From the IMG/VR virus record IMGVR_UViG_3300043436_002028, positions 1 through 64,000 of that record: a stretch of 64,000 nt of DNA; one strand, 5' to 3'. Source of the stretch: a virus. Numbering within the stretch: the stretch's first letter is position 1; each line of letters begins with the position of its first letter. This document shows, piece by piece, positions 1 to 64,000 of the stretch. The position numbers were made by a program, and so were the translations under genes. The notes under the pieces are model-generated. The model was not told the origin of the DNA and made no database searches. It saw nothing but the letters and a program-made list of their open reading frames with translations.

Positions 1-366
1 CCTTATTACTATTGTCTTGTAGTTAATGAGGAGCAATACGAGAAAGAGCTTACTAAACTAAAGATATCTAAAAAGATCTGGCCTGCTTTTATTTCTAAAG
101 GTGCAGATGCAACAACTCATTTCTTTTCACATGAGAGTGGCAAACAAATAGCAATTGTTACTATTGATGCCTCTAGAAAGGATGTGACACCTACTCAGAA
201 GGTAGCTTTAATTGTGCACGAAGCTGTTCATATTTGGCAAGCAATAAAGCTGTCAATTGGTGAGAAAGAACCATCGAATGAGTTTGAAGCCTATTCGATA
301 CAAGCAATTGTTCAAGAACTTCTGTTGGCTTATGACAGGGCTAACAGTAAGAAGAAAAAGAAATAA
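1..366 (+). CDS. HExxH metallopeptidase-like protein (5' end missing)
   Basis: The reading frame is open from the first base, so the start lies outside the window; the GTG at 184 is internal. The visible 121 residues contain HEAVH, a zinc-binding HExxH pattern, followed about 20 residues later by NEFEAYSIQ, whose glutamate could be the third metal ligand as in gluzincin-type folds. The protein ends in a run of lysines. Similar short HEAVH proteins of unknown role are known to me from many tailed phages. The peptidase activity is an inference from the motif only. It is the last gene before the regulatory gap that precedes the terminase genes. Confidence 0.6.
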   Translation, partial: PYYYCLVVNEEQYEKELTKLKISKKIWPAFISKGADATTHFFSHESGKQIAIVTIDASRKDVTPTQKVALIVHEAVHIWQAIKLSIGEKEPSNEFEAYSIQAIVQELLLAYDRANSKKKKK

Positions 367-377
367 GCATTTAGAGA

Positions 378-394
378 ACCCGTTAAATTAACCC
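378..394 (+). promoter_or_regulatory. Repeat element copy 1, candidate phage RNA polymerase promoter
   Basis: ACCCGTTAAATTAACCC lies in the gap upstream of the terminase genes. The same sequence occurs at four other intergenic sites in this window on the same strand. Its core GTTAA-A-TTAAC is a perfect palindrome with one central base, flanked by CCC on both sides. Position, strand and conservation argue for a promoter used by a phage-encoded RNA polymerase; a dimeric protein operator is the alternative. Confidence 0.6.
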
Positions 395-401
395 AAGGAT
401 G

Positions 402-412
402 CCTCTCCGAGG
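402..412 (+). other. Small RNA hairpin after repeat element 1
   Basis: CCTC-TCC-GAGG forms a 4-bp stem with a 3-base loop, 7 bases after the repeat element. A second short inverted repeat (ATACC-TTTA-GGTAT) follows at about 417-430. Similar hairpins follow three other copies of the element, so these may be 5' mRNA structures. Confidence 0.35.
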
Positions 413-475
413 ATATATACCTTTAGGTATCCTTAATAACGCTATTATAGACGTTCTATATAGTTGTTATAGTAG

Positions 476-500
476 TTAGTTATTTATTATTAATAACTAA
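476..500. repeat. 9-bp perfect inverted repeat in the terminase leader
   Basis: TTAGTTATT at 476-484 pairs perfectly with AATAACTAA at 492-500 around a 7-base AT loop. It lies just upstream of the T7-promoter-like string at 503-523. It may be an RNA structure, an operator, or part of a packaging (pac/cos) region near the terminase genes; the sequence cannot decide. The rest of the 367-616 gap holds no gene that I can support. Confidence 0.4.
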
Positions 501-502
501 AA

Positions 503-523
503 TAATACTATCACTATATGGAG
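503..523 (+). promoter_or_regulatory. T7-promoter-like string
   Basis: TAATACTATCACTATATGGAG resembles the T7 consensus except for a one-base deletion after TAATAC and a T for the first G of GGG. It sits about 95 bases before the first terminase gene. It occurs once only, so it may be chance in an AT-rich gap. Confidence 0.25.
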
Positions 524-616
524 CGTCTTTAAAATGCCAGCTGTTACGTAAGTGCTTGATGCGTAACGGATTTTTGAATGAACTTTGAAGTTGAAACTGA
601 TAGAAGGAAGGCGCTT

Positions 617-1069
617 ATGGCTGAGAGTGATAATCAACAGCCCGCATGGAAGCCTGGTAATCAACTTGGTGTACCTAAGTTTCATGCTGGTGGACGTAAG
701 TCTGTGGCTAGATTGACACAACTCCGTTATGATCCTATTGGTGAGTTAGTCACTAACTACCGAAGATTAGAAGCTGAGTTAGAACGTCAAGAAAAGATAA
801 GAGATGGTATTATTGTGGAATTGACAGCCACAGGTAAACCTAAATCTTATCGACCTGAGGTACATCATGCCATCTATGATAAATTAATTGCAATAGGTGA
901 TAAATTGCTTCGTTATGGCTATGGACGTGTTCCTGAAACAACCATCGTTGAAGAAAAGAAACCTATGCCCTTAATTGTTAACTTAACAAAGAAGGGTGAA
1001 GTCTATGTGGCTAATGATACACAGCCCGATCAATTAGAATTTGATGAGGACAATGAAGATGACTATTAA
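617..1069 (+). CDS. Putative terminase small subunit
   Basis: A 150-residue protein directly upstream of the large terminase, with one small gene between them. The N-terminus (KPGNQLGVPKFHAGGRKS) is the Gly/Arg/Lys-rich segment seen at the start of many small-terminase-like phage proteins, followed by a helical, charged middle and a very acidic C-terminus (about 1035-1066). The ATG at 617 is preceded by GGAAGGCG, which is better than the in-frame ATG at 578. The expected role is recognition of phage DNA for packaging. The assignment rests on position and composition; I see no diagnostic catalytic motif. Confidence 0.5.
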   Translation: MAESDNQQPAWKPGNQLGVPKFHAGGRKSVARLTQLRYDPIGELVTNYRRLEAELERQEKIRDGIIVELTATGKPKSYRPEVHHAIYDKLIAIGDKLLRYGYGRVPETTIVEEKKPMPLIVNLTKKGEVYVANDTQPDQLEFDEDNEDDY

Positions 1070-1334
1070 ACGTGGTAAAGAAACATTTGAGGGATACAAT
1101 TCTCCAAAAAGAACACCAAATCATCCCAATAAATCGCATGCTGTGTTAGCCAAAGAAGGCACACAAGTTAAACTGATTAGATTTGGTCAACAAGGTGTTA
1201 GTGGGTCACCTAAACGTGAAGGTGAATCTGAAGCAGATCGTAAACGCAGAGAAGCATTTAAAGCTAGACATGCTGATGATATTGCAAAAGGCAAGATGTC
1301 AGCGGCTTATTGGGCTAATAAGGTAAAGTGGTAA
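1059..1334 (+). CDS. Small conserved phage protein next to terminase (DUF6321-like)
   Basis: A basic 91-residue protein overlapping the end of the preceding gene by 11 bases. The start at 1059 is chosen because GAGGA at 1045-1050 is well spaced from it; ATG 1053 is possible. The C-terminus has the pattern RKRREAFKARHADDIAKGKM and ends in AAYWANKVKW, which I recognise as a conserved ending of a small phage family usually encoded near terminase or portal genes. The function is unknown; DNA binding in packaging is only a guess from charge and position. Confidence 0.6.
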   Translation: MTIKRGKETFEGYNSPKRTPNHPNKSHAVLAKEGTQVKLIRFGQQGVSGSPKREGESEADRKRREAFKARHADDIAKGKMSAAYWANKVKW

Positions 1335-1335
1335 T

Positions 1336-2682
1336 ATGTCCATTAATCTTCATGCAGGCCAATCAGAGGTTTATGAAGATTTATTTGTAAACAAATCAAA
1401 TAGATTTGCTGTGGTTTGTTGTTCTCGGGGTTGGGGTAAGTCGTTTATGGCAGCAACCGCTGGTGTGACTGCTGTATTTGAACTTTTAGAGCTTGCTGAA
1501 AAAGTTCCTAACAAGATTGTTTACATTATCGCTCCGACATACGATCAAGTTACAGATATTTACTATCCTCTGATCAATTACGATTTGGGAATGGAAGACT
1601 ATGCACTTAAATCCTCTAGAGATTTAGGTCGTTTTGTGTTTCCTAAGAATGTGGAACTCCGCTTACTGTCATACGAAGCTGTTGAGAGAATGCGGGGTAA
1701 AGGTGCTTACTTTGTTGTGTGGGACGAAGTATCTTCCTGTAAGAAAGGTATTAGCCCTAAAGAAGCATGGCAAGGTGTTATACAACCGACAATTATAACA
1801 CGATGGTCTAATCAAAGAGCTTTGACCTATAAGGCTAAAAGTCCTGGTAGAGCTTTGATTATTAGTACACCAAAAGGTTATAACTATTTTCACGAACTTT
1901 ATACATATCAAGAATTAGATAGAAACTGGAAATCATATCACTTTGATTATACAGAATCGCCATTTCTTGATATTGCTGAAATCGAACGAATCAAAAAGAA
2001 CTTAGATCCTATTGAATTTGCATCTGAGTATCTTGCTAACTTTGCAGAGTCTGGCAATAACGTGTTCTATTGCTTTGACCGTAAGAAGCATGTTACCGAT
2101 GAAATACCCGACTTTGCCGAACCTTCTGATGGAGAACGTGGTGAAGACGTACATCTTAATATTGATTTTAACGTGGGTTTACAGTGTACTTCTGCTATGG
2201 CGATTAGAGGAAAGCAAATCCACATTTTGGAAGAGTTTAAAGGACACCCTGATACTGAAACTTTGGCAATTGCTATCCGTAATCGGTTTCAAGGGCACAA
2301 AATCTTTGCATACCCAGACCCATCAGGAAGAGCAAGAAAGTCCTCTGCTCCTGTCGGTCGGACTGACTTTTCTATTCTCGAATCTCATGGTATCAAGTGC
2401 TTGGCTCATAGCAAAGCTCCTCCTATTGTGGACTCCGTAGCCGCTGTTAATAGAAAATTAATGAATGCTGCAGGTGATATTGAACTTTATGTGCATCCTA
2501 GATGCTCAGGAGTGATAACATCACTTGAAAGAACAAAGTGGGTTGATAACAATCCAGATATAGCAACAATCGATAAGTCAGAAGGTGTTGAACACTTCTC
2601 TGATGGTATTAGATATGGTGTAGAATATTTATTTCCTGTCAATCAAGGAACAAAGAGAACATCTCGTGGTTTTTCTTTTTAA
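1336..2682 (+). CDS. terL: Terminase large subunit
   Basis: A 448-residue packaging motor. The ATPase half has a Walker A-like motif SRGWGKS with K35, and a Walker B motif VVWDE with D130/E131. The nuclease half shows LNIDFNVG (D277) and the C-terminal HFSDGIRYG (D423), matching the acidic metal-binding residues of RNase H-like terminase nucleases. The length is typical for terminase large subunits. It would dock on the portal (12882-14513), translocate DNA and cut the concatemer. It begins 2 bases after the preceding gene, in one operon with the small subunit. Placement of the motor far from the portal is caused by the fibre cassette in between. Confidence 0.93.
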   Translation: MSINLHAGQSEVYEDLFVNKSNRFAVVCCSRGWGKSFMAATAGVTAVFELLELAEKVPNKIVYIIAPTYDQVTDIYYPLINYDLGMEDYALKSSRDLGRFVFPKNVELRLLSYEAVERMRGKGAYFVVWDEVSSCKKGISPKEAWQGVIQPTIITRWSNQRALTYKAKSPGRALIISTPKGYNYFHELYTYQELDRNWKSYHFDYTESPFLDIAEIERIKKNLDPIEFASEYLANFAESGNNVFYCFDRKKHVTDEIPDFAEPSDGERGEDVHLNIDFNVGLQCTSAMAIRGKQIHILEEFKGHPDTETLAIAIRNRFQGHKIFAYPDPSGRARKSSAPVGRTDFSILESHGIKCLAHSKAPPIVDSVAAVNRKLMNAAGDIELYVHPRCSGVITSLERTKWVDNNPDIATIDKSEGVEHFSDGIRYGVEYLFPVNQGTKRTSRGFSF

Positions 2683-2690
2683 GGATTCAT

Positions 2691-3290
2691 ATGGCTCGAT
2701 CACGAATCACAAATACAACAGAAGACCTATTAACAGACTCTGGTGCTGTTCTGTGGTCTTTTGTTAAAGGTGAGCAGCTAGAATATCCTATTACACTTGA
2801 CTTTATTGAATCAACTAGCACTGTCCCATATTCGTATGAGGCAGTTGTAATTGAAGCTTTGAATGTAGCTGGTCAAACTGATAGACCTGTTACTAATAAG
2901 CCAAATGGTGTTCAAACTGTTTTAACAGTTAGAGTGCCTCTTTATAGAGGTGTGTGGGATTCTGCTCAAGCATACAACACAGAAGATGTTGTTTTATACA
3001 ACGGACTCTATTATAGAAAGTTAAGAGAAGCTACTGAAGCTGTAGTTAACTCTACAATTCCTTCAGCTAGCACTAAATGGACTACTACTGCGCCTAATAG
3101 AATTTACGTTCAGTTTCCATTAACACTTGGCGGTACGTGGGCTGTAGAGCCTCAAGTTGACAGCCCTGTTTATGGCTTCTTTGAGCTAAGAGTGTCTGAA
3201 CCTTCTAGTTATGGCTTTCCTAGAACATGGAAACCAATAAGAGGTATGGTTGAATTACTGTTTAGCCCGACACACCTAGTACCAGGTTAA
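2691..3290 (+). CDS. Virion-associated protein with a carbohydrate-binding-like segment
   Basis: 199 residues. An early beta-rich region resembles proteins of the connector/fibre type. The middle (WDSAQAYNTEDVVLYNGLYY) looks like the W...Y..gd.V.y.g..Y pattern of chitin-binding-type (CBM5/12) modules. It is the first gene of a cassette of surface proteins between terminase and portal. I infer a minor virion or tail-fibre-associated protein. No catalytic motif is visible. Confidence 0.5.
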   Translation: MARSRITNTTEDLLTDSGAVLWSFVKGEQLEYPITLDFIESTSTVPYSYEAVVIEALNVAGQTDRPVTNKPNGVQTVLTVRVPLYRGVWDSAQAYNTEDVVLYNGLYYRKLREATEAVVNSTIPSASTKWTTTAPNRIYVQFPLTLGGTWAVEPQVDSPVYGFFELRVSEPSSYGFPRTWKPIRGMVELLFSPTHLVPG

Positions 3291-3301
3291 TAGGAGGGCT
3301 T

Positions 3302-4831
3302 ATGGTAGACAAGACCGTTAAGTTATCTGCAAAAGAGTATAAAGCTTCTATAAATGTAGATTCAGGAGCTTTGTCTACTGGCTCTGCTTATACTAGCTCT
3401 GTAACTAAAAGCATCACTACAAAAACTGGTTATGATGAAGTAAAGACTGGCAGCGATAGTTCGCTTAATGTCTTTACTGACTTATCCGATATATTACATG
3501 ATAATATACCTGATAACTCGTTCTTCATTGGCCGTTACTTCGAAGATCGTGTTGTCTTCTCTGATCTTGTTGATACATTGCGTCAGAGGAATGTTGGATC
3601 TTTAGATACTAATTTAATTACAGATATTCATTCTGTAGCTATTTCAAAAGTTTTAAGAACAAATGCAGACATTGCAGATGTTGTAACTAAAACATTGACT
3701 AAAGCCTTTGTTGAAGCTACTTCTAACTTTGAAGATGTTACATTTGCAATAAGTAAAGGAATAGTCTCTACAACTTCACATTCCGATACTACTCGAAAAA
3801 CAGTTTCAAAAGCTTTAATCGAAATTCGATCATTGCAAGACGTTGTCAATAAACAAATTGTTAAAAACTTTACGGAAACACTTGATGCTACAGATGACTT
3901 CTTTGGTCAAGCAGTAGCAGATGATGATCAGTCTATCCAATTTGTAAAGAATATAACACATCTTGTTTATAAAACTGATGAATTCGCAAGGGTTGTAAGT
4001 TATGTAAGAAGCTTTGACTCAGTTAGCTCAGTTGAAGATTTGAAATCAATTGAAACAGGTAAAAACTTTCAAGAAGCTAAAACTGTTTCTGATGTTTTTA
4101 AATTAGTGATTGCGAAGTCTTTTGCCGACATTAACATACTCACTGAACAAGTCTTTAAAAGTGTTACTAAAACTTTTACTAATACAGTAAACAAATTAGA
4201 CTTTGTTGTAGTTGCATTTAATAAAATACCAACAGAGTCTCTAGTAACAACAGAGTTTATTAACTTCTTATTAAGTAAAGCTTTTAACGAATTAAATTCG
4301 GTCGTTGATAGTGCTACTTTGTTAGTTTCTAAAAATCGTATTGATGCCGTATCAACGTTAAGTGCAAAGTCAATTTCTATAAATAAACCTTTCCAAAACA
4401 TATCAGACGTATCTGACACTCTTGCTAAAAACTTAGCAAAACCGCTTAGCAGTTCGTCTTTTGTATCTGATACAGTAGATGTGGAGGCTATAAAGAACTT
4501 AACTGAATCTTTAGCTCCCACGGACACTCGTCTTATAAATACAACAAAACGAATAACAGATACTCAAATAACATCTGAAATAATTGGAAAATCATATTCA
4601 AAATCATTTCAAGATTTTGTACAGATAATTTCAACAGACTTCTTGGCAAGTCTAATAATTGAAGAAGCGCAAACTTCGACAAGCACCATCAGTGACTCTG
4701 CATCAAGGCATTCAACAAAGAATGTATCAGAATTAGTTGGCTCTACTCAAACTGTAGAGATATACAAACAAAGCTATTTCCTAGAAGACTATTCGTCTCA
4801 AAGGTATGCTGGTGAAATTTACACACTTTAA
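3302..4831 (+). CDS. Repetitive virion fibre-like protein
   Basis: 509 residues, rich in Ser, Thr, Asp, Val and Lys and nearly without Cys or Trp. Much of it is a degenerate repeat of roughly 20-30 residues built on K-(S/A/N)-(F/L)...S/V..D.V...-(S/T/V)K, for example around 3640-3880 and 4060-4450. Such repeats are common in phage surface fibres and suggest an extended, probably trimeric, beta-structure. The preceding AGGAGGG gives a strong ribosome site. It is followed by more fibre genes. The exact role is not known. Confidence 0.55.
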   Translation: MVDKTVKLSAKEYKASINVDSGALSTGSAYTSSVTKSITTKTGYDEVKTGSDSSLNVFTDLSDILHDNIPDNSFFIGRYFEDRVVFSDLVDTLRQRNVGSLDTNLITDIHSVAISKVLRTNADIADVVTKTLTKAFVEATSNFEDVTFAISKGIVSTTSHSDTTRKTVSKALIEIRSLQDVVNKQIVKNFTETLDATDDFFGQAVADDDQSIQFVKNITHLVYKTDEFARVVSYVRSFDSVSSVEDLKSIETGKNFQEAKTVSDVFKLVIAKSFADINILTEQVFKSVTKTFTNTVNKLDFVVVAFNKIPTESLVTTEFINFLLSKAFNELNSVVDSATLLVSKNRIDAVSTLSAKSISINKPFQNISDVSDTLAKNLAKPLSSSSFVSDTVDVEAIKNLTESLAPTDTRLINTTKRITDTQITSEIIGKSYSKSFQDFVQIISTDFLASLIIEEAQTSTSTISDSASRHSTKNVSELVGSTQTVEIYKQSYFLEDYSSQRYAGEIYTL

Positions 4832-4840
4832 GGACTCAAA

Positions 4841-5293
4841 ATGTTAAAAGATAGCATTTCCGCCAAAGGCACGTTAACTATTGTTGTTACCGATGCTGAA
4901 GGCAAGATCAAAGAGCAACATGAGAAAAACTTAGTTGTTTCTTCTGGTTTGGCTTTTATTACTAGCCGCATGGAAGGCGCTGCTTCTGCAGTTATGTCTC
5001 ATATGGCTATTGGTACTAGCTCTACTGCTGCTCAAGCCTCTGACACTGCCTTGTTAGCTCAAGCTGCTAGAGTTGCCTTGACTAGCACGACTCGTGTTAC
5101 TACAAACGTTACTAATGACTCAGTCCAATATGTTGCTACATTTGGTCCTGGCGTTGGTACTGGTGCTATTACTGAAGCTGGTGTTTTCAACGATGGTACT
5201 ACAGGCTCTATGCTCTGCCGTACTGTGTTTAACGTTGTCAATAAAGACGCTGCAGACTCAATGGCCATTACCTGGAAAATTGTTGTAGCTTAA
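4841..5293 (+). CDS. Tail fibre/collar-type structural protein
   Basis: 150 residues. The pattern KNLVVSSGLAFITSRM followed by MSHMAIGTSSTAA and a C-terminal EAGVF motif is one I recognise in a widespread family of small phage tail-collar or fibre-associated proteins, in which EAG(V/I)F is the most conserved part. It precedes the long fibre gene by 15 bases. I infer a structural adaptor between tail and fibre. The codons are a little richer in GC third positions than in the adjacent fibre genes. Confidence 0.6.
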   Translation: MLKDSISAKGTLTIVVTDAEGKIKEQHEKNLVVSSGLAFITSRMEGAASAVMSHMAIGTSSTAAQASDTALLAQAARVALTSTTRVTTNVTNDSVQYVATFGPGVGTGAITEAGVFNDGTTGSMLCRTVFNVVNKDAADSMAITWKIVVA

Positions 5294-5308
5294 TCTCAAG
5301 GGGCTAGC

Positions 5309-8300
5309 ATGGTTGCAATTACTACTAGAGAGATAGGTGCTACAGCCAAAGGTAGCCCCTTATCCAATGCCGAAATTGATAACAACTTTATCAATCTCAA
5401 AGCAGGTATTGAAAATCTTCCTAGTGAGATTGGTGCAATCACAAAGGACTTAATTGGTTTTCCAGATAGGACATCCAGTTCTTTATCATTTAACCAATCT
5501 ACTAGGACAATTACTTTAGCACCTGTCTCAGGTTCTTATACGATTTATAAAAACGGTACTGCAATAACAGTATCTACTACAAAGACGCTTGTTATCGCAG
5601 ATACGAGTGGAGGTCGCTATGTTAAATACGACACCACAACAAATGAATTAGTTGAGATTGGTTCTATTCCATCGTTTGCATCTGATATTCTTGTAGCATA
5701 TGTTTATTGGGATGCTGTAAATGATAAGGCGCTAGTATTTGCTGATGAACGACACGGATCTTCTAGAGATACCGAATGGCATAGACATCAACATTTAAAC
5801 GTTGGTGCTATTTGGAGATCAGGCGGAACTGCTAGTTATTCTGCAAACACTGCAGGTACAATGAATATTGGTTTTACAACGCCAATTACGCTGATTGATG
5901 AAGATCTTTCACACAGTATCGTTCATGCAGCATCACCTGTAAACAATTACGAGCAAATTCTCGAAACGACGGCTTATTTACCAGTACTTTACAAGAGCGG
6001 CAGTGCTTATATAATGTCAGAGCCTGCAGCATATCCGTGGCTTGCTCCTACTGCTGGAGGTTGTGTTAAATACAATCCTCTAACAAATGGCACAGGACAG
6101 TTAGTTGATTCTGATGGAAACAAATACATTGTTTATTGGATTGTAGCAACGAACGATGTTAAGTATCCCATAAAGGCATTTATTGGTCATCTGCAGCATG
6201 CAACACTAGATGATGCTTTTGGAGAAGCATTTAATCCTTCTGGTTTTGTATTGCCAGAAATTGCCGTAATGTATCAGGTAGTATTAGCAACTAGTGCTTC
6301 TACTGCAAATACTTTTAAAGCTGTAATTGCAGCTGTTAGACGAGCAACATCAAACGCTAACTATCAAACTTCAGTCTTACCTACAGACCATAGTAATTTA
6401 ACTGGAAGAAGTTCGGCTGATCAGCATACTATTTATGCTATTACAGGTCTTCAGTCAGCTTTAGATGCTAAGTTAGCAAGCTCTAGCTATACTGCTAGTG
6501 ATGTTTTAACAAAAATTAAAACAGTTGATGGTTCTGGAAGTGGTCTTGACGCAGATACTGTTGATGGTTTAAATCCTGAAAGCACAAACACTGCTGAAAG
6601 TCTTGTTAAAAGAGATGCCTCTGGAAACTTCAGTGCAGGGACTATCACTGCTGCTTTAACAGGTAATGCATCAACAGCTACTACATTACAAACAAGTCGT
6701 TCTATAGGTTTGAGTGGCGATGTATCAGGTAGTGCAAGTTTTAATGGTAGTTCAGATATTACTATTACTGCTACAGTTGCTGATAATAGTCATGATCATA
6801 CTATTGCTAACGTCACAGGACTTCAAACAGCTTTAGATGGAAAAGCAGCGGTAGGTCATATTCACACTCTTGACAATATTGTTGTAAATCAGTTAGCAGA
6901 TCCTAATGCAGATCGTATATTGTTCTGGGATGACAGTGCAAGCACTCATACATATTTAGCGCCTGGAACCGGTATCTCAATTACTAGTACAAGCCTTAAT
7001 GTATCAACTGCAAGCACTTCACAAGCAGGTATTGTTCAGCTTAACGATACTGTATCTAGTACATCTACAACATTAGCAGCTACAGCTTCTGCTGTCAAGG
7101 CAGCTTACGATCTTGCTAATAATGCTATACCGACATCTCAAAAAGGTGCTGCAAATGGTGTTGCTACGCTTGACGGTTCAGGTTTAGTTCCGTCTTCACA
7201 GTTACCAAGTTTTGTTGATGATGTTCTTGAGTATGCAAACTTAGCAAGCTTCCCTGTGTCAGGGACTACAGGTAAGATATTTGTAGCAATTGATACAGGT
7301 AAGACTTATCGTTGGTCTGGGTCCGCCTATGTTGAAATTTCAGCTTCTCCTGGTTCCACTGATTCAGTAACTGAAGGTTCTACGAATCTTTATTTTACTA
7401 ATGCAAGAGCAAGAGCTGCTGTATCGGCTTCAGGCAGTTTGAGTTATAATTCTAGCACTGGAGTTTTCTCATATACTCAGCCAACAAATATAAGTACATT
7501 CACTAATGATTCTAACTATGCTACCCAAAATTATGTAAGCACTAACTTCCAACCGTTAGATGCAGATTTGACAGCGATTGCAGGAATCTCTGCTACTTCT
7601 GGTTTACTTAGAAAAACTGCTTCTAACACTTGGTCTCTAGACACCAATACATATTTAACTGGTAACCAGACAATCACCTTCTCTGGTGATGTTTCAGGCT
7701 CAGGTTCTACTAGTGTCTCACTCACTTTAAATACAGTAAGTGCTACAAAAGGCGGGACTGGTTTAACATCGTATGCAATTGGTGATTTAATCTATTCAAG
7801 TGCTTCAAATACTTTAGCCAAATTAGCTGGTAATATTACTACGACTAAGATGTTCTTAAGTCAAACTGGTAATGGCTCAGCTTCGGCAGCACCAATTTGG
7901 AGTGCAGTATCTAAATCAGATGTTGGATTAGCCAACGTTGAGAACACTGCATTATCATCTTGGAGCGGTAGTGCTAACATCACCACTTTAGGCACTATAT
8001 CGTCTGGTACTTGGAATGCTACAACAATTTCTGTAGCTAAAGGAGGTACTGGTGCAACTACAGCTGCAGCCGCTAGAACAGGCTTAGGTGCTACAACTGC
8101 AGGTAGTAATTTATTTACAATTACTAATCCATCAGCAGTTACTTTCCTTAGATTTAATGCAGATAACACTGTATCAACCTTAGATGCTGCTAGCTTTAGA
8201 TCTGCTATCGGTGCTGGTACATCTAGCACTACAGGTACTGTTACATCTGTTTCAGGTACTGGTACTGTTTCTGGCTTGTCTCTCAGTGGTACTGTAACAT

Positions 8301-8974
8301 CTAGTGGAAATATTACATTAGGTGGCACACTATCTGTAACACCAAGTAATTTTTCTAGTCAAACAGCCAATTATGTCCTAGCTGCACCTAATGGAACGTC
8401 TGGTACACCAACATTTAGGGCTTTAGTCGCTGCTGACATACCAACCCTAAACCAAAATACTACTGGAACAGCCAGTAATGTAACTGGTACTGTTGCTTTG
8501 GCTAATGGAGGTACTGGCGCTACTAATGCATCCTCTGCTAGATCTAACTTAGGTTTAGCTATTGGCTCTAACGTTCAAGCTTGGGACGGTGATTTAGATG
8601 CTATTGCGGCATTAGCTGGCACTTCTGGTTTCTTAAAGAAAACAAGTACAAATACGTGGTCTTTGGATACTAGCACTTATTTAACAGGAAATCAGTCAAT
8701 AACCTTTTCTGGTGATGTGTCTGGTTCTGGTACAACAAGTGTTTCGTTAACACTTAGCACTGTTTCTGTTGGTAAAGGTGGTACTGGTAAAACATCATTA
8801 ACATCTAATTCATTGTTAGTTGGCAATGGCACAAGTGCTATATCTGAAATAGCACCTGGAACTGCTGGAAATACTCTTGTAAGTAACGGAAGCCAATGGG
8901 TGTCTCAAGCACCTGCAGCTTCTGGTGTATCAACTGGAAAAGCTATTGCCATGGCTATGATCTTCGGAGGTTAA
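5309..8974 (+). CDS. Long tail fibre
   Basis: 1221 residues, dominated by Ser/Thr/Gly/Ala. The C-terminal half contains many fibre repeats: LSGDVSGS, KGGTG, and two near-identical blocks of about 75 residues (about 7540-7775 and 8575-8800) sharing the pattern LDxDLxAIA...TSG(L/F)L(R/K)KT..NTWSLDT.TYLTGNQ.ITFSGDVSGSG. A DGSGSGLDADTVDG motif typical of tail fibres occurs near 6525-6560. The middle includes AxxHTI and NHTxI-like segments as in fibre shafts. It likely contacts the host surface. No chaperone or peptidase domain is obvious at its C-terminus, which ends in a short hydrophobic AIAMAMIFGG. Confidence 0.8.
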   Translation: MVAITTREIGATAKGSPLSNAEIDNNFINLKAGIENLPSEIGAITKDLIGFPDRTSSSLSFNQSTRTITLAPVSGSYTIYKNGTAITVSTTKTLVIADTSGGRYVKYDTTTNELVEIGSIPSFASDILVAYVYWDAVNDKALVFADERHGSSRDTEWHRHQHLNVGAIWRSGGTASYSANTAGTMNIGFTTPITLIDEDLSHSIVHAASPVNNYEQILETTAYLPVLYKSGSAYIMSEPAAYPWLAPTAGGCVKYNPLTNGTGQLVDSDGNKYIVYWIVATNDVKYPIKAFIGHLQHATLDDAFGEAFNPSGFVLPEIAVMYQVVLATSASTANTFKAVIAAVRRATSNANYQTSVLPTDHSNLTGRSSADQHTIYAITGLQSALDAKLASSSYTASDVLTKIKTVDGSGSGLDADTVDGLNPESTNTAESLVKRDASGNFSAGTITAALTGNASTATTLQTSRSIGLSGDVSGSASFNGSSDITITATVADNSHDHTIANVTGLQTALDGKAAVGHIHTLDNIVVNQLADPNADRILFWDDSASTHTYLAPGTGISITSTSLNVSTASTSQAGIVQLNDTVSSTSTTLAATASAVKAAYDLANNAIPTSQKGAANGVATLDGSGLVPSSQLPSFVDDVLEYANLASFPVSGTTGKIFVAIDTGKTYRWSGSAYVEISASPGSTDSVTEGSTNLYFTNARARAAVSASGSLSYNSSTGVFSYTQPTNISTFTNDSNYATQNYVSTNFQPLDADLTAIAGISATSGLLRKTASNTWSLDTNTYLTGNQTITFSGDVSGSGSTSVSLTLNTVSATKGGTGLTSYAIGDLIYSSASNTLAKLAGNITTTKMFLSQTGNGSASAAPIWSAVSKSDVGLANVENTALSSWSGSANITTLGTISSGTWNATTISVAKGGTGATTAAAARTGLGATTAGSNLFTITNPSAVTFLRFNADNTVSTLDAASFRSAIGAGTSSTTGTVTSVSGTGTVSGLSLSGTVTSSGNITLGGTLSVTPSNFSSQTANYVLAAPNGTSGTPTFRALVAADIPTLNQNTTGTASNVTGTVALANGGTGATNASSARSNLGLAIGSNVQAWDGDLDAIAALAGTSGFLKKTSTNTWSLDTSTYLTGNQSITFSGDVSGSGTTSVSLTLSTVSVGKGGTGKTSLTSNSLLVGNGTSAISEIAPGTAGNTLVSNGSQWVSQAPAASGVSTGKAIAMAMIFGG

Positions 8975-8975
8975 T

Positions 8976-9350
8976 ATGGCTGCACCAAATATTGTAAACG
9001 TTTCAACTATTATTGGAAAGACGGCGTACTTAACGCCTGCAAATACATCTGCAAACGTATTATTAGCAAACTCAGCAAGTAGTGGTAAAGTTTTTAAAAT
9101 AAACTCTATCATGGCTACTAATATTGATGGCACTAATGCTATTGCTGCTACGGTTTCTATAAACACCTCGGCAGGTGGTAGTGGAACTTCATATCAAATT
9201 GCTTCAACAATTTCTGTTCCTGCAAATGCAGCATTGATTCTTTGTGATAAATCCACAGCGTTTTATCTTGAAGAAGATAAATCAATTGTTGTAACTTCAG
9301 GCACGTCTAGCAAGATAGCATTTGTTGTAACTTACGAGGAGATTTCGTAA
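8976..9350 (+). CDS. Small virion/fibre-associated protein
   Basis: 124 residues, starting 2 bases after the fibre gene. It looks like one compact beta-sandwich: alternating hydrophobic strands, with no Trp and one Cys. The composition fits a capsid decoration or fibre accessory protein. It overlaps the next gene at its stop (TAATG). The family is not recognised beyond being a conserved type near fibre genes. Confidence 0.5.
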   Translation: MAAPNIVNVSTIIGKTAYLTPANTSANVLLANSASSGKVFKINSIMATNIDGTNAIAATVSINTSAGGSGTSYQIASTISVPANAALILCDKSTAFYLEEDKSIVVTSGTSSKIAFVVTYEEIS

Positions 9351-10549
9351 TGAGCAGACGGTATAAAGCGGGACTGGTAACTGCTTCTGAACCAAGTAGC
9401 TCTGGTACGCCTTATACCGGCGCTGCTTCGGGTTCTTGGATTCGCCAGAGGCATTCACAATCTGTTTTTGAGAGTGCGTGGCCAAAAGCAACAAGCGTTC
9501 CAGGAGCACCTACAAGTGTACAAGCCTCAGCTGGTAACGCTCAAGCTACTGTAACATTTATCGCCCCTACTGATACAGGTGGCTTATCTATCACAAGTTA
9601 TGTTGTAACATCAAACCCTGGAAATATTACAGCCTCTGGCAGTTCTTCTCCCATTAATATAACAGGGTTAACAAATGGAACTAGTTACACTTTTACAGTA
9701 AAAGCTGTAAATGCAGCTGGCTCTAGTGCATCAAGTGGTGCTTCAAACGCAATTACTCCCACAAATGTCGTTACTGGAGAATCCAGTTATACAACTGCTG
9801 GAACTTATTCTTGGACATGTCCAAGCGGTGTTACTTCAGTCTCTGTTGTAGCTGTTGGTGCTGGCGGTACTGGTGGAGCTTATGGAGGTTCTGCAGGTTC
9901 ACTAGCATACAAGAACAATATTGCAGTAACTCCAGGACAATCTTACACAGTTGTCGTAGGCGCTACCAATGCCCAAGTTTATGCCTCTCCTTACTCATTT
10001 ACTGCAGGTTCGTCATCATTTGGCTCTAGCACACCATTAGTTGCGAATGGCGGTTTTGGAGGATACTCTGGTGATGTCTCCAGCCCACAAATTGGAAGTG
10101 GCTATGATGGAGGTGGCAGAGGTGGTGCTGGCTCTACTGACTACTATACTGCTGAATATGGATATCGTAGTGGACAGGGTGGTGGCGCTGGAGGCTATAC
10201 TGGTAATGGCGGCTCTGGTGGATTTGGACCAGCTGCAGGCGGAAATGGCTCTGGTGGAGGTGGCGGTGGAGGCTCAAGTGGTCCTAATAACGTTACGACA
10301 GGCGGAGGCGGTGTTCTTTTATTAGGACAGGGTAGTAATGGAGCAGGTGGTGGTTTTAATGCTGGAACACCAGGCGGTGGAGGTTCTTTTGGAAACAATG
10401 GCTCTGGTGTACAAGGTGGCTTATATGGTGGTGCGTCAGGCGGTATAGGTAGTATAGCCAATAGCTCTAACCAAGGTAAGAATGGCGCTGTTAGAATTAT
10501 TTGGGGAAGTGGAAGAGCATTTCCATCAACGAATACAGGTGTATTATGA
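9350..10549 (+). CDS. Fibronectin-III plus glycine-rich adhesin
   Basis: 399 residues. After a short conserved N-terminus (SRRYKAGLVTAS), residues about 47-140 form a fibronectin type III domain (PGAPTSVQASAGNAQATVTF ... TNGTSYTFTVKAVNAAGSS). A beta segment (TAGTYSWTCPSGVTSVSVV) leads into a C-terminal half of very long Gly-rich loops such as GSGGGGGGGSSG, like the polyglycine-II sandwich tips of T-even receptor-binding adhesins. I infer a receptor-binding or fibre-tip protein. The next gene is a paralogue lacking the glycine-rich part. The 3' end overlaps it by ATGA. Confidence 0.7.
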   Translation: MSRRYKAGLVTASEPSSSGTPYTGAASGSWIRQRHSQSVFESAWPKATSVPGAPTSVQASAGNAQATVTFIAPTDTGGLSITSYVVTSNPGNITASGSSSPINITGLTNGTSYTFTVKAVNAAGSSASSGASNAITPTNVVTGESSYTTAGTYSWTCPSGVTSVSVVAVGAGGTGGAYGGSAGSLAYKNNIAVTPGQSYTVVVGATNAQVYASPYSFTAGSSSFGSSTPLVANGGFGGYSGDVSSPQIGSGYDGGGRGGAGSTDYYTAEYGYRSGQGGGAGGYTGNGGSGGFGPAAGGNGSGGGGGGGSSGPNNVTTGGGGVLLLGQGSNGAGGGFNAGTPGGGGSFGNNGSGVQGGLYGGASGGIGSIANSSNQGKNGAVRIIWGSGRAFPSTNTGVL

Positions 10550-11361
10550 GAACAAGATATCAAAATGGCTTAATAACAGCCTCAAGGCAAACTCCTGTAT
10601 CTAATTCAAAAACTACTCCTGCAAATGGAGTATTTCCAGTTGATATTGTAGCTCAGTTAATTCAAAAGAATAAATGGCCGAAAACAACTGGTGGTGCTAT
10701 CAGTTATCTTACTCCTGGCACTTACTCATGGGTTGCTCCAGCTGGCGTTACTTCAGTGACAGTTACCGGAAGAGGTGGTAGTGGTGCAGGACAGCAAAGT
10801 TCTTATACTTCCTTTGGATGGAATATTATATCAGCCGGTCCTACTTATAGCGGCAGTAACTGTTTTGGCACATCCCTTGGATCGTCTTTAACAAAATCTT
10901 TTTGTGATGGTGTTGTATCTAGTGCTTTAAGCACCTTAAATGCAGTTCCTTTATTTACAAATACAATTACCTCTGTAGGAATTGCTTATTTAATGTATTG
11001 CAGTACAACATCTTTGTACTTAAGATACATTAGCAGCATCAGTCAGCAATTGTACAGAACAGGTACACCTTCAATTTCTAGTAACTTGGCTTCAATGCCT
11101 TCTAGTATTTCAGGTGGATGGTCTTTTACACCAGTTGCATATGAGCCTACTAACGTTTCTGTAGTTAGTACAACAGGCCCTTATGCTGGAGGTGCTTCGA
11201 CTGCCTTTGGATATACCTTTGCAGGCGCTAATTCAGGAGTTGATGCATCACCTGCTGCAGTTACCTATTCAAATATCTCTGTAACTCCAGGACAATCTTA
11301 CACTATTGTTGTAGGTACTGATTACGGAAGTGATTTAAGTTTTGTAACAATTGAATACTAA
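10546..11361 (+). CDS. Adhesin paralogue of the preceding gene
   Basis: 271 residues, started at the ATG in the ATGA overlap. Its N-terminus (RTRYQNGLITAS), the segment PGTYSWVAPAGVTSVTV and the C-terminal SVTPGQSYTIVVG repeat those of the 9350-10549 protein, also at DNA level (about 9928-9960 versus 11279-11311). The fibronectin domain is missing and the glycine-rich tip is replaced by a Ser/Thr/Tyr-rich segment (about 10800-11200). I infer a duplicated and diverged tail tip adhesin, perhaps giving a second receptor specificity. Confidence 0.6.
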   Translation: MRTRYQNGLITASRQTPVSNSKTTPANGVFPVDIVAQLIQKNKWPKTTGGAISYLTPGTYSWVAPAGVTSVTVTGRGGSGAGQQSSYTSFGWNIISAGPTYSGSNCFGTSLGSSLTKSFCDGVVSSALSTLNAVPLFTNTITSVGIAYLMYCSTTSLYLRYISSISQQLYRTGTPSISSNLASMPSSISGGWSFTPVAYEPTNVSVVSTTGPYAGGASTAFGYTFAGANSGVDASPAAVTYSNISVTPGQSYTIVVGTDYGSDLSFVTIEY

Positions 11362-11368
11362 GGCTAAT

Positions 11369-11881
11369 ATGGAACAATTATTTTTAAAATTAGAAAATGG
11401 AGTTCCTGCTGGCTATCCAATATTGGAATCTAACTTAAGAGAGTTAGTCACAAGGCAACTTCCATATATCATAAAACCGCAGGATTTAGAAAATACTGGA
11501 TTTGTTCTTTTCGAACCAAATGATCCACCAGAAGAAATTGACCAAGGTCTTGTGTTTGAAACTTTTGTAGAAGGCTATGAAAGGAACTCTACAGGTTCTT
11601 ATTCTTATAAGTTCAAGAAACAATTAAAATTTTCAGGAACTTGTGAAATTGACAGCCCTGGAAATAACGCCATGGCTAGAGCTTATCTAGAAGATCAAAT
11701 AAATAATTCCATACGTAGTCAAGTTGCTGTAGCCGAAATACGGTTAAACAGCTTATCTCTATTGTACACAGAAAGATTAGCTTTAGAGAAATACGTTTTG
11801 GAATTAAAAAATATTCCCAATCAAGCCTTGTTCCCTTTTAAAGTTACATGGCCTGAATATCCCATATTTTTAGACCTTTAG
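11369..11881 (+). CDS. Tail fibre assembly-like protein 1
   Basis: 170 residues; AAGG precedes the ATG at 11369. The C-terminus, ...LKNIPNQALFPFKVTWPEYP, matches the LPxQxxFPxxVxWPxxP ending of phage tail fibre assembly / Caudo_TAP-like proteins. The start GYPILESNLREL parallels YPITEENLKIL in the next gene, so the two are paralogues. I infer a chaperone for folding or attaching the adjacent fibres. Confidence 0.6.
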   Translation: MEQLFLKLENGVPAGYPILESNLRELVTRQLPYIIKPQDLENTGFVLFEPNDPPEEIDQGLVFETFVEGYERNSTGSYSYKFKKQLKFSGTCEIDSPGNNAMARAYLEDQINNSIRSQVAVAEIRLNSLSLLYTERLALEKYVLELKNIPNQALFPFKVTWPEYPIFLDL

Positions 11882-11892
11882 TGAGGTGCGTA

Positions 11893-12366
11893 ATGACAAT
11901 GTTTGTTAAACTGGAGGGTGATCAACCTTCTAAATATCCAATAACCGAAGAAAACTTAAAGATTCTTTTTCCAAATCACACCTTTCCTAATATTTATACA
12001 CCAGATTTTGTAAAATCTCTTGGTTTTGGCATGTATGAGTTTACTCAAATCCCATACCAAGAGTATCCAAACATTGCAGACGAAGATTTTCCAACTCTAG
12101 GTTCTAATGGAATTTACTACCAAAGATGGATAGTAAGACCAATGACTGAAAGTGAGCGTGAAACAGCTACTTTTGAAAGAGCCAGAAAAGTTAGAGTGGA
12201 AAGAATGTTAAGTCTATCTCGTTGCGACTGGACACAATTACCAGATACTGGTCTTTCAGAAGAATCTAGAACCAATTGGACTTTATATAGACAAAAACTG
12301 AGAGACCTTCCTCAACAAGAAGGTTTTCCATGGGCTGTAACTTGGCCGATACCTCCTGACGCTTAG
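11893..12366 (+). CDS. Tail fibre assembly-like protein 2
   Basis: 157 residues from ATG 11893; ATG 11899 is better spaced from GAGGTG and equally possible. The C-terminal part reads RCDWTQLPDTGLSEESRTNW followed by YRQKLRDLP and FPWAVTWP, the classic signature of small tail fibre assembly proteins of Gram-negative phages. The paired gene just upstream is a diverged copy; the pair may serve the paired adhesins. Confidence 0.7.
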   Translation: MTMFVKLEGDQPSKYPITEENLKILFPNHTFPNIYTPDFVKSLGFGMYEFTQIPYQEYPNIADEDFPTLGSNGIYYQRWIVRPMTESERETATFERARKVRVERMLSLSRCDWTQLPDTGLSEESRTNWTLYRQKLRDLPQQEGFPWAVTWPIPPDA

Positions 12367-12397
12367 GGGTTAGGCATTTTAATGGAAAGTTGGGAAA

Positions 12398-12655
12398 ATG
12401 AGCGATAATCAACAACTTTTTAACATTGTTGTAGGTGTATGTGGCGCATTGGGAGGCTGGTCAATGAAGGTGATGTGGGACACACTTCGAGATCTTCAAA
12501 AGTCAGACAAACAATTAGCCGAAAAGCTGTCTAATATCGAAGTTATTGTTGCAGGCGATTACGTTAAACGTGAAGAACTTGCAAAAATTACTGAGACACT
12601 GTTTAATAAGTTAGACAGAATTGAGGAAAAATTAGATAAGAAGGTGGATAAATGA
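12398..12655 (+). CDS. Small membrane-anchored coiled-coil protein
   Basis: 85 residues. One hydrophobic helix near the N-terminus (FNIVVGVCGALGGW) is followed by a charged coiled coil (residues about 28-85) with the pattern GDYVKREELAKITETLFNKL and DRIEEKLDKK. This type is common in phages, sometimes called holin-like, but I see no proof of lysis function and the lysis genes are at 42-43 kb. It overlaps the next gene by ATGA-type spacing. Confidence 0.55.
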   Translation: MSDNQQLFNIVVGVCGALGGWSMKVMWDTLRDLQKSDKQLAEKLSNIEVIVAGDYVKREELAKITETLFNKLDRIEEKLDKKVDK

Positions 12656-12879
12656 TTAGTATTAATCCTAAGGTTACTTCTAAAATTGAAGACTCTGTAA
12701 CAATTACTAAAGAAGTTAAGGCTACAGAGCCTAAAGCTGAAATTAGTAAATTTCAAGACTGTGTTCCTGCTAATTGGGTTATCATCTTAGAAGGTGATAA
12801 TTTTACAGCACGGAATAACAATAGTGGTGAAACCTTTAAAGGCACAATCGCTGAGTTCAATGCAAAATTGAGAGGCTAA
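12652..12879 (+). CDS. Hypothetical protein upstream of portal
   Basis: 75 residues, overlapping the preceding stop by 4 bases. A charged, probably flexible first half is followed by a compact beta-like segment with PANWVIILEGDNFTARNNNS. No domain is recognised. Translational coupling between the preceding gene and the portal suggests a head-assembly context. Confidence 0.5.
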   Translation: MISINPKVTSKIEDSVTITKEVKATEPKAEISKFQDCVPANWVIILEGDNFTARNNNSGETFKGTIAEFNAKLRG

Positions 12880-12881
12880 AA

Positions 12882-14513
12882 ATGGCTGTCGTAAACGCTG
12901 CTCAAGCTACAGTAAAAACCGTAGCTGATCCAAATGCCTCATTTGAGTCTTTGAAGCCTTTGTGGAATAAATGCAGAGCCGTTTGTAGCGGGGAGCGTTA
13001 TGTTAAAGATTTTGATGGGACTATTGATACCCTTCGCTTTAGCAATTTACTGATTCCATTCTCTCCGTCTATGGATCAAAAGCAATACGACTTCTATAAA
13101 GCAGAAGCCGAATTGCCTGGTATCGTAGCACAATTCTCAAAGATGCTTGTTGGTGGTTTGTTAAGGAAACAGCCTGTTCTATCGTTACCTGATAATGTGC
13201 CTTCAGAGGCACAAAACTGGATAATGAATGAATTTGGCAAAGATGACTCACCTCTTGCGTCATTCTTAGATTCTGCACTCTGGGAAGAAGTCCAGACAAG
13301 TCGTGCTTGGATTTTTGTAGATTATCCTACTATCAAGAATCCAGAGACACTGACTAGACAAGATATCGCTAAATATAAGCCTTATCCTATTTTAGTTCAA
13401 GCTGAATCCGTAATTAACTGGCGCATTGCTACTGATGAGCTGGGCAGAAACATCTTAAATCGGGTTATTGTTCGTGGTTTCAAAGAAAAATATGAAACTA
13501 ATGAATTTCACCCCGACTTGATTGAAGTTGTTTATGTTCATGAATTAGACGAATCAGGCTATTATCAAATTCGTGTGTTTGAAAGAAAAGACATTGCAAC
13601 AGATGTTCCTGTGGTAGCTGGTCAAATTGTCAAACAGCCTGGTAAATATAAAGTAGCTTTTGAGCTTGCTGACACAATTACTAATATAATGGCTAATGAC
13701 AAGCGACTTAAAATGATTCCTGCTTGGCCATTAAATGGTAGTATTGATGCAATAGAGCCAATGTTGTCTCCCATTATTGACAAAGAAATTTCTTTGTATA
13801 ATAAAATGAGCAGACGCAATCATTTATTGTATGGCGCTTCTACATATACACCTTACATTGCGTCTGATATGTCAGATGATGACTTTGACGAAATTGTGTC
13901 TGGTGGTTTAGGTACATGGATTCGATTGCGACAAGGTGATACTGCAGGTGTTCTTGATACGCCTACGGCTGCTCTTCAAGATATGGATAGAGCAATTGGT
14001 GCTGCTATTGAAGAAATGGCAAAGATGGGTATTAGAATGCTTACACCTGAGACTGCACAATCCGGTGTTGCATTAGAAATCCGTAATGCTGCTCAAACTG
14101 CTCAGTTAGGAACGCTGAACAATAAAATCAGTAATATTATGAGGCAAGTTATTGCCTTTATGATTAACTGGCGTTATGATTTAGAATTGAAGCCTGCTGA
14201 TGTTGAATTCTCACTATCTGCTGACTTTAATCCTATCCCTCTTGGTGCTGACTGGCTCAGACTTGCAACAGAGTGGTATCAACAAGGGCTTATTCCTCGT
14301 TCTGTTTGGCTTGATATGCTTAAGCAGAATGATATGATATCGCCTGATTACAATGATGTTGAGGGTCAACAAGAGATAACAGCTGACAGTATGATTAATC
14401 TTGATCGTCAAGCTAATTTAGCGTATGCTGAACAAATAGCAGCTCAAAAGTTAAATTTAACAGACGATAAAGACGACGATAATGTTGAAGTAGGAGAACA
14501 AAATGGCCGGTAA
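12882..14513 (+). CDS. Portal protein (DUF4055-like)
   Basis: 543 residues, of portal length, followed by the MuF-type head gene. The N-terminal region (W.KCRAVCSGERYVKD ... Y..YKAEAELPGIVAQFSKMLVG) and the central EEVQTSRAWIFVDYP pattern match the DUF4055 portal group as I know it. The protein would form the dodecameric DNA channel at one capsid vertex and bind terminase. The long central helix and the clip region are plausible around residues 290-420. The gene overlaps the next one by 11 bases. Confidence 0.85.
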   Translation: MAVVNAAQATVKTVADPNASFESLKPLWNKCRAVCSGERYVKDFDGTIDTLRFSNLLIPFSPSMDQKQYDFYKAEAELPGIVAQFSKMLVGGLLRKQPVLSLPDNVPSEAQNWIMNEFGKDDSPLASFLDSALWEEVQTSRAWIFVDYPTIKNPETLTRQDIAKYKPYPILVQAESVINWRIATDELGRNILNRVIVRGFKEKYETNEFHPDLIEVVYVHELDESGYYQIRVFERKDIATDVPVVAGQIVKQPGKYKVAFELADTITNIMANDKRLKMIPAWPLNGSIDAIEPMLSPIIDKEISLYNKMSRRNHLLYGASTYTPYIASDMSDDDFDEIVSGGLGTWIRLRQGDTAGVLDTPTAALQDMDRAIGAAIEEMAKMGIRMLTPETAQSGVALEIRNAAQTAQLGTLNNKISNIMRQVIAFMINWRYDLELKPADVEFSLSADFNPIPLGADWLRLATEWYQQGLIPRSVWLDMLKQNDMISPDYNDVEGQQEITADSMINLDRQANLAYAEQIAAQKLNLTDDKDDDNVEVGEQNGR

Positions 14514-14760
14514 ACGTGGAGCACCAGTAGGTAACAAAAATGCTACTGGTGGCAAAAGTAGCAAAAGTGGTTTCGGTTCTGCATCTCAAGCTATTAAAGC
14601 TTTTGGACCAAGACCCTCATCAGGTTTTTTAGGTTTGTCTTCAGAGCGTGCTAAGTTTGATGCAAGAGTTGATAATTATTTAGGTCATTCTGGAAATAAA
14701 AAGCCAGGAGGCCTCTATAAAATAGCAACAAAAAGTTCTATAAAAGCTGGTAATTGGTAA
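14503..14760 (+). CDS. Small basic Gly/Ser/Lys-rich protein
   Basis: 85 residues, overlapping the portal end. The start GKRGAPVGNKNATGGKS resembles the RGAPxGNxNA segment found in many small phage DNA-binding or terminase-associated proteins. The rest is Ser/Gly/Lys-rich and probably disordered. It could be packaged or assist head assembly; the function is not known. Confidence 0.5.
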   Translation: MAGKRGAPVGNKNATGGKSSKSGFGSASQAIKAFGPRPSSGFLGLSSERAKFDARVDNYLGHSGNKKPGGLYKIATKSSIKAGNW

Positions 14761-14790
14761 AGCAATACTTAAAAGGCTAAGAAATAAACT

Positions 14791-14949
14791 ATGCCACTAA
14801 CCAAAGGCTACTCTCAAAAGTCTGTATCTAAAAATATTTCAATGCTTATAAAAGAGGGAAAACCTCAAAAACAAGCTATTGCAATTGCTTTAGACACAGC
14901 TAAAGAAGCTAAGAAGAAAGCTTCTAAATCCAAACCAAATAAAGGTTGA
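14791..14949 (+). CDS. Short lysine-rich conserved protein (DUF6496-like)
   Basis: 52 residues: [19 protein letters not shown], then [20 protein letters not shown] and a lysine-rich tail. I recognise this KGxSxKxVSxNIxxLxxEGKPxxQAvAIAL pattern as a widespread small phage/plasmid family of unknown function. AAAGGCTAAG precedes the ATG. It ends 17 bases before the MuF fusion gene. Confidence 0.7.
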
Positions 14950-14966
14950 TACAGCAAGGAATAAGT

Positions 14967-17900
14967 ATGACTGTCAACGCTAATACACAAATATATGACA
15001 AAGCTATAGATAGGGCGGCAATGATCCGTCTTTATGAAAGAAGAGTCAATGGTAAGATTGAATTAGTTATTGACGGTCATACTGTCCGAGTCGATAAGCT
15101 TATCAAAGACGCTAATCTTTCTCAAAAAGGCTTTGAGAAGTTAAGAGAGGCTATTGATCAGGAACTTACAAAAACTTATAAAGAGACTTTTAATATTAGT
15201 AAAAGATCTTTATTAGATCTGGTTTCTGATCAATTGTCATATGCGTATCAAAACGTTGAAAATGCAATGGGTCAAATTTGGAGAACTCAAAGACCTCAAA
15301 GACGCATTGCTGAAGAAATTGTATTAGAAAAACCTCTACATGAAAATAGAACACTTGCTGCAGGTTGGGCGGGTGTTAGTGTTAGTGAAAAGAAAAGACT
15401 AGAAGCTTTAATTCGTAAAGGTATTTCTGAAGGTAAAACTGCTGATCAAATAGCGTTAGAAGTGCGGAAAGGTAATGTTCATAATATTACTCGTATGCAG
15501 TCAAAAGCTCTTGTTGTTACTGCAATTACTTCTGTAACTGCCCAAACCGATCACGCTGTTTACAAAGCTAACGAACGTGCCCTAGCGGGGTGGCAGTATG
15601 TGGCCGTCTTGGATGCCAGAACCACGCCTGTGTGTGCGCACCGAGACGGGACTACCTACCCCATTGGGGACACCTCGCACTTGCCTCCGGCCCACTTTAA
15701 TTGTCGTTCTACAACGATTCCCGTTTTTAAATCTTGGGATGATATTTCCAAGCTTGAAGGTGCTGCTGAAGTTAGACGTAGAAACCTTGAGGGTCTCACT
15801 GATAAACAAAAAGCCTTTTATGATGGTCAAACGCCAATGCGTGAGACTTATAATGACTGGCTCTTTAGACAACCGCAAGATGTTCAATTAAGGCATCTTG
15901 GTGATTATCAAAAAGTTCAGTTATTTAATAGCGGTCAGATTAGGCTTGAAAAGTTTACAAATCCAGAAGGTAATTCTATTGGTATTAAAGAGCTTAGAGC
16001 AATGACTGACGATGGTTACGAATTGCCTAATGATACTAAAAAGTTTGCTTCTGCAAAACAGAAACTAGATTCAATGCAATTAGGTGCATCTACACCTGAT
16101 GACTTTTTTGATAACCAAAAGTTAAAGAATACCTTAGTTGATTACTATCTTTTACAAGCAGGTGAGCTTGATGGTACTCTTTCAATAACAAACTACCGTG
16201 GTTTGTTAATTGGAACTAAGAGATCTGCAAAGAACAGGGTATTGACATCTCCTCCAAGAGAAGATCAACTTAAGTTTAATCCTATTACTGGACGCTATGA
16301 AGACATCCGACTATATCAACCAAATCCAGCTGTCTTATCTAATAACCTTAGATTGTTGGACGAAAGCAATGTCTTACTGGATAGAGACAAAGAATTTATT
16401 AGATCAGTCAATGACTCTTTGGCTGAAAAGATGAGTGTAAATGAAAGAGCTGTTGTTGTAGACAATCTACGAACACTCTTCACACGCCACAGAAAGAATC
16501 CTGAGCCTTGGGCTAACTTCAAAGCAGTTGTTCAAAGTCAAATAAAATTTGATGTAATGAACGTATCTGATGCAATTGAAACACAATTGCGCAGAGACAC
16601 TAACTTAATGAAAAAGTTGTTACAAGATAATTACATTGATCCTGTGTTAGGTCCAGTGCAGCTTGATGAATTACACGATTCTTTTATTGCTAACATTGGC
16701 AAGAAGAACAAGTGGGAAGACAAAGTTGCACCAAAGATAGCTAGAGAGCTTAGAGAAGTTTTTGATTTAAGCATTCCTTTAGTTATTAAAAATCGACTAA
16801 GTGATGCAGATCTACAACAGTTTTATCTTAAATTTGCTCATAGACTTAGCCTTGCTGACTTGCCAGATAGAGATCAGTTTGCTGTAGCATTAGGTAGAGA
16901 TCTTTACAACTTAGCCAATTTAAACGGAGCTAGAAATGCTTGGTATAAACTTGGCATGAAGCTTTTAGAAGCTAAGAACGTAAACAAATTCTTTGAAATT
17001 GAAACTTTTGGTGTTCAAAAGAGAAGAATGAAAAGTAGACTGAGTGGTACTTACTTTGGACCGTACTACGACACTATTGCTTACAATATTAGAGTAACAG
17101 ACCCTAGAGTTCAGGAGTATGCCCAACTAACACGAAAAGTTGAATTAGGTCTTCGTGTTGCAGTTACATCTGATAAGAATCGACTTGTATTTAGAGAGGG
17201 TTATAAAACCTACTTCATTGATCGTGGTGTTCTTGGCTTTGAAGATACAAGAATTCCAATTACATCAACATCAAGTTTTAGTGACTTTCCTGAAGAGTTT
17301 GTTGATAAGGAATTTATAGATGCTCTTAACTGGGCATCACAGGCTAAATATAAGATTGATTCCGACTATTATGACTTTATTAACAAATTATTATACTTTG
17401 AGGATGATAAAGGCAAAGCTCAATTTTACAATGGTTTGAATAATTATCGTAAGTATATTGCCTCAAGAGGCGATGCATACGAAAGATTCAAGGCAATGGA
17501 ATGGTTACGAAAGAGTGATAAAGCTTTTAGCAATCATCCGTTTGTTGATCACCGTGCTCGTATTTACGACCGAGGTTTGATTAGTCCACAAAGTGGTGAG
17601 ACATTTAGACCGTTCTTAAATACAGCTGAGCCAAAGAATTTTAGTCCTGAAGAATTTAAAGATTTACAAGATCAGATTGGTGCTTTTCTGGGAGGACTTA
17701 GTGATTATCTTGAAGGACGGTTTAACTCACTAACAATCACTGGTAGACAAAAGATTGCTGATAAATGGAGACCAGAACTGGTTAAGATTGGCAATCATAT
17801 GTTACGTGCTAAACCGAACGATATTAGAGCTGTACTAGAGTCAGATTTATTAGCTAATATTGATGGTGAAGAACAAGGTAAGTTTCTTAGATTCGCCATT

Positions 17901-19595
17901 GAATCTGCAAAGATTGATAATTTTCTTGGCGGTGATTACTCAACTGCATCTCTTCGAAAGCTAAATGATTATAAAATTTCTTTAGCCCTTGAACAAGATG
18001 CTTCGTCATCAGGTGCTCAGATTATTGCATTAACAACTCGAAACAAACAATTAGCTGAATTAAGCAACGTAATACCTACAACTCAGAAGAAACGTTTATA
18101 TGATGAGATTGCAGCAGCCACTTATAACGATCCAAGATTTAAGACTTTAAATGAAAAGTTTGGTCTTAATGAAAAGGATTTAAGAAAGGCGGCTAAAGCT
18201 CAAAACATGGTTACTTTCTATGGTGCTGGTGAAAGAACTGGCATTTTCAACGTAGAAGGTAAACTTGCTAAAGTTTTAGAGAAAGATGCTAATACACTTG
18301 TTGTAAAAGCTGCTGACAGAGATACAGTACTTAATGAAATTAGCGCTAGAATTGCTAGATACGAAAAGGTCGACCCTGAAACTGCAGAAGAACTTAGAGT
18401 GCTTAGAGAAAATGTTAAGGATGTCTTTAACAAAGGGATTGATCCAGGTGATGATATCTTAGATCAACTCTATTTCCTGGAGCCTAAGACTAAAGATCTT
18501 GTTGAAAAACTATCAAGGTCTTACGAGAAAATTGTTACACCAAATGATTTTAAGGTGATTGCTCAAATTATGAGTGAGTACCTTAGAGAGCAAGTTCCTA
18601 TTCTAAAAGAGTTTACTAGATTTTTCGGCAGATTGGCAGAAGACTTTTTAACTAATGCTAAACCTTCTAAGTCAGACTTTGACTGGCAAACTATTGCTAA
18701 AGTTACATTAAGAGGTTCAAAGCAAAAAGGCTACACGTTACCTAACTACGTAAGCGAATTATTAGGATTAAAGCCAGGGCAACCTGTTAGTGAAAAGATT
18801 CTAAGTCGTTTTGGTTTCTGGAAACCTAATGGTACTTTAAATGAAATTGTTTATGGTATACAAGATCCAAAAGCAAGAAGAACAGGTGCTAAGTATTTAA
18901 AAGTTGACTTACTACAGCTAAAAACTTTAAACGAACTAGAAGTGTTTTATGCTAATAAATTACCTAAAAGCTGGACAAATGTCCCTTGGGTTAATTTTGA
19001 TGGTAAAACAATTGAACAAAACTTTACACAAACATTCGAAGAAAGACTTAGATACCGAGATGAAAATGGTAACTGGTTTACTAACATTTTGCAAGTTCCT
19101 CAAAAGACCGAAGCAACTTGGTGGGAGCAAGTTATCAACAAGTCTGGTAAAATAAATGATATTGCAGATGCAACAAAGGCAAGAACTGCTTTTGCTGTTA
19201 ATGGCAACCATTCTAACGATGCTGTAATTGTTAAACGTTTTCATTTATGGGGCCGTGAAAACAATATCACAACATCAACTATTCATGATGCTTTCTTTGC
19301 AAATGCTGCAGACATGTTAAAAGCTAGAAATGCTTTAAGAGGCATTTATGCAAAAACATTAGATCGAAATGTCATTAAGTCTACATTAGACGAAATGAAA
19401 GCAAGAGGCCTTCCAAAAGAACTTTATGACAAGTACTTAGAGGAAGCAATTGAGCTAGGTCTAATACCCGTTCCTGGAAAGTCTAGAGTTGGTGGAAAAT
19501 TATTGAAAGAATCTGATATCCTCAAAAAGGAAGATATTCTGAAACAAATTCCAAGCAATTTTCAAGATGATTACGGGTGGTATGGTGTGGGTTAA
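14967..19595 (+). CDS. MuF head protein fused to a T7-family virion RNA polymerase
   Basis: 1542 residues from ATG 14967, preceded by AAGGA. Residues about 175-255 form the MuF/SPP1 gp7 head-morphogenesis segment (VLDARTTPVCAHRDGTTYPI, then PPAHFNCRST). The C-terminal part carries single-subunit RNA polymerase motifs: DHRAR (D861, R865); QDASSSGAQ with motif A D1011; RKAAKAQNMVTFYGAG with motif B R1073, K1077, Y1085 spaced 4 and 8 like T7 R627/K631/Y639; TIHDAF with motif C H1440-D1441. Residues 260-850 are helical and unassigned. MuF proteins are minor internal head proteins, so I infer a polymerase packaged in the capsid and ejected with DNA, as with phage N4 gp50. One G-to-A change in DxxGR is the only motif departure. 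Confidence 0.85.
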   Translation: MTVNANTQIYDKAIDRAAMIRLYERRVNGKIELVIDGHTVRVDKLIKDANLSQKGFEKLREAIDQELTKTYKETFNISKRSLLDLVSDQLSYAYQNVENAMGQIWRTQRPQRRIAEEIVLEKPLHENRTLAAGWAGVSVSEKKRLEALIRKGISEGKTADQIALEVRKGNVHNITRMQSKALVVTAITSVTAQTDHAVYKANERALAGWQYVAVLDARTTPVCAHRDGTTYPIGDTSHLPPAHFNCRSTTIPVFKSWDDISKLEGAAEVRRRNLEGLTDKQKAFYDGQTPMRETYNDWLFRQPQDVQLRHLGDYQKVQLFNSGQIRLEKFTNPEGNSIGIKELRAMTDDGYELPNDTKKFASAKQKLDSMQLGASTPDDFFDNQKLKNTLVDYYLLQAGELDGTLSITNYRGLLIGTKRSAKNRVLTSPPREDQLKFNPITGRYEDIRLYQPNPAVLSNNLRLLDESNVLLDRDKEFIRSVNDSLAEKMSVNERAVVVDNLRTLFTRHRKNPEPWANFKAVVQSQIKFDVMNVSDAIETQLRRDTNLMKKLLQDNYIDPVLGPVQLDELHDSFIANIGKKNKWEDKVAPKIARELREVFDLSIPLVIKNRLSDADLQQFYLKFAHRLSLADLPDRDQFAVALGRDLYNLANLNGARNAWYKLGMKLLEAKNVNKFFEIETFGVQKRRMKSRLSGTYFGPYYDTIAYNIRVTDPRVQEYAQLTRKVELGLRVAVTSDKNRLVFREGYKTYFIDRGVLGFEDTRIPITSTSSFSDFPEEFVDKEFIDALNWASQAKYKIDSDYYDFINKLLYFEDDKGKAQFYNGLNNYRKYIASRGDAYERFKAMEWLRKSDKAFSNHPFVDHRARIYDRGLISPQSGETFRPFLNTAEPKNFSPEEFKDLQDQIGAFLGGLSDYLEGRFNSLTITGRQKIADKWRPELVKIGNHMLRAKPNDIRAVLESDLLANIDGEEQGKFLRFAIESAKIDNFLGGDYSTASLRKLNDYKISLALEQDASSSGAQIIALTTRNKQLAELSNVIPTTQKKRLYDEIAAATYNDPRFKTLNEKFGLNEKDLRKAAKAQNMVTFYGAGERTGIFNVEGKLAKVLEKDANTLVVKAADRDTVLNEISARIARYEKVDPETAEELRVLRENVKDVFNKGIDPGDDILDQLYFLEPKTKDLVEKLSRSYEKIVTPNDFKVIAQIMSEYLREQVPILKEFTRFFGRLAEDFLTNAKPSKSDFDWQTIAKVTLRGSKQKGYTLPNYVSELLGLKPGQPVSEKILSRFGFWKPNGTLNEIVYGIQDPKARRTGAKYLKVDLLQLKTLNELEVFYANKLPKSWTNVPWVNFDGKTIEQNFTQTFEERLRYRDENGNWFTNILQVPQKTEATWWEQVINKSGKINDIADATKARTAFAVNGNHSNDAVIVKRFHLWGRENNITTSTIHDAFFANAADMLKARNALRGIYAKTLDRNVIKSTLDEMKARGLPKELYDKYLEEAIELGLIPVPGKSRVGGKLLKESDILKKEDILKQIPSNFQDDYGWYGVG
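15583..15705 (+). other. GC-rich patch over the MuF signature
   Basis: About 120 bases are clearly richer in G and C than the surrounding AT-rich gene, with codons such as ACC, ACG, GCG, CAC, GGG, CCC and CCG that are rare nearby. The patch coincides with the conserved MuF motif. It may mark recombination with a GC-richer relative or strong constraint. Confidence 0.6.
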
Positions 19596-19599
19596 GAGA

Positions 19600-19616
19600 C
19601 CCCGTTAAATTAACCC
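19600..19616 (+). promoter_or_regulatory. Repeat element copy 2, candidate promoter for scaffold/capsid genes
   Basis: CCCCGTTAAATTAACCC differs from the other copies only in its first base. It begins 4 bases after the stop of the MuF-polymerase gene and about 105 bases before the scaffold gene, the place where strong late transcription of capsid genes would be wanted. Confidence 0.6.
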
Positions 19617-19632
19617 AGGTGTAGACTCACCT
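19617..19632 (+). other. RNA hairpin directly after repeat element 2
   Basis: AGGTG-TAGACT-CACCT forms a perfect 5-bp stem with a 6-base loop beginning on the base after the element. It may protect the 5' end of the capsid mRNA, or take part in promoter recognition. Confidence 0.45.
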
Positions 19633-19721
19633 ATATTAGGTAGGTAGTTTATATATTGAATCCATCATTAATAGAGATTGTATTTCTATTATTTAATGAG
19701 TTGTACTCAAAGGATATTAAA

Positions 19722-20402
19722 ATGGCTGATAACCAAGGTCAGAATACTGATCAAAACACTGACAACAACCAGAATAGCAATCAGAACAATGCTTCTGACA
19801 ACTCTCAAAACAAGTCAAACACACCTCCTGATGTTGACTCATTAGTACAAGCTAAGCTTGACGAAGCATTAAGAGACATCAAGTCAAAACTTGATAAGGC
19901 TTATAGTGCTCGTGATGAGGCTATGACTAAAGTTAAAGAGTTTGAAAAAGAGAAGCGTGACGCTGAATTAAAACGCTTGCAAGAAGAAGGCAAATTTAAA
20001 GAAGCCTACGAAATGCAAGTTAATGAACTTAGTGCAAAACTTACTTCTGCTGAAAAGCGCAATATTGAGTTAACACGAGATATTGATGTAAGAAACTCTT
20101 TGTCATCTCACCCTTTCAGAAATGAGAATGCCGTAGAAATGGCATATCGTGAAATCGTGGGGCAACTTGTTCAAAATGAACAAGGTGTTTGGGTTCATAA
20201 AACAGGAATGAGTATTAAAGACTTTGTTAAGTCTTTTGCTGACGCTGATGACAACTCTTTCTTGTTTAAACCGAAAACTAGTTCTGGTTCTGGAAGCAGT
20301 GGTACGAAGCCATCTGATACGTCTGGAGGCAAGAAATCTATATTTCAAATGTCTCAAGATGAAGTTTTGAAACTCGCCAAGGAAGGTAAACTCCGTGGCT
20401 AA
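19722..20402 (+). CDS. Capsid scaffolding protein
   Basis: 226 residues from ATG 19722, preceded by AAAGGAT; an upstream in-frame TTG at 19656 has no ribosome site. The N-terminus is a low-complexity Asn/Gln/Asp tract (residues 3-38), then a long charged coiled coil with KAYSARDEAMTKVKEFEKEK and RLQEEGKFKEAYE. The C-terminus is Ser/Gly-rich followed by KKSIFQMSQDEVLKLAKEGK. This is the usual pattern of scaffolds directly before major capsid genes. It should be lost from mature heads. Confidence 0.8.
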   Translation: MADNQGQNTDQNTDNNQNSNQNNASDNSQNKSNTPPDVDSLVQAKLDEALRDIKSKLDKAYSARDEAMTKVKEFEKEKRDAELKRLQEEGKFKEAYEMQVNELSAKLTSAEKRNIELTRDIDVRNSLSSHPFRNENAVEMAYREIVGQLVQNEQGVWVHKTGMSIKDFVKSFADADDNSFLFKPKTSSGSGSSGTKPSDTSGGKKSIFQMSQDEVLKLAKEGKLRG

Positions 20403-20424
20403 ATCAATTTAAGGAAATTTTAAA

Positions 20425-21609
20425 ATGACTGCTCGTACGAACGTTGCTGGTGCTGATAACTTTGTGTTACAGGAAGCAATTAGTGCTTATACCGATGAAG
20501 CTTACACCAATGAAAAGAAGCTTGTCGGTACTGGTATTGTTGGTGATAACCCCAATATCGATACTTCTACTGAGACCTTTATTGGTCAAATGCGTTGGTT
20601 CAAGCCTTTGAACCCTACTGTGAACGTTGCTTCGCTGACTGACGCTACTGATGGTACGAAAACTAACTATAGCTCAGACTACCTGAACTATGTTAAGACT
20701 GTTCGTACGCATGGTGCTGAGAAGGTCAACATGCAACAAGTGGTGACTCAGCAAGACGGTCTTGCTAAGATTGGTCGTGACTTTGCCGAAACTCGTGCTA
20801 AAGATGAACACAACGCTCTGTTGTCTATTCTGAAGGGTGTGGCTATCTCTGAAGCTCTTAACGGTGCTGCAGCTGGTTCTGGTCAGACTGGTCTTGGCGG
20901 TCAAACCTTCGACAACGATCCTGCTGACAAGCGTTATGGCTTCTACGTGGATCTTGGTTCTAGCAAGCCTGTTGTTGCAGCTACTTCCGCTGTTCAAGGT
21001 GCTGCTCGTGCTGAAGCCTTCTTGAATGCCTTTGGCATGGCTTATAAAGATTATGAGCCTGAGTACGCTTATCTGGTTACTTCGCCTGAGATCATGGCTT
21101 CTCTCCGTTCTGCTAACTTGGTCGACTCTGACCCTGTGCAAGACGGTAATGTCATGTTCAACACGATCTTCCAGGGTAAGTTCCGTCTGATTCAGACTCG
21201 TGCTGCTCAAAGCTTGTCTTCTGCTGAACTGACCAAAATCAACAGCGGTGGTGGTGTTAACATTGTTGGTACAAAGACTTCTTTCATTGTGCTGCCTGGT
21301 GCTGTCGCAATGAGACCTCTGTCTGTGCCCGATCAAGTTGAAATCTACCGTGATGGTAACAAGTACAAAGGTGGCGGTGCTACCTCTGTTTGGTATCGTT
21401 GGGGTTATGTCATGGCTCCCGCTGGTTACAACTGGGCTGGTTCTGCTGACAAGTTCCCGTCTGATGCCGAGTACATGTATGCTATTGAAAGTGGTACTCC
21501 GAAGGCTGTTACTTCGATTACTGATGGTGCTGCCAGCACTACTGGTTCTTGGGGTCGTAAGTTCAACTCTGCTCTGAGTCTTGGTATTCTGCCAGTCTTC
21601 CACGCTTAA
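20425..21609 (+). CDS. Major capsid protein
   Basis: 394 residues, directly after the scaffold and before connector genes, with a good ribosome site (TAAGGAA). The composition and length suit an HK97-fold capsid protein; the region around 21330-21440 (VPDQVEIYRDGNKY..GG.TSVWYRWGYVMAPAGYNW) looks like the C-terminal P-domain of such proteins. Codon use differs strongly from the neighbours: more CTG, CGT, GGT, AAC and TTC, as expected for the most abundant phage protein. That bias also creates a long false open frame on the other strand. Confidence 0.88.
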   Translation: MTARTNVAGADNFVLQEAISAYTDEAYTNEKKLVGTGIVGDNPNIDTSTETFIGQMRWFKPLNPTVNVASLTDATDGTKTNYSSDYLNYVKTVRTHGAEKVNMQQVVTQQDGLAKIGRDFAETRAKDEHNALLSILKGVAISEALNGAAAGSGQTGLGGQTFDNDPADKRYGFYVDLGSSKPVVAATSAVQGAARAEAFLNAFGMAYKDYEPEYAYLVTSPEIMASLRSANLVDSDPVQDGNVMFNTIFQGKFRLIQTRAAQSLSSAELTKINSGGGVNIVGTKTSFIVLPGAVAMRPLSVPDQVEIYRDGNKYKGGGATSVWYRWGYVMAPAGYNWAGSADKFPSDAEYMYAIESGTPKAVTSITDGAASTTGSWGRKFNSALSLGILPVFHA

Positions 21610-21627
21610 TTTTACTAGGAGACACTT

Positions 21628-22107
21628 ATGGCACTCGTTAAGGGTACAAACTCCTATGTAACTGTTGCGGAAGCTGATTCTTACTTTGAAACCAGAATAG
21701 ACGTAGCTGCTTGGGCTTCGGCTATTGAAGGTGAAAAAGCAAAGGCTCTCGTTACTGCAACAATGGTCTTAGACAATCTTGACTGGACAGGAGCTGCCGT
21801 AAGTGAAACTCAAACTCTGGCCTTTCCTAGAGCTGGTTCATATTTTGATCCTCGATTAGGGGTTTATGTAGAACTTGTTTCTACTACAGTCCCTAGTCGA
21901 ATCATTACTGCAACATTTGAGTTAGCATACCACTTGTTGAATAATGATGGATTATTAGATGACACTGGCGAAGTTGATAATTTAAGAGTTGGTTCAATTA
22001 CTCTAGACAATATTAAAACAGCGTCTAGAATTCCCGCTATAGTTAAGCGTCTTGTTAAGCCGTTACAGGTAAACCAAGGCGCTAATGCTTGGTGGAGGGC
22101 TAATTAA
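21628..22107 (+). CDS. Head-tail connector (DnaT-like/gp6-type)
   Basis: 159 residues. The N-terminus TNSYVTVAEADSYFETR and later DNLDWTG, LAFPRAG and V...(T)FELAYHLL are the marks of the connector family often annotated as DnaT-like. It would form the ring attached below the portal. Its stop overlaps the next start by one base, in a run of connector genes. AGGAGA precedes the ATG. Confidence 0.8.
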   Translation: MALVKGTNSYVTVAEADSYFETRIDVAAWASAIEGEKAKALVTATMVLDNLDWTGAAVSETQTLAFPRAGSYFDPRLGVYVELVSTTVPSRIITATFELAYHLLNNDGLLDDTGEVDNLRVGSITLDNIKTASRIPAIVKRLVKPLQVNQGANAWWRAN

Positions 22108-22460
22108 TGTCTTATGAAGCCCTTATCAACACAAACTTAAATAGAGCTTTCAATCTGGTAAAAGACTTGGCAACTGATGTTCAGTTAACTAAGAAAACAG
22201 GTGATAGCTTTGACTTTGCAACTGGTGCATCAACTCCTGTTCTTTCTTCAGCAATTTATACAAAAGCTGTTGTAACTGATACTGAAAAATCTTCTACAGA
22301 TAGAAACACTACTAAGAAATTAGTAATGTTAAAGACTGAAGAGATCGGAAGTGTCAGTAATTACGATACGCTACAGTATCAAAATGCTGCATGGAAAATC
22401 GGGCCTGTTATAAAGAGTACACAATTCATAACAGTTGTGGAAATCTTTAAGGAGGCCTAA
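22107..22460 (+). CDS. Putative head closure protein
   Basis: 117 residues in the position of the head-closure/stopper gene, between the connector and tail-terminator genes, with single-base overlaps on both sides. The sequence has a beta-barrel-like pattern (KKTGDSFDFATG ... WKIGPVIKSTQFITVVEIFKE). The role is assigned by synteny and size, not by a diagnostic motif. Confidence 0.6.
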   Translation: MSYEALINTNLNRAFNLVKDLATDVQLTKKTGDSFDFATGASTPVLSSAIYTKAVVTDTEKSSTDRNTTKKLVMLKTEEIGSVSNYDTLQYQNAAWKIGPVIKSTQFITVVEIFKEA

Positions 22461-22864
22461 TGGGAAAATATGAAGCCTTAGAAACAGATGTATTTTCTGT
22501 TTTCTCGCAACAATCTTGGAAAAATGAAAACATAAAAACATTTCCTGTAAATTTTGTTACAGTAAATCCAGGAAATGAGTTTATCAGAGTTTCTGTTCTT
22601 CCTAGCGGAGACGGCATTAACATCAAATCTGTATCCGGTTTATTTGTTGTAGATATATTTACACCTGCAGGAAATGGACCAAGACGTACATCTCTTATTG
22701 CAGATAAGTTAGATCAATACTTAGTTGGTAAGGTGTTAACCACATCTTTAAACGGATCTACTCAATTTCTTAATAGTACATTAAGATCAGTTGGGCTAGA
22801 CCGTGACAATCCTTCTTTGTATAGATCTATCTACCAAATCCCTTTCAATTACTTCGGAGTTTAA
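22460..22864 (+). CDS. Tail terminator protein (DUF4128-like)
   Basis: 134 residues. The pattern LETDVFSVFSQQSW ... FIRVSVLPSGDG ... GLFVVDIFTPAGNGP followed by a helix and TLRSVG.. is typical of tail terminators that cap the tail tube and join it to the head. It lies just before the tube gene. GGAGGCC provides the ribosome site within the end of the preceding gene. Confidence 0.75.
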   Translation: MGKYEALETDVFSVFSQQSWKNENIKTFPVNFVTVNPGNEFIRVSVLPSGDGINIKSVSGLFVVDIFTPAGNGPRRTSLIADKLDQYLVGKVLTTSLNGSTQFLNSTLRSVGLDRDNPSLYRSIYQIPFNYFGV

Positions 22865-22870
22865 TTTAAA

Positions 22871-23470
22871 ATGGCTCACATTTCTTCAATCGGCGCTGGC
22901 GTTTTCTCGGACTTGTCTGTTGCTACGCCTGCTACCGACTTCACTGCCGCTACTTTAGCTGGTTTGGATTCTGCTACTGAGTTTCAAGCTCTGTTCGCTA
23001 CAGAGATTGATTCGGTTGGCGGTACTAAAGCTGCTAACACTTTCACTCGCATTAAGAACGTGCGTGAGTTCCCTGCTATGGGTACTCCTCCGAACGTTGT
23101 TAACGTGCCTGTGTATGGCTCTAAGACTTCTCAACAGATTCAAGGTCAGGCTGATTCTCCGACTATGGAAATCACTGTTAACTTTGTGTCTGCAGAGTGG
23201 GCTAAAGAATCGGCTAACATTCTGGGTTCTATGGTTGGCGATGGCAAGCAATATGTCTTCCGCTTTGCTTTGATGAACTCTCAGCCTACTGGTTCTGGCG
23301 CTACTAAGTACGCCTCTACTTCGGCTGGTCTCGGTACTGTTCAAAACAGCCAGTACTACTGGGTTGGTAAGCTGGAAGCTCTGCAGGTTAATCCTCAGCT
23401 GACGGACGCTAACACTGCCACTGTGACTATCACTGTGCAGTCTGAGTTCTATGGTGCTTACACCATCTAA
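22871..23470 (+). CDS. Major tail tube protein
   Basis: 199 residues between the tail terminator and the chaperone genes. It begins with a small beta-rich domain and contains NVVNVPVYGSKTSQQIQGQA and an EITVNFVSAEW strand, as in siphovirus tube subunits. Codon use is shifted to CTG, CGC, AAC and GTG like the capsid gene, which supports very high expression. It would assemble into the tube around the 2609-residue tape measure. Confidence 0.82.
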   Translation: MAHISSIGAGVFSDLSVATPATDFTAATLAGLDSATEFQALFATEIDSVGGTKAANTFTRIKNVREFPAMGTPPNVVNVPVYGSKTSQQIQGQADSPTMEITVNFVSAEWAKESANILGSMVGDGKQYVFRFALMNSQPTGSGATKYASTSAGLGTVQNSQYYWVGKLEALQVNPQLTDANTATVTITVQSEFYGAYTI

Positions 23471-23478
23471 TTAACTAA

Positions 23479-23536
23479 TTGGGGTGTGTCCTTGGTTAAG
23501 ATACTTAAATACACAACTAACATAGTGTGGCCCCAA
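23479..23536 (+). other. Nested inverted repeats after the tail tube gene
   Basis: TTGGGG at 23479-23484 pairs with CCCCAA at 23531-23536; inside are TGTGT/ACACA and TTAAG-ATA-CTTAA. The transcript could fold into a long hairpin between the highly expressed tube gene and the next gene. There is no T tract, so it is more likely an mRNA stability or processing signal than a terminator. Confidence 0.35.
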
Positions 23537-23553
23537 TATCTATAAGAAGTATT

Positions 23554-23793
23554 ATGGCTCAAGATTCTACACAAAAGCCTTTTAGTATGGGTTATGTGCT
23601 GAGAACTACAGCAAAACACATGCGTAAAAGCATTGATATTAGTATCAGAAAGACCTTCGAGAGAGTACCTGAGTTTGCAGAGGATCAGGCTAAATCTCAA
23701 GAAGTGTTTCAAACTCTTTCATTTCTGCACACAATGAGGAAGCAATTAGATGACTTCCAAGCTAAACATTCCGAAAATTTCAAAGGTGAATAA
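23554..23793 (+). CDS. Small charged tail-region protein
   Basis: 79 residues from ATG 23554; an in-frame GTG at 23527 lies inside the inverted repeat and is less likely. The protein is helical and charged, with RKSIDISIRKTFERVPEF. No family is recognised. It lies between the tube and the chaperones and may aid tail assembly. Confidence 0.55.
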   Translation: MAQDSTQKPFSMGYVLRTTAKHMRKSIDISIRKTFERVPEFAEDQAKSQEVFQTLSFLHTMRKQLDDFQAKHSENFKGE

Positions 23794-23794
23794 T

Positions 23795-24100
23795 ATGTCA
23801 GAAGGCATTAAGTCTCTTGTTGGTCGTAAGATGACCAAGAACGTTAAGTTCATGGGTGAGGACGTTAAGATTTCTAAACTTAGCGTTTCTGAAGTCATGG
23901 AAATTCAGGAACGTGCTAAGGTTCTTGAAAAGGATGAAGCCGAAGGCTTTAATATTCTGAAGACTGTTATTCGTGCATCTGTTGAAGGTGCTAATGATCT
24001 GTCTGATCAGGACTTTGATAATTTCCCGTTGGATGAGCTGTCAAAGCTTTCTAATTCTATTATGGAATTTTCTGGTATTGGTCAGAACCAGGGAAAATAA
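23795..24100 (+). CDS. Tail assembly chaperone G (short product)
   Basis: 101 residues from ATG 23795; the open frame reaches further upstream without a ribosome site. Patterns such as KNVKFMGEDVKISKLSVSEV and the acidic helix with DEAEGFNILKTVI are those of tail assembly chaperones. The frame ends in GGA AAA TAA, where a slippery heptamer GGGAAAA sits immediately before the stop, so a share of ribosomes should continue in the -1 frame and make the longer GT product. It binds the tape measure during assembly and is absent from the virion in known systems. Confidence 0.82.
   Translation: MSEGIKSLVGRKMTKNVKFMGEDVKISKLSVSEVMEIQERAKVLEKDEAEGFNILKTVIRASVEGANDLSDQDFDNFPLDELSKLSNSIMEFSGIGQNQGK
24091..24097 (+). 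promoter_or_regulatory. Programmed -1 ribosomal frameshift site (GGGAAAA)
   Basis: G GGA AAA in the zero frame is the X XXY YYZ type and nearly the same as lambda's GGGAAAG. The zero-frame stop follows at once (24098-24100). The -1 frame is open through the site and codes for the T-like domain up to 24441. Confidence 0.88.
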
Positions 24101-24441
24101 CGCTTTCAGATGAAGAGCTAACTGTATATGAGGTTGCTTTTCATCTGAAAATGCCTGTTTATAAAATTGCTCAAGAAATGACTTATGAGGAATTTCTTGG
24201 TTGGCTTGATTATTTTGAGAAACGTCCTCCTGAGTGGAGAGCTGATGATAGAGCATACAAATATCTTCAAACCCAAGGTGTAAAAGAGAAACCTTGGTCG
24301 ATATTTGCATCTTTGAATGCAATTTACAACAGCAAGAAAGCACCTGTCCAAGATGGAATGGTTGATGCCAGTTCATTTAAGAGTTCATTGATGTTCTCAA
24401 AGATGATGGGCGCTGTTAATGGAGATAAGTTATCATTATGA
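24097..24441 (+). CDS. T-like extension of the G/GT tail assembly chaperone
   Basis: The -1 frame runs from the slip site, adding 114 residues to give a fusion of about 215. It starts ITLSDEELTVYEVAFHLKMP and contains EFLGWLDYFEKRPPEWRADD, a Trp-rich helical pattern typical of lambda gpT-like domains. The first in-frame ATG (24151) has no ribosome site and would cut off conserved sequence, so expression by frameshift is the better reading. The next gene begins within its stop (ATGA). Confidence 0.82.
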   Translation: MTLSDEELTVYEVAFHLKMPVYKIAQEMTYEEFLGWLDYFEKRPPEWRADDRAYKYLQTQGVKEKPWSIFASLNAIYNSKKAPVQDGMVDASSFKSSLMFSKMMGAVNGDKLSL

Positions 24442-24746
24442 TTAGAATAACTGGAATTGAGCAAGCTATAAACAAAGTTAAACAATACACTCAGGCTCAA
24501 ATAGAACTTGAGAAAACAAAGCAAATTACATCTTTAATCCAAGAACTCAAAAACGCAACTCCAGTTGATTCTGGTAATGCAAGAGATAATTGGAAAAGAG
24601 ATGGTGATGCTATTGTGAACGAGGTAGATTATATATCTCACCTTAATGAAGGTACTTCACAACAGGCTCCAGCATTTTTTGTTGAGAAGACTGTATTAGC
24701 ACATAAGGGTGTAAGCCCTAGTGGTATGATTGTGAAAAATATCTGA
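24438..24746 (+). CDS. HK97 gp10-like minor tail/neck protein
   Basis: 102 residues: a helical N-terminus, then LKNATPVDSGNARDNWKRDG, a beta segment and HLNEGTSQQAPAFFVEKTVL. This T-P-V-D-(S/T)-G-x-x-R-x-x-W and N-x-G-(T/S) pattern is typical of the HK97-gp10-like family (tail completion/neck). Its place after the chaperones is later than usual. An intrinsic terminator follows after 4 bases. Confidence 0.75.
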   Translation: MIRITGIEQAINKVKQYTQAQIELEKTKQITSLIQELKNATPVDSGNARDNWKRDGDAIVNEVDYISHLNEGTSQQAPAFFVEKTVLAHKGVSPSGMIVKNI

Positions 24747-24750
24747 CACC

Positions 24751-24788
24751 GCCCCGCTAGAGTTAATCTTTAGTGGGGCTTTATTTTT
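24751..24788 (+). terminator. Intrinsic terminator before tape measure
   Basis: GCCCCGCTAGAG at 24751-24762 pairs with CTTTAGTGGGGC at 24768-24779 with two G-U pairs and a 5-base loop, followed by TTTATTTTT. It would reduce transcription from the abundant capsid/tube genes into the tape measure gene. Confidence 0.8.
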
Positions 24789-24799
24789 AGGAGTTCCTA

Positions 24800-27700
24800 A
24801 TGTCTGGAGTAAGAATAGATGTTGAAGCAAGGACTTCTAAAGCCGAACAAGATCTTGCAAATATAAATCAATCGTTACGTAATATAGAAAAGACTACGGC
24901 TAGCACTGGTGCATCTTTGAAGAACATGTTTTCTTCACTGGCAACTTTAGCTACTGCTGGTCTTGCTGTAAATTATATTAAGAATGTTTCTTCTGAATTT
25001 ACTAACTTAAGCAACAAAATCGCTTTAGTCACTGGTAGAACTAAAGAGTTAGCAAGAACACAAGAAGCGTTATTTCAGATCGCTGAAGACACCAGAGGCT
25101 CTTTGCAAGGGACTGTAACAACCTTTGCATCGTTCGGCAGAGCCTTAAAAGAAACTGGCGCATCTACTGAAAGAATTTTAACTGCTACTAAATCAGTTCA
25201 ACAAGCTATTGCAATATCAGGTTCTAGTGCAGAATCTGCTGCAGCTGCTTTGGTACAGTTAGGTCAGGGTATCTCATCTGGCACACTTAGAGGTGAAGAA
25301 TTAAACTCTGTTTTAGAACAGACACCTCGTATTGCTCAGGCTATTGCTGACGAATTAAACGTAACTACAGGTCGTTTAAGACTGATTGCTGCTGATGGCA
25401 AATTAACCTCAGATGTAGTTTTTGGTGCTTTGCTTAATCAAGCTAAAGCAATTAATAAAGAATTTGAAACTCTAGCACCAACACTTACACAAGCAAACAG
25501 TTTGTTAAGTGATTCTATTAGAATTTATGTTAGCGAATTAGATAAGGGGCTTGGATTTTCTGATGCAATAGGATTAAGTACTTTTAATCTTGCAAAGAGA
25601 ATAAAGCAAGCTTCTAAAGATGCCTTTGAATTAGGTACTTCTATTGCCTTTACTTACAATAGAATTACTGGAGGTTTAAAGCTTCTCGGTGCGCCTCTTT
25701 TAGGCATATTCCAAGAGCTTGGAAAACAATTTTTACAAATTCTTCCTACAGTCAGCTTGAGCAGAACTCTGAAAAGAGACTTCCAAGAAGCTACAATGGC
25801 TGTAGATCAATTCTCTGGTGGCCTGTTAACTAGGTTTAATAGATTTAAGTTTATAAATCTTATTACTATTGAATCTGATGTTGAGAAGGCTATTAGACAG
25901 CTTAAGAGATTAAGCCCCACCTACTGGGCTGGTGCTGGCTTTAATAGAGCTACTTTTGAAAGAATTTTTAGTACTCAATATCTTTTAGAAGTTGTTGGAG
26001 CATTTCAAGATTTGTATAGTGCTATTGCCGCTAATACAAATGCTATTGGTGGTGTACTAACTAAATTCTTTAGATCAGTAGATACTGGCTTTAAGAACTT
26101 ATCAAGATATTTTGGATTTAGACTAGATACACTCTTTGTGTTTACAAGAGGTAACTTAGAAAACTTTTTAGGTACTTTGACTGACATTGTAAGAGGTGTC
26201 TCTGGTGCTTCTATTAAGTTTTTCGAACTAGGCAAAATTGCAGAATACTATTTAGCACCATCTATCAAAGGGCTTACTACGGCTTTAAAGGATGCAATCC
26301 CTAGCTTAATAACAACTATTGGAAATGCCGTTATAGCTTCTTTGAAAGCTGTTCTTGAATTCATTAAGATAATTGCAACAGTTATCTATGAATTTAATAC
26401 ATCGTTTTCAATTAAAGCTGTTCTTGAAGATAGCTATAAGTCTGTCATTAAATTCTTTGATGGCCTTCGTAAGAAAGCTGATTTAGAAGATGTCATAGAT
26501 TCAATTAGAGACTTTGGCAAAAAAGTTATCAGAGTCTTCTTTGAAATTTACGATGCTGTTATTGGAAACTCGTGGTGGACCGATACAGTTGATTCTGTAA
26601 TCAATACATCTAATACGCTTTGGGATAAAGCTAGCTCAGGTCTTAATAAGTTTAAAACAAACACTATTAACATATTTAAGAATGTGTTTGATAGTCGTAG
26701 ACGACTTAATTTTGATTTTTCAGATATTAAGTCAATCGATTTTTCGTTTACATCTTTTAAACTTCCCAAATTAACTACTAGAGACTGGGCAGACTCAATT
26801 GTTGGCTTTGCTGAAAAGTTTAAAGAAGTCTTTAAAGATACTATTGAAGCTTTTCCGAATATTGCTAAGTTTGCATTAGTTGGAGCTGCAGGTTTACTTG
26901 TCTCGGCTTTGTTTCCAGCAGGTGTAATAAAGAATGTGCTCTTAGCAGCTATTGTTACATCTCTAGTTACAAGTTCTACTTTAATTGCTGAACAGTTTGG
27001 TGCAGCCTTAACTGGTGGTAGCTTTGTATCTGAGGTTGGATACCAGTTAGGTCGAGCTGCAGGATTCTTTGTTAATACTTTAATTACAGAATTGCCTCAG
27101 TTCTTAAATGCATTGCTTGGTATTGTTTCGTCATTTGTACGGGGCTTTACAGAGCAATTGCCATTTATTGGAGGCCTAATAAAGAGCATTTTTAATGTCG
27201 GTGATTTTGTAGGAATTTCTGGACCTCTTGGAATTGTAGGTGCTTTCCTGTTTGGTGGCTTAGCAGCAAAGACGTTAAAGACTCTTGGCATTGGCAAAGA
27301 TGCAATTGAGGGTATTGAAGGAATCTTTGGCAAAATAGGTGCAATTGTAACTGGCAAAGATGATGGAATAATTTCAAAGTACTTGTTTGGAAAGTTTGGT
27401 TCTGCAAGAACATTGAGTGTCATAGGCTTGTTGTTAAACAGTCTTGGCGCCTTTGATGCAATTTTCTCTAATTCTGTGTTAGCACAGTATGCCGTGCAAG
27501 GTGGCTTGATTTACACTACCTTATTTGGTCAAGCAGGTGTAAATAAGATCACTGATGCTGTTGGTAGCAAAATCATTGCTCCTATCTCCGATGCTTTAAA
27601 ATCTTCTGCAAAAGCTGCAACTGCAAATACAAGTCTTTATGACATTTTCTTTGGTGCTACTGGTACTTGGGCTGATAGAGCTTCTGTAGCATTAAAGTCA

Positions 27701-30700
27701 GTTATCGATAAGATAAGTGGTAAGATTGTAGATGCTGCGACCCCATTTGTTGAAAAAGGCTTTGATTTTGTTAAGACATTACTGTTAGGCACAAAACCAG
27801 AAGTTACTGCTACAGCAGTTAAGAAACAAGTAGCTGCTGTTGCTGCATCAGCCGTAATACAACTGGAAATCCTTAAGCAAAAGCTTTCTAGTTTGGACTT
27901 AGGGTCATTTTTCGGTGGTTTTGGAGGTAGAGGTGCATCTAAGGTTTCGGATGCTGTAAAGCAGGCTTCTGCTACTGTAGTGGGCGAGGCTGGCAAACTT
28001 TCCGGCATTGCAGGTCGAATCGGCGGTGAAACTGGTCTCTTAGGTAGACTTTTCTTTGGAAGAGCTGGAAAAGTAGCCTTAGTTGCAGGTATTTTAACAG
28101 TATTTGCAACAGCTGCTTCAGCTTCTGAGAAAACTGCATCTGCATTAAGAGAGCAAAGCGTCTTTCAAGATATTGTTGATAATTGGAATAAATTAAAGTT
28201 AGAAAACCCAATAGCTGCAGTTGCGTTACAAATCTTAGGTGTTTCCATACCTTTGATTATTGGTGGTTTAATATTCTTTAGAGCGCAAGTTGCAACATTG
28301 ATTGGCTCTGCTTTTAATGTAAGTGCTATTAAAACCTGGGCTACGACTACAGTTTCTAGCATCGGAACAGTAGCAAAGAGTTTAAAGAATGTTGGTATTA
28401 TTGGTGGTGCAGGTGCATTAGCTGGCGGTCTTACATACGGCTTAACACAAGATGTTGGCATTGCCATAGCTGCTGCGACTTTTGCTGCAGAACTTGCCTT
28501 AATCTTTAGAAAGAAAATTGCAGCCGCCTTAGTATCAGCCTTCCAATTTGTTTTTGTTAAACTTGGTGGTGCAATTCTAGGATTTGTATTCTCAATCAAA
28601 GGTGCAATTATCTTATTGCTAACCGGAGCAATTACTGCATTTGTTGATTGGTTCTTTGGTTTGGACTTAGCAAGTAGAGTAAAGAATACTGTTAACAGGA
28701 TTAAATCTTCGTTAGGCTTTAAAACAGAAGAGACTTCTAAAACTACTGGATTAAGCGCTGAATCTGAAAAGTTTGCAAGAAGTCGAAACCTTGGGCTTAG
28801 CTATTCTATCGAAGATATCAACTTTGGTAATATTTCAAAGACAGATAGAGAACGTCTAGAAAAGGCGGTAGGCAAACTTGAAGAAACTATTAAACAGTCT
28901 ATAGATGAAGAAGAAACAACTGGACGTGTTTCTCAAGATACTAGAGACTCGATAAAAGCTCTTGACAAGAGTCTTAATAATTTAATTCCTAGAATTGAGG
29001 CAAGATCAGCATTTAATACTGCTGACTTTGCTAAACAACTTCAAGACTTAAGGAATTTAACACCTGAAAGCCCTGCTCAAAGAATTGCAACTGGAGCTAG
29101 ACAACTTGGATTAGATATTGCTTTCGGTATTAATGAAAGACTACTTAAAGCAAGACAAACATTTGCAACTACTAGAGAAGGTCGTTTAAGTGCTACTGAA
29201 GACCTTGACAGACTAAGGGCTGAAAGAGGTACAAGGTTTAGTGCTAGATTCAGACCTCTGGATGCTACTGCCGAAGATATTGCTAAACTTGCTTCCAAAG
29301 TAAAAGATTTAGAAGCACCTGATGCAGATCTTGCCAAGCAAATTGGTATTCTTCAGCAGAAATACCTTCAGGCTTTTAAAGCTGTTGCTGATGCTGAAAC
29401 AAGTATTTTTGGTGGATTTAAGCCTCTTGCACCAACAGATCAAAGAGTTGTACTTAGAGATTTGTTAGGCGAACAACTTAGAAATTCCTTCTTGAAGCAG
29501 ATTGGTATCGATCAAGCTAATAAAGACATTAAGGAATTCCAAGGGCGTCTCACGACAGTAGCGTCTAATCTTAAAGGTATTGGTATTGACTTTAAGACAG
29601 ATGAGTTGTTTGCAATAGATGATGAATCTTTTAAAGGCATTGAAAGGTTGAGTCGCAATGCAAAAGACTTAGCTGAACAGCTTAAGAATACTAAAACGGT
29701 TGCTGAACAAAATCAGATTATTTATAGAATAACTGAGATTCGTACTCAAATTCTTGAATTCAAATTAAGATCAGAAGAAGGTGGTCCTAATCGTAAGCAG
29801 TTCTTGCTTAAGCAACGATTAGAGCAGGCCGGTATCGGTATCTTTAATGAAAATACTCTAAAAGGCTTAAGCGACGATGCTTCTGAAAATTTATTTAAGC
29901 TTGCTAATGATGTTGTTCTTCTTGAAGACCAGCTAAAACGTAAGTTACCTGGACCTATGCAGTCATTAAAACCAGGAGATGATTCCTGGTTAGATAGTTT
30001 CAGGCGCTCACTTGGTGGTAAGGCTGTCAGTAAGGAGCAACAAGAAGCTATAGATAATTATGAAGAAGGTCGAAAAAGACTGCAGTCTAAGATAAAAGAA
30101 CTTCGTGATGGTGTTATTGCATCTGCAAAGAATGCTTCCACTACCGCAATCCCAGTTCTACAAGACTTGGCAGGAAGTCTTGGCTTAGATTTTAATGAAA
30201 TTGTTAAAACTAAGGGCTTTGACAAAGCCTCGGCTGGTATTAACCAGTTATTGTCACTTAATGACAAATTACAAACAGCAATTCAAAATAATTCTAGAGG
30301 CCAAGTACAGAGCATTACTAAACAGATTGAATTTCTTAAAGAAGATCTTCAAGAAGCTCCAAAGACTCTGCAAGATTTAATTTCGGCAATATCGGGATTA
30401 GGTCGATCTTTTGCGCTTGAAGATTTGGGTTTACTAAAACCTGATCAATTTAAAGAGCTTCAAGATGTTGGTGGTACGCTAAATGCTATTGATAAAACAA
30501 TACGCAGACTTGGACCTACTGCTAGTAAAGTTCAGATAGATGCAATTTTAACTCGTAAATTAAATGCATCTAGAAAAGCATTTGAGATTTATTTACAAAC
30601 ATTATATTCTACTGGTGAAAAGACTTTAGAAGGCTTATCTAGAGTTGGATTAAGTGATGCTTTTGAAATTTCATTATTCTCTGAAGCTCAGCTTAAACAG

Positions 30701-32629
30701 TTCCTTTCAATAGACACTCAAATTCTCAAAATTAAAGAGCAGTTAAAAGATCCTGCTAATTCTGAAAGATTTGGAGAAATTCTAGAAAACTTAGCCAACG
30801 CAACAAGACAAGCAGAAAAGCTTAAGAAGTCTTTAGGTAATTTTGATGTTCGCTTAGAGGCTATTAATAAAGCATTTGGTCTTAATTTAACCGAAAGTGA
30901 AGCTGCTAGATTAAGTCAAAGTTTATTAATTGAACTATCAGCAGAAGCTCAAACAGCTTTAGATAACATTGCCGATCTTAAGAAACTGCCTTTGTTTGCA
31001 AAAGCACCAGTAGCTACTCAACAGAATGTAACTTCAACAGCGCCTGCTGAAACCGATGTTACAACTTTAGACGGTATTACTATAACAGGTAGAGCATTTT
31101 CTGCTATTGCAGAACTTTCTAAAGCATTTGATGCACTTAGAAATAAGTCTAACCTAGTTGCTAAGAGAAGTGAAATTCTTGCTGTCAAAACTCAAGAGAG
31201 CGTTGCTGAACTTGCATTGATGCCTCTTGATACTCTTGTATCTAAAATTACAGATGCATTTCCTGCATTAGGTGATTTTAAAGATACTTTAGGTAGATTG
31301 ACAAGAACTCAGCTTGATGCCTTAGGCTTGTTGGCGATAGATGTTGAAGCTACAAGACGTAGAGTTAATTTGGGATTAGCAACTCCTGCTGAATTAGCTG
31401 CAGCTCAACGCAAAGGTACAACTGAAGGTCAAGGTGCTATTGAAGGTATTAGTTTTGGTGCTGGCCTCACTAGTCGTTTAAAGACTGTTGGTATAGACTT
31501 TGAAAAAGAAGCATTTAATCTTGTAAGCACTGCAAACAAGAATGTTATTGAGAATCTTACTACACAGTTAGAAACAGCTATTGCAAATAGAGACTTAGTC
31601 CTAGCAACTCCAGGTGCTACAGATGCTTCAAGAATAGCAGCACAAAATCTTGTTAATGATCAGCGTGAATTATTATCCAATGCAATTATTGGAGCTACGG
31701 TTGATATTCGTAAGATAACAAGAGATGCTGGTAAAGAATTTGCTTCTTCTATTACTAGCTCTTGGACATCTGCTCTTACTGAGTATATTGGTGGTAAGAC
31801 AACTTGGAAGGAGTTTACAAACTCTATTTTAACAACGTTTACTGATCAAGTTATCAAAACGTTTGTTGAAGGTTTGATGCAACCTTTTACTGGTGAAAAT
31901 GGATTTATTACTACTTCATTAAGATCATTAGGTAGTAACATTTTCTCAGCATTTAAGGGTGGTAAAGATCAGACTGGCATGAGTCTTTCTCAAGCTACTC
32001 CAGAAGGTGGTGAAGGTGGTATTTTAGACGGATTGTCTACAATATTTGCGCCTTTGACTGGATTCTTTGGATCAATCCTAACAGGCATTGGTAATCTTTT
32101 TGGAGTAACTGTTACTCAAGTAAGTGCAGCTGAGCTTGAAAAAGCTTATTATGGCGGCTGGTTTTCTGCTATAAACGCAACATTAGTAACTCTTTTAGGT
32201 ACTATAAATACAACATTAGGCGCAATTCTGGCAAGAGTCAGCTTAGATAACCCTGCTTTTGCAACGGGCGGTCTTGTAAGCGGTCCTGGTTCAGGCACTT
32301 CTGATTCGATATTGGCTAGAATATCTAATGGTGAATATGTTATCAATGCAGAGTCTTCTAGGAAGTTTAGACCATTATTAGATGCTATTAATAGTGATAA
32401 GTTAAAATCATTTGCTTCTGGTGGTTTAGTTGCATCTAGCTTAATGACAGCTCCTGCAATGGCAGATATTAAAGCTGTTAAAGGTTCTCAAGAGTCTAGC
32501 TCACAAGTTATTAATATTTCAATAACTGGTGATATATCTAGACAAACCCGTTCGGAGATTTACAAAATGCTTCCCTCTATTGCGGAAGGTGTAAATTTGC
32601 ACAACAAGGAAAAAGGTAATCGAGGATAA
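24800..32629 (+). CDS. Tail tape measure protein
   Basis: 2609 residues. The N-terminal 200 residues match the tape-measure N-domain type (ALVTGRTKELARTQEALFQI ... GEELNSVLEQTPRIAQAIAD). Several long hydrophobic stretches lie around residues 690-735, 1140-1160 and 1255-1290. The second half is charged and helical. The C-terminus has GGLVSGPGSGTSDSILARIS and NGEYVIN, a repeated ending of tape measures. By the usual 0.15 nm per residue rule the tail would be near 390 nm. The hydrophobic parts may help form a DNA channel through the host membrane. No lytic transglycosylase motif was found by eye. Confidence 0.93.
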   Translation: MSGVRIDVEARTSKAEQDLANINQSLRNIEKTTASTGASLKNMFSSLATLATAGLAVNYIKNVSSEFTNLSNKIALVTGRTKELARTQEALFQIAEDTRGSLQGTVTTFASFGRALKETGASTERILTATKSVQQAIAISGSSAESAAAALVQLGQGISSGTLRGEELNSVLEQTPRIAQAIADELNVTTGRLRLIAADGKLTSDVVFGALLNQAKAINKEFETLAPTLTQANSLLSDSIRIYVSELDKGLGFSDAIGLSTFNLAKRIKQASKDAFELGTSIAFTYNRITGGLKLLGAPLLGIFQELGKQFLQILPTVSLSRTLKRDFQEATMAVDQFSGGLLTRFNRFKFINLITIESDVEKAIRQLKRLSPTYWAGAGFNRATFERIFSTQYLLEVVGAFQDLYSAIAANTNAIGGVLTKFFRSVDTGFKNLSRYFGFRLDTLFVFTRGNLENFLGTLTDIVRGVSGASIKFFELGKIAEYYLAPSIKGLTTALKDAIPSLITTIGNAVIASLKAVLEFIKIIATVIYEFNTSFSIKAVLEDSYKSVIKFFDGLRKKADLEDVIDSIRDFGKKVIRVFFEIYDAVIGNSWWTDTVDSVINTSNTLWDKASSGLNKFKTNTINIFKNVFDSRRRLNFDFSDIKSIDFSFTSFKLPKLTTRDWADSIVGFAEKFKEVFKDTIEAFPNIAKFALVGAAGLLVSALFPAGVIKNVLLAAIVTSLVTSSTLIAEQFGAALTGGSFVSEVGYQLGRAAGFFVNTLITELPQFLNALLGIVSSFVRGFTEQLPFIGGLIKSIFNVGDFVGISGPLGIVGAFLFGGLAAKTLKTLGIGKDAIEGIEGIFGKIGAIVTGKDDGIISKYLFGKFGSARTLSVIGLLLNSLGAFDAIFSNSVLAQYAVQGGLIYTTLFGQAGVNKITDAVGSKIIAPISDALKSSAKAATANTSLYDIFFGATGTWADRASVALKSVIDKISGKIVDAATPFVEKGFDFVKTLLLGTKPEVTATAVKKQVAAVAASAVIQLEILKQKLSSLDLGSFFGGFGGRGASKVSDAVKQASATVVGEAGKLSGIAGRIGGETGLLGRLFFGRAGKVALVAGILTVFATAASASEKTASALREQSVFQDIVDNWNKLKLENPIAAVALQILGVSIPLIIGGLIFFRAQVATLIGSAFNVSAIKTWATTTVSSIGTVAKSLKNVGIIGGAGALAGGLTYGLTQDVGIAIAAATFAAELALIFRKKIAAALVSAFQFVFVKLGGAILGFVFSIKGAIILLLTGAITAFVDWFFGLDLASRVKNTVNRIKSSLGFKTEETSKTTGLSAESEKFARSRNLGLSYSIEDINFGNISKTDRERLEKAVGKLEETIKQSIDEEETTGRVSQDTRDSIKALDKSLNNLIPRIEARSAFNTADFAKQLQDLRNLTPESPAQRIATGARQLGLDIAFGINERLLKARQTFATTREGRLSATEDLDRLRAERGTRFSARFRPLDATAEDIAKLASKVKDLEAPDADLAKQIGILQQKYLQAFKAVADAETSIFGGFKPLAPTDQRVVLRDLLGEQLRNSFLKQIGIDQANKDIKEFQGRLTTVASNLKGIGIDFKTDELFAIDDESFKGIERLSRNAKDLAEQLKNTKTVAEQNQIIYRITEIRTQILEFKLRSEEGGPNRKQFLLKQRLEQAGIGIFNENTLKGLSDDASENLFKLANDVVLLEDQLKRKLPGPMQSLKPGDDSWLDSFRRSLGGKAVSKEQQEAIDNYEEGRKRLQSKIKELRDGVIASAKNASTTAIPVLQDLAGSLGLDFNEIVKTKGFDKASAGINQLLSLNDKLQTAIQNNSRGQVQSITKQIEFLKEDLQEAPKTLQDLISAISGLGRSFALEDLGLLKPDQFKELQDVGGTLNAIDKTIRRLGPTASKVQIDAILTRKLNASRKAFEIYLQTLYSTGEKTLEGLSRVGLSDAFEISLFSEAQLKQFLSIDTQILKIKEQLKDPANSERFGEILENLANATRQAEKLKKSLGNFDVRLEAINKAFGLNLTESEAARLSQSLLIELSAEAQTALDNIADLKKLPLFAKAPVATQQNVTSTAPAETDVTTLDGITITGRAFSAIAELSKAFDALRNKSNLVAKRSEILAVKTQESVAELALMPLDTLVSKITDAFPALGDFKDTLGRLTRTQLDALGLLAIDVEATRRRVNLGLATPAELAAAQRKGTTEGQGAIEGISFGAGLTSRLKTVGIDFEKEAFNLVSTANKNVIENLTTQLETAIANRDLVLATPGATDASRIAAQNLVNDQRELLSNAIIGATVDIRKITRDAGKEFASSITSSWTSALTEYIGGKTTWKEFTNSILTTFTDQVIKTFVEGLMQPFTGENGFITTSLRSLGSNIFSAFKGGKDQTGMSLSQATPEGGEGGILDGLSTIFAPLTGFFGSILTGIGNLFGVTVTQVSAAELEKAYYGGWFSAINATLVTLLGTINTTLGAILARVSLDNPAFATGGLVSGPGSGTSDSILARISNGEYVINAESSRKFRPLLDAINSDKLKSFASGGLVASSLMTAPAMADIKAVKGSQESSSQVINISITGDISRQTRSEIYKMLPSIAEGVNLHNKEKGNRG

Positions 32630-32631
32630 TT

Positions 32632-33237
32632 ATGTACGGTATCTATGAAGACGGAAAGGTCATTGCTCAATTTGTGGCTCCACTATCTGTGGTTAGCAAT
32701 GTTCCAGTTTTCGTCTCAGATACCCTTTCCTTAAAAAGATTTGTTAGCAAGAGACCGGCTCAACGTTGGGAAATAGAATCCGGCGTTGAGCCTTTCTCGA
32801 ATAATGCTCAAAACCTAATGGTAAATCTTATAACGAAGGGGTCATCTGAGGCGGTCAATGTAATAATGCCACAAAACTACGGTTCTGCATTTAATAGAGT
32901 AGCTACTGGTATTGGCACTGTTCGTGGAACAGCAGCTGCAGGCTCTACTCAAATTACTTTAACAGTTAGTGGTTTTTCAAGAATTAATATACCTAAAGGT
33001 ACATTTATTAAGTTTCAAAATCAGTCTAAAATTTACATGACAGTAAATGATATGACCGGATCAGGAACTTTAAACATCTTTCCAGAGTTAAGAACCGCTA
33101 TTACTAGTGTAGATATGGCTTGGCAAGATGATGTCTTAGGTACATTTTACTATGACACTGATGTAGTAAAAGGCATGCAGTATATTGATGGCATCTTAAT
33201 GTCAATTGAGAATGTTAAATTAGTGGAGAAACTATGA
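32632..33237 (+). CDS. Distal tail protein-like
   Basis: 201 residues, immediately after the tape measure, where distal-tail genes lie. The sequence is beta-rich, with QRWEIESGVEPFSNNA and a GTVRGTAAAGSTQITLTVSG insert that looks like an extra beta domain (residues about 95-150). The function is assigned by synteny: a hexameric hub linking tube and tip. Confidence 0.65.
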   Translation: MYGIYEDGKVIAQFVAPLSVVSNVPVFVSDTLSLKRFVSKRPAQRWEIESGVEPFSNNAQNLMVNLITKGSSEAVNVIMPQNYGSAFNRVATGIGTVRGTAAAGSTQITLTVSGFSRINIPKGTFIKFQNQSKIYMTVNDMTGSGTLNIFPELRTAITSVDMAWQDDVLGTFYYDTDVVKGMQYIDGILMSIENVKLVEKL

Positions 33238-33803
33238 TTCAATTTAATCAAGTAATCCAAAACATTATATCTCAACCAACAGTAGAGTTATTCTATTTAG
33301 TTAATATCGATGGTTATAAGGTAACTAATTATTTTAGAAATATTACTCTTTCTAATGGAGAGGTTTATGAAGCTAATGGTAGGTTGCTTCAAGTGGATCC
33401 TCCACAGTTAAGTAGTACTGTTGATAGAGAATTATACAAAATAACTTTTGCTGACCCTGACTTTTACTTTGGTCAAGAAGCGCCTGTTAGTGTTGTTGGA
33501 AAACCGGTTACTGTCAGGGTTGGCTTTATAAACCCTACTACAAAGTTTCCAGTTACCGAAATTGAAAACACTGTAATTATTTATAAAGGTGCTGTTGATG
33601 GCACTTCTTATAGTGTTGATACAGAAAATACAGGCGAATCTATATGGCTTGTAACTTGTGCAAGTCCTATGAACGATCTTGAAATGGTAAGAGCTATGTA
33701 TACTTCAAAAGATTCAGTTAGGCTAGTTTCTCCAGGAGATAACAGCTTTGACCAAATCTATGAAGGAGGTGGCGAAGTTGAATTAAAGTGGGGTAGAGGA
33801 TGA
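33234..33803 (+). CDS. Tail tip/hub protein (DUF1833/DUF2163-like)
   Basis: 189 residues, overlapping both neighbours by 4 bases. It starts with a domain containing NGEVYEANGRLLQVDPPQLS and ELYKITFADPDFYFG and ends with SPGDNSFDQIYEGGGEVELK, a conserved ending next to J-like genes. Together with the preceding and following proteins it would build the tail tip. Confidence 0.68.
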   Translation: MIQFNQVIQNIISQPTVELFYLVNIDGYKVTNYFRNITLSNGEVYEANGRLLQVDPPQLSSTVDRELYKITFADPDFYFGQEAPVSVVGKPVTVRVGFINPTTKFPVTEIENTVIIYKGAVDGTSYSVDTENTGESIWLVTCASPMNDLEMVRAMYTSKDSVRLVSPGDNSFDQIYEGGGEVELKWGRG

Positions 33804-36800
33804 TTACAACAGTTATTGCTTGGGTTATTGCAAACCCTTGGACAGCTGCTTTTATTATTGCATCAACTAGCTATTCGATTATTCAAGCTAAAAAGATGCG
33901 AAAAGCAATGCGTGACTCAGCAGAAGCTAGAAAGGGTTACGAGGTCGTTACTACAGGCGATGTTCAACCAATTCCTATTGTATATGGTAGGGCTAAAATT
34001 GGCGGTACTCGTGTTTGGCATAATACAAAAGGATCTCATGAAGTTCCTCAAGGTTTTGTACCAAATGCAAATAAAGTATTTGATGTTGGAGCTAATCCTG
34101 TAGATGAAAGAACTATTACATATGAAGAGTATGATCCTGAGTATGGGTACTCAACTCTTACCAAGACAATACCTCCATCTTCGGCAGGAAATTTAGGAAT
34201 AACAATACCAGGCTCAAAGAATGAGTTTTTGTATTTTCAACAAGTTCTCTGTCACGGTCCAATAAACAAAGTTGTAGATTTTGTAGTTGATGAATCCAGG
34301 TTTAGCAATGATCCTGACTTAGGTAAAATTGAAGGAAGCCAGATTAGTTCTAACACAGTAAAAGCTGGTTTTAGAACTGAAGTTCATTATGATGGTAGCG
34401 TAGCAAACCTCTTGGTCTCCTACAATTTTGGAGAACGACAGACTGCTAAATTTCCTGGACTTGCATACGCATCTACAGCAATTCGTCTGAACAGAGACGA
34501 TCCACAGTTCCAAGGCCAAGTGCCTATGGTTCAATACTTTATTGAGGGCAGAAAAGTTAGAACTGTTTCTAACGGTGTTCTGAATAATACAAGAGTTTAT
34601 ACAAATAATCCTGCATGGTGTTTGTTAGATTATTTACTAGAAAATTCAGACAGACTTTATGAAGGTAAGAAGCTTTTTGAAGTCGGTAAAGGTTTAGCCT
34701 TAGATCAAATTGATTTATTGTCTTTCGAACAAGCGGCTGCCATATGTAATCAAACTGTAATATCTAGCGTACCTACTTATGGTAACGTTTGGAATTCAGT
34801 AGATAACTCTACAATTACAACAACACGATCTGTACCTCTTTATGAGTGCAATATGATTGTTGACGTTGAAAAGCCAATCAGAGAAAATATTGAAGCTATT
34901 CTTGCTTGTATGGGTGATGCTAGATTAGTATGGTCTGGAGGTAAATACAAACTATCCTTACAATACCCAAATTCTAATGCATCTGTTTCATTAGCAACTA
35001 CAATTACTGACGATGACCTTATTCAAGGCTCAAAGTTTGAACTTGTTTGGCCTACATCTAGTGAAAGACTGAACAACGCTACAGTTAGATTTCACAATGA
35101 AGCTGAGAACTTTAAAGAAGACTCTGTAAGTTGGCCTCCAAAACAATCTGCTCAGTACTTTAAAGGTATTGGTGGTAAAAGGTATGCTAATTCCGAAAAT
35201 ACTGACGGTGCTTTACTCTCATCTTATGGTGTTTGGCAGGGTGGCACATATAATCCGCCGCCTTTTAACTGGAAATTTATTGCTAAAGCAACTGGTGCAC
35301 ATGTTTTACAGTTCCAAGTTGACAATTACGGCTCAATCAGTATAACAAACAATAGTACAGGCGCTTCTGTATTTTCAAGCAGTTTCAGTGGAGCTAGTAC
35401 GGTTCATGTTAGAAATAATATCAACTTAGTTGAAAATCAAGTTTACTCGGTTGTAATTACTGCTGTAAATACAGGTGGCCCTGGTGGTGTTGCTGCAAGG
35501 CTTTCAAAAGATAATTTTATTTACTGGAGCACAAAAGATCCTGCATATGAAGCATTTACGCTTGTAAATGTAAGCGATGCAGTGTACCAGTCAATGCTTA
35601 CAGAAGACTCCGGATTAAAACTTGAAACAACAATGTTTTATGATGGGTGTACAGACTATTATCATGCGCTTGCAAAAGCTGAAGAGCTTGTAAGAACAAG
35701 TCGTAGTGCAATTTCTGTATCCTTTGAATATTTAGTAAAAGATAAGTTTCTAGAGCCTGGTGATTTTATCAAAATAGAATCGCCTAGTTTAAACTTAGGT
35801 GATGAAGACTTTTATGTTAGAGTTGCTGAAGTTAAACTTAGTGAAACAGGAACTTGTGAAGTTAAAGGTTCTAGATTTGATTATACTCAATTAGCTTGGA
35901 ATGTAAATGACAACGAGTATACAACTCCACCTAACATATTTGGTTTTAGAGTTCCAGCACCTAGACAAATTATCTATGTGCCTATTCAAAATATAGGTGA
36001 TTCGACCTCTATAGGTGAATTGCAGTGGACTCCAGTTGACTTTGATTCCTTCGCTGGTTATGTTGTATATTACAACACTTTTGATAATTATGACTCTAAT
36101 GGTCTACCTATCTTTATTGAATTGGGTAGAACTGTTGCAAGTAATTTTGTCTTACCTGCATTAAATATTGACTCAGCTGTTTTTGCAGTAAGGGCTGTTT
36201 CAAAGTCTAACAGATATTCTAAATACGTAACTACAGGTAATACCGCTGTAAGAATTCCAAAGATTTTTCCTAGAGCTGTTGAAGTTACAGCACCCTCGTT
36301 ATTCTTTATTCAGAGAGCAAACTCAATTAATTTTGTTTCAAATCAAATTACATTAACCACAACAATCAAAAACTATCTTGAACCGCAGTATCGTTGGTTT
36401 GTAGATAATACTTTAATTGTTGGTGCAACATCAGACTCATTAACAATAAACTCATTTGCAACAGGATTAAGTAAAAGATATCGAGTTGAGGTTTATGAGG
36501 CTTCTAACGAAGAAACACAAGCTGAAGACTTTGTTACTATTTACTCAATTCAAGAAGGCTCAAGTGGCTATACAGTGCTACTGTCCAACGAATCGAGACA
36601 AATTATAGCTAATTATGAAGGTCTTGTTGCTCCAAATCAATTTCCTTATCAAATTCAAGTAACTGTACTGAGAGGTACTGAAAACGTAACTGCTGGTGCA
36701 ACAATTAGTTTAGGCACACTGACAGGTATTTCAGCAACATTATCTTCAGATATTATTACTGTAAACGCACTAAATGCAATTACCGGAACAGGTCTTGTTA

Positions 36801-39800
36801 GTATTGCAATTGATAATGTTACTTTAACAAAACTCTTTTATATAACAAAAATTGTACCGGGAAGAAGTCCTGAGGTCTTACGATTAACTTCAAACAGATA
36901 TGGATTTCCTTTTGAGACCAGTGAGAGTACTACACCTTTTGTTTCTCAAATTGATTTTAATGTATTTTTAGAAAATATTGATGGGGTTGTTACTGTAGTA
37001 GCAAAGGCTTATAGTTATGAAAACGCATTGCTAGGCCAGTTTTCGATTATTCCTGATCAGAATAATGAATTTGTTATTACAGACACTCAGTTTAATCAGT
37101 TTGATGAAACAAATACTGCATATGTAACAGTTACAGCTAGTCTTGAAGATCTTAGTGATACAATTACTGTTTTTAGAGTTAACGATGGACAGTCGGTTTT
37201 TAACTTTAATCTTGAAAACGAATCACACTTAGTGCCTGCAACATTTGAAGGTCAAATCACTGACTTAGATGAAGCTTACACGCCTTTGAGAACTTACAGA
37301 GGCTTTACTGAAGTTACTGCTGCTAGCACATTTTCAATATTTGCCTCTAATGGTGGAACTGCAATAATTACGGGCAATGGTACGTCTAACGTAACATTAA
37401 GTCTTTTGACAATGTCCGAGGATGTTGCGACATTTACTGTATTAGCGGTAATTCCAACAGGAGTCGTTGTTGATAATGTACCTCAAACAGTTTCTCTTAA
37501 AAAGGTGTTTAGTGTTGCAAAAGCTAGAGATGGCGCTCCTGGAACACCTGGGACTAAGGCATTAATTGTTTATGCATTTAAACGATCAATAACTGCACCT
37601 ACTACAAGTCCAGGAAGTGCTACATATAGTTTTACCTTAGCAAACTTTACTACAGCATTGGCAAACGGTTGGACAGAAACTATACCAGAGTATATTGATC
37701 AAGATCATGAGTTATATGTATCTGTTGCTACTGTAATTGATAGCAATAATGACAATCTTGCAGCAGTTGCTTCTAATGATTGGTCATCTCCTGTTGTATA
37801 TTCAGCAAATTCATTTAGCTCTGCTTCGGTATTCCTTTACAAGAGGACTGAGACTGATGTACCATTACCTGAACCACAAACAGCAAATGGGCAGCCATCA
37901 GAATATACATTTAGAACAAAAGAACTTACAAATATTCCAACAGGCTGGTCTACTCTTATTCCGGCTAAAGGCCAGAATGATAGGTATCTTTGGGTATCTG
38001 TTGCTACAGTTGCTAGTTCTACAGAATCAGATTTAATCTTAGGAGGTCCAACTTCTTCTGAATGGTCTGTGCCAACAATCCTTTCAGAAAAAGGAGAAGA
38101 CGCAATTGCGTTTGTAGGATTCCTTACAAATGATTCACATGTATTAGCAGCAAGTAGTACAGGAGTTGTTTCTGATTATTCTGGAGCAACGGGTCAGTTT
38201 CTTGTTTATTTGAATGGACAACCTGCCACAGGCGTCACATACGCCTATGTTTCAAGTACTGGCTTTAGTACTGCGCCAACAGGTTCTATTAATGCAAATA
38301 CTGGTGTTTATACTATTACAGGTATAGGGTCTGGTGGATCAATTAATAGCAATGTGAACAATGCAACTGTTGTTTATTCAGCAACTGTAAATTCAGTTGT
38401 AGTTGCAACTCAAACATTTACTATTAGCAAGGCCAAAGCTGGCGTTAATGGTCAAACACCTACTCTTTATAGATTACTTGCAAATACAAGTGCTGTTAAA
38501 CTAACAAAGACTCTAGACACATATATCCCAGGTACGTTAACTTTTGATGCATTTAGCAAAACAGGAACTGCTGATTGGACTGGTGCAACTGTAAGAATTG
38601 ATATTGAAGGCAGTGTTGGTGGCACTTCTTGGACACAACTTGCTACAGTATCCTCAGGTACTTCTCTAAGTCATATACTGGCAACTACTGGAACAACTTA
38701 TCGATTCTTTAGAGGACTTCTTAAAGTAAACAGTGTTACAATTGAAAATGAAGTAATTCCTGTAGTTGTAGATGGTGCTGATGGTGATCCTGGTGATTAT
38801 GTCTCTTATGTATTTAAGGAGAGTGCAAACCAGCCAATTACACCAAGCAGTACTGATGTTGTTCCTGCCGGATGGTCTGACACTTTACCAGCATCATACA
38901 CTGAGCCTGTGTGGATGACTAAGGCAACTATTTCTGGTGTAACCGGATTAGCTGGTACTTGGGATCCTCCTATTAAGGTTACAGGAACAGACGGTGATGA
39001 AGGCCAATACACTTATTATGAATATGCTAAAAACAGTGACTTTTTAGCTGCACCTACGACAGGCTGGTCTAATACTGTTCCTAGTATAACATATGGAGAA
39101 TATCTCTGGCTACGCCCAGTAGCGTTTGAGCCTGCAACAAATACAGCAACAACAGGTAATGCTTTTAGAGCTACTGGAGAAAAAGGCAATCCTGGTGATC
39201 CTTCTTATTCAATTAAGATTGTTGCATCTAGTCTTATCTTTAAGAATAGCAAAGCAGGCGTGGTTTCTCCAGACTATATCACATTAACAGCTGTCAGACA
39301 AAATCTATATAATGTAGTTAACTGGAGTGGATTTACTGTAAGATCCGGTACAAGCCCAAGCAGTAGCATAGTAACAACAGGTACAACAGTCTATTTACAT
39401 AAAGCTGACTTTATTGGTAATAGTGTAAGTATAACTGCAACACCTAGTTTCCCTTCTAATATTAACGATACTGTAAGTATCTTGATGGTTCAAGAAGGTT
39501 TAGATGCCATATCAGTATCTAATTCAAATCCGACACATACAATCAATGCGTATGCTGGCGGACAGGCAATTAGCATGTCTGGCTCTGGAACTACAATTGG
39601 TGTTTACGCTGGAGCTACACCACTTAGTTATAGTGCAACTCAAGGTACATTAGGAACTTTCACAATTACTAGTGTAACAAAAAACAATATAACTACAGGT
39701 GTTATTAACTCTGGAACTATTCCTGATCATACAGGAATGACAGACTCTGCTACAGAAGGTTCTGTAACTTACAATATTGCCTATACAACAGCTAATAATA

Positions 39801-41479
39801 TTTCTGGTACAATTTCAACTACACAAACTTTTATTAAAAATATTTTAGTTGCTGGTGCTTCGCTCTCGGCTACTGCTGTTACATTTACATATAATGTTGA
39901 CAATACGCTTTCCAGCCCTGCGTCTAGTACAATAACAGCATCTTCTGTTAATGTGTTAAATCCTTATTATGTATTTAAGAAGGGTATTACGACATTACAA
40001 GAAGGAACAGGCACTTCTTTAACCTACACTCCTGCTGCTTCGTATCTTAACATGCCTGAAACAATTACTGTTCAGGTGTATAAAGATTCAAGCAAAGCAA
40101 GTGTTTTAGCTTCTAACAGTATAGCTTTAAATGCTACTAGAGTTGGAGCTACAGGTTCAGGAGCTCCTGGTGCTGCTACTTTCTATATTAATAGAGGTAC
40201 AAGTAGTAGTTCTGCTGTTCCTACAGATGCTGAAGTTCTTGCAGCAATTGGAAGATACTCGGTTATTGGAGACCTTGCAACGATTTCATATAACAGTGGT
40301 GTTAATGCCATTTCATATCGTTGTACAGCACCTTATCCATCGGCTTCTTGGTCTGTGCAGTCTAGCTTTCTTTCTGGTGACTTATTTGTTTCAGGTAGTA
40401 TTAGTGGAGATAAAATTGACACTAATACACTAACGGCAAAAACCATTAGAACGGCAACGACTGGCCAACGCGTTGAAATTAATCAGGGAAACTCTAATGA
40501 AGTTGTATTCTTTGGTAATCAAGGCGACGGTACTATAACTGAGTTAGCCAGAATCGGTATTCAGTCTGTTGGCCAAGATGACTTTACAGTTCTAGAAGCA
40601 GGTACTTCAAATTCTAGTCATGTTGGAGGCTATTTTGTTTCAGGAACTAACAGAGCTCTTGAAGCTGTATCAATCTGGAGAAATGCTTTTTCAGGAGTTG
40701 CATTTAAAAATGCACCAGGTCCAGTTGGAGGTGATACTACGGTTGCATATGGTATGCATGCATCTGGATATGGAGCTTACACAGGTGGAGTCTTTGGTTA
40801 CGCAACAGGTGGTGTAAATAACACAGGCGTGCACGGTTGGAGTAATGGCAGCTCTGGTCAAAATCAATTCTCTAGAGGTGTATGGGGTGCTTCTGTTAAC
40901 GGTGTCGGTGTCTTTGGTGACGGTGCTACTTATGACTTTTACGCAGGTGGCTCTGGTTCAAACTATGGACCCTTTACTGGTACACACGATGGATTAGTAG
41001 ATAATAACGACACTTTAGAGCTAGGGGATATTGTTGTTGACGCTGAAATTCTGCATAAATATAGTCTATCAAGCTGTTTGTTTAGAAATACAAAGTCAAC
41101 AGTCGCTGCTCAAAAAGGTGTTGTTGGTGTTGTTAGTGCCATTAAGCCTATAACATTAGAAAGTTTACCAGCTGCACTTATTGATGACTATATTCAAGAG
41201 ACAGGTGATGCTTTACCTATAGCTAATGCTGACCAGATTATAGGTAATCGTTATAGAATTATGATCAATGCTTTAGGTGAAGGTCAAATAAATGTATGTG
41301 GTGAAAATGGTAATATCGAAGTTGGCGACTTAATTATATCATCTTCAATGCCTGGAAAAGGAATGAAACAGGCTGACGATATTGTAAGAAGCTATACTGT
41401 TGCTAGAGCACGAGAAGCCGTAAATTTTGATTCACCTACTGATGTGAGACAAATAGCATGCATTTACCTGTGCGGATAA
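33800..41479 (+). CDS. Lambda J-like tail tip / host-specificity protein
   Basis: 2559 residues. The N-terminus has a hydrophobic segment (residues 3-24), then the J-like GDVQPIPIVYGRAKIGGTRV. A hub region follows to about residue 700, then fibronectin/Ig-like domains. Between about 37540 and 39190 lie four related modules of the form (Y)(A/V/L)(F/Y)K......(W)(S/T)..(I/L)P......LW(V)....V......W..P, linked by DGAPGTPG or DGADGDPG collagen-like hinges. The C-terminus (about 40600-41470) is Gly-rich and ends in a compact domain with KGVVGVVSAI and YTVARAREA, which resembles C-terminal processing domains of other fibres. It would determine receptor binding at the tail tip. Confidence 0.85.
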   Translation: MITTVIAWVIANPWTAAFIIASTSYSIIQAKKMRKAMRDSAEARKGYEVVTTGDVQPIPIVYGRAKIGGTRVWHNTKGSHEVPQGFVPNANKVFDVGANPVDERTITYEEYDPEYGYSTLTKTIPPSSAGNLGITIPGSKNEFLYFQQVLCHGPINKVVDFVVDESRFSNDPDLGKIEGSQISSNTVKAGFRTEVHYDGSVANLLVSYNFGERQTAKFPGLAYASTAIRLNRDDPQFQGQVPMVQYFIEGRKVRTVSNGVLNNTRVYTNNPAWCLLDYLLENSDRLYEGKKLFEVGKGLALDQIDLLSFEQAAAICNQTVISSVPTYGNVWNSVDNSTITTTRSVPLYECNMIVDVEKPIRENIEAILACMGDARLVWSGGKYKLSLQYPNSNASVSLATTITDDDLIQGSKFELVWPTSSERLNNATVRFHNEAENFKEDSVSWPPKQSAQYFKGIGGKRYANSENTDGALLSSYGVWQGGTYNPPPFNWKFIAKATGAHVLQFQVDNYGSISITNNSTGASVFSSSFSGASTVHVRNNINLVENQVYSVVITAVNTGGPGGVAARLSKDNFIYWSTKDPAYEAFTLVNVSDAVYQSMLTEDSGLKLETTMFYDGCTDYYHALAKAEELVRTSRSAISVSFEYLVKDKFLEPGDFIKIESPSLNLGDEDFYVRVAEVKLSETGTCEVKGSRFDYTQLAWNVNDNEYTTPPNIFGFRVPAPRQIIYVPIQNIGDSTSIGELQWTPVDFDSFAGYVVYYNTFDNYDSNGLPIFIELGRTVASNFVLPALNIDSAVFAVRAVSKSNRYSKYVTTGNTAVRIPKIFPRAVEVTAPSLFFIQRANSINFVSNQITLTTTIKNYLEPQYRWFVDNTLIVGATSDSLTINSFATGLSKRYRVEVYEASNEETQAEDFVTIYSIQEGSSGYTVLLSNESRQIIANYEGLVAPNQFPYQIQVTVLRGTENVTAGATISLGTLTGISATLSSDIITVNALNAITGTGLVSIAIDNVTLTKLFYITKIVPGRSPEVLRLTSNRYGFPFETSESTTPFVSQIDFNVFLENIDGVVTVVAKAYSYENALLGQFSIIPDQNNEFVITDTQFNQFDETNTAYVTVTASLEDLSDTITVFRVNDGQSVFNFNLENESHLVPATFEGQITDLDEAYTPLRTYRGFTEVTAASTFSIFASNGGTAIITGNGTSNVTLSLLTMSEDVATFTVLAVIPTGVVVDNVPQTVSLKKVFSVAKARDGAPGTPGTKALIVYAFKRSITAPTTSPGSATYSFTLANFTTALANGWTETIPEYIDQDHELYVSVATVIDSNNDNLAAVASNDWSSPVVYSANSFSSASVFLYKRTETDVPLPEPQTANGQPSEYTFRTKELTNIPTGWSTLIPAKGQNDRYLWVSVATVASSTESDLILGGPTSSEWSVPTILSEKGEDAIAFVGFLTNDSHVLAASSTGVVSDYSGATGQFLVYLNGQPATGVTYAYVSSTGFSTAPTGSINANTGVYTITGIGSGGSINSNVNNATVVYSATVNSVVVATQTFTISKAKAGVNGQTPTLYRLLANTSAVKLTKTLDTYIPGTLTFDAFSKTGTADWTGATVRIDIEGSVGGTSWTQLATVSSGTSLSHILATTGTTYRFFRGLLKVNSVTIENEVIPVVVDGADGDPGDYVSYVFKESANQPITPSSTDVVPAGWSDTLPASYTEPVWMTKATISGVTGLAGTWDPPIKVTGTDGDEGQYTYYEYAKNSDFLAAPTTGWSNTVPSITYGEYLWLRPVAFEPATNTATTGNAFRATGEKGNPGDPSYSIKIVASSLIFKNSKAGVVSPDYITLTAVRQNLYNVVNWSGFTVRSGTSPSSSIVTTGTTVYLHKADFIGNSVSITATPSFPSNINDTVSILMVQEGLDAISVSNSNPTHTINAYAGGQAISMSGSGTTIGVYAGATPLSYSATQGTLGTFTITSVTKNNITTGVINSGTIPDHTGMTDSATEGSVTYNIAYTTANNISGTISTTQTFIKNILVAGASLSATAVTFTYNVDNTLSSPASSTITASSVNVLNPYYVFKKGITTLQEGTGTSLTYTPAASYLNMPETITVQVYKDSSKASVLASNSIALNATRVGATGSGAPGAATFYINRGTSSSSAVPTDAEVLAAIGRYSVIGDLATISYNSGVNAISYRCTAPYPSASWSVQSSFLSGDLFVSGSISGDKIDTNTLTAKTIRTATTGQRVEINQGNSNEVVFFGNQGDGTITELARIGIQSVGQDDFTVLEAGTSNSSHVGGYFVSGTNRALEAVSIWRNAFSGVAFKNAPGPVGGDTTVAYGMHASGYGAYTGGVFGYATGGVNNTGVHGWSNGSSGQNQFSRGVWGASVNGVGVFGDGATYDFYAGGSGSNYGPFTGTHDGLVDNNDTLELGDIVVDAEILHKYSLSSCLFRNTKSTVAAQKGVVGVVSAIKPITLESLPAALIDDYIQETGDALPIANADQIIGNRYRIMINALGEGQINVCGENGNIEVGDLIISSSMPGKGMKQADDIVRSYTVARAREAVNFDSPTDVRQIACIYLCG

Positions 41480-41919
41480 TTAAGCCACGAACTATTGAAG
41501 ATGTAATAACTTGTGTAGAGATGTATTATGCACTCAACGATCATTCTTTTATAAAAGTCTCAAAAGATCGATCTATTAAATTTCTTCTTCAATTTTGTAA
41601 ACAAAACAAATTTGTAAGAATCTTACTTAATAGCAAAGACGAGATTGAAGCTTGGATCTATGCCGATATTGGACAACCTTATCATTGCGATGATAAAGTT
41701 ATGCAACAGATGTACTATGCATCTAATCAGACTGGTGTAAGAGCTTATCGAAATGTAGTTGATTTGCATAATGCACTTCTTGAAGAAGCTAAGTTACGTA
41801 ATATTTCTTTAGTAATGTCTCAAGGTAGTCATTTAGATGAGCAAAATGTGTTCACTAGGATACTTGAGAAAAATGGGTGGGATCGGAGGGGCCATATAGC
41901 CCTTAAACGCCTCACCTAG
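41458..41919 (+). CDS. GNAT-type acetyltransferase-like protein
   Basis: 153 residues, overlapping the tip gene by 22 bases. The segment LHNALLEEAKLRNISLVMSQ followed by LEKNGWDRRGHIALKR has the helix-strand-helix pattern of GNAT folds as found in small phage proteins placed after tail genes. The Q/RxxGxG acetyl-CoA loop is not clear, so activity is uncertain. Its stop codon lies in a hairpin that begins the structured intergenic region. Confidence 0.5.
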   Translation: MHLPVRIIKPRTIEDVITCVEMYYALNDHSFIKVSKDRSIKFLLQFCKQNKFVRILLNSKDEIEAWIYADIGQPYHCDDKVMQQMYYASNQTGVRAYRNVVDLHNALLEEAKLRNISLVMSQGSHLDEQNVFTRILEKNGWDRRGHIALKRLT

Positions 41920-41928
41920 CTACTAGGT
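41914..41928 (+). other. 6-bp hairpin with 3-base loop across a stop codon
   Basis: ACCTAG-CTA-CTAGGT is a perfect stem with a 3-base loop and contains the stop codon of the acetyltransferase-like gene. It is one base upstream of the long stem at 41930. Short hairpins with 3-base loops are the promoter form used by phage N4 virion polymerase, so this is one site to test; a simple mRNA end structure is as likely. Confidence 0.4.
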
Positions 41929-41929
41929 T

Positions 41930-42018
41930 GGTCCGAGGTGCGATTTTTCTGGGTGGGTCATACTTGCCCCATCGGTTGACGAAAAATTGCGCCTTGGACC
42001 GCCTATTTTTGTTTATTT
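41930..42018 (+). terminator. Very long stem-loop terminator at end of the structural operon
   Basis: The arms 41930-41949 and 41981-42000 pair over all 20 positions, three of them G-U. The 31-base loop can form an inner 6-bp stem (GGTGGG with CCCATC). A T-rich tail (TATTTTTGTTTATTT) follows. The stem is far longer than in usual intrinsic terminators and the region is locally GC-rich. Confidence 0.7.
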
Positions 42019-42063
42019 CTTACACTTAAAAATTTAAGAAATATTCAAAGTTTCATTCAACAA

Positions 42064-42080
42064 ACCCGTTAAATTAACCC
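42064..42080 (+). promoter_or_regulatory. Repeat element copy 3, candidate promoter for lysis genes
   Basis: ACCCGTTAAATTAACCC, about 57 bases upstream of the holin-like gene and downstream of the long terminator, so it could restart late transcription for lysis. This copy has no clear hairpin after it. Nothing else coding is seen between 41920 and 42136. Confidence 0.6.
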
Positions 42081-42136
42081 CCAATGGTAGCCCCTATAAT
42101 TTGACTAGTTGTTGATGTAGATAAGGATTATAAAAC

Positions 42137-42685
42137 ATGATTGAACTATTATCCGCTGTATTTGGCTTCTTTGCTCCATTTGCTACTGAAGTATTTAAAT
42201 TCTTTCAGAGAAAGCAAGATAATGAGCATGAGCTAAATATGATGAAGCTTCAGATGGAAGCTAAAAATCAAGAACACATGTATCGAATGGAAGAAATCTC
42301 AGCAACTGCTGATATTAAAGAGGCTGAAAATATTCACAAACCACTTCATTCTTTTGGTGTTCAACTGCTAGATGCTGCTAAAAACTATAACCTTAATGGC
42401 TGGGCATTATATCCAGCATTTTTATTATTTGTTATTTTAGACTTTGTTGCCAGTTTCGTAAGGCCTGGGATTACTTACGCAGCCTTTGCTTTTTACGCTA
42501 CTGTAAAATGGGCACAACTTGAGATGGCAATGCAAAACAATGAAAGCTGGCAATCTGCAGTTTTGCAAATTTGGACAAGTTCGGATATGTCAATTGTTAT
42601 TCTTGTGTTGTCTTACTGGTTTGGTCACAGAGCTGCAAAAGCTGCTTTTGGTGGATCTGCTAATACAGCCTATAAAGGTGGTTGA
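42137..42685 (+). CDS. Holin-like membrane protein
   Basis: 182 residues. An amphipathic/hydrophobic N-terminus (LLSAVFGFFAPFATEVFKFF) is followed by a charged coiled coil (residues about 25-65), then hydrophobic segments near residues 90-110, 113-128 and 150-165. It overlaps the lysozyme start as TGATG. The position directly before the endolysin and the membrane segments suggest a pore-forming or lysis-control protein. The coiled coil is unusual for small holins, and the evidence is mainly context. No spanin pair was recognised. Confidence 0.6.
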   Translation: MIELLSAVFGFFAPFATEVFKFFQRKQDNEHELNMMKLQMEAKNQEHMYRMEEISATADIKEAENIHKPLHSFGVQLLDAAKNYNLNGWALYPAFLLFVILDFVASFVRPGITYAAFAFYATVKWAQLEMAMQNNESWQSAVLQIWTSSDMSIVILVLSYWFGHRAAKAAFGGSANTAYKGG

Positions 42686-43188
42686 TGAAATACGAGGCAC
42701 TCAGCATAGCTGCCTCTCTTGCAAAGCCTTTTGAATCCTTGCGTTTAAGAGCTTATTGGGATGCGCATCCTGATGGCCTTCCTACTCAAGGTTATGGTCG
42801 ATTGATGTCTAGATACAGTCTCAAACGGCATTTACAAGAAGGCAAAACATTAGCACAAGCTAATCAATGGCTTCAAGCTACTTACCCTCCAATAACTGTG
42901 CTTACTGCGGAGCATTGGTTAGAAGAGGATATAGAAAAAGCTTACAACGGAACATTAAAGTATGTTACTGTTAAATTATCTGCAAATCAAGCTGCAGCTA
43001 TAACTGACTTCAGTTTTAATTGTGGTGTAGGTAATTTTCAAATCAGCACTCTTAGACGTTTGATTAACAGAGCTGCTTTCTTAGATGCCGCTAATGAGTT
43101 TCCTAAATGGAACAAGTCTGGTGGCATTGTATTGAAAGGTCTTATCAGACGACGTCTTGCTGAAAAAGAACTTTGGTTATCTGAATAA
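42685..43188 (+). CDS. Endolysin, T4-type lysozyme (GH24)
   Basis: 167 residues from ATG 42685. The catalytic pattern of GH24 muramidases is visible: E17 in FESLRLRAYWD, D26, and T34 in PTQGYGR; E17-D26 spacing equals T4 E11-D20. Downstream SANQAAAITDFSFNCGVGNF and the C-terminal GLIRRRLAEKELW are the conserved family motifs. It cuts peptidoglycan beta-1,4 bonds for host lysis. There is no signal or anchor sequence, so it depends on a holin for release. Confidence 0.93.
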   Translation: MKYEALSIAASLAKPFESLRLRAYWDAHPDGLPTQGYGRLMSRYSLKRHLQEGKTLAQANQWLQATYPPITVLTAEHWLEEDIEKAYNGTLKYVTVKLSANQAAAITDFSFNCGVGNFQISTLRRLINRAAFLDAANEFPKWNKSGGIVLKGLIRRRLAEKELWLSE

Positions 43189-43194
43189 CCTTAA

Positions 43195-43221
43195 CCCCAC
43201 TGAAAAGTGGGGTTTTATTTT
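43195..43221 (+). terminator. Intrinsic terminator after lysozyme
   Basis: CCCCACT-GAAA-AGTGGGG, a 7-bp perfect stem with a stable GAAA tetraloop, followed by TTTTATTTT. It separates the lysis operon from the early-type promoter that overlaps its T tail. Confidence 0.93.
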
Positions 43222-43247
43222 GCGGAAAAATCAGTATCTTATATGAT
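43220..43247 (+). promoter_or_regulatory. Early-type promoter element A
   Basis: TTGCGG (43220-43225), 16 bases, TATGAT (43242-43247): a sigma70-like arrangement. The stretch GTATCTTATATGATA before and over the -10 box is repeated at 43898-43913 and 63410-63424, with a variant at 59484-59497. It lies upstream of the exported repeat protein. Confidence 0.65.
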
Positions 43248-43307
43248 AACCTAAAAAGTAACATTTCGAGTTATCTTTAAATCAACCAACTAACCAAAAG
43301 GATTCAA

Positions 43308-43568
43308 ATGAAATTTCTACTAATTCTATTGCCTTTAGTTGCTAATGCAACTGAAATTAAGCCTGTTGACCACCTAGGTCAAATTCAGTATAATAAGAAC
43401 TCTTTGCGAATTGTTGATAATAAGATTGTTGAAGTGACACCAACTGGAAAAGTTGAGTATCATAAACAACAATATATTATTAAAGACAGTAAAGTTTTAC
43501 CTGTTTCTTCTACTGGCCAAGTACAGTACCACAAACAAGGAGCTGCAAATGTTCTCAAAAGAAACTGA
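43308..43568 (+). CDS. Exported small repeat protein
   Basis: 86 residues with a signal peptide (FLLILLPLVANA, likely cleaved after residue 14 or 15). The mature part has three related units: GQIQYNKNSLRIVDNKIVEV, GKVEYHKQQYIIKDSKVLPV and GQVQYHKQG, with G(Q/K)(I/V)xY(N/H)K at each start. It is the first gene after early-type promoter A. An exported early phage protein could change the cell envelope, for example against superinfection, but there is no direct evidence for this. RBS: AAAAGGATT. Confidence 0.65.
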   Translation: MKFLLILLPLVANATEIKPVDHLGQIQYNKNSLRIVDNKIVEVTPTGKVEYHKQQYIIKDSKVLPVSSTGQVQYHKQGAANVLKRN

Positions 43569-43689
43569 AGAATTATTCTTTAAAGTGTTTGGTGTGGATA
43601 CAATCTTTAGACAAAGAAAATTTCCACGTAGTTATCAGACATATCATGCGTATTGCAGACTAATGAGGATTCAAAGGATTGAATTATGA
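43549..43689 (+). CDS. Small hypothetical protein
   Basis: 46 residues from ATG 43549, preceded by AAGGAG; a longer frame from 43453 has no ribosome site and lies inside the exported repeat gene. Rich in aromatic and basic residues (RSYQTYHAYCRLMRIQRIEL). It overlaps both neighbours, which suggests coupling. Function unknown. Confidence 0.55.
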   Translation: MFSKETEELFFKVFGVDTIFRQRKFPRSYQTYHAYCRLMRIQRIEL

Positions 43690-43898
43690 AAGAGTTTATT
43701 AAAATGATTTTGATGCCATTTCAAAAGAAGAGCGCTGAATCTTTGCTTCAAGAAAGCATTGAAGAAGTAAAACGACAACTCATATCAACTCAAGCACAAG
43801 CTGTTTATGCTAGCAAAATGGTTGAGTACTATGAGCTTCGACTTGCCACGCTACGACTTCAAATCACAAACGGTATTGAGGGAGTTGCGGAAAAATAA
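43686..43898 (+). CDS. Small coiled-coil protein
   Basis: 70 residues with ATGA-type overlap to the preceding stop. Helical throughout, with ESLLQESIEEVKRQLISTQA. No family is recognised. Its last codons contain the -35-like TTGCGG of promoter element B. Confidence 0.55.
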   Translation: MKEFIKMILMPFQKKSAESLLQESIEEVKRQLISTQAQAVYASKMVEYYELRLATLRLQITNGIEGVAEK

Positions 43899-43912
43899 GT
43901 ATCTTATATGAT
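43885..43912 (+). promoter_or_regulatory. Early-type promoter element B
   Basis: TTGCGG (43885-43890), 16 bases, TATGAT (43907-43912). The string from TTGCGG to TATGATA is almost identical to element A (TTGCGGAAAAAT.AGTATCTTATATGATA). It lies partly inside the end of the preceding gene and serves the membrane protein at 43947. Confidence 0.68.
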
Positions 43913-43946
43913 AGACAAAAGTCTATAAACTGAAAGGAGCCTTTAA

Positions 43947-44249
43947 ATGTTGTCTTTGAGATTCTTGCAATTAAGCCTTGCTATGTTTATTGCTTTCATA
44001 TATGGTTATTTTATAACTGTAAGTTTGATGGCAATCATGATTGGTCTTGGAACTGATTTTATTATCGCATCCACAGTTGCTTTAGTATTATCTACTTATA
44101 GTTCACTTACTGTAACGGATAAGATTGAAGCAATTGCTGAAAAAATCGCAACGAAAATTGTAGGTATTAGTTCTTTCTTCAAGGAAAAGAAAGAAGAATT
44201 TGATGCCTATAATTTCAATCGTAAAAATTGTGTTTATTTAATTTCGTGA
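43947..44249 (+). CDS. Membrane protein with two transmembrane segments
   Basis: 100 residues; AAAGGAG precedes the ATG. Hydrophobic segments at about residues 7-35 and 38-55 are followed by an amphipathic charged tail (KIEAIAEKIATKI, then FKEKKEEFD). It lies first after promoter element B in a run of small membrane proteins before the RNA polymerase gene. Function unknown; early membrane proteins of phages often act in takeover or exclusion. Confidence 0.6.
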   Translation: MLSLRFLQLSLAMFIAFIYGYFITVSLMAIMIGLGTDFIIASTVALVLSTYSSLTVTDKIEAIAEKIATKIVGISSFFKEKKEEFDAYNFNRKNCVYLIS

Positions 44250-44255
44250 GGTCTT

Positions 44256-44378
44256 ATGAAAAGCTTTGTAGAAAAAATTACCGATCCTGACTTTGGTGAT
44301 AAACTGATTGTTTGGTTCTCATTGTATGGATTCGGTTTTGTAACTGGAATGCTAGTCTTTGAAAACACTTGCCGATAA
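44256..44378 (+). CDS. 40-residue single-membrane-span peptide
   Basis: ATG 44256 preceded by GTGAGGTC. A charged start (KSFVEKITDPDFGDK) leads into a hydrophobic stretch IVWFSLYGFGFVTGMLVF. It lies between genes in the same direction with tight spacing. No family is recognised. Confidence 0.5.
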   Translation: MKSFVEKITDPDFGDKLIVWFSLYGFGFVTGMLVFENTCR

Positions 44379-44388
44379 GGAACTTAAA

Positions 44389-44628
44389 ATGAACTTCTTT
44401 AAAATCAAAGCAGCATCAATACTTTGCAAGTTTAGCAACTCTCCTGAGGCAAAAGTCTTAAGGTCAGTTATTAAACAGACTAAAGGTAATATTGAAGTTG
44501 CAGTTATTAACTTCGGAAAGCTTAAAATTAACGATGAAGACAGGGACAGAATCCTTCAAGACCTGTCCAAAACACTTAATATCTTTAAGCATCCACAATT
44601 TAATTACGCAGTCGTTTCTAGCAATTGA
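44389..44628 (+). CDS. Hypothetical protein
   Basis: 79 residues from ATG 44389, preceded by AAGGAAC; an upstream in-frame ATG at 44359 lies inside the previous gene. A compact alpha/beta pattern with SPEAKVLRSVIKQTKGNIEV and DEDRDRILQDLSKTL. No motif or family is recognised. Confidence 0.55.
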   Translation: MNFFKIKAASILCKFSNSPEAKVLRSVIKQTKGNIEVAVINFGKLKINDEDRDRILQDLSKTLNIFKHPQFNYAVVSSN

Positions 44629-44639
44629 AAGGTTGAAAA

Positions 44640-44870
44640 ATGTTATACTCAATTTTTAGCACAGGTATTCGAGTTGCAGCTGTAACTCTTGCTATTGCCT
44701 CTCTGTTAGCTTTTCTAAGTGCACCAGTGTTTCTTGGAATGGTCATCATAACAGCTTCTGTTGTTATGACTGTGTATGCGTATACGTTCATAGCTTTTAT
44801 TATTGGAGCATTTTATAAATGGCTCAAAGTAAGGAAAGCAAATGAGCGATCAAATACGTATAACACTTGA
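44640..44870 (+). CDS. Membrane protein with two transmembrane segments
   Basis: 76 residues; AAAGGTTGAAAA precedes the ATG. Hydrophobic segments at about residues 9-32 and 35-60 are followed by a short basic tail (KWLKVRKANERSN). Its 3' end overlaps the next gene by 29 bases. Function unknown. Confidence 0.58.
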   Translation: MLYSIFSTGIRVAAVTLAIASLLAFLSAPVFLGMVIITASVVMTVYAYTFIAFIIGAFYKWLKVRKANERSNTYNT

Positions 44871-45144
44871 CGGATGGTATTGTGTAGCAAAAGATTATCC
44901 AGACCTTAGTAGAACAGTTTTAGATAGTAAAATATTTAAGAAGTCTGCAAGGGTCTTTAATCTTAATACCTTACACATAACAGACATAGATAGAATCCAA
45001 GGATCGTTCTTCAATCCGTGCTATGTAAAAGGTGTAGTATGCACCTCAGGGTCGCTAATCCCGTTCTTCATTTTGAGACAAAAAGCAAAAGAGCTACAAG
45101 AACTAATTGATTCGGTTCAGGATAATACGAGCATAACCTTGTAG
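44842..45144 (+). CDS. Hypothetical protein
   Basis: 100 residues; the ATG at 44842 is preceded by AAGGAAAGCAA within the end of the membrane-protein gene. A mixed alpha/beta protein with LDGWYCVAKDYPDLSR and a C-terminal helix (RQKAKELQELIDSVQ). No family is recognised. A strong terminator follows. Confidence 0.55.
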   Translation: MSDQIRITLDGWYCVAKDYPDLSRTVLDSKIFKKSARVFNLNTLHITDIDRIQGSFFNPCYVKGVVCTSGSLIPFFILRQKAKELQELIDSVQDNTSITL

Positions 45145-45151
45145 CAGAGCG

Positions 45152-45203
45152 CCTCCGGCATCACCTCAAAAGGGTGGTGTCGGAGGTTTCTTTGTTTATT
45201 TTT
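45152..45203 (+). terminator. Strong intrinsic terminator before RNA polymerase genes
   Basis: The arms 45152-45165 and 45173-45186 form a 14-bp stem with two G-U pairs, followed by TTTCTTTGTTTATTTTTTG. It would stop transcription of the small early operon; read-through, or a promoter I cannot see between 45187 and 45217, is needed for the polymerase gene. Confidence 0.9.
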
Positions 45204-45217
45204 TGTTCGGAGGTTAA

Positions 45218-45355
45218 ATGAACTCTCTTGATATCAAGATTATTCATTTTCTATTGCTCGTGATAATCCTTGCATTGTTTTCTAAATTGACTATAGATGC
45301 TATAATCCTAGGTGCTGTTGCTATATATCTGTATCAGCGCAGAGGAATGGCATGA
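45218..45355 (+). CDS. 45-residue membrane peptide
   Basis: ATG 45218 preceded by CGGAGGTT. Hydrophobic segments: IIHFLLLVIILALFS and DAIILGAVAIYLY. It ends in an ATGA overlap with the next tiny gene. No family is recognised. The strong ribosome site supports expression. Confidence 0.55.
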   Translation: MNSLDIKIIHFLLLVIILALFSKLTIDAIILGAVAIYLYQRRGMA

Positions 45356-45450
45356 TCGAAGCGCTTGTTGGTATTTATTTAATAACTCTTGTTCCAAAAA
45401 TTGTTGTAAGGATTGCAAAAGGTGAGACAAAAACTGATAGAACTAATTGA
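45352..45450 (+). CDS. 32-residue membrane peptide overlapping the RNA polymerase start
   Basis: ATG 45352 overlaps the preceding stop. The peptide has one hydrophobic helix (ALVGIYLITLVPKIVVRIA) and a polar tail. It ends 29 bases inside the polymerase gene, so it may act as a leader that couples translation of the polymerase. Its own role is uncertain. Confidence 0.4.
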   Translation: MIEALVGIYLITLVPKIVVRIAKGETKTDRTN

Positions 45451-47707
45451 CGCAAGAGTACAGTCTGAAATTGCACCTCAGAATCCATTAAAGTTTCTGA
45501 GTAAGCTTAAGGCTGAAAGCTATATAGATACCGTAATTTCTATAGTATACCTATATACTAGAAAGAAACGCGGATCTGTTACAAACACCATATATCTAAC
45601 TGAAGTCATTTCAGCCTTAGGCCATGGTGTTAGAAATAAATTTAAACTTAAAAGAGACTCTGCAATAGCTGCTAAAACAGGTGCTTTTCTTTTATTTAAC
45701 TTCGAAGTTTTAGAATTACTTCAAGTTGTTCTAGGTAAAGGTACTAACGGTCATCAAAGTTATATCATACAGGTTCTTAATGATGATGCTATTTGCAAGT
45801 TATGGGAAAGTCTTCCACCAAATCAAATTGAAAAACTTCCTTCAGAGAAACCATACGCACCTTGGATTACTGCTAAACACGAATCTGGTGTGTGGTTGGT
45901 TAAAACAAGAAATAAAGATGTCTTAGATAAGCTAACAATTGACACACACCCGATTGTATTTAGTTCTATTAATAAGTCTCAAGCAATTGGTTGGCGTATT
46001 AATAAAGAAATCTATGAAATACAACAGTGGGCTTTAAGAAATAAAACAGAAGCTTTTTCAGATATTTGGGAAGCTCAAAATGCTGAAGCTAAAGCTACCA
46101 AACTAAGAGAAGCAAAAGCAATTGCGAGTATTGCAAAGAGGTTTGTAGACAAGACATTCTATCATCTATATTATTACGATTTTAGAGGTAGGAAATATCC
46201 AACTACAGCTTACTTGCATGAACAAGGTTCTGACTCTGCTAGAGGTTTGCTTTTAAGAGAAGACTCTAAGCCAATAGGTAAAGATGGCTTCTTCTGGCTA
46301 ACAGTATCAATTGCTAATAACTGGGCAGGTGATGCTGGAAGAGAAGATAATGCAAAGACTGATAAGATTCCTTTAAAAGACCGACATTTCTGGGTTATTG
46401 ATAATGAGGACATTCTTATTTCTTATGCAGAAAAACCAAAAGTTAATCAAGGTTGGATGAAAGCTGATAAACCTTGGCAATTTCTTGCTGCTTGTCTTGA
46501 ACTGAAAAGATTCAGAGACTGGCAAATGTCTTTCTTCGATGACTATATTGACATTGGAATTATAGACAGTGCCTTAGAAAACTTAGGTGTAGATCCTTAT
46601 GATTTCAATTCAAGTCTGGAGTGTTATATTGACGGTAGTAATAATGGTTCTCAGCACTTGTCTGCTTTGACGCGTGATGAGATAACAGCGCCACATGTTA
46701 ACTTAATACCTTTAGATTTACCAGGAGATCTTTACAAATATGTTGCAGAACATGTGTGGTCTCGACTTGAAACTCATATAAAGTCAATGGACCCGACTAT
46801 CGTAAAAGCTTGTGAAACTTTCATAGATAATCTTATTGAAATTAAAAAACAAATTCAGTCAGCAGAACCTAAAAGTGATGCTAGAAAGACTTTGGTAGAT
46901 AACATTCTACAATTCAAGAACGATAACGCAGCTATTGCAGATATTTGTGCGCCTGTCTATTGGGCTAGAGTTGTAGATTTAAAGCACAGAAGAAAAGTTG
47001 TTAAGCGAAATGTAATGACACTGCCTTATGGTGGTACAGCTTATGGTCTAGGTCAACAACAAATTGATGATGCTCGAAAGCATGGAATTGATTTGTTACT
47101 ACATATGGAACATAAGTGGGGTGCTTATCTAGGCAGAGAAGTGTTTGAAGATTGTCGTATATCTTTGAAGAGGCCAATGCAATTGCTTTCAGTATTTGAA
47201 GAGGCTGGTAGAAAAGCCGAATTAAATGGAAAGTTTCTGTCATGGACTGTTCCCGTAACTAACTTTCCTGTAGTCCAAAGCTACACAGAAGGCATTGTTA
47301 AAAAGATATGGGTTCAGTATGGGCCTCCTGTAGGTGAAAGAAATAGCTCAGGCTATTTTGATAACACATTGCAGTTAGCTGTATGCTTTATTGAAGATGT
47401 TAAGCCATCAAAAGGTAAACAATCTCAAGGTGCTAGTCCTAATGCAATCCATAGTTTAGATGCAGCACATCTAGCTATTACTGCAGATAGGGCAGATTTT
47501 CCAATAACTACAATTCATGACAGTTTCGGTTGTTTGCTAGCAGATATGCCTAAATTGTTTAAATTAATTAGACAAACTTTCGTGGAGTTATACAATGCCG
47601 ACCCCTTAACATCTATTATGAAAGATATTGAAGGTGATATTAGTAACGTTCAATTTGGAAATCTAGACATCACATTAATTCTGGATTCTGAATATTGTTT
47701 TGCTTAG
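45422..47707 (+). CDS. T7-like single-subunit DNA-directed RNA polymerase
   Basis: 761 residues from GTG 45422, which has AAGG about 10 bases upstream; a TTG at 45413 is possible. All family motifs are present: DFRGR (D253-R257), motif A with D404 in DGSNNGSQH, motif B R524/K528/Y536 in KRNVMTLPYGG, and motif C HDSFG with H699-D700. The C-terminus YCFA resembles the FAFA foot of T7 polymerase. It is shorter than the 883-residue T7 enzyme, mainly in the N-terminal promoter-binding half. It should transcribe middle and late genes from its own promoters, for which the repeated ACCCGTTAAATTAACCC element is the best candidate. Confidence 0.95.
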   Translation: MRQKLIELIDARVQSEIAPQNPLKFLSKLKAESYIDTVISIVYLYTRKKRGSVTNTIYLTEVISALGHGVRNKFKLKRDSAIAAKTGAFLLFNFEVLELLQVVLGKGTNGHQSYIIQVLNDDAICKLWESLPPNQIEKLPSEKPYAPWITAKHESGVWLVKTRNKDVLDKLTIDTHPIVFSSINKSQAIGWRINKEIYEIQQWALRNKTEAFSDIWEAQNAEAKATKLREAKAIASIAKRFVDKTFYHLYYYDFRGRKYPTTAYLHEQGSDSARGLLLREDSKPIGKDGFFWLTVSIANNWAGDAGREDNAKTDKIPLKDRHFWVIDNEDILISYAEKPKVNQGWMKADKPWQFLAACLELKRFRDWQMSFFDDYIDIGIIDSALENLGVDPYDFNSSLECYIDGSNNGSQHLSALTRDEITAPHVNLIPLDLPGDLYKYVAEHVWSRLETHIKSMDPTIVKACETFIDNLIEIKKQIQSAEPKSDARKTLVDNILQFKNDNAAIADICAPVYWARVVDLKHRRKVVKRNVMTLPYGGTAYGLGQQQIDDARKHGIDLLLHMEHKWGAYLGREVFEDCRISLKRPMQLLSVFEEAGRKAELNGKFLSWTVPVTNFPVVQSYTEGIVKKIWVQYGPPVGERNSSGYFDNTLQLAVCFIEDVKPSKGKQSQGASPNAIHSLDAAHLAITADRADFPITTIHDSFGCLLADMPKLFKLIRQTFVELYNADPLTSIMKDIEGDISNVQFGNLDITLILDSEYCFA

Positions 47708-47716
47708 GAGATTTTA

Positions 47717-48235
47717 ATGTTACAATTCAAAAATTTTATAGAGGTTTATAACGGTTTTAAAGAAGGTAAAGTTCCTTTTTGTATTCTTCAGGAGAGTGCA
47801 AAAAGTCAAGCAAGCTTTCTAGATGGTTTTTCAGATGCTTATGATCCAAACGGTGAAATGGAGCTTCAAAAGATTATTGAAATTAAAAATAGTTTAAACA
47901 CATCTGAAGAGGATTCTTTTATTTATAACTTAGGAGGTGATCTATTTATTTGTGAAACTGAAGAAGATCTTAAATCAATCGAAGGTTGTGATTTTGAATG
48001 GGCTAAAGCTCATGATGATAAGTGGCCAAATGTGACAGACAAGCCTATGGTATGGGATCATTGTGATTATGTAAACAGAGATCCTGCTTCTGGCTGGTTT
48101 GTGTTCTTGCTTTGTTGGAATAATGCAGGTGGCCCAATTTATTATGTTCCTCAAGCTTTGTGGGAAACTGCAAGAGTTGAAGAACATCTTAAAGTACATA
48201 TCGAATCTTGGAAAACAAACAGCGAGAATTATTAA
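47717..48235 (+). CDS. Hypothetical acidic protein
   Basis: 172 residues; TTAGGAGATTTTA gives a good ribosome site 9 bases after the polymerase gene. Acidic, with a Trp-rich C-terminal half (WPNVTDKPMVWDHCDYVNRD, then GWFVFLLCWNNAGGPIYYVP). No domain is recognised. Its stop overlaps the next start as TAATG. Confidence 0.6.
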   Translation: MLQFKNFIEVYNGFKEGKVPFCILQESAKSQASFLDGFSDAYDPNGEMELQKIIEIKNSLNTSEEDSFIYNLGGDLFICETEEDLKSIEGCDFEWAKAHDDKWPNVTDKPMVWDHCDYVNRDPASGWFVFLLCWNNAGGPIYYVPQALWETARVEEHLKVHIESWKTNSENY

Positions 48236-48435
48236 TGCTAATTACCCGAAAAAGTATTTTTACTGGAATTGAAAGAACTCTTGATATTCCAATTACACAA
48301 CAGCAGTTTGACGACTGGTCTAAAGGAATGCTAATACAAGAAGCTATGCCAAATATTACTGGTGATCAAAGAGAATTTATTTTAACCGGCTGTACTCCAG
48401 ATGAATGGGATGAAGCCTTTAAAGAGGAAACTTAA
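48235..48435 (+). CDS. Small conserved phage protein
   Basis: 66 residues from the ATG in the TAATG overlap. The pattern ITRKSIFTGIERTLDIPITQ, QAMPN-like EAMPNITGDQREFILTG and TPDEWDEAF is one I recognise from many phages and some bacteria, always short and of unknown function. It lies in the run between the RNA polymerase and SSB genes. Confidence 0.68.
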   Translation: MLITRKSIFTGIERTLDIPITQQQFDDWSKGMLIQEAMPNITGDQREFILTGCTPDEWDEAFKEET

Positions 48436-48436
48436 A

Positions 48437-48790
48437 ATGAGTCAAGTAACTTATAACAACCCCGTAACAATGGAAAAAGGAATTAATACCATGAAAATGA
48501 TTATTCAAATTGATAGAAGCAGCAATTTGTGCTTTGATTTTGATCCTAACTTGGCTGATGTGTTGCTTGAAAGTCAGCTTGTTAGCCTTGACTTCGATTG
48601 GAATGGAGAACTCAAAAAAGTACAAGTTCAAGAATTTAAACCTAAAATTATTTTAATTAAAGAGTCTCAGATTGAGCCACAAAAAGTCGATACGAACAAG
48701 CAACTAAAAGAAATGGAACAACATAAGCAGAAAGCTCTTGCGGAAGCTGCAGCTATTGAAAAAGAAATGGAACAGTTGCGTAGCATCTGA
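48437..48790 (+). CDS. Hypothetical protein with a C-terminal coiled coil
   Basis: 117 residues from ATG 48437, preceded by AGAGGAAA. The N-terminal half is beta-like (MIIQIDRSSNLCFDFDPNLA); the last 40 residues form a charged helix (KEMEQHKQKALAEAAAIEKE). No family is recognised. Repeat element copy 4 starts at once after its stop. Confidence 0.55.
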   Translation: MSQVTYNNPVTMEKGINTMKMIIQIDRSSNLCFDFDPNLADVLLESQLVSLDFDWNGELKKVQVQEFKPKIILIKESQIEPQKVDTNKQLKEMEQHKQKALAEAAAIEKEMEQLRSI

Positions 48791-48807
48791 ACCCGTTAAA
48801 TTAACCC
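48791..48807 (+). promoter_or_regulatory. Repeat element copy 4, candidate promoter for the replication genes
   Basis: ACCCGTTAAATTAACCC immediately after the stop of the preceding gene and about 40 bases before the SSB gene. It would place SSB, DNA polymerase and the following genes under a phage polymerase. Confidence 0.62.
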
Positions 48808-48823
48808 TCTGATGAGTAGAGGG
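48805..48823 (+). other. RNA hairpin after repeat element 4
   Basis: CCCTCT-GATGAGT-AGAGGG, a perfect 6-bp stem with a 7-base loop whose first three bases are the last three of the element. No T tract follows, so it is not a terminator. Confidence 0.5.
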
Positions 48824-48848
48824 TATTTCAGTAAACTAAGGAAAGAAA

Positions 48849-49346
48849 ATGCCTATCATTAAAGACTGTGAACTTTGGTTTCTTCAGGTTAACCCGAAGC
48901 GTCCTAATAAAACTTTTAATCCAGAAAACCCAACCTGGGAATGTCAGATTCGCACTCAAGACAAAGCTGTGAAGAAGATGTGGGAAGAAATGCATTTGCC
49001 TGTTAAGGCTATTGTTCCTGACGAAGGTGCGCCTTACTTTAGGGTGAATCTTCGAAAGAAAACAATCAAGAGCGATGGTGAAAAAGCAACTCCAGTTAAA
49101 ATTATTAATGGAGAGCTTGAAGAAATCGATCCTGATACTGTTGGCAATGGCTCTATCGGTAATGTTCGTATCTTCCAATATGAATATAGTAAAGGTGGCA
49201 TGAAGAGCATGGCAAGTGTGCTCATGGGTATTCAAGTTACCAAACACGTCATGTACAAGCGGAAAGCTCGTGATGACGATTTCCAAATGACTGAAACGGA
49301 GACCGTGGGTGAAGACAACGCCGAAATGGGCGATGACGCATTCTAA
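48849..49346 (+). CDS. Single-stranded DNA-binding protein (gp2.5-like)
   Basis: 165 residues with an OB-fold-like pattern (WECQIRTQDKAVKKMWEEMH ... PYFRVNLRKKT ... GSIGNVRIFQYEYSKGGMKS) and a very acidic C-terminus ending DDAF, the aromatic-tipped tail that T7 gp2.5-type proteins use to bind polymerase and helicase. It lies upstream of the DNA polymerase and is followed by a hairpin. Codons are better adapted than in the neighbours, fitting an abundant protein. Confidence 0.82.
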   Translation: MPIIKDCELWFLQVNPKRPNKTFNPENPTWECQIRTQDKAVKKMWEEMHLPVKAIVPDEGAPYFRVNLRKKTIKSDGEKATPVKIINGELEEIDPDTVGNGSIGNVRIFQYEYSKGGMKSMASVLMGIQVTKHVMYKRKARDDDFQMTETETVGEDNAEMGDDAF

Positions 49347-49354
49347 GTAAGTAC

Positions 49355-49386
49355 AAGGGCTATCTCTTAAAGGGATAGCCCTTTAA
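49355..49386 (+). terminator. Hairpin after SSB, probable terminator or attenuator
   Basis: AAGGGCTATC at 49355-49364 pairs perfectly with GATAGCCCTT at 49374-49383; 9-base loop. The tail is only TTTAAATT, so termination is probably partial, which would give more SSB than downstream products. Confidence 0.7.
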
Positions 49387-49405
49387 ATTCTTGAAAAGGA
49401 CAAAC

Positions 49406-50014
49406 ATGCTGTACACATATACTTGCTACACACGAGATGATGTAGGAACACCTGTTAGAAAAGATATAACTACTAGGTTTGAAGAAATTAAAGAAGCCGA
49501 TGTCGTTGCACCAAATTATGTAGATATTTACAATAATCAGAAAATGCAACATGTCAGACTTCTTAGCAATCTTGATGACTTTGAAAATTGGCAAATTACT
49601 CTTGAGCGAGTAGCTACTTGGAAACCTGAAAAGCCTTCTCAAGACTTGCCTGACGCTAATTTGAAAACTCGTGTAGCTATTAATAAACCTACTCTATCTG
49701 CAATTCCACCCGTTGCTATTTATGCATTAGGTGCTGCTATGCAAGATGGTGTAAATAAATACGAGAAATATAATTGGCGTGATGCTGGCGCAACATCGTC
49801 TATTTTCTTTGATGCTATGTGCAGACATTTGTTTGCCTGGTATGCTGGAGAAGATCATGCAACTGATAGTAAGATACACCATCTCGGTCATTTAATGGCT
49901 GGTTGTGCTATTATCATGGATGCAGAGCTGCATGGTAAGTTAAACGACGATCGTAAGGCATCTGATATAGAAGAGCCTATTAAAGCTTTTATGGAATATA
50001 TTAAAGGAAAATAA
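49406..50014 (+). CDS. dATP/dGTP diphosphohydrolase-like protein (DUF5664-like)
   Basis: 202 residues from ATG 49406, preceded by AAAAGGAC. The C-terminal domain has AIYALGAAMQDGVNKYEKYN, WRDAG, DAMCRHLFAWYAGED and HHLGHLMAGCAIIMDAELHG, the helical pattern I associate with the phage dATP/dGTP diphosphohydrolase family. The N-terminal 90 residues are an unassigned extension. It may adjust deoxynucleotide pools or destroy a purine dNTP; some relatives occur in phages with modified adenine. No PurZ-like gene is in this window. It ends on the base before the DNA polymerase. Confidence 0.65.
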   Translation: MLYTYTCYTRDDVGTPVRKDITTRFEEIKEADVVAPNYVDIYNNQKMQHVRLLSNLDDFENWQITLERVATWKPEKPSQDLPDANLKTRVAINKPTLSAIPPVAIYALGAAMQDGVNKYEKYNWRDAGATSSIFFDAMCRHLFAWYAGEDHATDSKIHHLGHLMAGCAIIMDAELHGKLNDDRKASDIEEPIKAFMEYIKGK

Positions 50015-51907
50015 ATGTCTAGATGGCTATTCGACATTGAAACTGACGGATTGCTGCAAAAATGTTCTAGAATGTGGATTCTTGCCGCCTATAATCTTGA
50101 TACTAAAGAAATGAAGTATTGGTTAGAAGGAGATTTAGGTTGGCAAGAAGAGTTTAGTAAAGCAAAGTTAATTGTAGGCCATAATATTCTTGGCTTTGAC
50201 GTATTTGTTCTTAAGAAGCTTTTTAATTTTGACTTTCCAAAAACTTGTAATTTTCACGATACACTCTTAATGTCTCAAATTCTTAATTATAAAAGATTTA
50301 AGAATGACGGACATAGTCTTGAAAGGTGGGGTATTGCATTAGGTGTTGAAAAACACGACTTCAACGATTGGTCTAAGCTTAGTCAAGAAATGATTGACTA
50401 TTGTTTACAAGACGTTAAAGTAAATATTGAAGTCTATAAAGTACTCTTAGGAGAACTTACAAGACTTGCCGAGAAGAGCCCACCTATTAAAGATTATCTT
50501 AGAGCTGAACATGCTGCCGCTAAATGGTGTACATCTGCTAGTTTACATGGTTGGCCTTTTGATTTAGAAAAAGCAAGAGAGCTTTATACTAAATTAGAGG
50601 CTTCTATGCAAAAAGCGTATGATGCACTGTCAGAAAGATTAGGAACGAAAACAGTTGCTGTAGATTTAAAGAAGGGTATTGTAGAAGTTAAAAAGCCTAA
50701 GTGGACAAAGCAAGGCTTTTATGATGCACATACTGCCAATTGGTTTGGTATTGATCCTTGCTCTGGCTATGAGGGTGAAGAAAGACCAATTGCAGGTGAA
50801 TACTGCAGAGTAGAGTTTGTAAAGCTGTCTTTAGATTCTGTTGCTGATGTAAAGTTATTTCTTTACAGAAACGGTTGGTCTCCAACTGAATGGAATTATA
50901 AGATAAATCCTGAAACAGGAAAGAAAGAAAAAGGCTCTCCTAAGATTACTGAAGATAGTCTTGAATTTCTAGGTGGTGATGGTAAACTTTATACAGACTT
51001 TTTAACTGCAAAATCTAGACTTGGTATCCTCAAAACTTGGATTGAAAATACTGATGCTAACGGTATGTTACATGGTGATATGATGTTAATAGGCACGCCA
51101 AGTATGCGTGCAAGGCATAGTATCATCGTTAATGTTCCTGCAGCTGATAGTGCTTGGGGTCCAGAAATGAGAGCTTTGTTTACTTGTAAGCCAGGATGGA
51201 AACTTATCGGTTGCGATTCATCTGGTAATCAAGCAAGAGGTTTAGCTCATTATCTAAAAGACGAAGAGTTTATTGAAACACTTCTTCATGGAGATATTCA
51301 CCAATATAATGCTAATGTTCTTACGGATGTTATCAATAAGATTGGACTAAAAGAGCAAAATCTTGAGTTGATTAATTTCACAGTAAAGCGAGCACAAGCT
51401 AAGAGAGTTTTGTATGCTTTCTTATTTGGTGCTTCTGGTGCTAAATTGTGGAGTTATGTGTTTGGTGTTCTTGATGATTCTCTTGGTAAGCGTCTCAAGT
51501 CTGGTTTCTTGAAGGCTGTGCCTGGATTTAAAGCATTGTTAGAAAAGCTTGAAAATATTTATGGCAAGACTTCGCAAGAAGGAGATGGCTATATTCCATC
51601 AATTGCAGGTAACAGGCTTTATGTAGACTCTTTTCACAAACTTCTTGTATACTTACTGCAATCTACAGAGAAAGTTACCTGTAGTGCAGCCTTAATGCTT
51701 ACTGCAGAACAGCTAGACAAAGAAAATATCCCATATATTCCTTGTATTTATTATCATGACGAAATTGATTTTCAAGTTCCTGAAGAGTTTGCAGAAAGAG
51801 CTGCTGAAATAGGTAAAAATGCTTTTGCAGAAGGTCCAAAACTATTTGGCATTACTATTATGGGTGGTGATGCTAAAATTGGTAAAGACTGGTATGAAGT
51901 ACACTAA
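50015..51907 (+). CDS. Family A DNA polymerase (T7-like)
   Basis: 630 residues. The 3'-5' exonuclease starts with FDIETDGL (D7, E9) and continues through GHNILGFDVF. The polymerase part has motif A GCDSSGNQARGLAHYL (D401), the O-helix R459...K463...Y467AFLFG with the tyrosine at the position that lets T7 polymerase accept dideoxynucleotides, and motif C YYHDEIDF (H581, D582, E583). The tyrosine of YG in the O-helix is replaced by F471. Shorter than T7 gp5 (704). It replicates phage DNA with the adjacent SSB and the primase-helicase. Confidence 0.95.
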   Translation: MSRWLFDIETDGLLQKCSRMWILAAYNLDTKEMKYWLEGDLGWQEEFSKAKLIVGHNILGFDVFVLKKLFNFDFPKTCNFHDTLLMSQILNYKRFKNDGHSLERWGIALGVEKHDFNDWSKLSQEMIDYCLQDVKVNIEVYKVLLGELTRLAEKSPPIKDYLRAEHAAAKWCTSASLHGWPFDLEKARELYTKLEASMQKAYDALSERLGTKTVAVDLKKGIVEVKKPKWTKQGFYDAHTANWFGIDPCSGYEGEERPIAGEYCRVEFVKLSLDSVADVKLFLYRNGWSPTEWNYKINPETGKKEKGSPKITEDSLEFLGGDGKLYTDFLTAKSRLGILKTWIENTDANGMLHGDMMLIGTPSMRARHSIIVNVPAADSAWGPEMRALFTCKPGWKLIGCDSSGNQARGLAHYLKDEEFIETLLHGDIHQYNANVLTDVINKIGLKEQNLELINFTVKRAQAKRVLYAFLFGASGAKLWSYVFGVLDDSLGKRLKSGFLKAVPGFKALLEKLENIYGKTSQEGDGYIPSIAGNRLYVDSFHKLLVYLLQSTEKVTCSAALMLTAEQLDKENIPYIPCIYYHDEIDFQVPEEFAERAAEIGKNAFAEGPKLFGITIMGGDAKIGKDWYEVH

Positions 51908-51983
51908 ATGTTCTTCGTTCTGTCATCAAAATGAACTCTGTCATATTACAGAGACTGGTGTATGTGATTATTTGGAGAAAGAA

Positions 51984-52196
51984 ATGTACGGAATTCAAGT
52001 TGTATTTAATGAACGCGGTTATTGGTCAAAAGCCTACACTTATATTTCTGAAACACCAATTTCGAAAGGCGCTATTGTAGTCGTACCTACAAATACCTTT
52101 TACGGCGTTGGTAAGGTAACAGATAGTATTAAAGATTATGCGTTTAAACCTAATATTACATATAAGCAAATCCTTAAAGTATTGGATGTGCTATGA
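51984..52196 (+). CDS. Small hypothetical protein
   Basis: 70 residues from ATG 51984, preceded by TTGGAGAAAGAA. The frame continues upstream to ATG 51894, which would add a Cys-rich N-terminus (CSSFCHQNELCHITETGVC) that looks like a zinc site, but that ATG lacks a ribosome site and overlaps the polymerase gene. Beta-rich, with SKGAIVVVPTNTFYGVGKVT. Family unknown. It overlaps the next gene by ATGA. Confidence 0.55.
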   Translation: MYGIQVVFNERGYWSKAYTYISETPISKGAIVVVPTNTFYGVGKVTDSIKDYAFKPNITYKQILKVLDVL

Positions 52197-52657
52197 ATAT
52201 TTTTGTACTAGACAAAGATCCTTACAGAGCTGCAGAAATGCTGTGTGATAAACATGTTGTTAAAATGTGTTTAGAAACAGCTCAAATACTGTCTACGATA
52301 AACGATGGACCGTATAAACCTACTCACATGAAACACCCATGTACTTTGTGGGCAGGTGAATTTATGGGAAACTATAGATGGCTTGTCGCTCATGGTAAAG
52401 GTATTGCAATGGAATACGAACATCGATATGGCAAACGACACAAGAGTGAAGAAATAATTTATGCTCTTGATTGGCCTTTAAAGCTTTTGCCAGAAGGTCA
52501 TTCCGATTTTGCACTAGCAATGCCTGATCAATATAAAACAAAAGATGCAGTTGAGTCATATAGAAATTACTATATGAGTAAGAAAGACTTTTGTAATTGG
52601 ACGAATAGAGAAATTCCTGAATGGTTCTTGGAGAAATTAGATGTTTCATGTGCCTGA
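52193..52657 (+). CDS. Conserved phage protein, pyrimidine-dimer-glycosylase-like family
   Basis: 154 residues. The start NIFVLDKDPYRAAEMLCDKH and VVKMCLETAQIL, then PTHMKHPCTLWAGE, GNYRWLVAHG and FALAMPDQYK...SYRNYYMSKKDF with WTNREIPEWF form a pattern I know from many cyanophage and enterophage proteins, sometimes annotated as pyrimidine dimer DNA glycosylase. I recognise the family but the activity is unproven. It is in the replication/repair cluster with overlapping neighbours. Confidence 0.6.
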   Translation: MNIFVLDKDPYRAAEMLCDKHVVKMCLETAQILSTINDGPYKPTHMKHPCTLWAGEFMGNYRWLVAHGKGIAMEYEHRYGKRHKSEEIIYALDWPLKLLPEGHSDFALAMPDQYKTKDAVESYRNYYMSKKDFCNWTNREIPEWFLEKLDVSCA

Positions 52658-52994
52658 AAAGTATAGAGTAAAAACTGGACCTCTAGGTAGTAACGAGCTT
52701 ATGCGTAATAATGGATCTTTTGTAATTCCAATTAAACTGAATAATGTTAAACAAACACTGTTTACAATTGCTTCAGATGAAATGGACTGGGAGCACGTTA
52801 GCGTAAGTCGAAACGATAGATGTCCAACATGGGAAGAAATGTGCATTATTAAAGAAATATTCTGGGATAAAAACGACTGTGTTATTCAGTATCATCCGCC
52901 AGAAAGTGACTATGTAAATAATCATCCAAATTGTTTACATTTGTGGCGACCTTCCAAAGTCGCTATTCCTCAACCACCCATAATTATGGTTTAA
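52641..52994 (+). CDS. Conserved hypothetical protein (DUF7694-like)
   Basis: 117 residues, overlapping the preceding gene by 17 bases. The strongly conserved core WEHVSVSRNDRCPTWEEMCI, followed by KEIFWDKNDCVIQYHPP and YVNNHPNCLHLWRP, occurs in many phages and prophages. It has several His, Cys and Trp that could bind metal. The function is unknown. Confidence 0.7.
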   Translation: MFHVPEKYRVKTGPLGSNELMRNNGSFVIPIKLNNVKQTLFTIASDEMDWEHVSVSRNDRCPTWEEMCIIKEIFWDKNDCVIQYHPPESDYVNNHPNCLHLWRPSKVAIPQPPIIMV

Positions 52995-52997
52995 TCT

Positions 52998-53285
52998 ATG
53001 AATAAAAAAGAGTACTTGCTTGTGTGTTTAATGGAAGAGCTTGCGGAGCTTCAACAAGAAGTTTCCAAAGTTTTGCGATTTACAGCAGATGATATACATC
53101 CTGAAAAAGACGAATCAAATCTAGAAAGTGTTTGTAGAGAATGGTCTGATGTAACAGCAATTCTAGAACTACTTGATGAAGAAGGTCTTGTTATTAACCA
53201 TGAGAATGAACTCATTGATGCTAAGATTAGAAAACTTGAGCAATACATGGAACACTCTCGCAGGCTAGGGACTTTAGATGACTAA
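52998..53285 (+). CDS. MazG-like nucleotide pyrophosphohydrolase
   Basis: 95 residues, all-alpha. LLVCLMEELAELQQEVSKVL contains the EExxE metal-binding helix of MazG-type enzymes and REWSDVTAILELL the later ExxD helix. Such enzymes hydrolyse nucleoside triphosphates; phage versions may act on dNTPs or alarmones. It overlaps the 5'-nuclease gene by 8 bases and lies in a nucleotide-metabolism cluster. Confidence 0.75.
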   Translation: MNKKEYLLVCLMEELAELQQEVSKVLRFTADDIHPEKDESNLESVCREWSDVTAILELLDEEGLVINHENELIDAKIRKLEQYMEHSRRLGTLDD

Positions 53286-54096
53286 AATTGCAATTATTGA
53301 CGGTGATGTACTTTGCTATCAAGCTTGTAAGCCTAGATGGGAAAAGAAAGCTAAAATTCAAGATGGTGTTTCCTTTGTCAGTTTAGATGATGCAGGTAAA
53401 AGACTAGCTTTTGAATATACTGAAGAAGAAAATAAGGAGTATCTTGAGGAATCTTGGAAGAACTTGAAAAAAGATCTTTTCAATCTTTTAGACACTGTCT
53501 ATTGCGATGATTATATCATGGCCGTAAAAGGCGATGGCAATTTCAGAAGCATGATGTATCCTGAGTATAAGCTTAATCGACACGCAGATCCAAATAAACA
53601 AAATTTATTTGTACCTGTTCTCAGAAAGCTTGCAGTATCTGAAAACTTGGCAATACCATCTGATGGCTGTGAAGCTGACGATCTTATTAGGATTTGGGCT
53701 GAGCAAGCGAGAAAGTTCGATCAAGAGTATATTATCTGTTCTATCGATAAAGATCTTAAATGTATTCCAGGTAAACATTGGCTTATGCATAAAAAGATCC
53801 TGATTGATGTTTCAGAAGCTGATGCTATGAGACACTATTATGAACAGCTTTTAAAAGGTGATCCAACTGACAACATTCCTGGAGTGCCACGTGTTGGCGA
53901 GGTAAAGGCTTCTAAGATTTTAGCACCGCTTACAACGGAAGCTGAATTTCAAGAAGCTGTTGTTTCAGAATATATTAACGCCTATGGAGATGAATGGAAA
54001 GAGTATTTGCTATCAAATGCTAAAATGATTCATCTTCAACGACATCCTACAGACTATTTTAGCTTTGACGAATGGCCAATTATAAAGGAATTATAA
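53278..54096 (+). CDS. 5'-3' exonuclease / flap-endonuclease-like (PIN fold)
   Basis: 272 residues. Acidic active-site residues appear in IIDGDVL (D8, D10), the GDGNFRSMMYPEYKLNR arch region, CEADDLIRIWA, CSIDKDLKC and GDPTDNIPGVPRVGEVKASK, which is the helix-hairpin-helix type segment of the family. The function expected from T7 gp6 and polymerase-I-type 5' nucleases is removal of RNA primers and trimming of flaps. It lies with polymerase, helicase and ligase genes. Confidence 0.88.
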   Translation: MTKIAIIDGDVLCYQACKPRWEKKAKIQDGVSFVSLDDAGKRLAFEYTEEENKEYLEESWKNLKKDLFNLLDTVYCDDYIMAVKGDGNFRSMMYPEYKLNRHADPNKQNLFVPVLRKLAVSENLAIPSDGCEADDLIRIWAEQARKFDQEYIICSIDKDLKCIPGKHWLMHKKILIDVSEADAMRHYYEQLLKGDPTDNIPGVPRVGEVKASKILAPLTTEAEFQEAVVSEYINAYGDEWKEYLLSNAKMIHLQRHPTDYFSFDEWPIIKEL

Positions 54097-54357
54097 ATGA
54101 AAGACTTAAAACCATGTCCATTTTGTGGTAGTCATAATATTGATTTGCTAGATTATGAAAACCGTATAGCTGATAACGGCCATTGGACAATTCGTTGTTA
54201 TTCGTGTAATGTAGAAATGTCTGAAGCGTATTTACTTGGTAACTATGGAAAAGGAGACAAAGAACCTATGTTAACTCACATAAAAAGTAAATGGAACAGA
54301 CGACATGAAGTTCGAAGGCACACTCCCCACTCTTACAAAGAGTGTTGTAACGACTAA
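54097..54357 (+). CDS. Lar-like zinc-ribbon protein
   Basis: 86 residues starting on the base after the preceding stop. KPCPFCGSHNID and RCYSCNVEMSEA give two Cys pairs of a zinc ribbon, with a C-terminal WNRR, as in Lar-type restriction alleviation proteins and their many phage relatives. Restriction alleviation is known for Rac Lar only; other members are uncharacterised. The last 53 bases overlap the next gene. Confidence 0.7.
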   Translation: MKDLKPCPFCGSHNIDLLDYENRIADNGHWTIRCYSCNVEMSEAYLLGNYGKGDKEPMLTHIKSKWNRRHEVRRHTPHSYKECCND

Positions 54358-54796
54358 GAAAACAAAGTTTGATAACGGACATTGGCATTTTCCTGAACAG
54401 ATGTGTGTCGGTGTTGGTTTCATTTATGTTATTCGAGACAATGTTCTTGAAAGATTATACCTTGGCAAGAAATCTTATTTTGGTGCAGGCAAGTTAAACA
54501 AAGGTAAAGAGTCAGATTGGAAAAAATATGCTTCATCTTCTAAAGTTTTAAAAGAACTTTATAAGCATAGACCAAAAGAAGAATTTGATTTTATTTGTTT
54601 AGAGCAATATAAAACAAAGGGCACTTTATCTTATGCTGAAACTTGGAGCCTCTGTCTTGTTGAAGCACCAACCAGTAATGTATGGTACAATACACTAATT
54701 GAAAAAGTTTCCTGGCCAGTAAAAGAACCTGTTTCAGAAAGACATAAAGATCGTTTAAAACGTGTAATGAATTGGGAAAGGTTTGATGAAATATGA
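54305..54796 (+). CDS. GIY-YIG-like endonuclease
   Basis: 163 residues. GVGFIYVIRDN and RLYLGKKSY match the two strands of the GIY-YIG nuclease core in the degenerate FIYVI/YLGKK form, followed by ESDWKKYASSSKVLKELYKH and a glutamate in LSYAETWSL that could bind metal. Such phage proteins act as free-standing or homing nucleases, or in branched-DNA processing. It lies between exonuclease and helicase. Activity is inferred. Confidence 0.6.
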   Translation: MKFEGTLPTLTKSVVTTKKTKFDNGHWHFPEQMCVGVGFIYVIRDNVLERLYLGKKSYFGAGKLNKGKESDWKKYASSSKVLKELYKHRPKEEFDFICLEQYKTKGTLSYAETWSLCLVEAPTSNVWYNTLIEKVSWPVKEPVSERHKDRLKRVMNWERFDEI

Positions 54797-54960
54797 ATAA
54801 ACTTTCAAGTATAGCAGCTTTTTTATTTGCACTAACGGCACTATTTATTGTAAGCTACTTGCTTGTCGATATCGTGCATAGAGCCGAGTTTACAAATCCT
54901 GATTTGATTATCAGTGCAATTTGTTGTAGTGTTATTGCAACTACATTATCTAAAAAGTAA
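54793..54960 (+). CDS. 55-residue membrane peptide
   Basis: ATG 54793 overlaps the preceding stop. Two hydrophobic helices (IAAFLFALTALFIVSYLLV and DLIISAICCSVIATT). Its stop overlaps the primase-helicase start as TAATG. It is one of at least five tiny membrane peptides in this half of the genome. Function unknown. Confidence 0.55.
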   Translation: MNKLSSIAAFLFALTALFIVSYLLVDIVHRAEFTNPDLIISAICCSVIATTLSKK

Positions 54961-56594
54961 TGGGTAACATTGTCAGCCGAAACAAACCTTGTCTTAACAA
55001 GGAATGCGGTTCGCATGATGCACGACAGATTTATGAAGACGGCACTTCGTACTGTTTTTCATGCAAGTCTTATTTTCCTAAACAAGAAGGTGAAATCATC
55101 GAAACTAATCAAAAAGCCCCAAACTTTTTTAAGTCAAAGATAACTCTTGATGAAATAAAAGAGTTGCCAATAAGGGGTTTTAAAGAAAGAAAGATCAATA
55201 AGAACGTTACTGAATTCTTTGAAGTAAAAGTTTCTTATAATGACAGTGGTGAGATTGATACCCATTATTATCCATATGATGGAGGTAAGTCTTACAAAAT
55301 ACGAAAGCTACCAAAAGACTTTTCTTGGATAAACAAGTCTAACAATTTGTTTGGACAATCTAAATTCAATGGTGGTGGAAAGCGTTTAATTATTACCGAA
55401 GGTGAAATTGACGCTCTAAGCATTGCTCAAGCATCTCTAGAGAAGTACAATAAGATTTATCCAGTTGTCGCATTATCGTCAGCAGTGATGACTAAATCAC
55501 TCTTAGAAAATCGTGATTGGATTAGATCCTTTAACGAAGTAGTTCTTTGTTTAGATTCTGATGAAGCTGGCCAAAAAGCTACAGAAGAAGCTATTAAAAT
55601 TGTTGGTATTGATAAAGTCAAGTTAGCAAAACTTCCTGCAAAAGATCCAAATGAAGTTCTTGTAAAATTTGACGGTAATCGACTGCTACAATGTGTCTTT
55701 GATGCAGCTCCTCATGTTCCAGCAGGTATTATAAACAAAGAAGCTTTATGGGAAGCTCTTCAAAGCTATAATACAATTGCATCAGTAGCGTATCCTCCAT
55801 GTTTAGAAGGTGTAAATTCTAAACTTAAAGGTATGCGTCCTGGTGAAATTTCATTGTTTATTTCGGGTACAGGTAGCGGTAAGTCTACAGTGCTTAGAGA
55901 AATAATGTTACATTTGTTACAAAACACATCTGATAAAATTGGTGTTGTTAGCTTAGAAGAAGCTCCAGCTGAAACTGCTAGAAAATTAGCAGGTATGGTT
56001 ATTAATAAAAATCCTGCAAAAGAAGAAATTCCTTTAGATGAATTAAAAGTAGGCTTTGATAAAGTTTTTGGAGACGACCGTGTTATTTTACTAGATCACC
56101 AAGGCTCTATTAACGATAGCAGTATTATCGATAAGTTAGAGTATATGTGTTTAAGTGGTTGTAGATATTTGTTTATTGATCATATTACCATATTGGTATC
56201 TGAAGGCGTTGAAAACTTAACAGGTAATGAAGCACAAGACAAAGTGATGAATGATTTGTTAAGATTAGTTAAACGTCACCCTGTTTGGATTGGCCTAGTT
56301 TCACATTTACGAAAGGCTCCAGGTGGAGGTAAATCATTTGAAGAAGGAAAGTTGCCGTCTATTGACGACATTCGAGGCTCTGGTTCTATTAAACAAATAT
56401 CGTTTGATATTATCTCATTTGCACGAAACTTGACTGCAGACAACGAGTTTGAAAGAAATACGATTAAAATGCGTATTTTAAAATCTCGTCACACAGGTCT
56501 AACTGGTACAGTAAAAGGTGCTCGTTATATCTATGATACTGGAAGATTAGTTGGGGTGGAAGAAGATGTATCGGAAGAATTTGTTTCAATATAA
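54960..56594 (+). CDS. DNA primase-helicase (T7 gp4-like)
   Basis: 544 residues. The N-terminal zinc ribbon has C11, C16, C32 and C35. The TOPRIM primase core shows E147xE149 in TEGEIDALSI and D199xD201 in LCLDSDEAGQK. The RecA-like hexameric helicase has Walker A SGTGSGKST with K308, then VVSLEEAP and a FIDHI Walker B-like strand, DIRGSGSIKQISF and a RILKSRHTG arginine-finger region. It unwinds the fork and makes primers for the family A polymerase. Confidence 0.93.
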   Translation: MGNIVSRNKPCLNKECGSHDARQIYEDGTSYCFSCKSYFPKQEGEIIETNQKAPNFFKSKITLDEIKELPIRGFKERKINKNVTEFFEVKVSYNDSGEIDTHYYPYDGGKSYKIRKLPKDFSWINKSNNLFGQSKFNGGGKRLIITEGEIDALSIAQASLEKYNKIYPVVALSSAVMTKSLLENRDWIRSFNEVVLCLDSDEAGQKATEEAIKIVGIDKVKLAKLPAKDPNEVLVKFDGNRLLQCVFDAAPHVPAGIINKEALWEALQSYNTIASVAYPPCLEGVNSKLKGMRPGEISLFISGTGSGKSTVLREIMLHLLQNTSDKIGVVSLEEAPAETARKLAGMVINKNPAKEEIPLDELKVGFDKVFGDDRVILLDHQGSINDSSIIDKLEYMCLSGCRYLFIDHITILVSEGVENLTGNEAQDKVMNDLLRLVKRHPVWIGLVSHLRKAPGGGKSFEEGKLPSIDDIRGSGSIKQISFDIISFARNLTADNEFERNTIKMRILKSRHTGLTGTVKGARYIYDTGRLVGVEEDVSEEFVSI

Positions 56595-56624
56595 CTTTCA
56601 TTAACAAACAAGAAAAGGATTGAA

Positions 56625-58532
56625 ATGACTCAAGTCCAAACACCGTGGTCAACTGTTGGTTATCTTACATATAAAAGAACATATGCAAGACCGTTAGAAA
56701 ATTCTAATGAAACTGAAGAATTTGTAGACACTATTGATCGTGTACTCGATGCTGCTAAAAATCAGCTTAATGTTGGTTTTACTGTAGAGGAGGAAGATCG
56801 CCTTAAAGATTATTTCTTGCAACTTAAATGTTCTGTTGCAGGTCGATTCTTATGGCAGTTGGGTACAAAGACAGTTGATAGGTTAGGCTTAGCATCTTTA
56901 CAAAACTGTGCATTTACTGTTGTAGACCATCCTATCAGACCTTTCTGCTGGGCAATGGATATGCTTGCGTTAGGCTCTGGTGTTGGTTACAACATTCAGC
57001 ACGAGCATGTTGATAAACTTCCTGTTGTAAGAAATTGGTTTAGTCCTCCGACTAGAATGGATAATGGTGGTGCAGACTTCATTATTCCTGACTCTAGAGA
57101 AGGTTGGGTCAAATTTCTTGGTAAAACATTAAAAGCAGCTTTTCTATCTGAATCCAAAGAAAAAGGCACTTTCACATATTCTACTCAAGCTATCCGTGGA
57201 AAAGGGACACCAATCAAAGGCTTTGGTGGTGTGGCTAGTGGTCCAGAAGACTTGTGTTGGGGTATTAACAAGATTTCAGAAATCTTGGTTAAACGCCGTG
57301 GTAAGAAAATCAGGCCTGTTGATGCGCTAGACATTATGAATATTATCGGTCACATCATTGTGGCAGGTAATGTTCGTAGATCAGCTCAAATCGCTATTGG
57401 TGATCCTGATGATGTAGAATATTTGCTTGCTAAGCGTTGGGATATGGGCAATATCCCTTCATGGCGTGCAATGTCTAACAACAGTGTCGCTGTAGATGAT
57501 ATGAGAGACCTGCATGAATATTTCTGGGACGGTTACGAAGGTAAAGGCGAGCCTTATGGCCTTATCAATCTTCGGTTGTCTAGAAAGGTTGGACGATTGA
57601 ACGATGATATGTATCCTGATCCAGAAGTAATGGGTTACAATCCTTGTGCTGAGCAATCACTTGCTCCATATGAGACTTGTTGTCTTGCTGAAGTATTTTT
57701 GCCTAATGTTCAATCTAAAGAAGAATTCTTAGATATTCTTGAATTGTTGTATCGAATTAATAAGCATTCACTGACACTACCCTCTCATCATCCAGAAACT
57801 GAGCGTATTGTTCACAAGAACATGCGCATGGGTATTGGATTGACAGGTATTCTTCAAGCAACCAAAGAGCAAAACTCTTGGATGGCTGAGGGCTATGAAT
57901 ACTTACGAGACTTTGATGAGCGTTATTCAGAAATGAATGGCTTTAATAAGTCTATTAAACTGACTACTGTTAAGCCTTCAGGTACTCTGTCACTGCTTCC
58001 TGGCGTAACTCCTGGTATCCATCCTGGCTACGCACAGTATATGTATCGTAGAATCCGTATTGCTGCAAGTCATCCTCTTGTAGAAACTTGCAGAGAAAAT
58101 GGATATCCTGTCGAATATGTTCGAAACTTTGACAACTCCGAGGACTACAACACTGTTGTGGTAACTTTCCCGTTTGCGTATCCTGAAGGTACTAAACTGG
58201 CTAAGGACATGACAGCTTTAGACCAACTTAAAGAGATTCGCAGACTTCAAGAAAACTGGTCCGATAATAGCGTGTCATGTACTGTCTATTATCGCAAAGA
58301 AGAAATTCCAGCAATTAGAGAATATCTCGCAAAGCATTATAGAAACAACCATAAGAGTTTGTCATTCTTGTTGCATTCAGAACATGGATTCCAACAAGCT
58401 CCGTATGAAGAAATTACAAAGGAGCAGTATGATGAATTGGTTTCAAAGACTAAAGTTATCTCCTCAATTGGAGCACCCCTCGACTTTGATGGAGGAGACG
58501 AATGCTCAACAGGTGCGTGTCCGATCAGATAA
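56625..58532 (+). CDS. Class II (adenosylcobalamin-dependent) ribonucleotide reductase
   Basis: 635 residues in one chain, like the monomeric ribonucleoside-triphosphate reductase type (about 740 residues in Lactobacillus). C95 in LQNCAF is the first redox cysteine, NPCAEQSL gives N339, the radical-site C341 and E343, and the C-terminal CSTGACPIR provides the shuttle pair C627/C632. KPSGTLSLLPGVTPGIHPGY is the family phosphate-binding segment. It makes deoxynucleotides without a second subunit or oxygen but needs host-supplied B12. No R2, NrdG or thioredoxin gene is seen nearby. Confidence 0.88.
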   Translation: MTQVQTPWSTVGYLTYKRTYARPLENSNETEEFVDTIDRVLDAAKNQLNVGFTVEEEDRLKDYFLQLKCSVAGRFLWQLGTKTVDRLGLASLQNCAFTVVDHPIRPFCWAMDMLALGSGVGYNIQHEHVDKLPVVRNWFSPPTRMDNGGADFIIPDSREGWVKFLGKTLKAAFLSESKEKGTFTYSTQAIRGKGTPIKGFGGVASGPEDLCWGINKISEILVKRRGKKIRPVDALDIMNIIGHIIVAGNVRRSAQIAIGDPDDVEYLLAKRWDMGNIPSWRAMSNNSVAVDDMRDLHEYFWDGYEGKGEPYGLINLRLSRKVGRLNDDMYPDPEVMGYNPCAEQSLAPYETCCLAEVFLPNVQSKEEFLDILELLYRINKHSLTLPSHHPETERIVHKNMRMGIGLTGILQATKEQNSWMAEGYEYLRDFDERYSEMNGFNKSIKLTTVKPSGTLSLLPGVTPGIHPGYAQYMYRRIRIAASHPLVETCRENGYPVEYVRNFDNSEDYNTVVVTFPFAYPEGTKLAKDMTALDQLKEIRRLQENWSDNSVSCTVYYRKEEIPAIREYLAKHYRNNHKSLSFLLHSEHGFQQAPYEEITKEQYDELVSKTKVISSIGAPLDFDGGDECSTGACPIR

Positions 58533-58749
58533 AAAGGCTGAAATAGTCTTAAGTGATGGATCATTTGCATCTATTTATCATTTAAAATTAGGTCATCTAG
58601 TCTTAACAGAAGATAGCAGTGATATGCTACGTGCTGCTAAGTTGATAACCTTGACTGTGAAAATAGATGATAAATACATTGGAATTGAAGAGGCACTAAA
58701 TCTAAATGTGTCAGATTTCAATTTAATCATAAAACATTTGACTAAGTAA
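58429..58749 (+). CDS. Hypothetical protein overlapping the reductase end
   Basis: About 106 residues. The start at ATG 58429 (or 58432) is chosen for the AAAGGAG just upstream; the frame is open from 58384 without a ribosome site. It overlaps the reductase gene by about 104 bases, more than other pairs here. A beta-rich middle (AEIVLSDGSFASIYHLKLGH). No family is recognised. A terminator follows its stop. Confidence 0.5.
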   Translation: MMNWFQRLKLSPQLEHPSTLMEETNAQQVRVRSDKKAEIVLSDGSFASIYHLKLGHLVLTEDSSDMLRAAKLITLTVKIDDKYIGIEEALNLNVSDFNLIIKHLTK

Positions 58750-58753
58750 ATAA

Positions 58754-58777
58754 GGCGAGGTTCAATCCTCGCCTTTT
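58754..58777 (+). terminator. Intrinsic terminator after the reductase operon
   Basis: GGCGAGG-TTCAAT-CCTCGCC, a perfect 7-bp stem, followed by TTTTAAATT. It closes the replication operon that begins at repeat element 4. Confidence 0.9.
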
Positions 58778-58795
58778 AAATTGAAAGGAAACAAA

Positions 58796-59149
58796 ATGAG
58801 TGTTACATTCCATCCAGATGTGCATGATAGATTCTTTGTAGTACCTAACAAAGATTTTAATCCCGCAGAACCAGAAGATCCTATTTATAACCCTCGAACA
58901 TCACTAGAAGAAATTTACTTAAGCGTAAATCTCTCTAATATTAGTGCAGGTATGATTTTACGTTTGATAGGTTATTATAACGAAGAATTATATGGAAGAA
59001 TTGGCGGTAAAGATCTTGACAACTTTATTGATGCTGTAGTGGTCTTGCAAGAAAAATATGATGATAATTATATTACAAGCACTTCTGCACGCTTAGAAAG
59101 AGTTGCAAGGCTTAGTAAGCATCTTAATGTACCCCTAGTATGGGCGTAA
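58796..59149 (+). CDS. Hypothetical protein
   Basis: 117 residues from ATG 58796, preceded by GAAAGGAAAC. A mainly helical second half (LEEIYLSVNLSNISAGMILR, LDNFIDAVVVLQEKYDDN). No family is recognised. It follows the terminator, so a promoter or read-through is needed; I see no clear promoter in the 18 bases between. Confidence 0.55.
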   Translation: MSVTFHPDVHDRFFVVPNKDFNPAEPEDPIYNPRTSLEEIYLSVNLSNISAGMILRLIGYYNEELYGRIGGKDLDNFIDAVVVLQEKYDDNYITSTSARLERVARLSKHLNVPLVWA

Positions 59150-59156
59150 GGAGAAT

Positions 59157-59441
59157 ATGATGGAGCTCGAAAGAGACGATATTGCTCGACAAGAATTTGA
59201 GCAAGACTTGTTAAGTGTTATTCTGAAACATGAGATTAATACTAAAACAAATATACCAGATATTATCTTGGTAAAGAATATAATAAATACAATAAATCAA
59301 TTGCAACAGTTTGATGCGGATATGTCTGATTTTTATGAATCAGAAATAACTTATGATAGTGATGATGGCGACCATGCCTCAGCTCTAGCGTCCGCAGGAT
59401 GGGGAACGGATGAAGATTACGGATCAGCAGATAATTATTAA
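59157..59441 (+). CDS. Small acidic hypothetical protein
   Basis: 94 residues; TAAGGAGAAT precedes the ATG at 59157. Helical N-terminal half, then a very acidic C-terminus with DSDDGDHASALASAGWGTDE. The strong negative charge could mean DNA mimicry or protein binding, but there is no specific evidence. No family is recognised. Confidence 0.55.
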   Translation: MMELERDDIARQEFEQDLLSVILKHEINTKTNIPDIILVKNIINTINQLQQFDADMSDFYESEITYDSDDGDHASALASAGWGTDEDYGSADNY

Positions 59442-59469
59442 TAACTTTCTAAAAACCTCAAAAAATTAT

Positions 59470-59497
59470 TTGAGAGTAATTTAGTATCTTATATGAA
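59470..59497 (+). promoter_or_regulatory. Early-type promoter element C (variant)
   Basis: TTGAGA (59470-59475), 16 bases, TATGAA (59492-59497), including the shared GTATCTTATATGA. The -10-like box runs into AAAGGAG, the ribosome site of the gene at 59509, so a sigma70 start would fall after that site. Either the site serves later genes, or the element works differently. Confidence 0.5.
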
Positions 59498-59508
59498 AGG
59501 AGACAGTA

Positions 59509-59664
59509 ATGAACTGTTTTGAAAATGAAGTTAAGGCCTTAATAATTAAATATAAAATGGACTTAGAGACTGGTATGAAGCCTGAGCATCTAGCGGCTTA
59601 CTTAGATAGGTGCTTTAAAAACCTAAGAGAAACAATTGTTACTATCGTGGAGGACGAACAATGA
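59509..59664 (+). CDS. 51-residue hypothetical protein
   Basis: ATG 59509 preceded by AAAGGAGACAG. Charged and helical (KALIIKYKMDLETGMKPEHL). It overlaps the next start by ATGA. No family is recognised. Confidence 0.5.
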   Translation: MNCFENEVKALIIKYKMDLETGMKPEHLAAYLDRCFKNLRETIVTIVEDEQ

Positions 59665-59822
59665 ATACCTGGTCTGTAAAGTATTGGAGTATGCTTATCT
59701 CTCAATATCAATACACAGTTATTCAGGCTGTTGATTTGTCAGATTTATCTCACAAGCTGTACGCTATGAATATTTATCCAAATACTATACTCAAAGTTGA
59801 AAAGGTGGCTGTACATGTTTAA
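59661..59822 (+). CDS. 53-residue hypothetical protein
   Basis: ATG 59661 in an ATGA overlap; GGAGGACGAACA precedes it. Aromatic-rich N-terminus (NTWSVKYWSMLISQYQYT). Its 3' end overlaps the ligase start by 8 bases. No family is recognised. Confidence 0.5.
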   Translation: MNTWSVKYWSMLISQYQYTVIQAVDLSDLSHKLYAMNIYPNTILKVEKVAVHV

Positions 59823-60714
59823 GCCTATGCTTGCACCTGGAGAAGATCCAAAGTCATTTCCAGACTATTTTAAGAAGCTCAAGTATCCATTGTTAGCTTC
59901 AGCTAAATACGATGGAATTCGATGTGTAGTAAAGTCTGGTCATTGCTTGTCTAGAAGTGGAAAAATATTACCTTCACTACAAGTTCAAGAAGAATTTAGT
60001 CATTTGAAGGATTTAGATGGTGAACTTATTGAAGGCAATCCTACAGATCATGATGTATACAATCGGACACAAAGCCATGTAATGTCTGAAGATAAGCCTG
60101 GTAACTTAACATTCTATGTATTTGATTATACTCACGAAGATTTTCTTCAAAAACCGTTCTATGAAAGACTTGAAGAGGTTGAGAAAATTTTGAAGCTTTA
60201 TGATATGCAATCTGTAAAGATTGTGCCTCATGAAAATATTGAAAATTACGAAGAGCTAATAGCTTTTGAAAACAAGTGTCTTGAACTTGGTTTTGAAGGT
60301 ATTATGATGAGAGATCCTTTAGGTTATTACAAGAACGGACGAGGCACTTTTAGAGAAGGGCTTATCTATAAACTTAAAAGATTTGAAGATTCCGAAGGTG
60401 TAATTGTAGGTCTTGAAGAACAAATGACTAATAACAACACTCTTGAAAAGGATGAGTTAGGTTATGCTAAGAGATCTTATGCAAAAGATGGAATGGTTCC
60501 ATCAGGAACTTTAGGTAATTTTAAAGTTGTATGGAATGAAATGTACTTGGACATTGCTCCAGGTTCTTTCAATCATGAACAACGACAAAAGATCTGGAAT
60601 AACCCATCTAGGTATATTGGCAAGTTACTTAAATTTAGATACTTTAACCATGGGATTAAAGACAAGCCACGATTCCCTCGTGCTGTGGGCTTTAGAGATG
60701 AAATGGATCTATAA
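59815..60714 (+). CDS. ATP-dependent DNA ligase
   Basis: 299 residues from ATG 59815, preceded by AAGGTGG. The nucleotidyltransferase motifs are clear: motif I KYDGIR with the adenylated lysine K31 and R36, motif III LDGELIEG, motif IV FEGIMMRD and motif V LIYKLKRF. A C-terminal OB-fold segment follows (GTLGNFKVVW ... GKLLKFRYF). Size is as for small phage ligases. It seals nicks after primer removal by the 5'-nuclease. Confidence 0.92.
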   Translation: MFKPMLAPGEDPKSFPDYFKKLKYPLLASAKYDGIRCVVKSGHCLSRSGKILPSLQVQEEFSHLKDLDGELIEGNPTDHDVYNRTQSHVMSEDKPGNLTFYVFDYTHEDFLQKPFYERLEEVEKILKLYDMQSVKIVPHENIENYEELIAFENKCLELGFEGIMMRDPLGYYKNGRGTFREGLIYKLKRFEDSEGVIVGLEEQMTNNNTLEKDELGYAKRSYAKDGMVPSGTLGNFKVVWNEMYLDIAPGSFNHEQRQKIWNNPSRYIGKLLKFRYFNHGIKDKPRFPRAVGFRDEMDL

Positions 60715-60767
60715 TGAAAAAGAGTAATTGGAGGCTCAACAGACTTTAAATTATTAAGGAGATTAAA

Positions 60768-60953
60768 TTGACTGAGACAGTAGATGAAATGCAAGAGTAT
60801 ATAACATACTCTGGCGGAGATATAGCTGATTTTGTTATGAATCAACAACAGGAGGTAATTGAACTATTTGAAACAGGTTCAGCCGAGTTTTATATAAATG
60901 AAAAATGCTATATTATTAAAATCAATATAGTTGAAGTTAAACCAAACCTTTAG
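60768..60953 (+). CDS. Small acidic protein with TTG start
   Basis: 61 residues. The start codon is TTG, with a strong AAGGAG six bases upstream and no better ATG. Acidic and helical, ending in a beta-like CYIIKINIVEVKP. It ends 10 bases before the next gene. No family is recognised. Confidence 0.5.
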   Translation: MTETVDEMQEYITYSGGDIADFVMNQQQEVIELFETGSAEFYINEKCYIIKINIVEVKPNL

Positions 60954-60963
60954 GATTAAAGAA

Positions 60964-61935
60964 ATGTCAGGAATGAAAAGGAATACAATCAAACTAGTTT
61001 TGAAAGAAAAACTTGAAAGCTGGCTTGAAACCGTGGATGATCAAAATGTCTCTAGTTTAATTAAGAGAGATGTTATTGTTAGTGGGGGTGCAATTGCCTC
61101 TATGCTAGCAGGAGAAAAGATTAATGATTATGATCTTTACTTTAGAACCAGAGAGACTACAGAAGCTGTTGCAAAATACTATGTAAATAAGTTTAATGAA
61201 TCTAATGGGCAACTTTCTACAAAAGCAATGAGGTCTTGTAACCCAGAAGTCAAGACAGAAATTAGAAAGAATGTCAAGGGTAATGAAGAACACCGTGTAA
61301 TTATTTACATGAAATCTTCAGGAGTTGCCTCTGAAAATCAATCTGAATATCGTTACTTCGAAGGCGAGGGTGAAGTATCTGCTGATGAATTTATGGATTC
61401 TCTTAAAACAGATCCAATGGAAACTGCAACAGATTTAGTTGAAATCGTAAAGGATAAGAAAACTAAATTTAGGCCTGTGTTCTTTTCAGAGAATGCGATC
61501 ACACTTTCAGATAAAGTACAACTAGTAATTCGCTTTTACGGTTCTCCAGAAGAAATTCACGAGAATTATGACTATGCACATTCAATGTGCTACTACGACT
61601 ATCAAGCAGATTCCCTAGTATTGCATCCAGAAGCTCTAGAGTGTGTTTTATCAAAAACTCTTATCTATAAAGGAAGTTTGTACCCAATTGCATCTATCTT
61701 TAGAATCAGGAAATTTATTGAAAGAGGTTGGCGAATTACTGCAGGTCAGCTCTTAAAAATTATCTGGCAGATTAATGAAATAGATTTAAAAGACCCTGCT
61801 GTACTGAAAGAACAGCTTACTGGTGTAGATCAAGCTTATATGCATCAATTGCTGAGAGCTTTAGAAACTAAAGAAGCGAATCAAAAGATTGATAGCACTT
61901 ATCTTGCAAAATTAATTGACGAAATTTTTGAATAA
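60964..61935 (+). CDS. Nucleotidyltransferase-fold phage protein
   Basis: 323 residues from ATG 60964. VSGGAIASMLAGEKINDYDLYF has the GG...(L/M)..G...NDYD(L/I) form of the polymerase-beta/CCA-adding nucleotidyltransferase active site, with DxD as metal ligands. A conserved C-terminal region (YDYAHSMCYYDY, ALECVLSKTLIYKG, IFRIRKFIERGW) is shared by a widespread phage family. The substrate is unknown; RNA 3' ends or a protein are possible. It lies just before a DHH phosphoesterase gene. Confidence 0.65.
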   Translation: MSGMKRNTIKLVLKEKLESWLETVDDQNVSSLIKRDVIVSGGAIASMLAGEKINDYDLYFRTRETTEAVAKYYVNKFNESNGQLSTKAMRSCNPEVKTEIRKNVKGNEEHRVIIYMKSSGVASENQSEYRYFEGEGEVSADEFMDSLKTDPMETATDLVEIVKDKKTKFRPVFFSENAITLSDKVQLVIRFYGSPEEIHENYDYAHSMCYYDYQADSLVLHPEALECVLSKTLIYKGSLYPIASIFRIRKFIERGWRITAGQLLKIIWQINEIDLKDPAVLKEQLTGVDQAYMHQLLRALETKEANQKIDSTYLAKLIDEIFE

Positions 61936-61944
61936 GGATTTAAA

Positions 61945-62190
61945 ATGGAATTCACTGAAGACACCCTTAAAAAGATAACAAATAATGAATTTATTACTTG
62001 GATTATGAACTATTCAAATTCAGGTGCACTTTCACAAGCTGTTGTTATTGAAGCTCTTAGATACTATACAGATTATGTTCTTAAGAAAGGAGAACCTGTA
62101 GAAACTGGAAATGAAATTATCAGACCGATAGCTTGGTACAAAGCTGCTGAAGAAATCAATCAAAAAGTGAAACTCAAATATGGAAATTAA
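61945..62190 (+). CDS. Hypothetical protein
   Basis: 81 residues; TAAGGATTTAAA precedes the ATG. Helical (FITWIMNYSNSGALSQAVVI, ALRYYTDYVLKKGEP), with no Cys. Similar short proteins occur in many phages with no known role. It overlaps the DHH gene by 11 bases if that starts at 62180. Confidence 0.55.
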   Translation: MEFTEDTLKKITNNEFITWIMNYSNSGALSQAVVIEALRYYTDYVLKKGEPVETGNEIIRPIAWYKAAEEINQKVKLKYGN

Positions 62191-63040
62191 AATGCAAAAG
62201 CCTTTAGTTATATATCACAAAGACTGCGCAGACGGCTTAGCTGCTGCATGGTGTTTCTGGAAACAGTACAAAGATTCGTTTGATTATTATCCTGGTGTTT
62301 ATAATGTTCCACCACCAGATGTGTTCGATCGAGATGTTTACATGGTAGACTTCTCGTATAAACACGATGTAATGGAAATGATTTGTAAATACGCTAACAA
62401 AGTTGTACTGCTCGATCATCATAAATCAGCACTTGACGATTTATGGGATCTTGCGGCACTTCCAAACTTTTCAATGGATTATGCAACAGACAGCATGAGT
62501 GGTGCTATGATTGCATGGCAGTATGTTAAAGACACGAGTGGTCATAAAAGAAAACTGCCAGAGCTTCTGAAACACATTCAAGATCGAGACTTGTGGAAGT
62601 TTGAACTACCTCATACTCGTGAAATAATGTCTGCTGTATTTTCCTATGAAAAGTCTATGACTGAATATGATAAGCTAATGAAGCTTACTAAAGTCGGTAT
62701 TAAAGACTTAGTTAAAGAGGGTAAAATTATTGAGCGTAAATATCAAATGGATCTTTGTGGCTTGATAGCTCAATGTAAACGACACATAGAGTTTGAAGGT
62801 TACAATGTACCAATTGCAAACCTTAATGGCTTGTATGCAAGTGATGCTGGAAGTGTTATGTCAGAAGGATACCCATTCTCTATGACATATTATGATACAG
62901 AAAATCATCGAGTGTTTAGTTTGAGATCAAAACCTACAGGTATTGATGTCTCAGAGATTGCCGCTAAATATAACGGTGGTGGTCATAAACATGCTGCAGG
63001 TTTTAAGGTAGTTCGTAGTCATGCTCTCTCAAAAATTTAG
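62180..63040 (+). CDS. DHH/DHHA1-type phosphoesterase
   Basis: 286 residues (282 if started at ATG 62192). Motif I is YHKDCADGLAAAW (D15, D18), then VDFSYKHD (D57), the DHH motif D79-H80-H81, and a C-terminal DHHA1 GGGHKHAAGF (residues 266-275). This family needs Mn2+ and cuts short RNAs, linear or cyclic dinucleotides or 3'-phosphoadenosine phosphate. In a phage it could recycle nanoRNA or remove signalling nucleotides. The substrate cannot be read from the sequence. Confidence 0.85.
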   Translation: MEIKMQKPLVIYHKDCADGLAAAWCFWKQYKDSFDYYPGVYNVPPPDVFDRDVYMVDFSYKHDVMEMICKYANKVVLLDHHKSALDDLWDLAALPNFSMDYATDSMSGAMIAWQYVKDTSGHKRKLPELLKHIQDRDLWKFELPHTREIMSAVFSYEKSMTEYDKLMKLTKVGIKDLVKEGKIIERKYQMDLCGLIAQCKRHIEFEGYNVPIANLNGLYASDAGSVMSEGYPFSMTYYDTENHRVFSLRSKPTGIDVSEIAAKYNGGGHKHAAGFKVVRSHALSKI

Positions 63041-63317
63041 TCATAAATTTTGTACAGTCTGTAAAGTATCAGATTGTCTTACAGGTAAATATTTAAAAAT
63101 ACCTGAAAATACTATGCGACAAAGATGGGTATGTCAAAAGTGTATTGCCAGAGCTACGTCCAGTATAGTTAAATTTAATCTAAAAATAAACACTTTAAAT
63201 CGCCCCGAGGTGCAAGCCGCAAGGATCGGGAAGAGTTGCCCCATGAGTTGCCCGCACAGCTCCACCATGGCCTGTCTGGGTAGCCCCTTGGGGCAGTTTG
63301 AAACCAAAGGAGACTAA
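63021..63317 (+). CDS. Cysteine-rich zinc-finger-like protein
   Basis: 98 residues, overlapping the DHH gene by 20 bases. FCTVCKVSDC and WVCQKCIARAT give two Cys pairs of a zinc finger. The last third (from about 63200) is much richer in G and C and has a different style (CPMSCPHSSTMACLGSPLGQ) with three more cysteines, suggesting a recombined or fused end. No family is recognised. Confidence 0.5.
   Translation: MLSQKFSHKFCTVCKVSDCLTGKYLKIPENTMRQRWVCQKCIARATSSIVKFNLKINTLNRPEVQAARIGKSCPMSCPHSSTMACLGSPLGQFETKGD
63200..63295. other. GC-rich patch with inverted repeats
   Basis: About 95 bases are clearly GC-richer than the surroundings. TGCCCCA at 63237-63243 pairs with TGGGGCA at about 63289-63295, and GCCCC-TT-GGGGC forms a small hairpin at its end. 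The patch is the 3' third of the Cys-rich gene. Confidence 0.45.
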
Positions 63318-63339
63318 TAGATGAACGATCCCTAGACAA

Positions 63340-63356
63340 CCCGTTAAATTAACCCT
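63340..63356 (+). promoter_or_regulatory. Repeat element copy 5, candidate phage promoter
   Basis: ACCCGTTAAATTAACCC in the gap before the last gene, about 108 bases upstream of its ATG. Early-type element D lies 40 bases downstream, so the gene seems to have both kinds of promoter. Confidence 0.62.
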
Positions 63357-63370
63357 ATTTCTGAAAATAG
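63356..63370 (+). other. RNA hairpin after repeat element 5
   Basis: CTATT-CTGAA-AATAG, a 5-bp AT-rich stem that starts on the last base of the element. Weak alone, but its position equals that of hairpins after copies 2 and 4. Confidence 0.35.
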
Positions 63371-63395
63371 AGTTAGGTTTCCCAACGCTGGCCGT

Positions 63396-63423
63396 TTGCG
63401 TTAAAAATGGTATCTTATATGAT
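63396..63423 (+). promoter_or_regulatory. Early-type promoter element D
   Basis: TTGCGT (63396-63401), 16 bases, TATGAT (63418-63423), with the shared GTATCTTATATGATA. The ATG of the next gene is 41 bases after the -10-like box, a normal distance for a leader with the AAGGAA ribosome site. Confidence 0.68.
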
Positions 63424-63463
63424 AGCGCAGTGCTGTCATTTCACAATCTTAAGGAAATTTGAA

Positions 63464-64000
63464 AATGGAACTCAAGCAAGTATTCACCACACCCGATGGC
63501 AAGACCTTTGACACCAAGGCTGAAGCTCTGAATTATCTTCGCAAGCCGATGATCAAAGAAGCGATGTCCAAAGTGACTGGTGGCAATGCTGAACTGACCG
63601 CTTGGTTGGTTGATCATCAAGAAGCTGTTGAAGTTGCTTTCGAAACTGGCACTATTCGCCGTGTTACGAAGTCTGAGCATAACAAGCTGTCTAAGGCTTT
63701 GGAAGCTCTGAAGGAAATCCAAGGTAACAGCAAGATTGCATTCTTGCAAGAAAATACTGGTGCTATTTTGGATTCTTTCCGTTGGCCTTCTGTCAAGCGT
63801 ATGGACGAAGCTGAAAAGGCTACTGCTGCTCGTAACTCTTTGGTTGCCGCTTCTGAAGGTAATGAAGAGCTGGCTAACTGGGTTATCGCTAACAAGGATG
63901 CTATCCTTGCCGCCTATGAAGCTGGCGTTCAGAAGCGTGAAGTGAACCCGAAAGCTGCTGAGGCTCTTGCTGCTTATCGTGCTAAGAAAGCTGCTGAGAA
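63464..64000 (+). CDS. Probable abundant early protein with internal duplication (3' end missing)
   Basis: At least 179 residues, open at the window edge. ATG 63464 is preceded by TTAAGGAAATTT. Two related units are visible: GGNAELTAWLVDHQEAVEVA through TIRRVTKSEHNKLSKALEAL, and EGNEELANWVIANKDAILAA through VQKREVNPKAAEALAAYRAK. Codon use is strongly shifted (CTG, CGT, GCT, AAG, GTT) as in the capsid gene, and both promoter types lie upstream, so high expression is expected. I recognise the N-terminus (KQVFTTPDGKTFDTKAEALN) as a conserved phage protein of unknown function. Confidence 0.7.

Follow-up and report, generated by a model that had tools for sequence, protein, structure and literature searches.

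Virion RNA polymerases are known from N4-like podoviruses, from phiKZ-like and dU jumbo phages, and from P23-45. In the N4 virion RNA polymerase (gp50 of the Schitoviridae), a T7-type single-subunit RNA polymerase (ssRNAP) lies inside a larger late-gene protein that is presumed to be in the virion, and further phage polymerases act after infection (PMC12633501). P23-45 is a siphovirus with two promoter classes, in which a virion polymerase fused to the tape measure protein makes a non-virion polymerase, both enzymes being two-barrel polymerases (PMC10770324). MuF domains are taken to bring enzymes into the host as parts of polyvalent proteins. Their cargos include RNases (PBECR), 2H phosphoesterases, RelA/SpoT, phosphoribosyltransferase and a zeta-toxin-like kinase, and virion polymerase modules were restricted to N4-like phages in the same paper (PMC5512222).

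The window analysed here is a stretch of 64,000 nucleotides from a 68,546-base IMG/VR virus contig (IMGVR_UViG_3300043436_002028), and one of its genes encodes a MuF head protein continued by a T7-type polymerase. The protein resembles N4 gp50 in that a T7-type ssRNAP is part of a larger late-gene product, presumably carried in the virion, and a further phage polymerase would act after infection. However, the carrier is a MuF head protein of a siphovirus and not a 3500-aa ejection protein, the polymerase part is C-terminal and not central and falls into a separate lineage, and the promoter-like motif assigned to it, M2, is not a conserved hairpin promoter. The window virus shares with P23-45 the siphovirus type, a putative virion polymerase fused to a structural protein, a presumed non-virion polymerase and two classes of promoter-like motifs, whereas both of its polymerases are T7-type and the carrier is MuF. 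Hundreds of environmental phages appear to have arrived at the same solution with other components, namely a MuF head protein that carries a T7-type enzyme. As in other MuF-effector fusions, the MuF domain would bring an enzyme into the host.

The Naomviridae (DSS3_VP1 and DSS3_PM1) possess the same fusion (~30% identical at 95% coverage), a free polymerase and a clade-specific M2, but the fusion is annotated there only as 'minor head protein-like', and dU-DNA enzymes are not consistent among fusion-bearing phages. A link of the fusion to dU-DNA was considered, since DSS3_VP1 has dU, and was set aside: neither marker enzyme is encoded by the window phage or by most relatives. No MuF-polymerase fusion was found in the literature searched, which agrees with an earlier note, made from the sequence alone, that was aware of none in a siphovirus. 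Because this search did not extend to most subscription papers, among them the one in which the Naomviridae phages were first described, prior notice is possible. The architecture appears to be undescribed; the intergenic and strand-specific motifs M1 and M2 also appear to be new.

A MuF domain and a single-subunit RNA polymerase in one reading frame

The open reading frame at 14967-19595 (+ strand) encodes 1542 aa (176.5 kDa) and is open from ATG 14967 or TTG 14946 to 19595; residues are counted from ATG 14967. The MuF domain proper (Phage_Mu_F, PF04233, E=1.3e-12) covers residues 145-251 (15399..15719, +), and the head morphogenesis family phrog_241 spans residues 2-389 (E=6e-60). In the same protein, RNA_pol (PF00940) was matched in two stretches with E=1e-11 and 44.8 bits against a curated cut-off of 22, and the best stretch of the PHROGs RNA polymerase match was 843-1097 (E=5e-21). 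The presence of both domains in one frame is far beyond chance. This part of the earlier note, a MuF protein and a T7-family polymerase in one frame, was confirmed by Pfam, PHROGs and fold.

The gene order is portal-MuF-scaffold-capsid. The portal gene (12882..14513, +; phrog_145, E=3.5e-56) adjoins the 5′ side of the fusion gene, which is followed at 19656-21609 by the genes for the head scaffolding protein (19656..20402, +; phrog_206, E=5e-12) and the major head protein (20425..21609, +; phrog_247, E=4e-22). This slot is the usual location of MuF genes. Because tape measure and tail proteins are encoded, the window virus is a long-tailed phage. By its PF04233 domain and its position between portal and scaffold/capsid, both of which are shown, the fusion protein qualifies as a MuF (SPP1 gp7-like) head protein, while its presence in the virion at the portal is inferred. 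The model of the N-terminal part was poor (pLDDT 67) and not usable for structure search; that the protein docks on the portal is therefore inferred from what is known of the MuF family.

An AlphaFold2 model of residues 430-1542 (16254..19592, +) was built from a 51-sequence alignment and reached a mean pLDDT of 82.8 and a pTM of 0.80. When this model was compared with the PDB by Foldseek, all of the top 50 matches were T7 or mitochondrial RNA polymerases (best E=3.2e-17; T7 RNA polymerase, E=3e-17). The TM-scores of ~0.4-0.5 show a common fold with large insertions and not close similarity. In a viral structure library the best match was a 1463-aa protein, the same length as the DSS3_VP1 protein, followed by T7-like polymerases and then by N4-type virion polymerases. 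The C-terminal part is thus predicted to have the single-subunit polymerase fold, and the fold comparison named in the earlier note as a check was passed; active-site distances between the motif residues were not measured. Sequence searches gave weak results: with phmmer against the PDB, the sole match of the window protein was N4 RNAP2 (E=1.1), profile-to-single-sequence hhalign was weak both for N4 and for the free RNAP, and no profile similarity was detected between the fusion polymerase and N4 mini-vRNAP. It was the fold comparison that settled the identity of the polymerase. A beta-rich stretch of the model between motifs B and C (residues ~1308-1378) occupies the place of the T7 specificity loop; that the two are equivalent is our own reading of the model.

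The catalytic motifs, all of which were found at the residues given in the earlier note, are DHRAR (residues 861-865; 17547..17561, +), which corresponds to the T7 DxxGR motif; motif A, QDASSSGAQ (residues 1010-1018; 17994..18020, +), with D1011 equal to T7 D537; motif B, RKAAKAQNMVTFYGAG (18183..18230, +), with R1073, K1077 and Y1085; and motif C, NHSNDA...TIHDAFF (19206..19298, +), with NHSNDA at 1414-1419 and H1440 and D1441 equal to T7 H811 and D812. The motif columns align with T7 and SP6. D861, R863, R865, D1011, K1077, Y1085, H1440 and D1441 are invariant in 65/65 full-length window-type proteins, and K1077 and Y1085 are unchanged in the DSS3 clade as well. R1073 (T7 R627) is R in 62 of the 65 window-type proteins, whereas the marine DSS3 clade has A or Q at this position, so its place in the conserved set held only in part. 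The DxxGR equivalent held for the window as DHRAR, where the DSS3 clade has canonical DSRGR. The statement that N4 has the same set was too strong: the N4 virion polymerase aligned with a degenerate first motif, TRVGR, and did not align at the HD motif.

Purifying selection on the fusion is strong, with omega ~0.03-0.09 where computable. The dN of the polymerase part is 0.10-0.15 at a dS >=2 or saturated, the MuF part gives similar values, and the fusion is conserved across 30-87% identity. With PF00940 above its cut-off, the T7-like right-hand fold, and the catalytic Asp (motifs A and C), Lys and Tyr (motif B) kept, the polymerase part qualifies as an ssRNAP; fold and residues are shown, and RNA synthesis is inferred.

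Spread of the fusion and interruptions of its gene

Among annotated phages, tblastn detected full-length relatives only in EBPR siphovirus 1 (62%) and the roseophages DSS3_VP1/PM1 (~30%), where they are annotated as 'head protein' or 'minor head protein-like' with the polymerase part unannotated. The DSS3_VP1 protein has the accession QGH74596.1. Two overlapping pattern scans of IMG/VR gave at least 579 and at least 562 confirmed fusion loci. The fusion is thus widespread, with hundreds of IMG/VR loci in addition to cultured phages. No prophage with the fusion was found among 84,980 species genomes; the sole matches were two contigs of one metagenome bin, so no host was inferred.

In the Pelagibacter phages Kolga and Aegir, the related MuF protein (633 aa) lacks a polymerase domain, and there is one related free polymerase. 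Therefore, fusion or loss occurred within this wider phage group. Aegir, which was deposited as a complete genome of 18.3 kb, is very similar to one stretch of the 48.7-kb Kolga genome and has its genes from RNA polymerase to capsid in the same order. The Aegir record may be incomplete.

Breaks in the polymerase part occur in EBPR siphovirus 1 and in several relatives from IMG/VR, either after residue 1082 (motif B), after residue 1413 (motif C), or close to residues 997 and 1076. In an Rfam scan, which did not cover EBPR siphovirus 1, group I introns were recognized in four contigs at the sites after 1082 and 1413. Mobile introns in catalytic motifs are typical of essential enzyme genes. These sites bear on the view that the polymerase part is catalytically dead and the product purely a head or ejection protein. 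Nothing speaks positively for this view, although a first step towards it would be the absence of R1073 from the DSS3 clade. It is opposed by the invariance of D1011, K1077, Y1085, H1440 and D1441 in 65/65 proteins and by the intron sites within catalytic motifs, which are typical mobile-intron targets. We regard a dead polymerase as extremely unlikely.

Several interruptions were also seen in individual relatives. Group I introns occur in six of them, with no more than two catalytic-motif sites occupied in any one gene, and some of these introns contain endonuclease ORFs. In EBPR siphovirus 1, gp47 and gp49 look like halves of one gene, and the insertion that splits them carries an HNH gene (gp48). 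Four other relatives have an in-frame insertion of 230 aa after residue 1107, between motifs B and C, which has no Pfam match and contains a MazG-like EELGEF stretch seen by eye. Two more have an in-frame insertion of ~143 aa (FHVSTRPL...) after ~residue 990, just before motif A, without a significant Pfam match.

The free polymerase and two promoter-like motifs

A second T7-like RNA polymerase of 764 aa, which we presume to be a non-virion enzyme, is encoded at 45413..47707 (+; PF00940, E=2.5e-63; phrog_414, E=3e-111). Fusion and free polymerase were found together in 12/12 long freshwater contigs, in DSS3_VP1 and in 7 of 10 marine contigs, the remaining three being fragments of 26-35 kb. In the phylogenetic tree, the fusion polymerases formed one clade (100/100), the free enzymes grouped with T7/SP6-type polymerases (97/97), and the N4-type virion polymerases formed a third clade (100/100); branches are long and the deep order is uncertain. 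Two origins of the fusion polymerase were rejected on this tree: a recent duplication of the free enzyme, because the free enzymes group with the T7/SP6-type while the fusion forms a deep clade of its own, and a transfer from N4-like phages. The comparison with N4 in the earlier note therefore does not extend to descent.

The free enzyme also bears on the idea that the fused polymerase works in the producing cell, late or coupled to replication, without carry-over, and that the MuF fusion is a by-product of gene adjacency. In favor of this idea, the gene sits in a late operon between portal and scaffold. However, the MuF and polymerase parts stay fused in both clades with comparable constraint on each, a free polymerase for the late genes is already there, and other MuF fusions are regarded as delivered effectors (PMC5512222). 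A producing-cell enzyme is thus very unlikely, and carriage in the virion remains the preferred reading.

Two motifs, M1 and M2, were found from intergenic repeats. M1 (AMCCCGTTANNTTAACCC) has 41 sites in nine genomes, 38 of them intergenic, with none on the opposite strand and 0 expected; beyond the search pattern, position 0 is A in 41/41. It heads late and replication operons, and in 9/9 genomes one site lies 4 to ~400 bp behind the fusion gene, before scaffold and capsid. In the window, a motif scan placed M1 elements, all on the + strand, upstream of the terminase region (377..394), 4 bp behind the stop codon of the fusion gene and before the scaffold and capsid genes (19599..19616), before the endolysin region (42063..42080), before replication genes (48790..48807), and ~60 bp upstream of an M2 element (63338..63355). 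In EBPR siphovirus 1, the corresponding position behind the fusion gene is taken by a variant of M1, ACCGTTATTTTAACCC. The DSS3_VP1 counterpart is TAATAGG..ACGTTAAAGAGGGGG, which resembles a T7 promoter by eye. A hairpin promoter was considered for M1 and not retained, the arms being only partly conserved.

The window type of M2 (GCGGAAAA-n-GGTATCTTATATGA) has 26 sites in nine genomes, 22 of them intergenic, with none on the opposite strand and 0.4 expected; positions 7, 13 and 14 are kept beyond the search pattern. All nine genomes have at least one site at a distance of 1-4 kb upstream of the gene for the free RNAP. The window contains four elements on the + strand by motif scan: one at 43222..43246, 2.2 kb upstream of the free RNAP gene and just behind a terminator-like hairpin (43193-43214), a second copy upstream of the same gene (43887..43911), and two further ones (59472..59496 and 63398..63422). 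The marine form, GTGAGAAAAn5GCATCTATAATGA, has 15 sites in six genomes against 0 expected, all of them intergenic and upstream of the free RNAP gene; in DSS3_VP1 it reads ATCTATAATGA, near record positions 35,800 and 36,250. With one form per clade, M2 was present upstream of the free-polymerase gene in 15/15 genomes examined (9/9 and 6/6). In both clades M2 is followed by a 5′ stem-loop (z -2.6 and -2.8 vs controls at -0.5 and -1.1). A hairpin promoter was rejected for M2, as the TATC/GATA arms are broken in many copies and no stable conserved hairpin lies inside the motif. Kolga and Aegir have neither M1 nor M2; they are too distant and too AT-rich for a sharp control.

Exact M2 was then searched in 2.9 million viral contigs without reference to the protein, giving 65 and 70 stretches. 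The fusion was carried by 22 of 24 long unseen contigs, and the other two were incomplete contigs with a free polymerase. Such co-occurrence would also be expected from common descent alone.

It could be argued that the fusion is packaged and ejected but that M2 serves the RNA polymerase of the host (or one of its sigma factors), and that the virion enzyme first does another job such as transcription-driven DNA uptake or primer making. Consistent with this, the marine M2 contains TATAAT and the window M2 can be read as TTGCGG-16-TATGAT. However, a sigma-70 scan does not select the M2 sites, and the number of matches equals the shuffled mean. Moreover, roughly half of the window-type sites do not fit TATGAT (its last base and the -35 are not conserved), the ATCT-WWWW-TGA register kept between the clades differs from the sigma-70 register, and M2 is a rigid, nearly invariant 25 bp, in contrast to host promoters with free spacers. 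Reading of M2 by the host is thus unlikely, while recognition by host RNAP remains possible for the marine form with its TATAAT, which counts against the model below. M2 is assigned to the virion enzyme by position and elimination, and to an early promoter class of its own, ahead of the gene for the non-virion polymerase, by position only; both assignments are inferred from sequence alone.

A putative virion-borne start of early transcription

With M2 assigned to the virion enzyme, the reading that we consider likely is that a virion-borne, portal-docked polymerase starts the early genes at M2 and so yields the free polymerase, which reads M1. During assembly, the MuF N-terminal part would place the fusion protein with the portal, inside the head, and the T7-type C-terminal polymerase would leave the head together with the DNA. 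In the new host, it may initiate at M2 at the start of the early region and transcribe the operon with the free T7-like polymerase. The free polymerase would then read M1 and transcribe the replication, head, tail and lysis genes, including the next MuF-polymerase. The one-frame domains, the fold, the invariant catalytic residues, the purifying selection, the portal-scaffold position, the co-occurrence of the polymerases and the motif classes with their positions are shown. Packaging, ejection, catalysis and the pairing of enzymes with motifs are inferred, without proteomics or in vitro data. The earlier note had proposed a virion-packaged, injected polymerase from its motifs; that proposal is now supported, beyond the motifs, by the second polymerase gene and by two promoter-like motifs that fit an early/late cascade, with packaging, injection and activity still inferred. 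Two further points count against the model: R1073 (T7 R627) is lost in the DSS3 clade, and a 176-kDa protein would have to cross the siphovirus tail tube, presumably unfolded.

A bolder reading, which also appears likely to us, is that this is a further independent host-free start of transcription, with a MuF-delivered ssRNAP of its own deep lineage and a new class of 25-bp promoter, in widespread siphoviruses that include cultured roseophages, where it had been overlooked. If so, rifampicin-resistant early transcription is predicted in siphoviruses, and the fusion polymerases would be a new single-subunit lineage with a testable promoter and a clean example of a large enzyme obliged to cross a siphovirus tail. 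The cultured pair of DSS3_VP1 and Ruegeria pomeroyi DSS-3 puts the model within experimental reach now.

Some minor observations were made on the free polymerase gene and on other genes of the window. The free T7-like polymerase gene is split or enlarged in seven relatives, which suggests introns or inteins there too. A conserved 334-aa protein of unassigned function is encoded at 60931-61935 (phrog_4400, E=4e-68; no Pfam match). The protein encoded at 49391-50014 has an N-terminal dATP/dGTP diphosphohydrolase domain (PF18909) and also matches phrog_2252, 'endolysin; inhibits RNA polymerase'.
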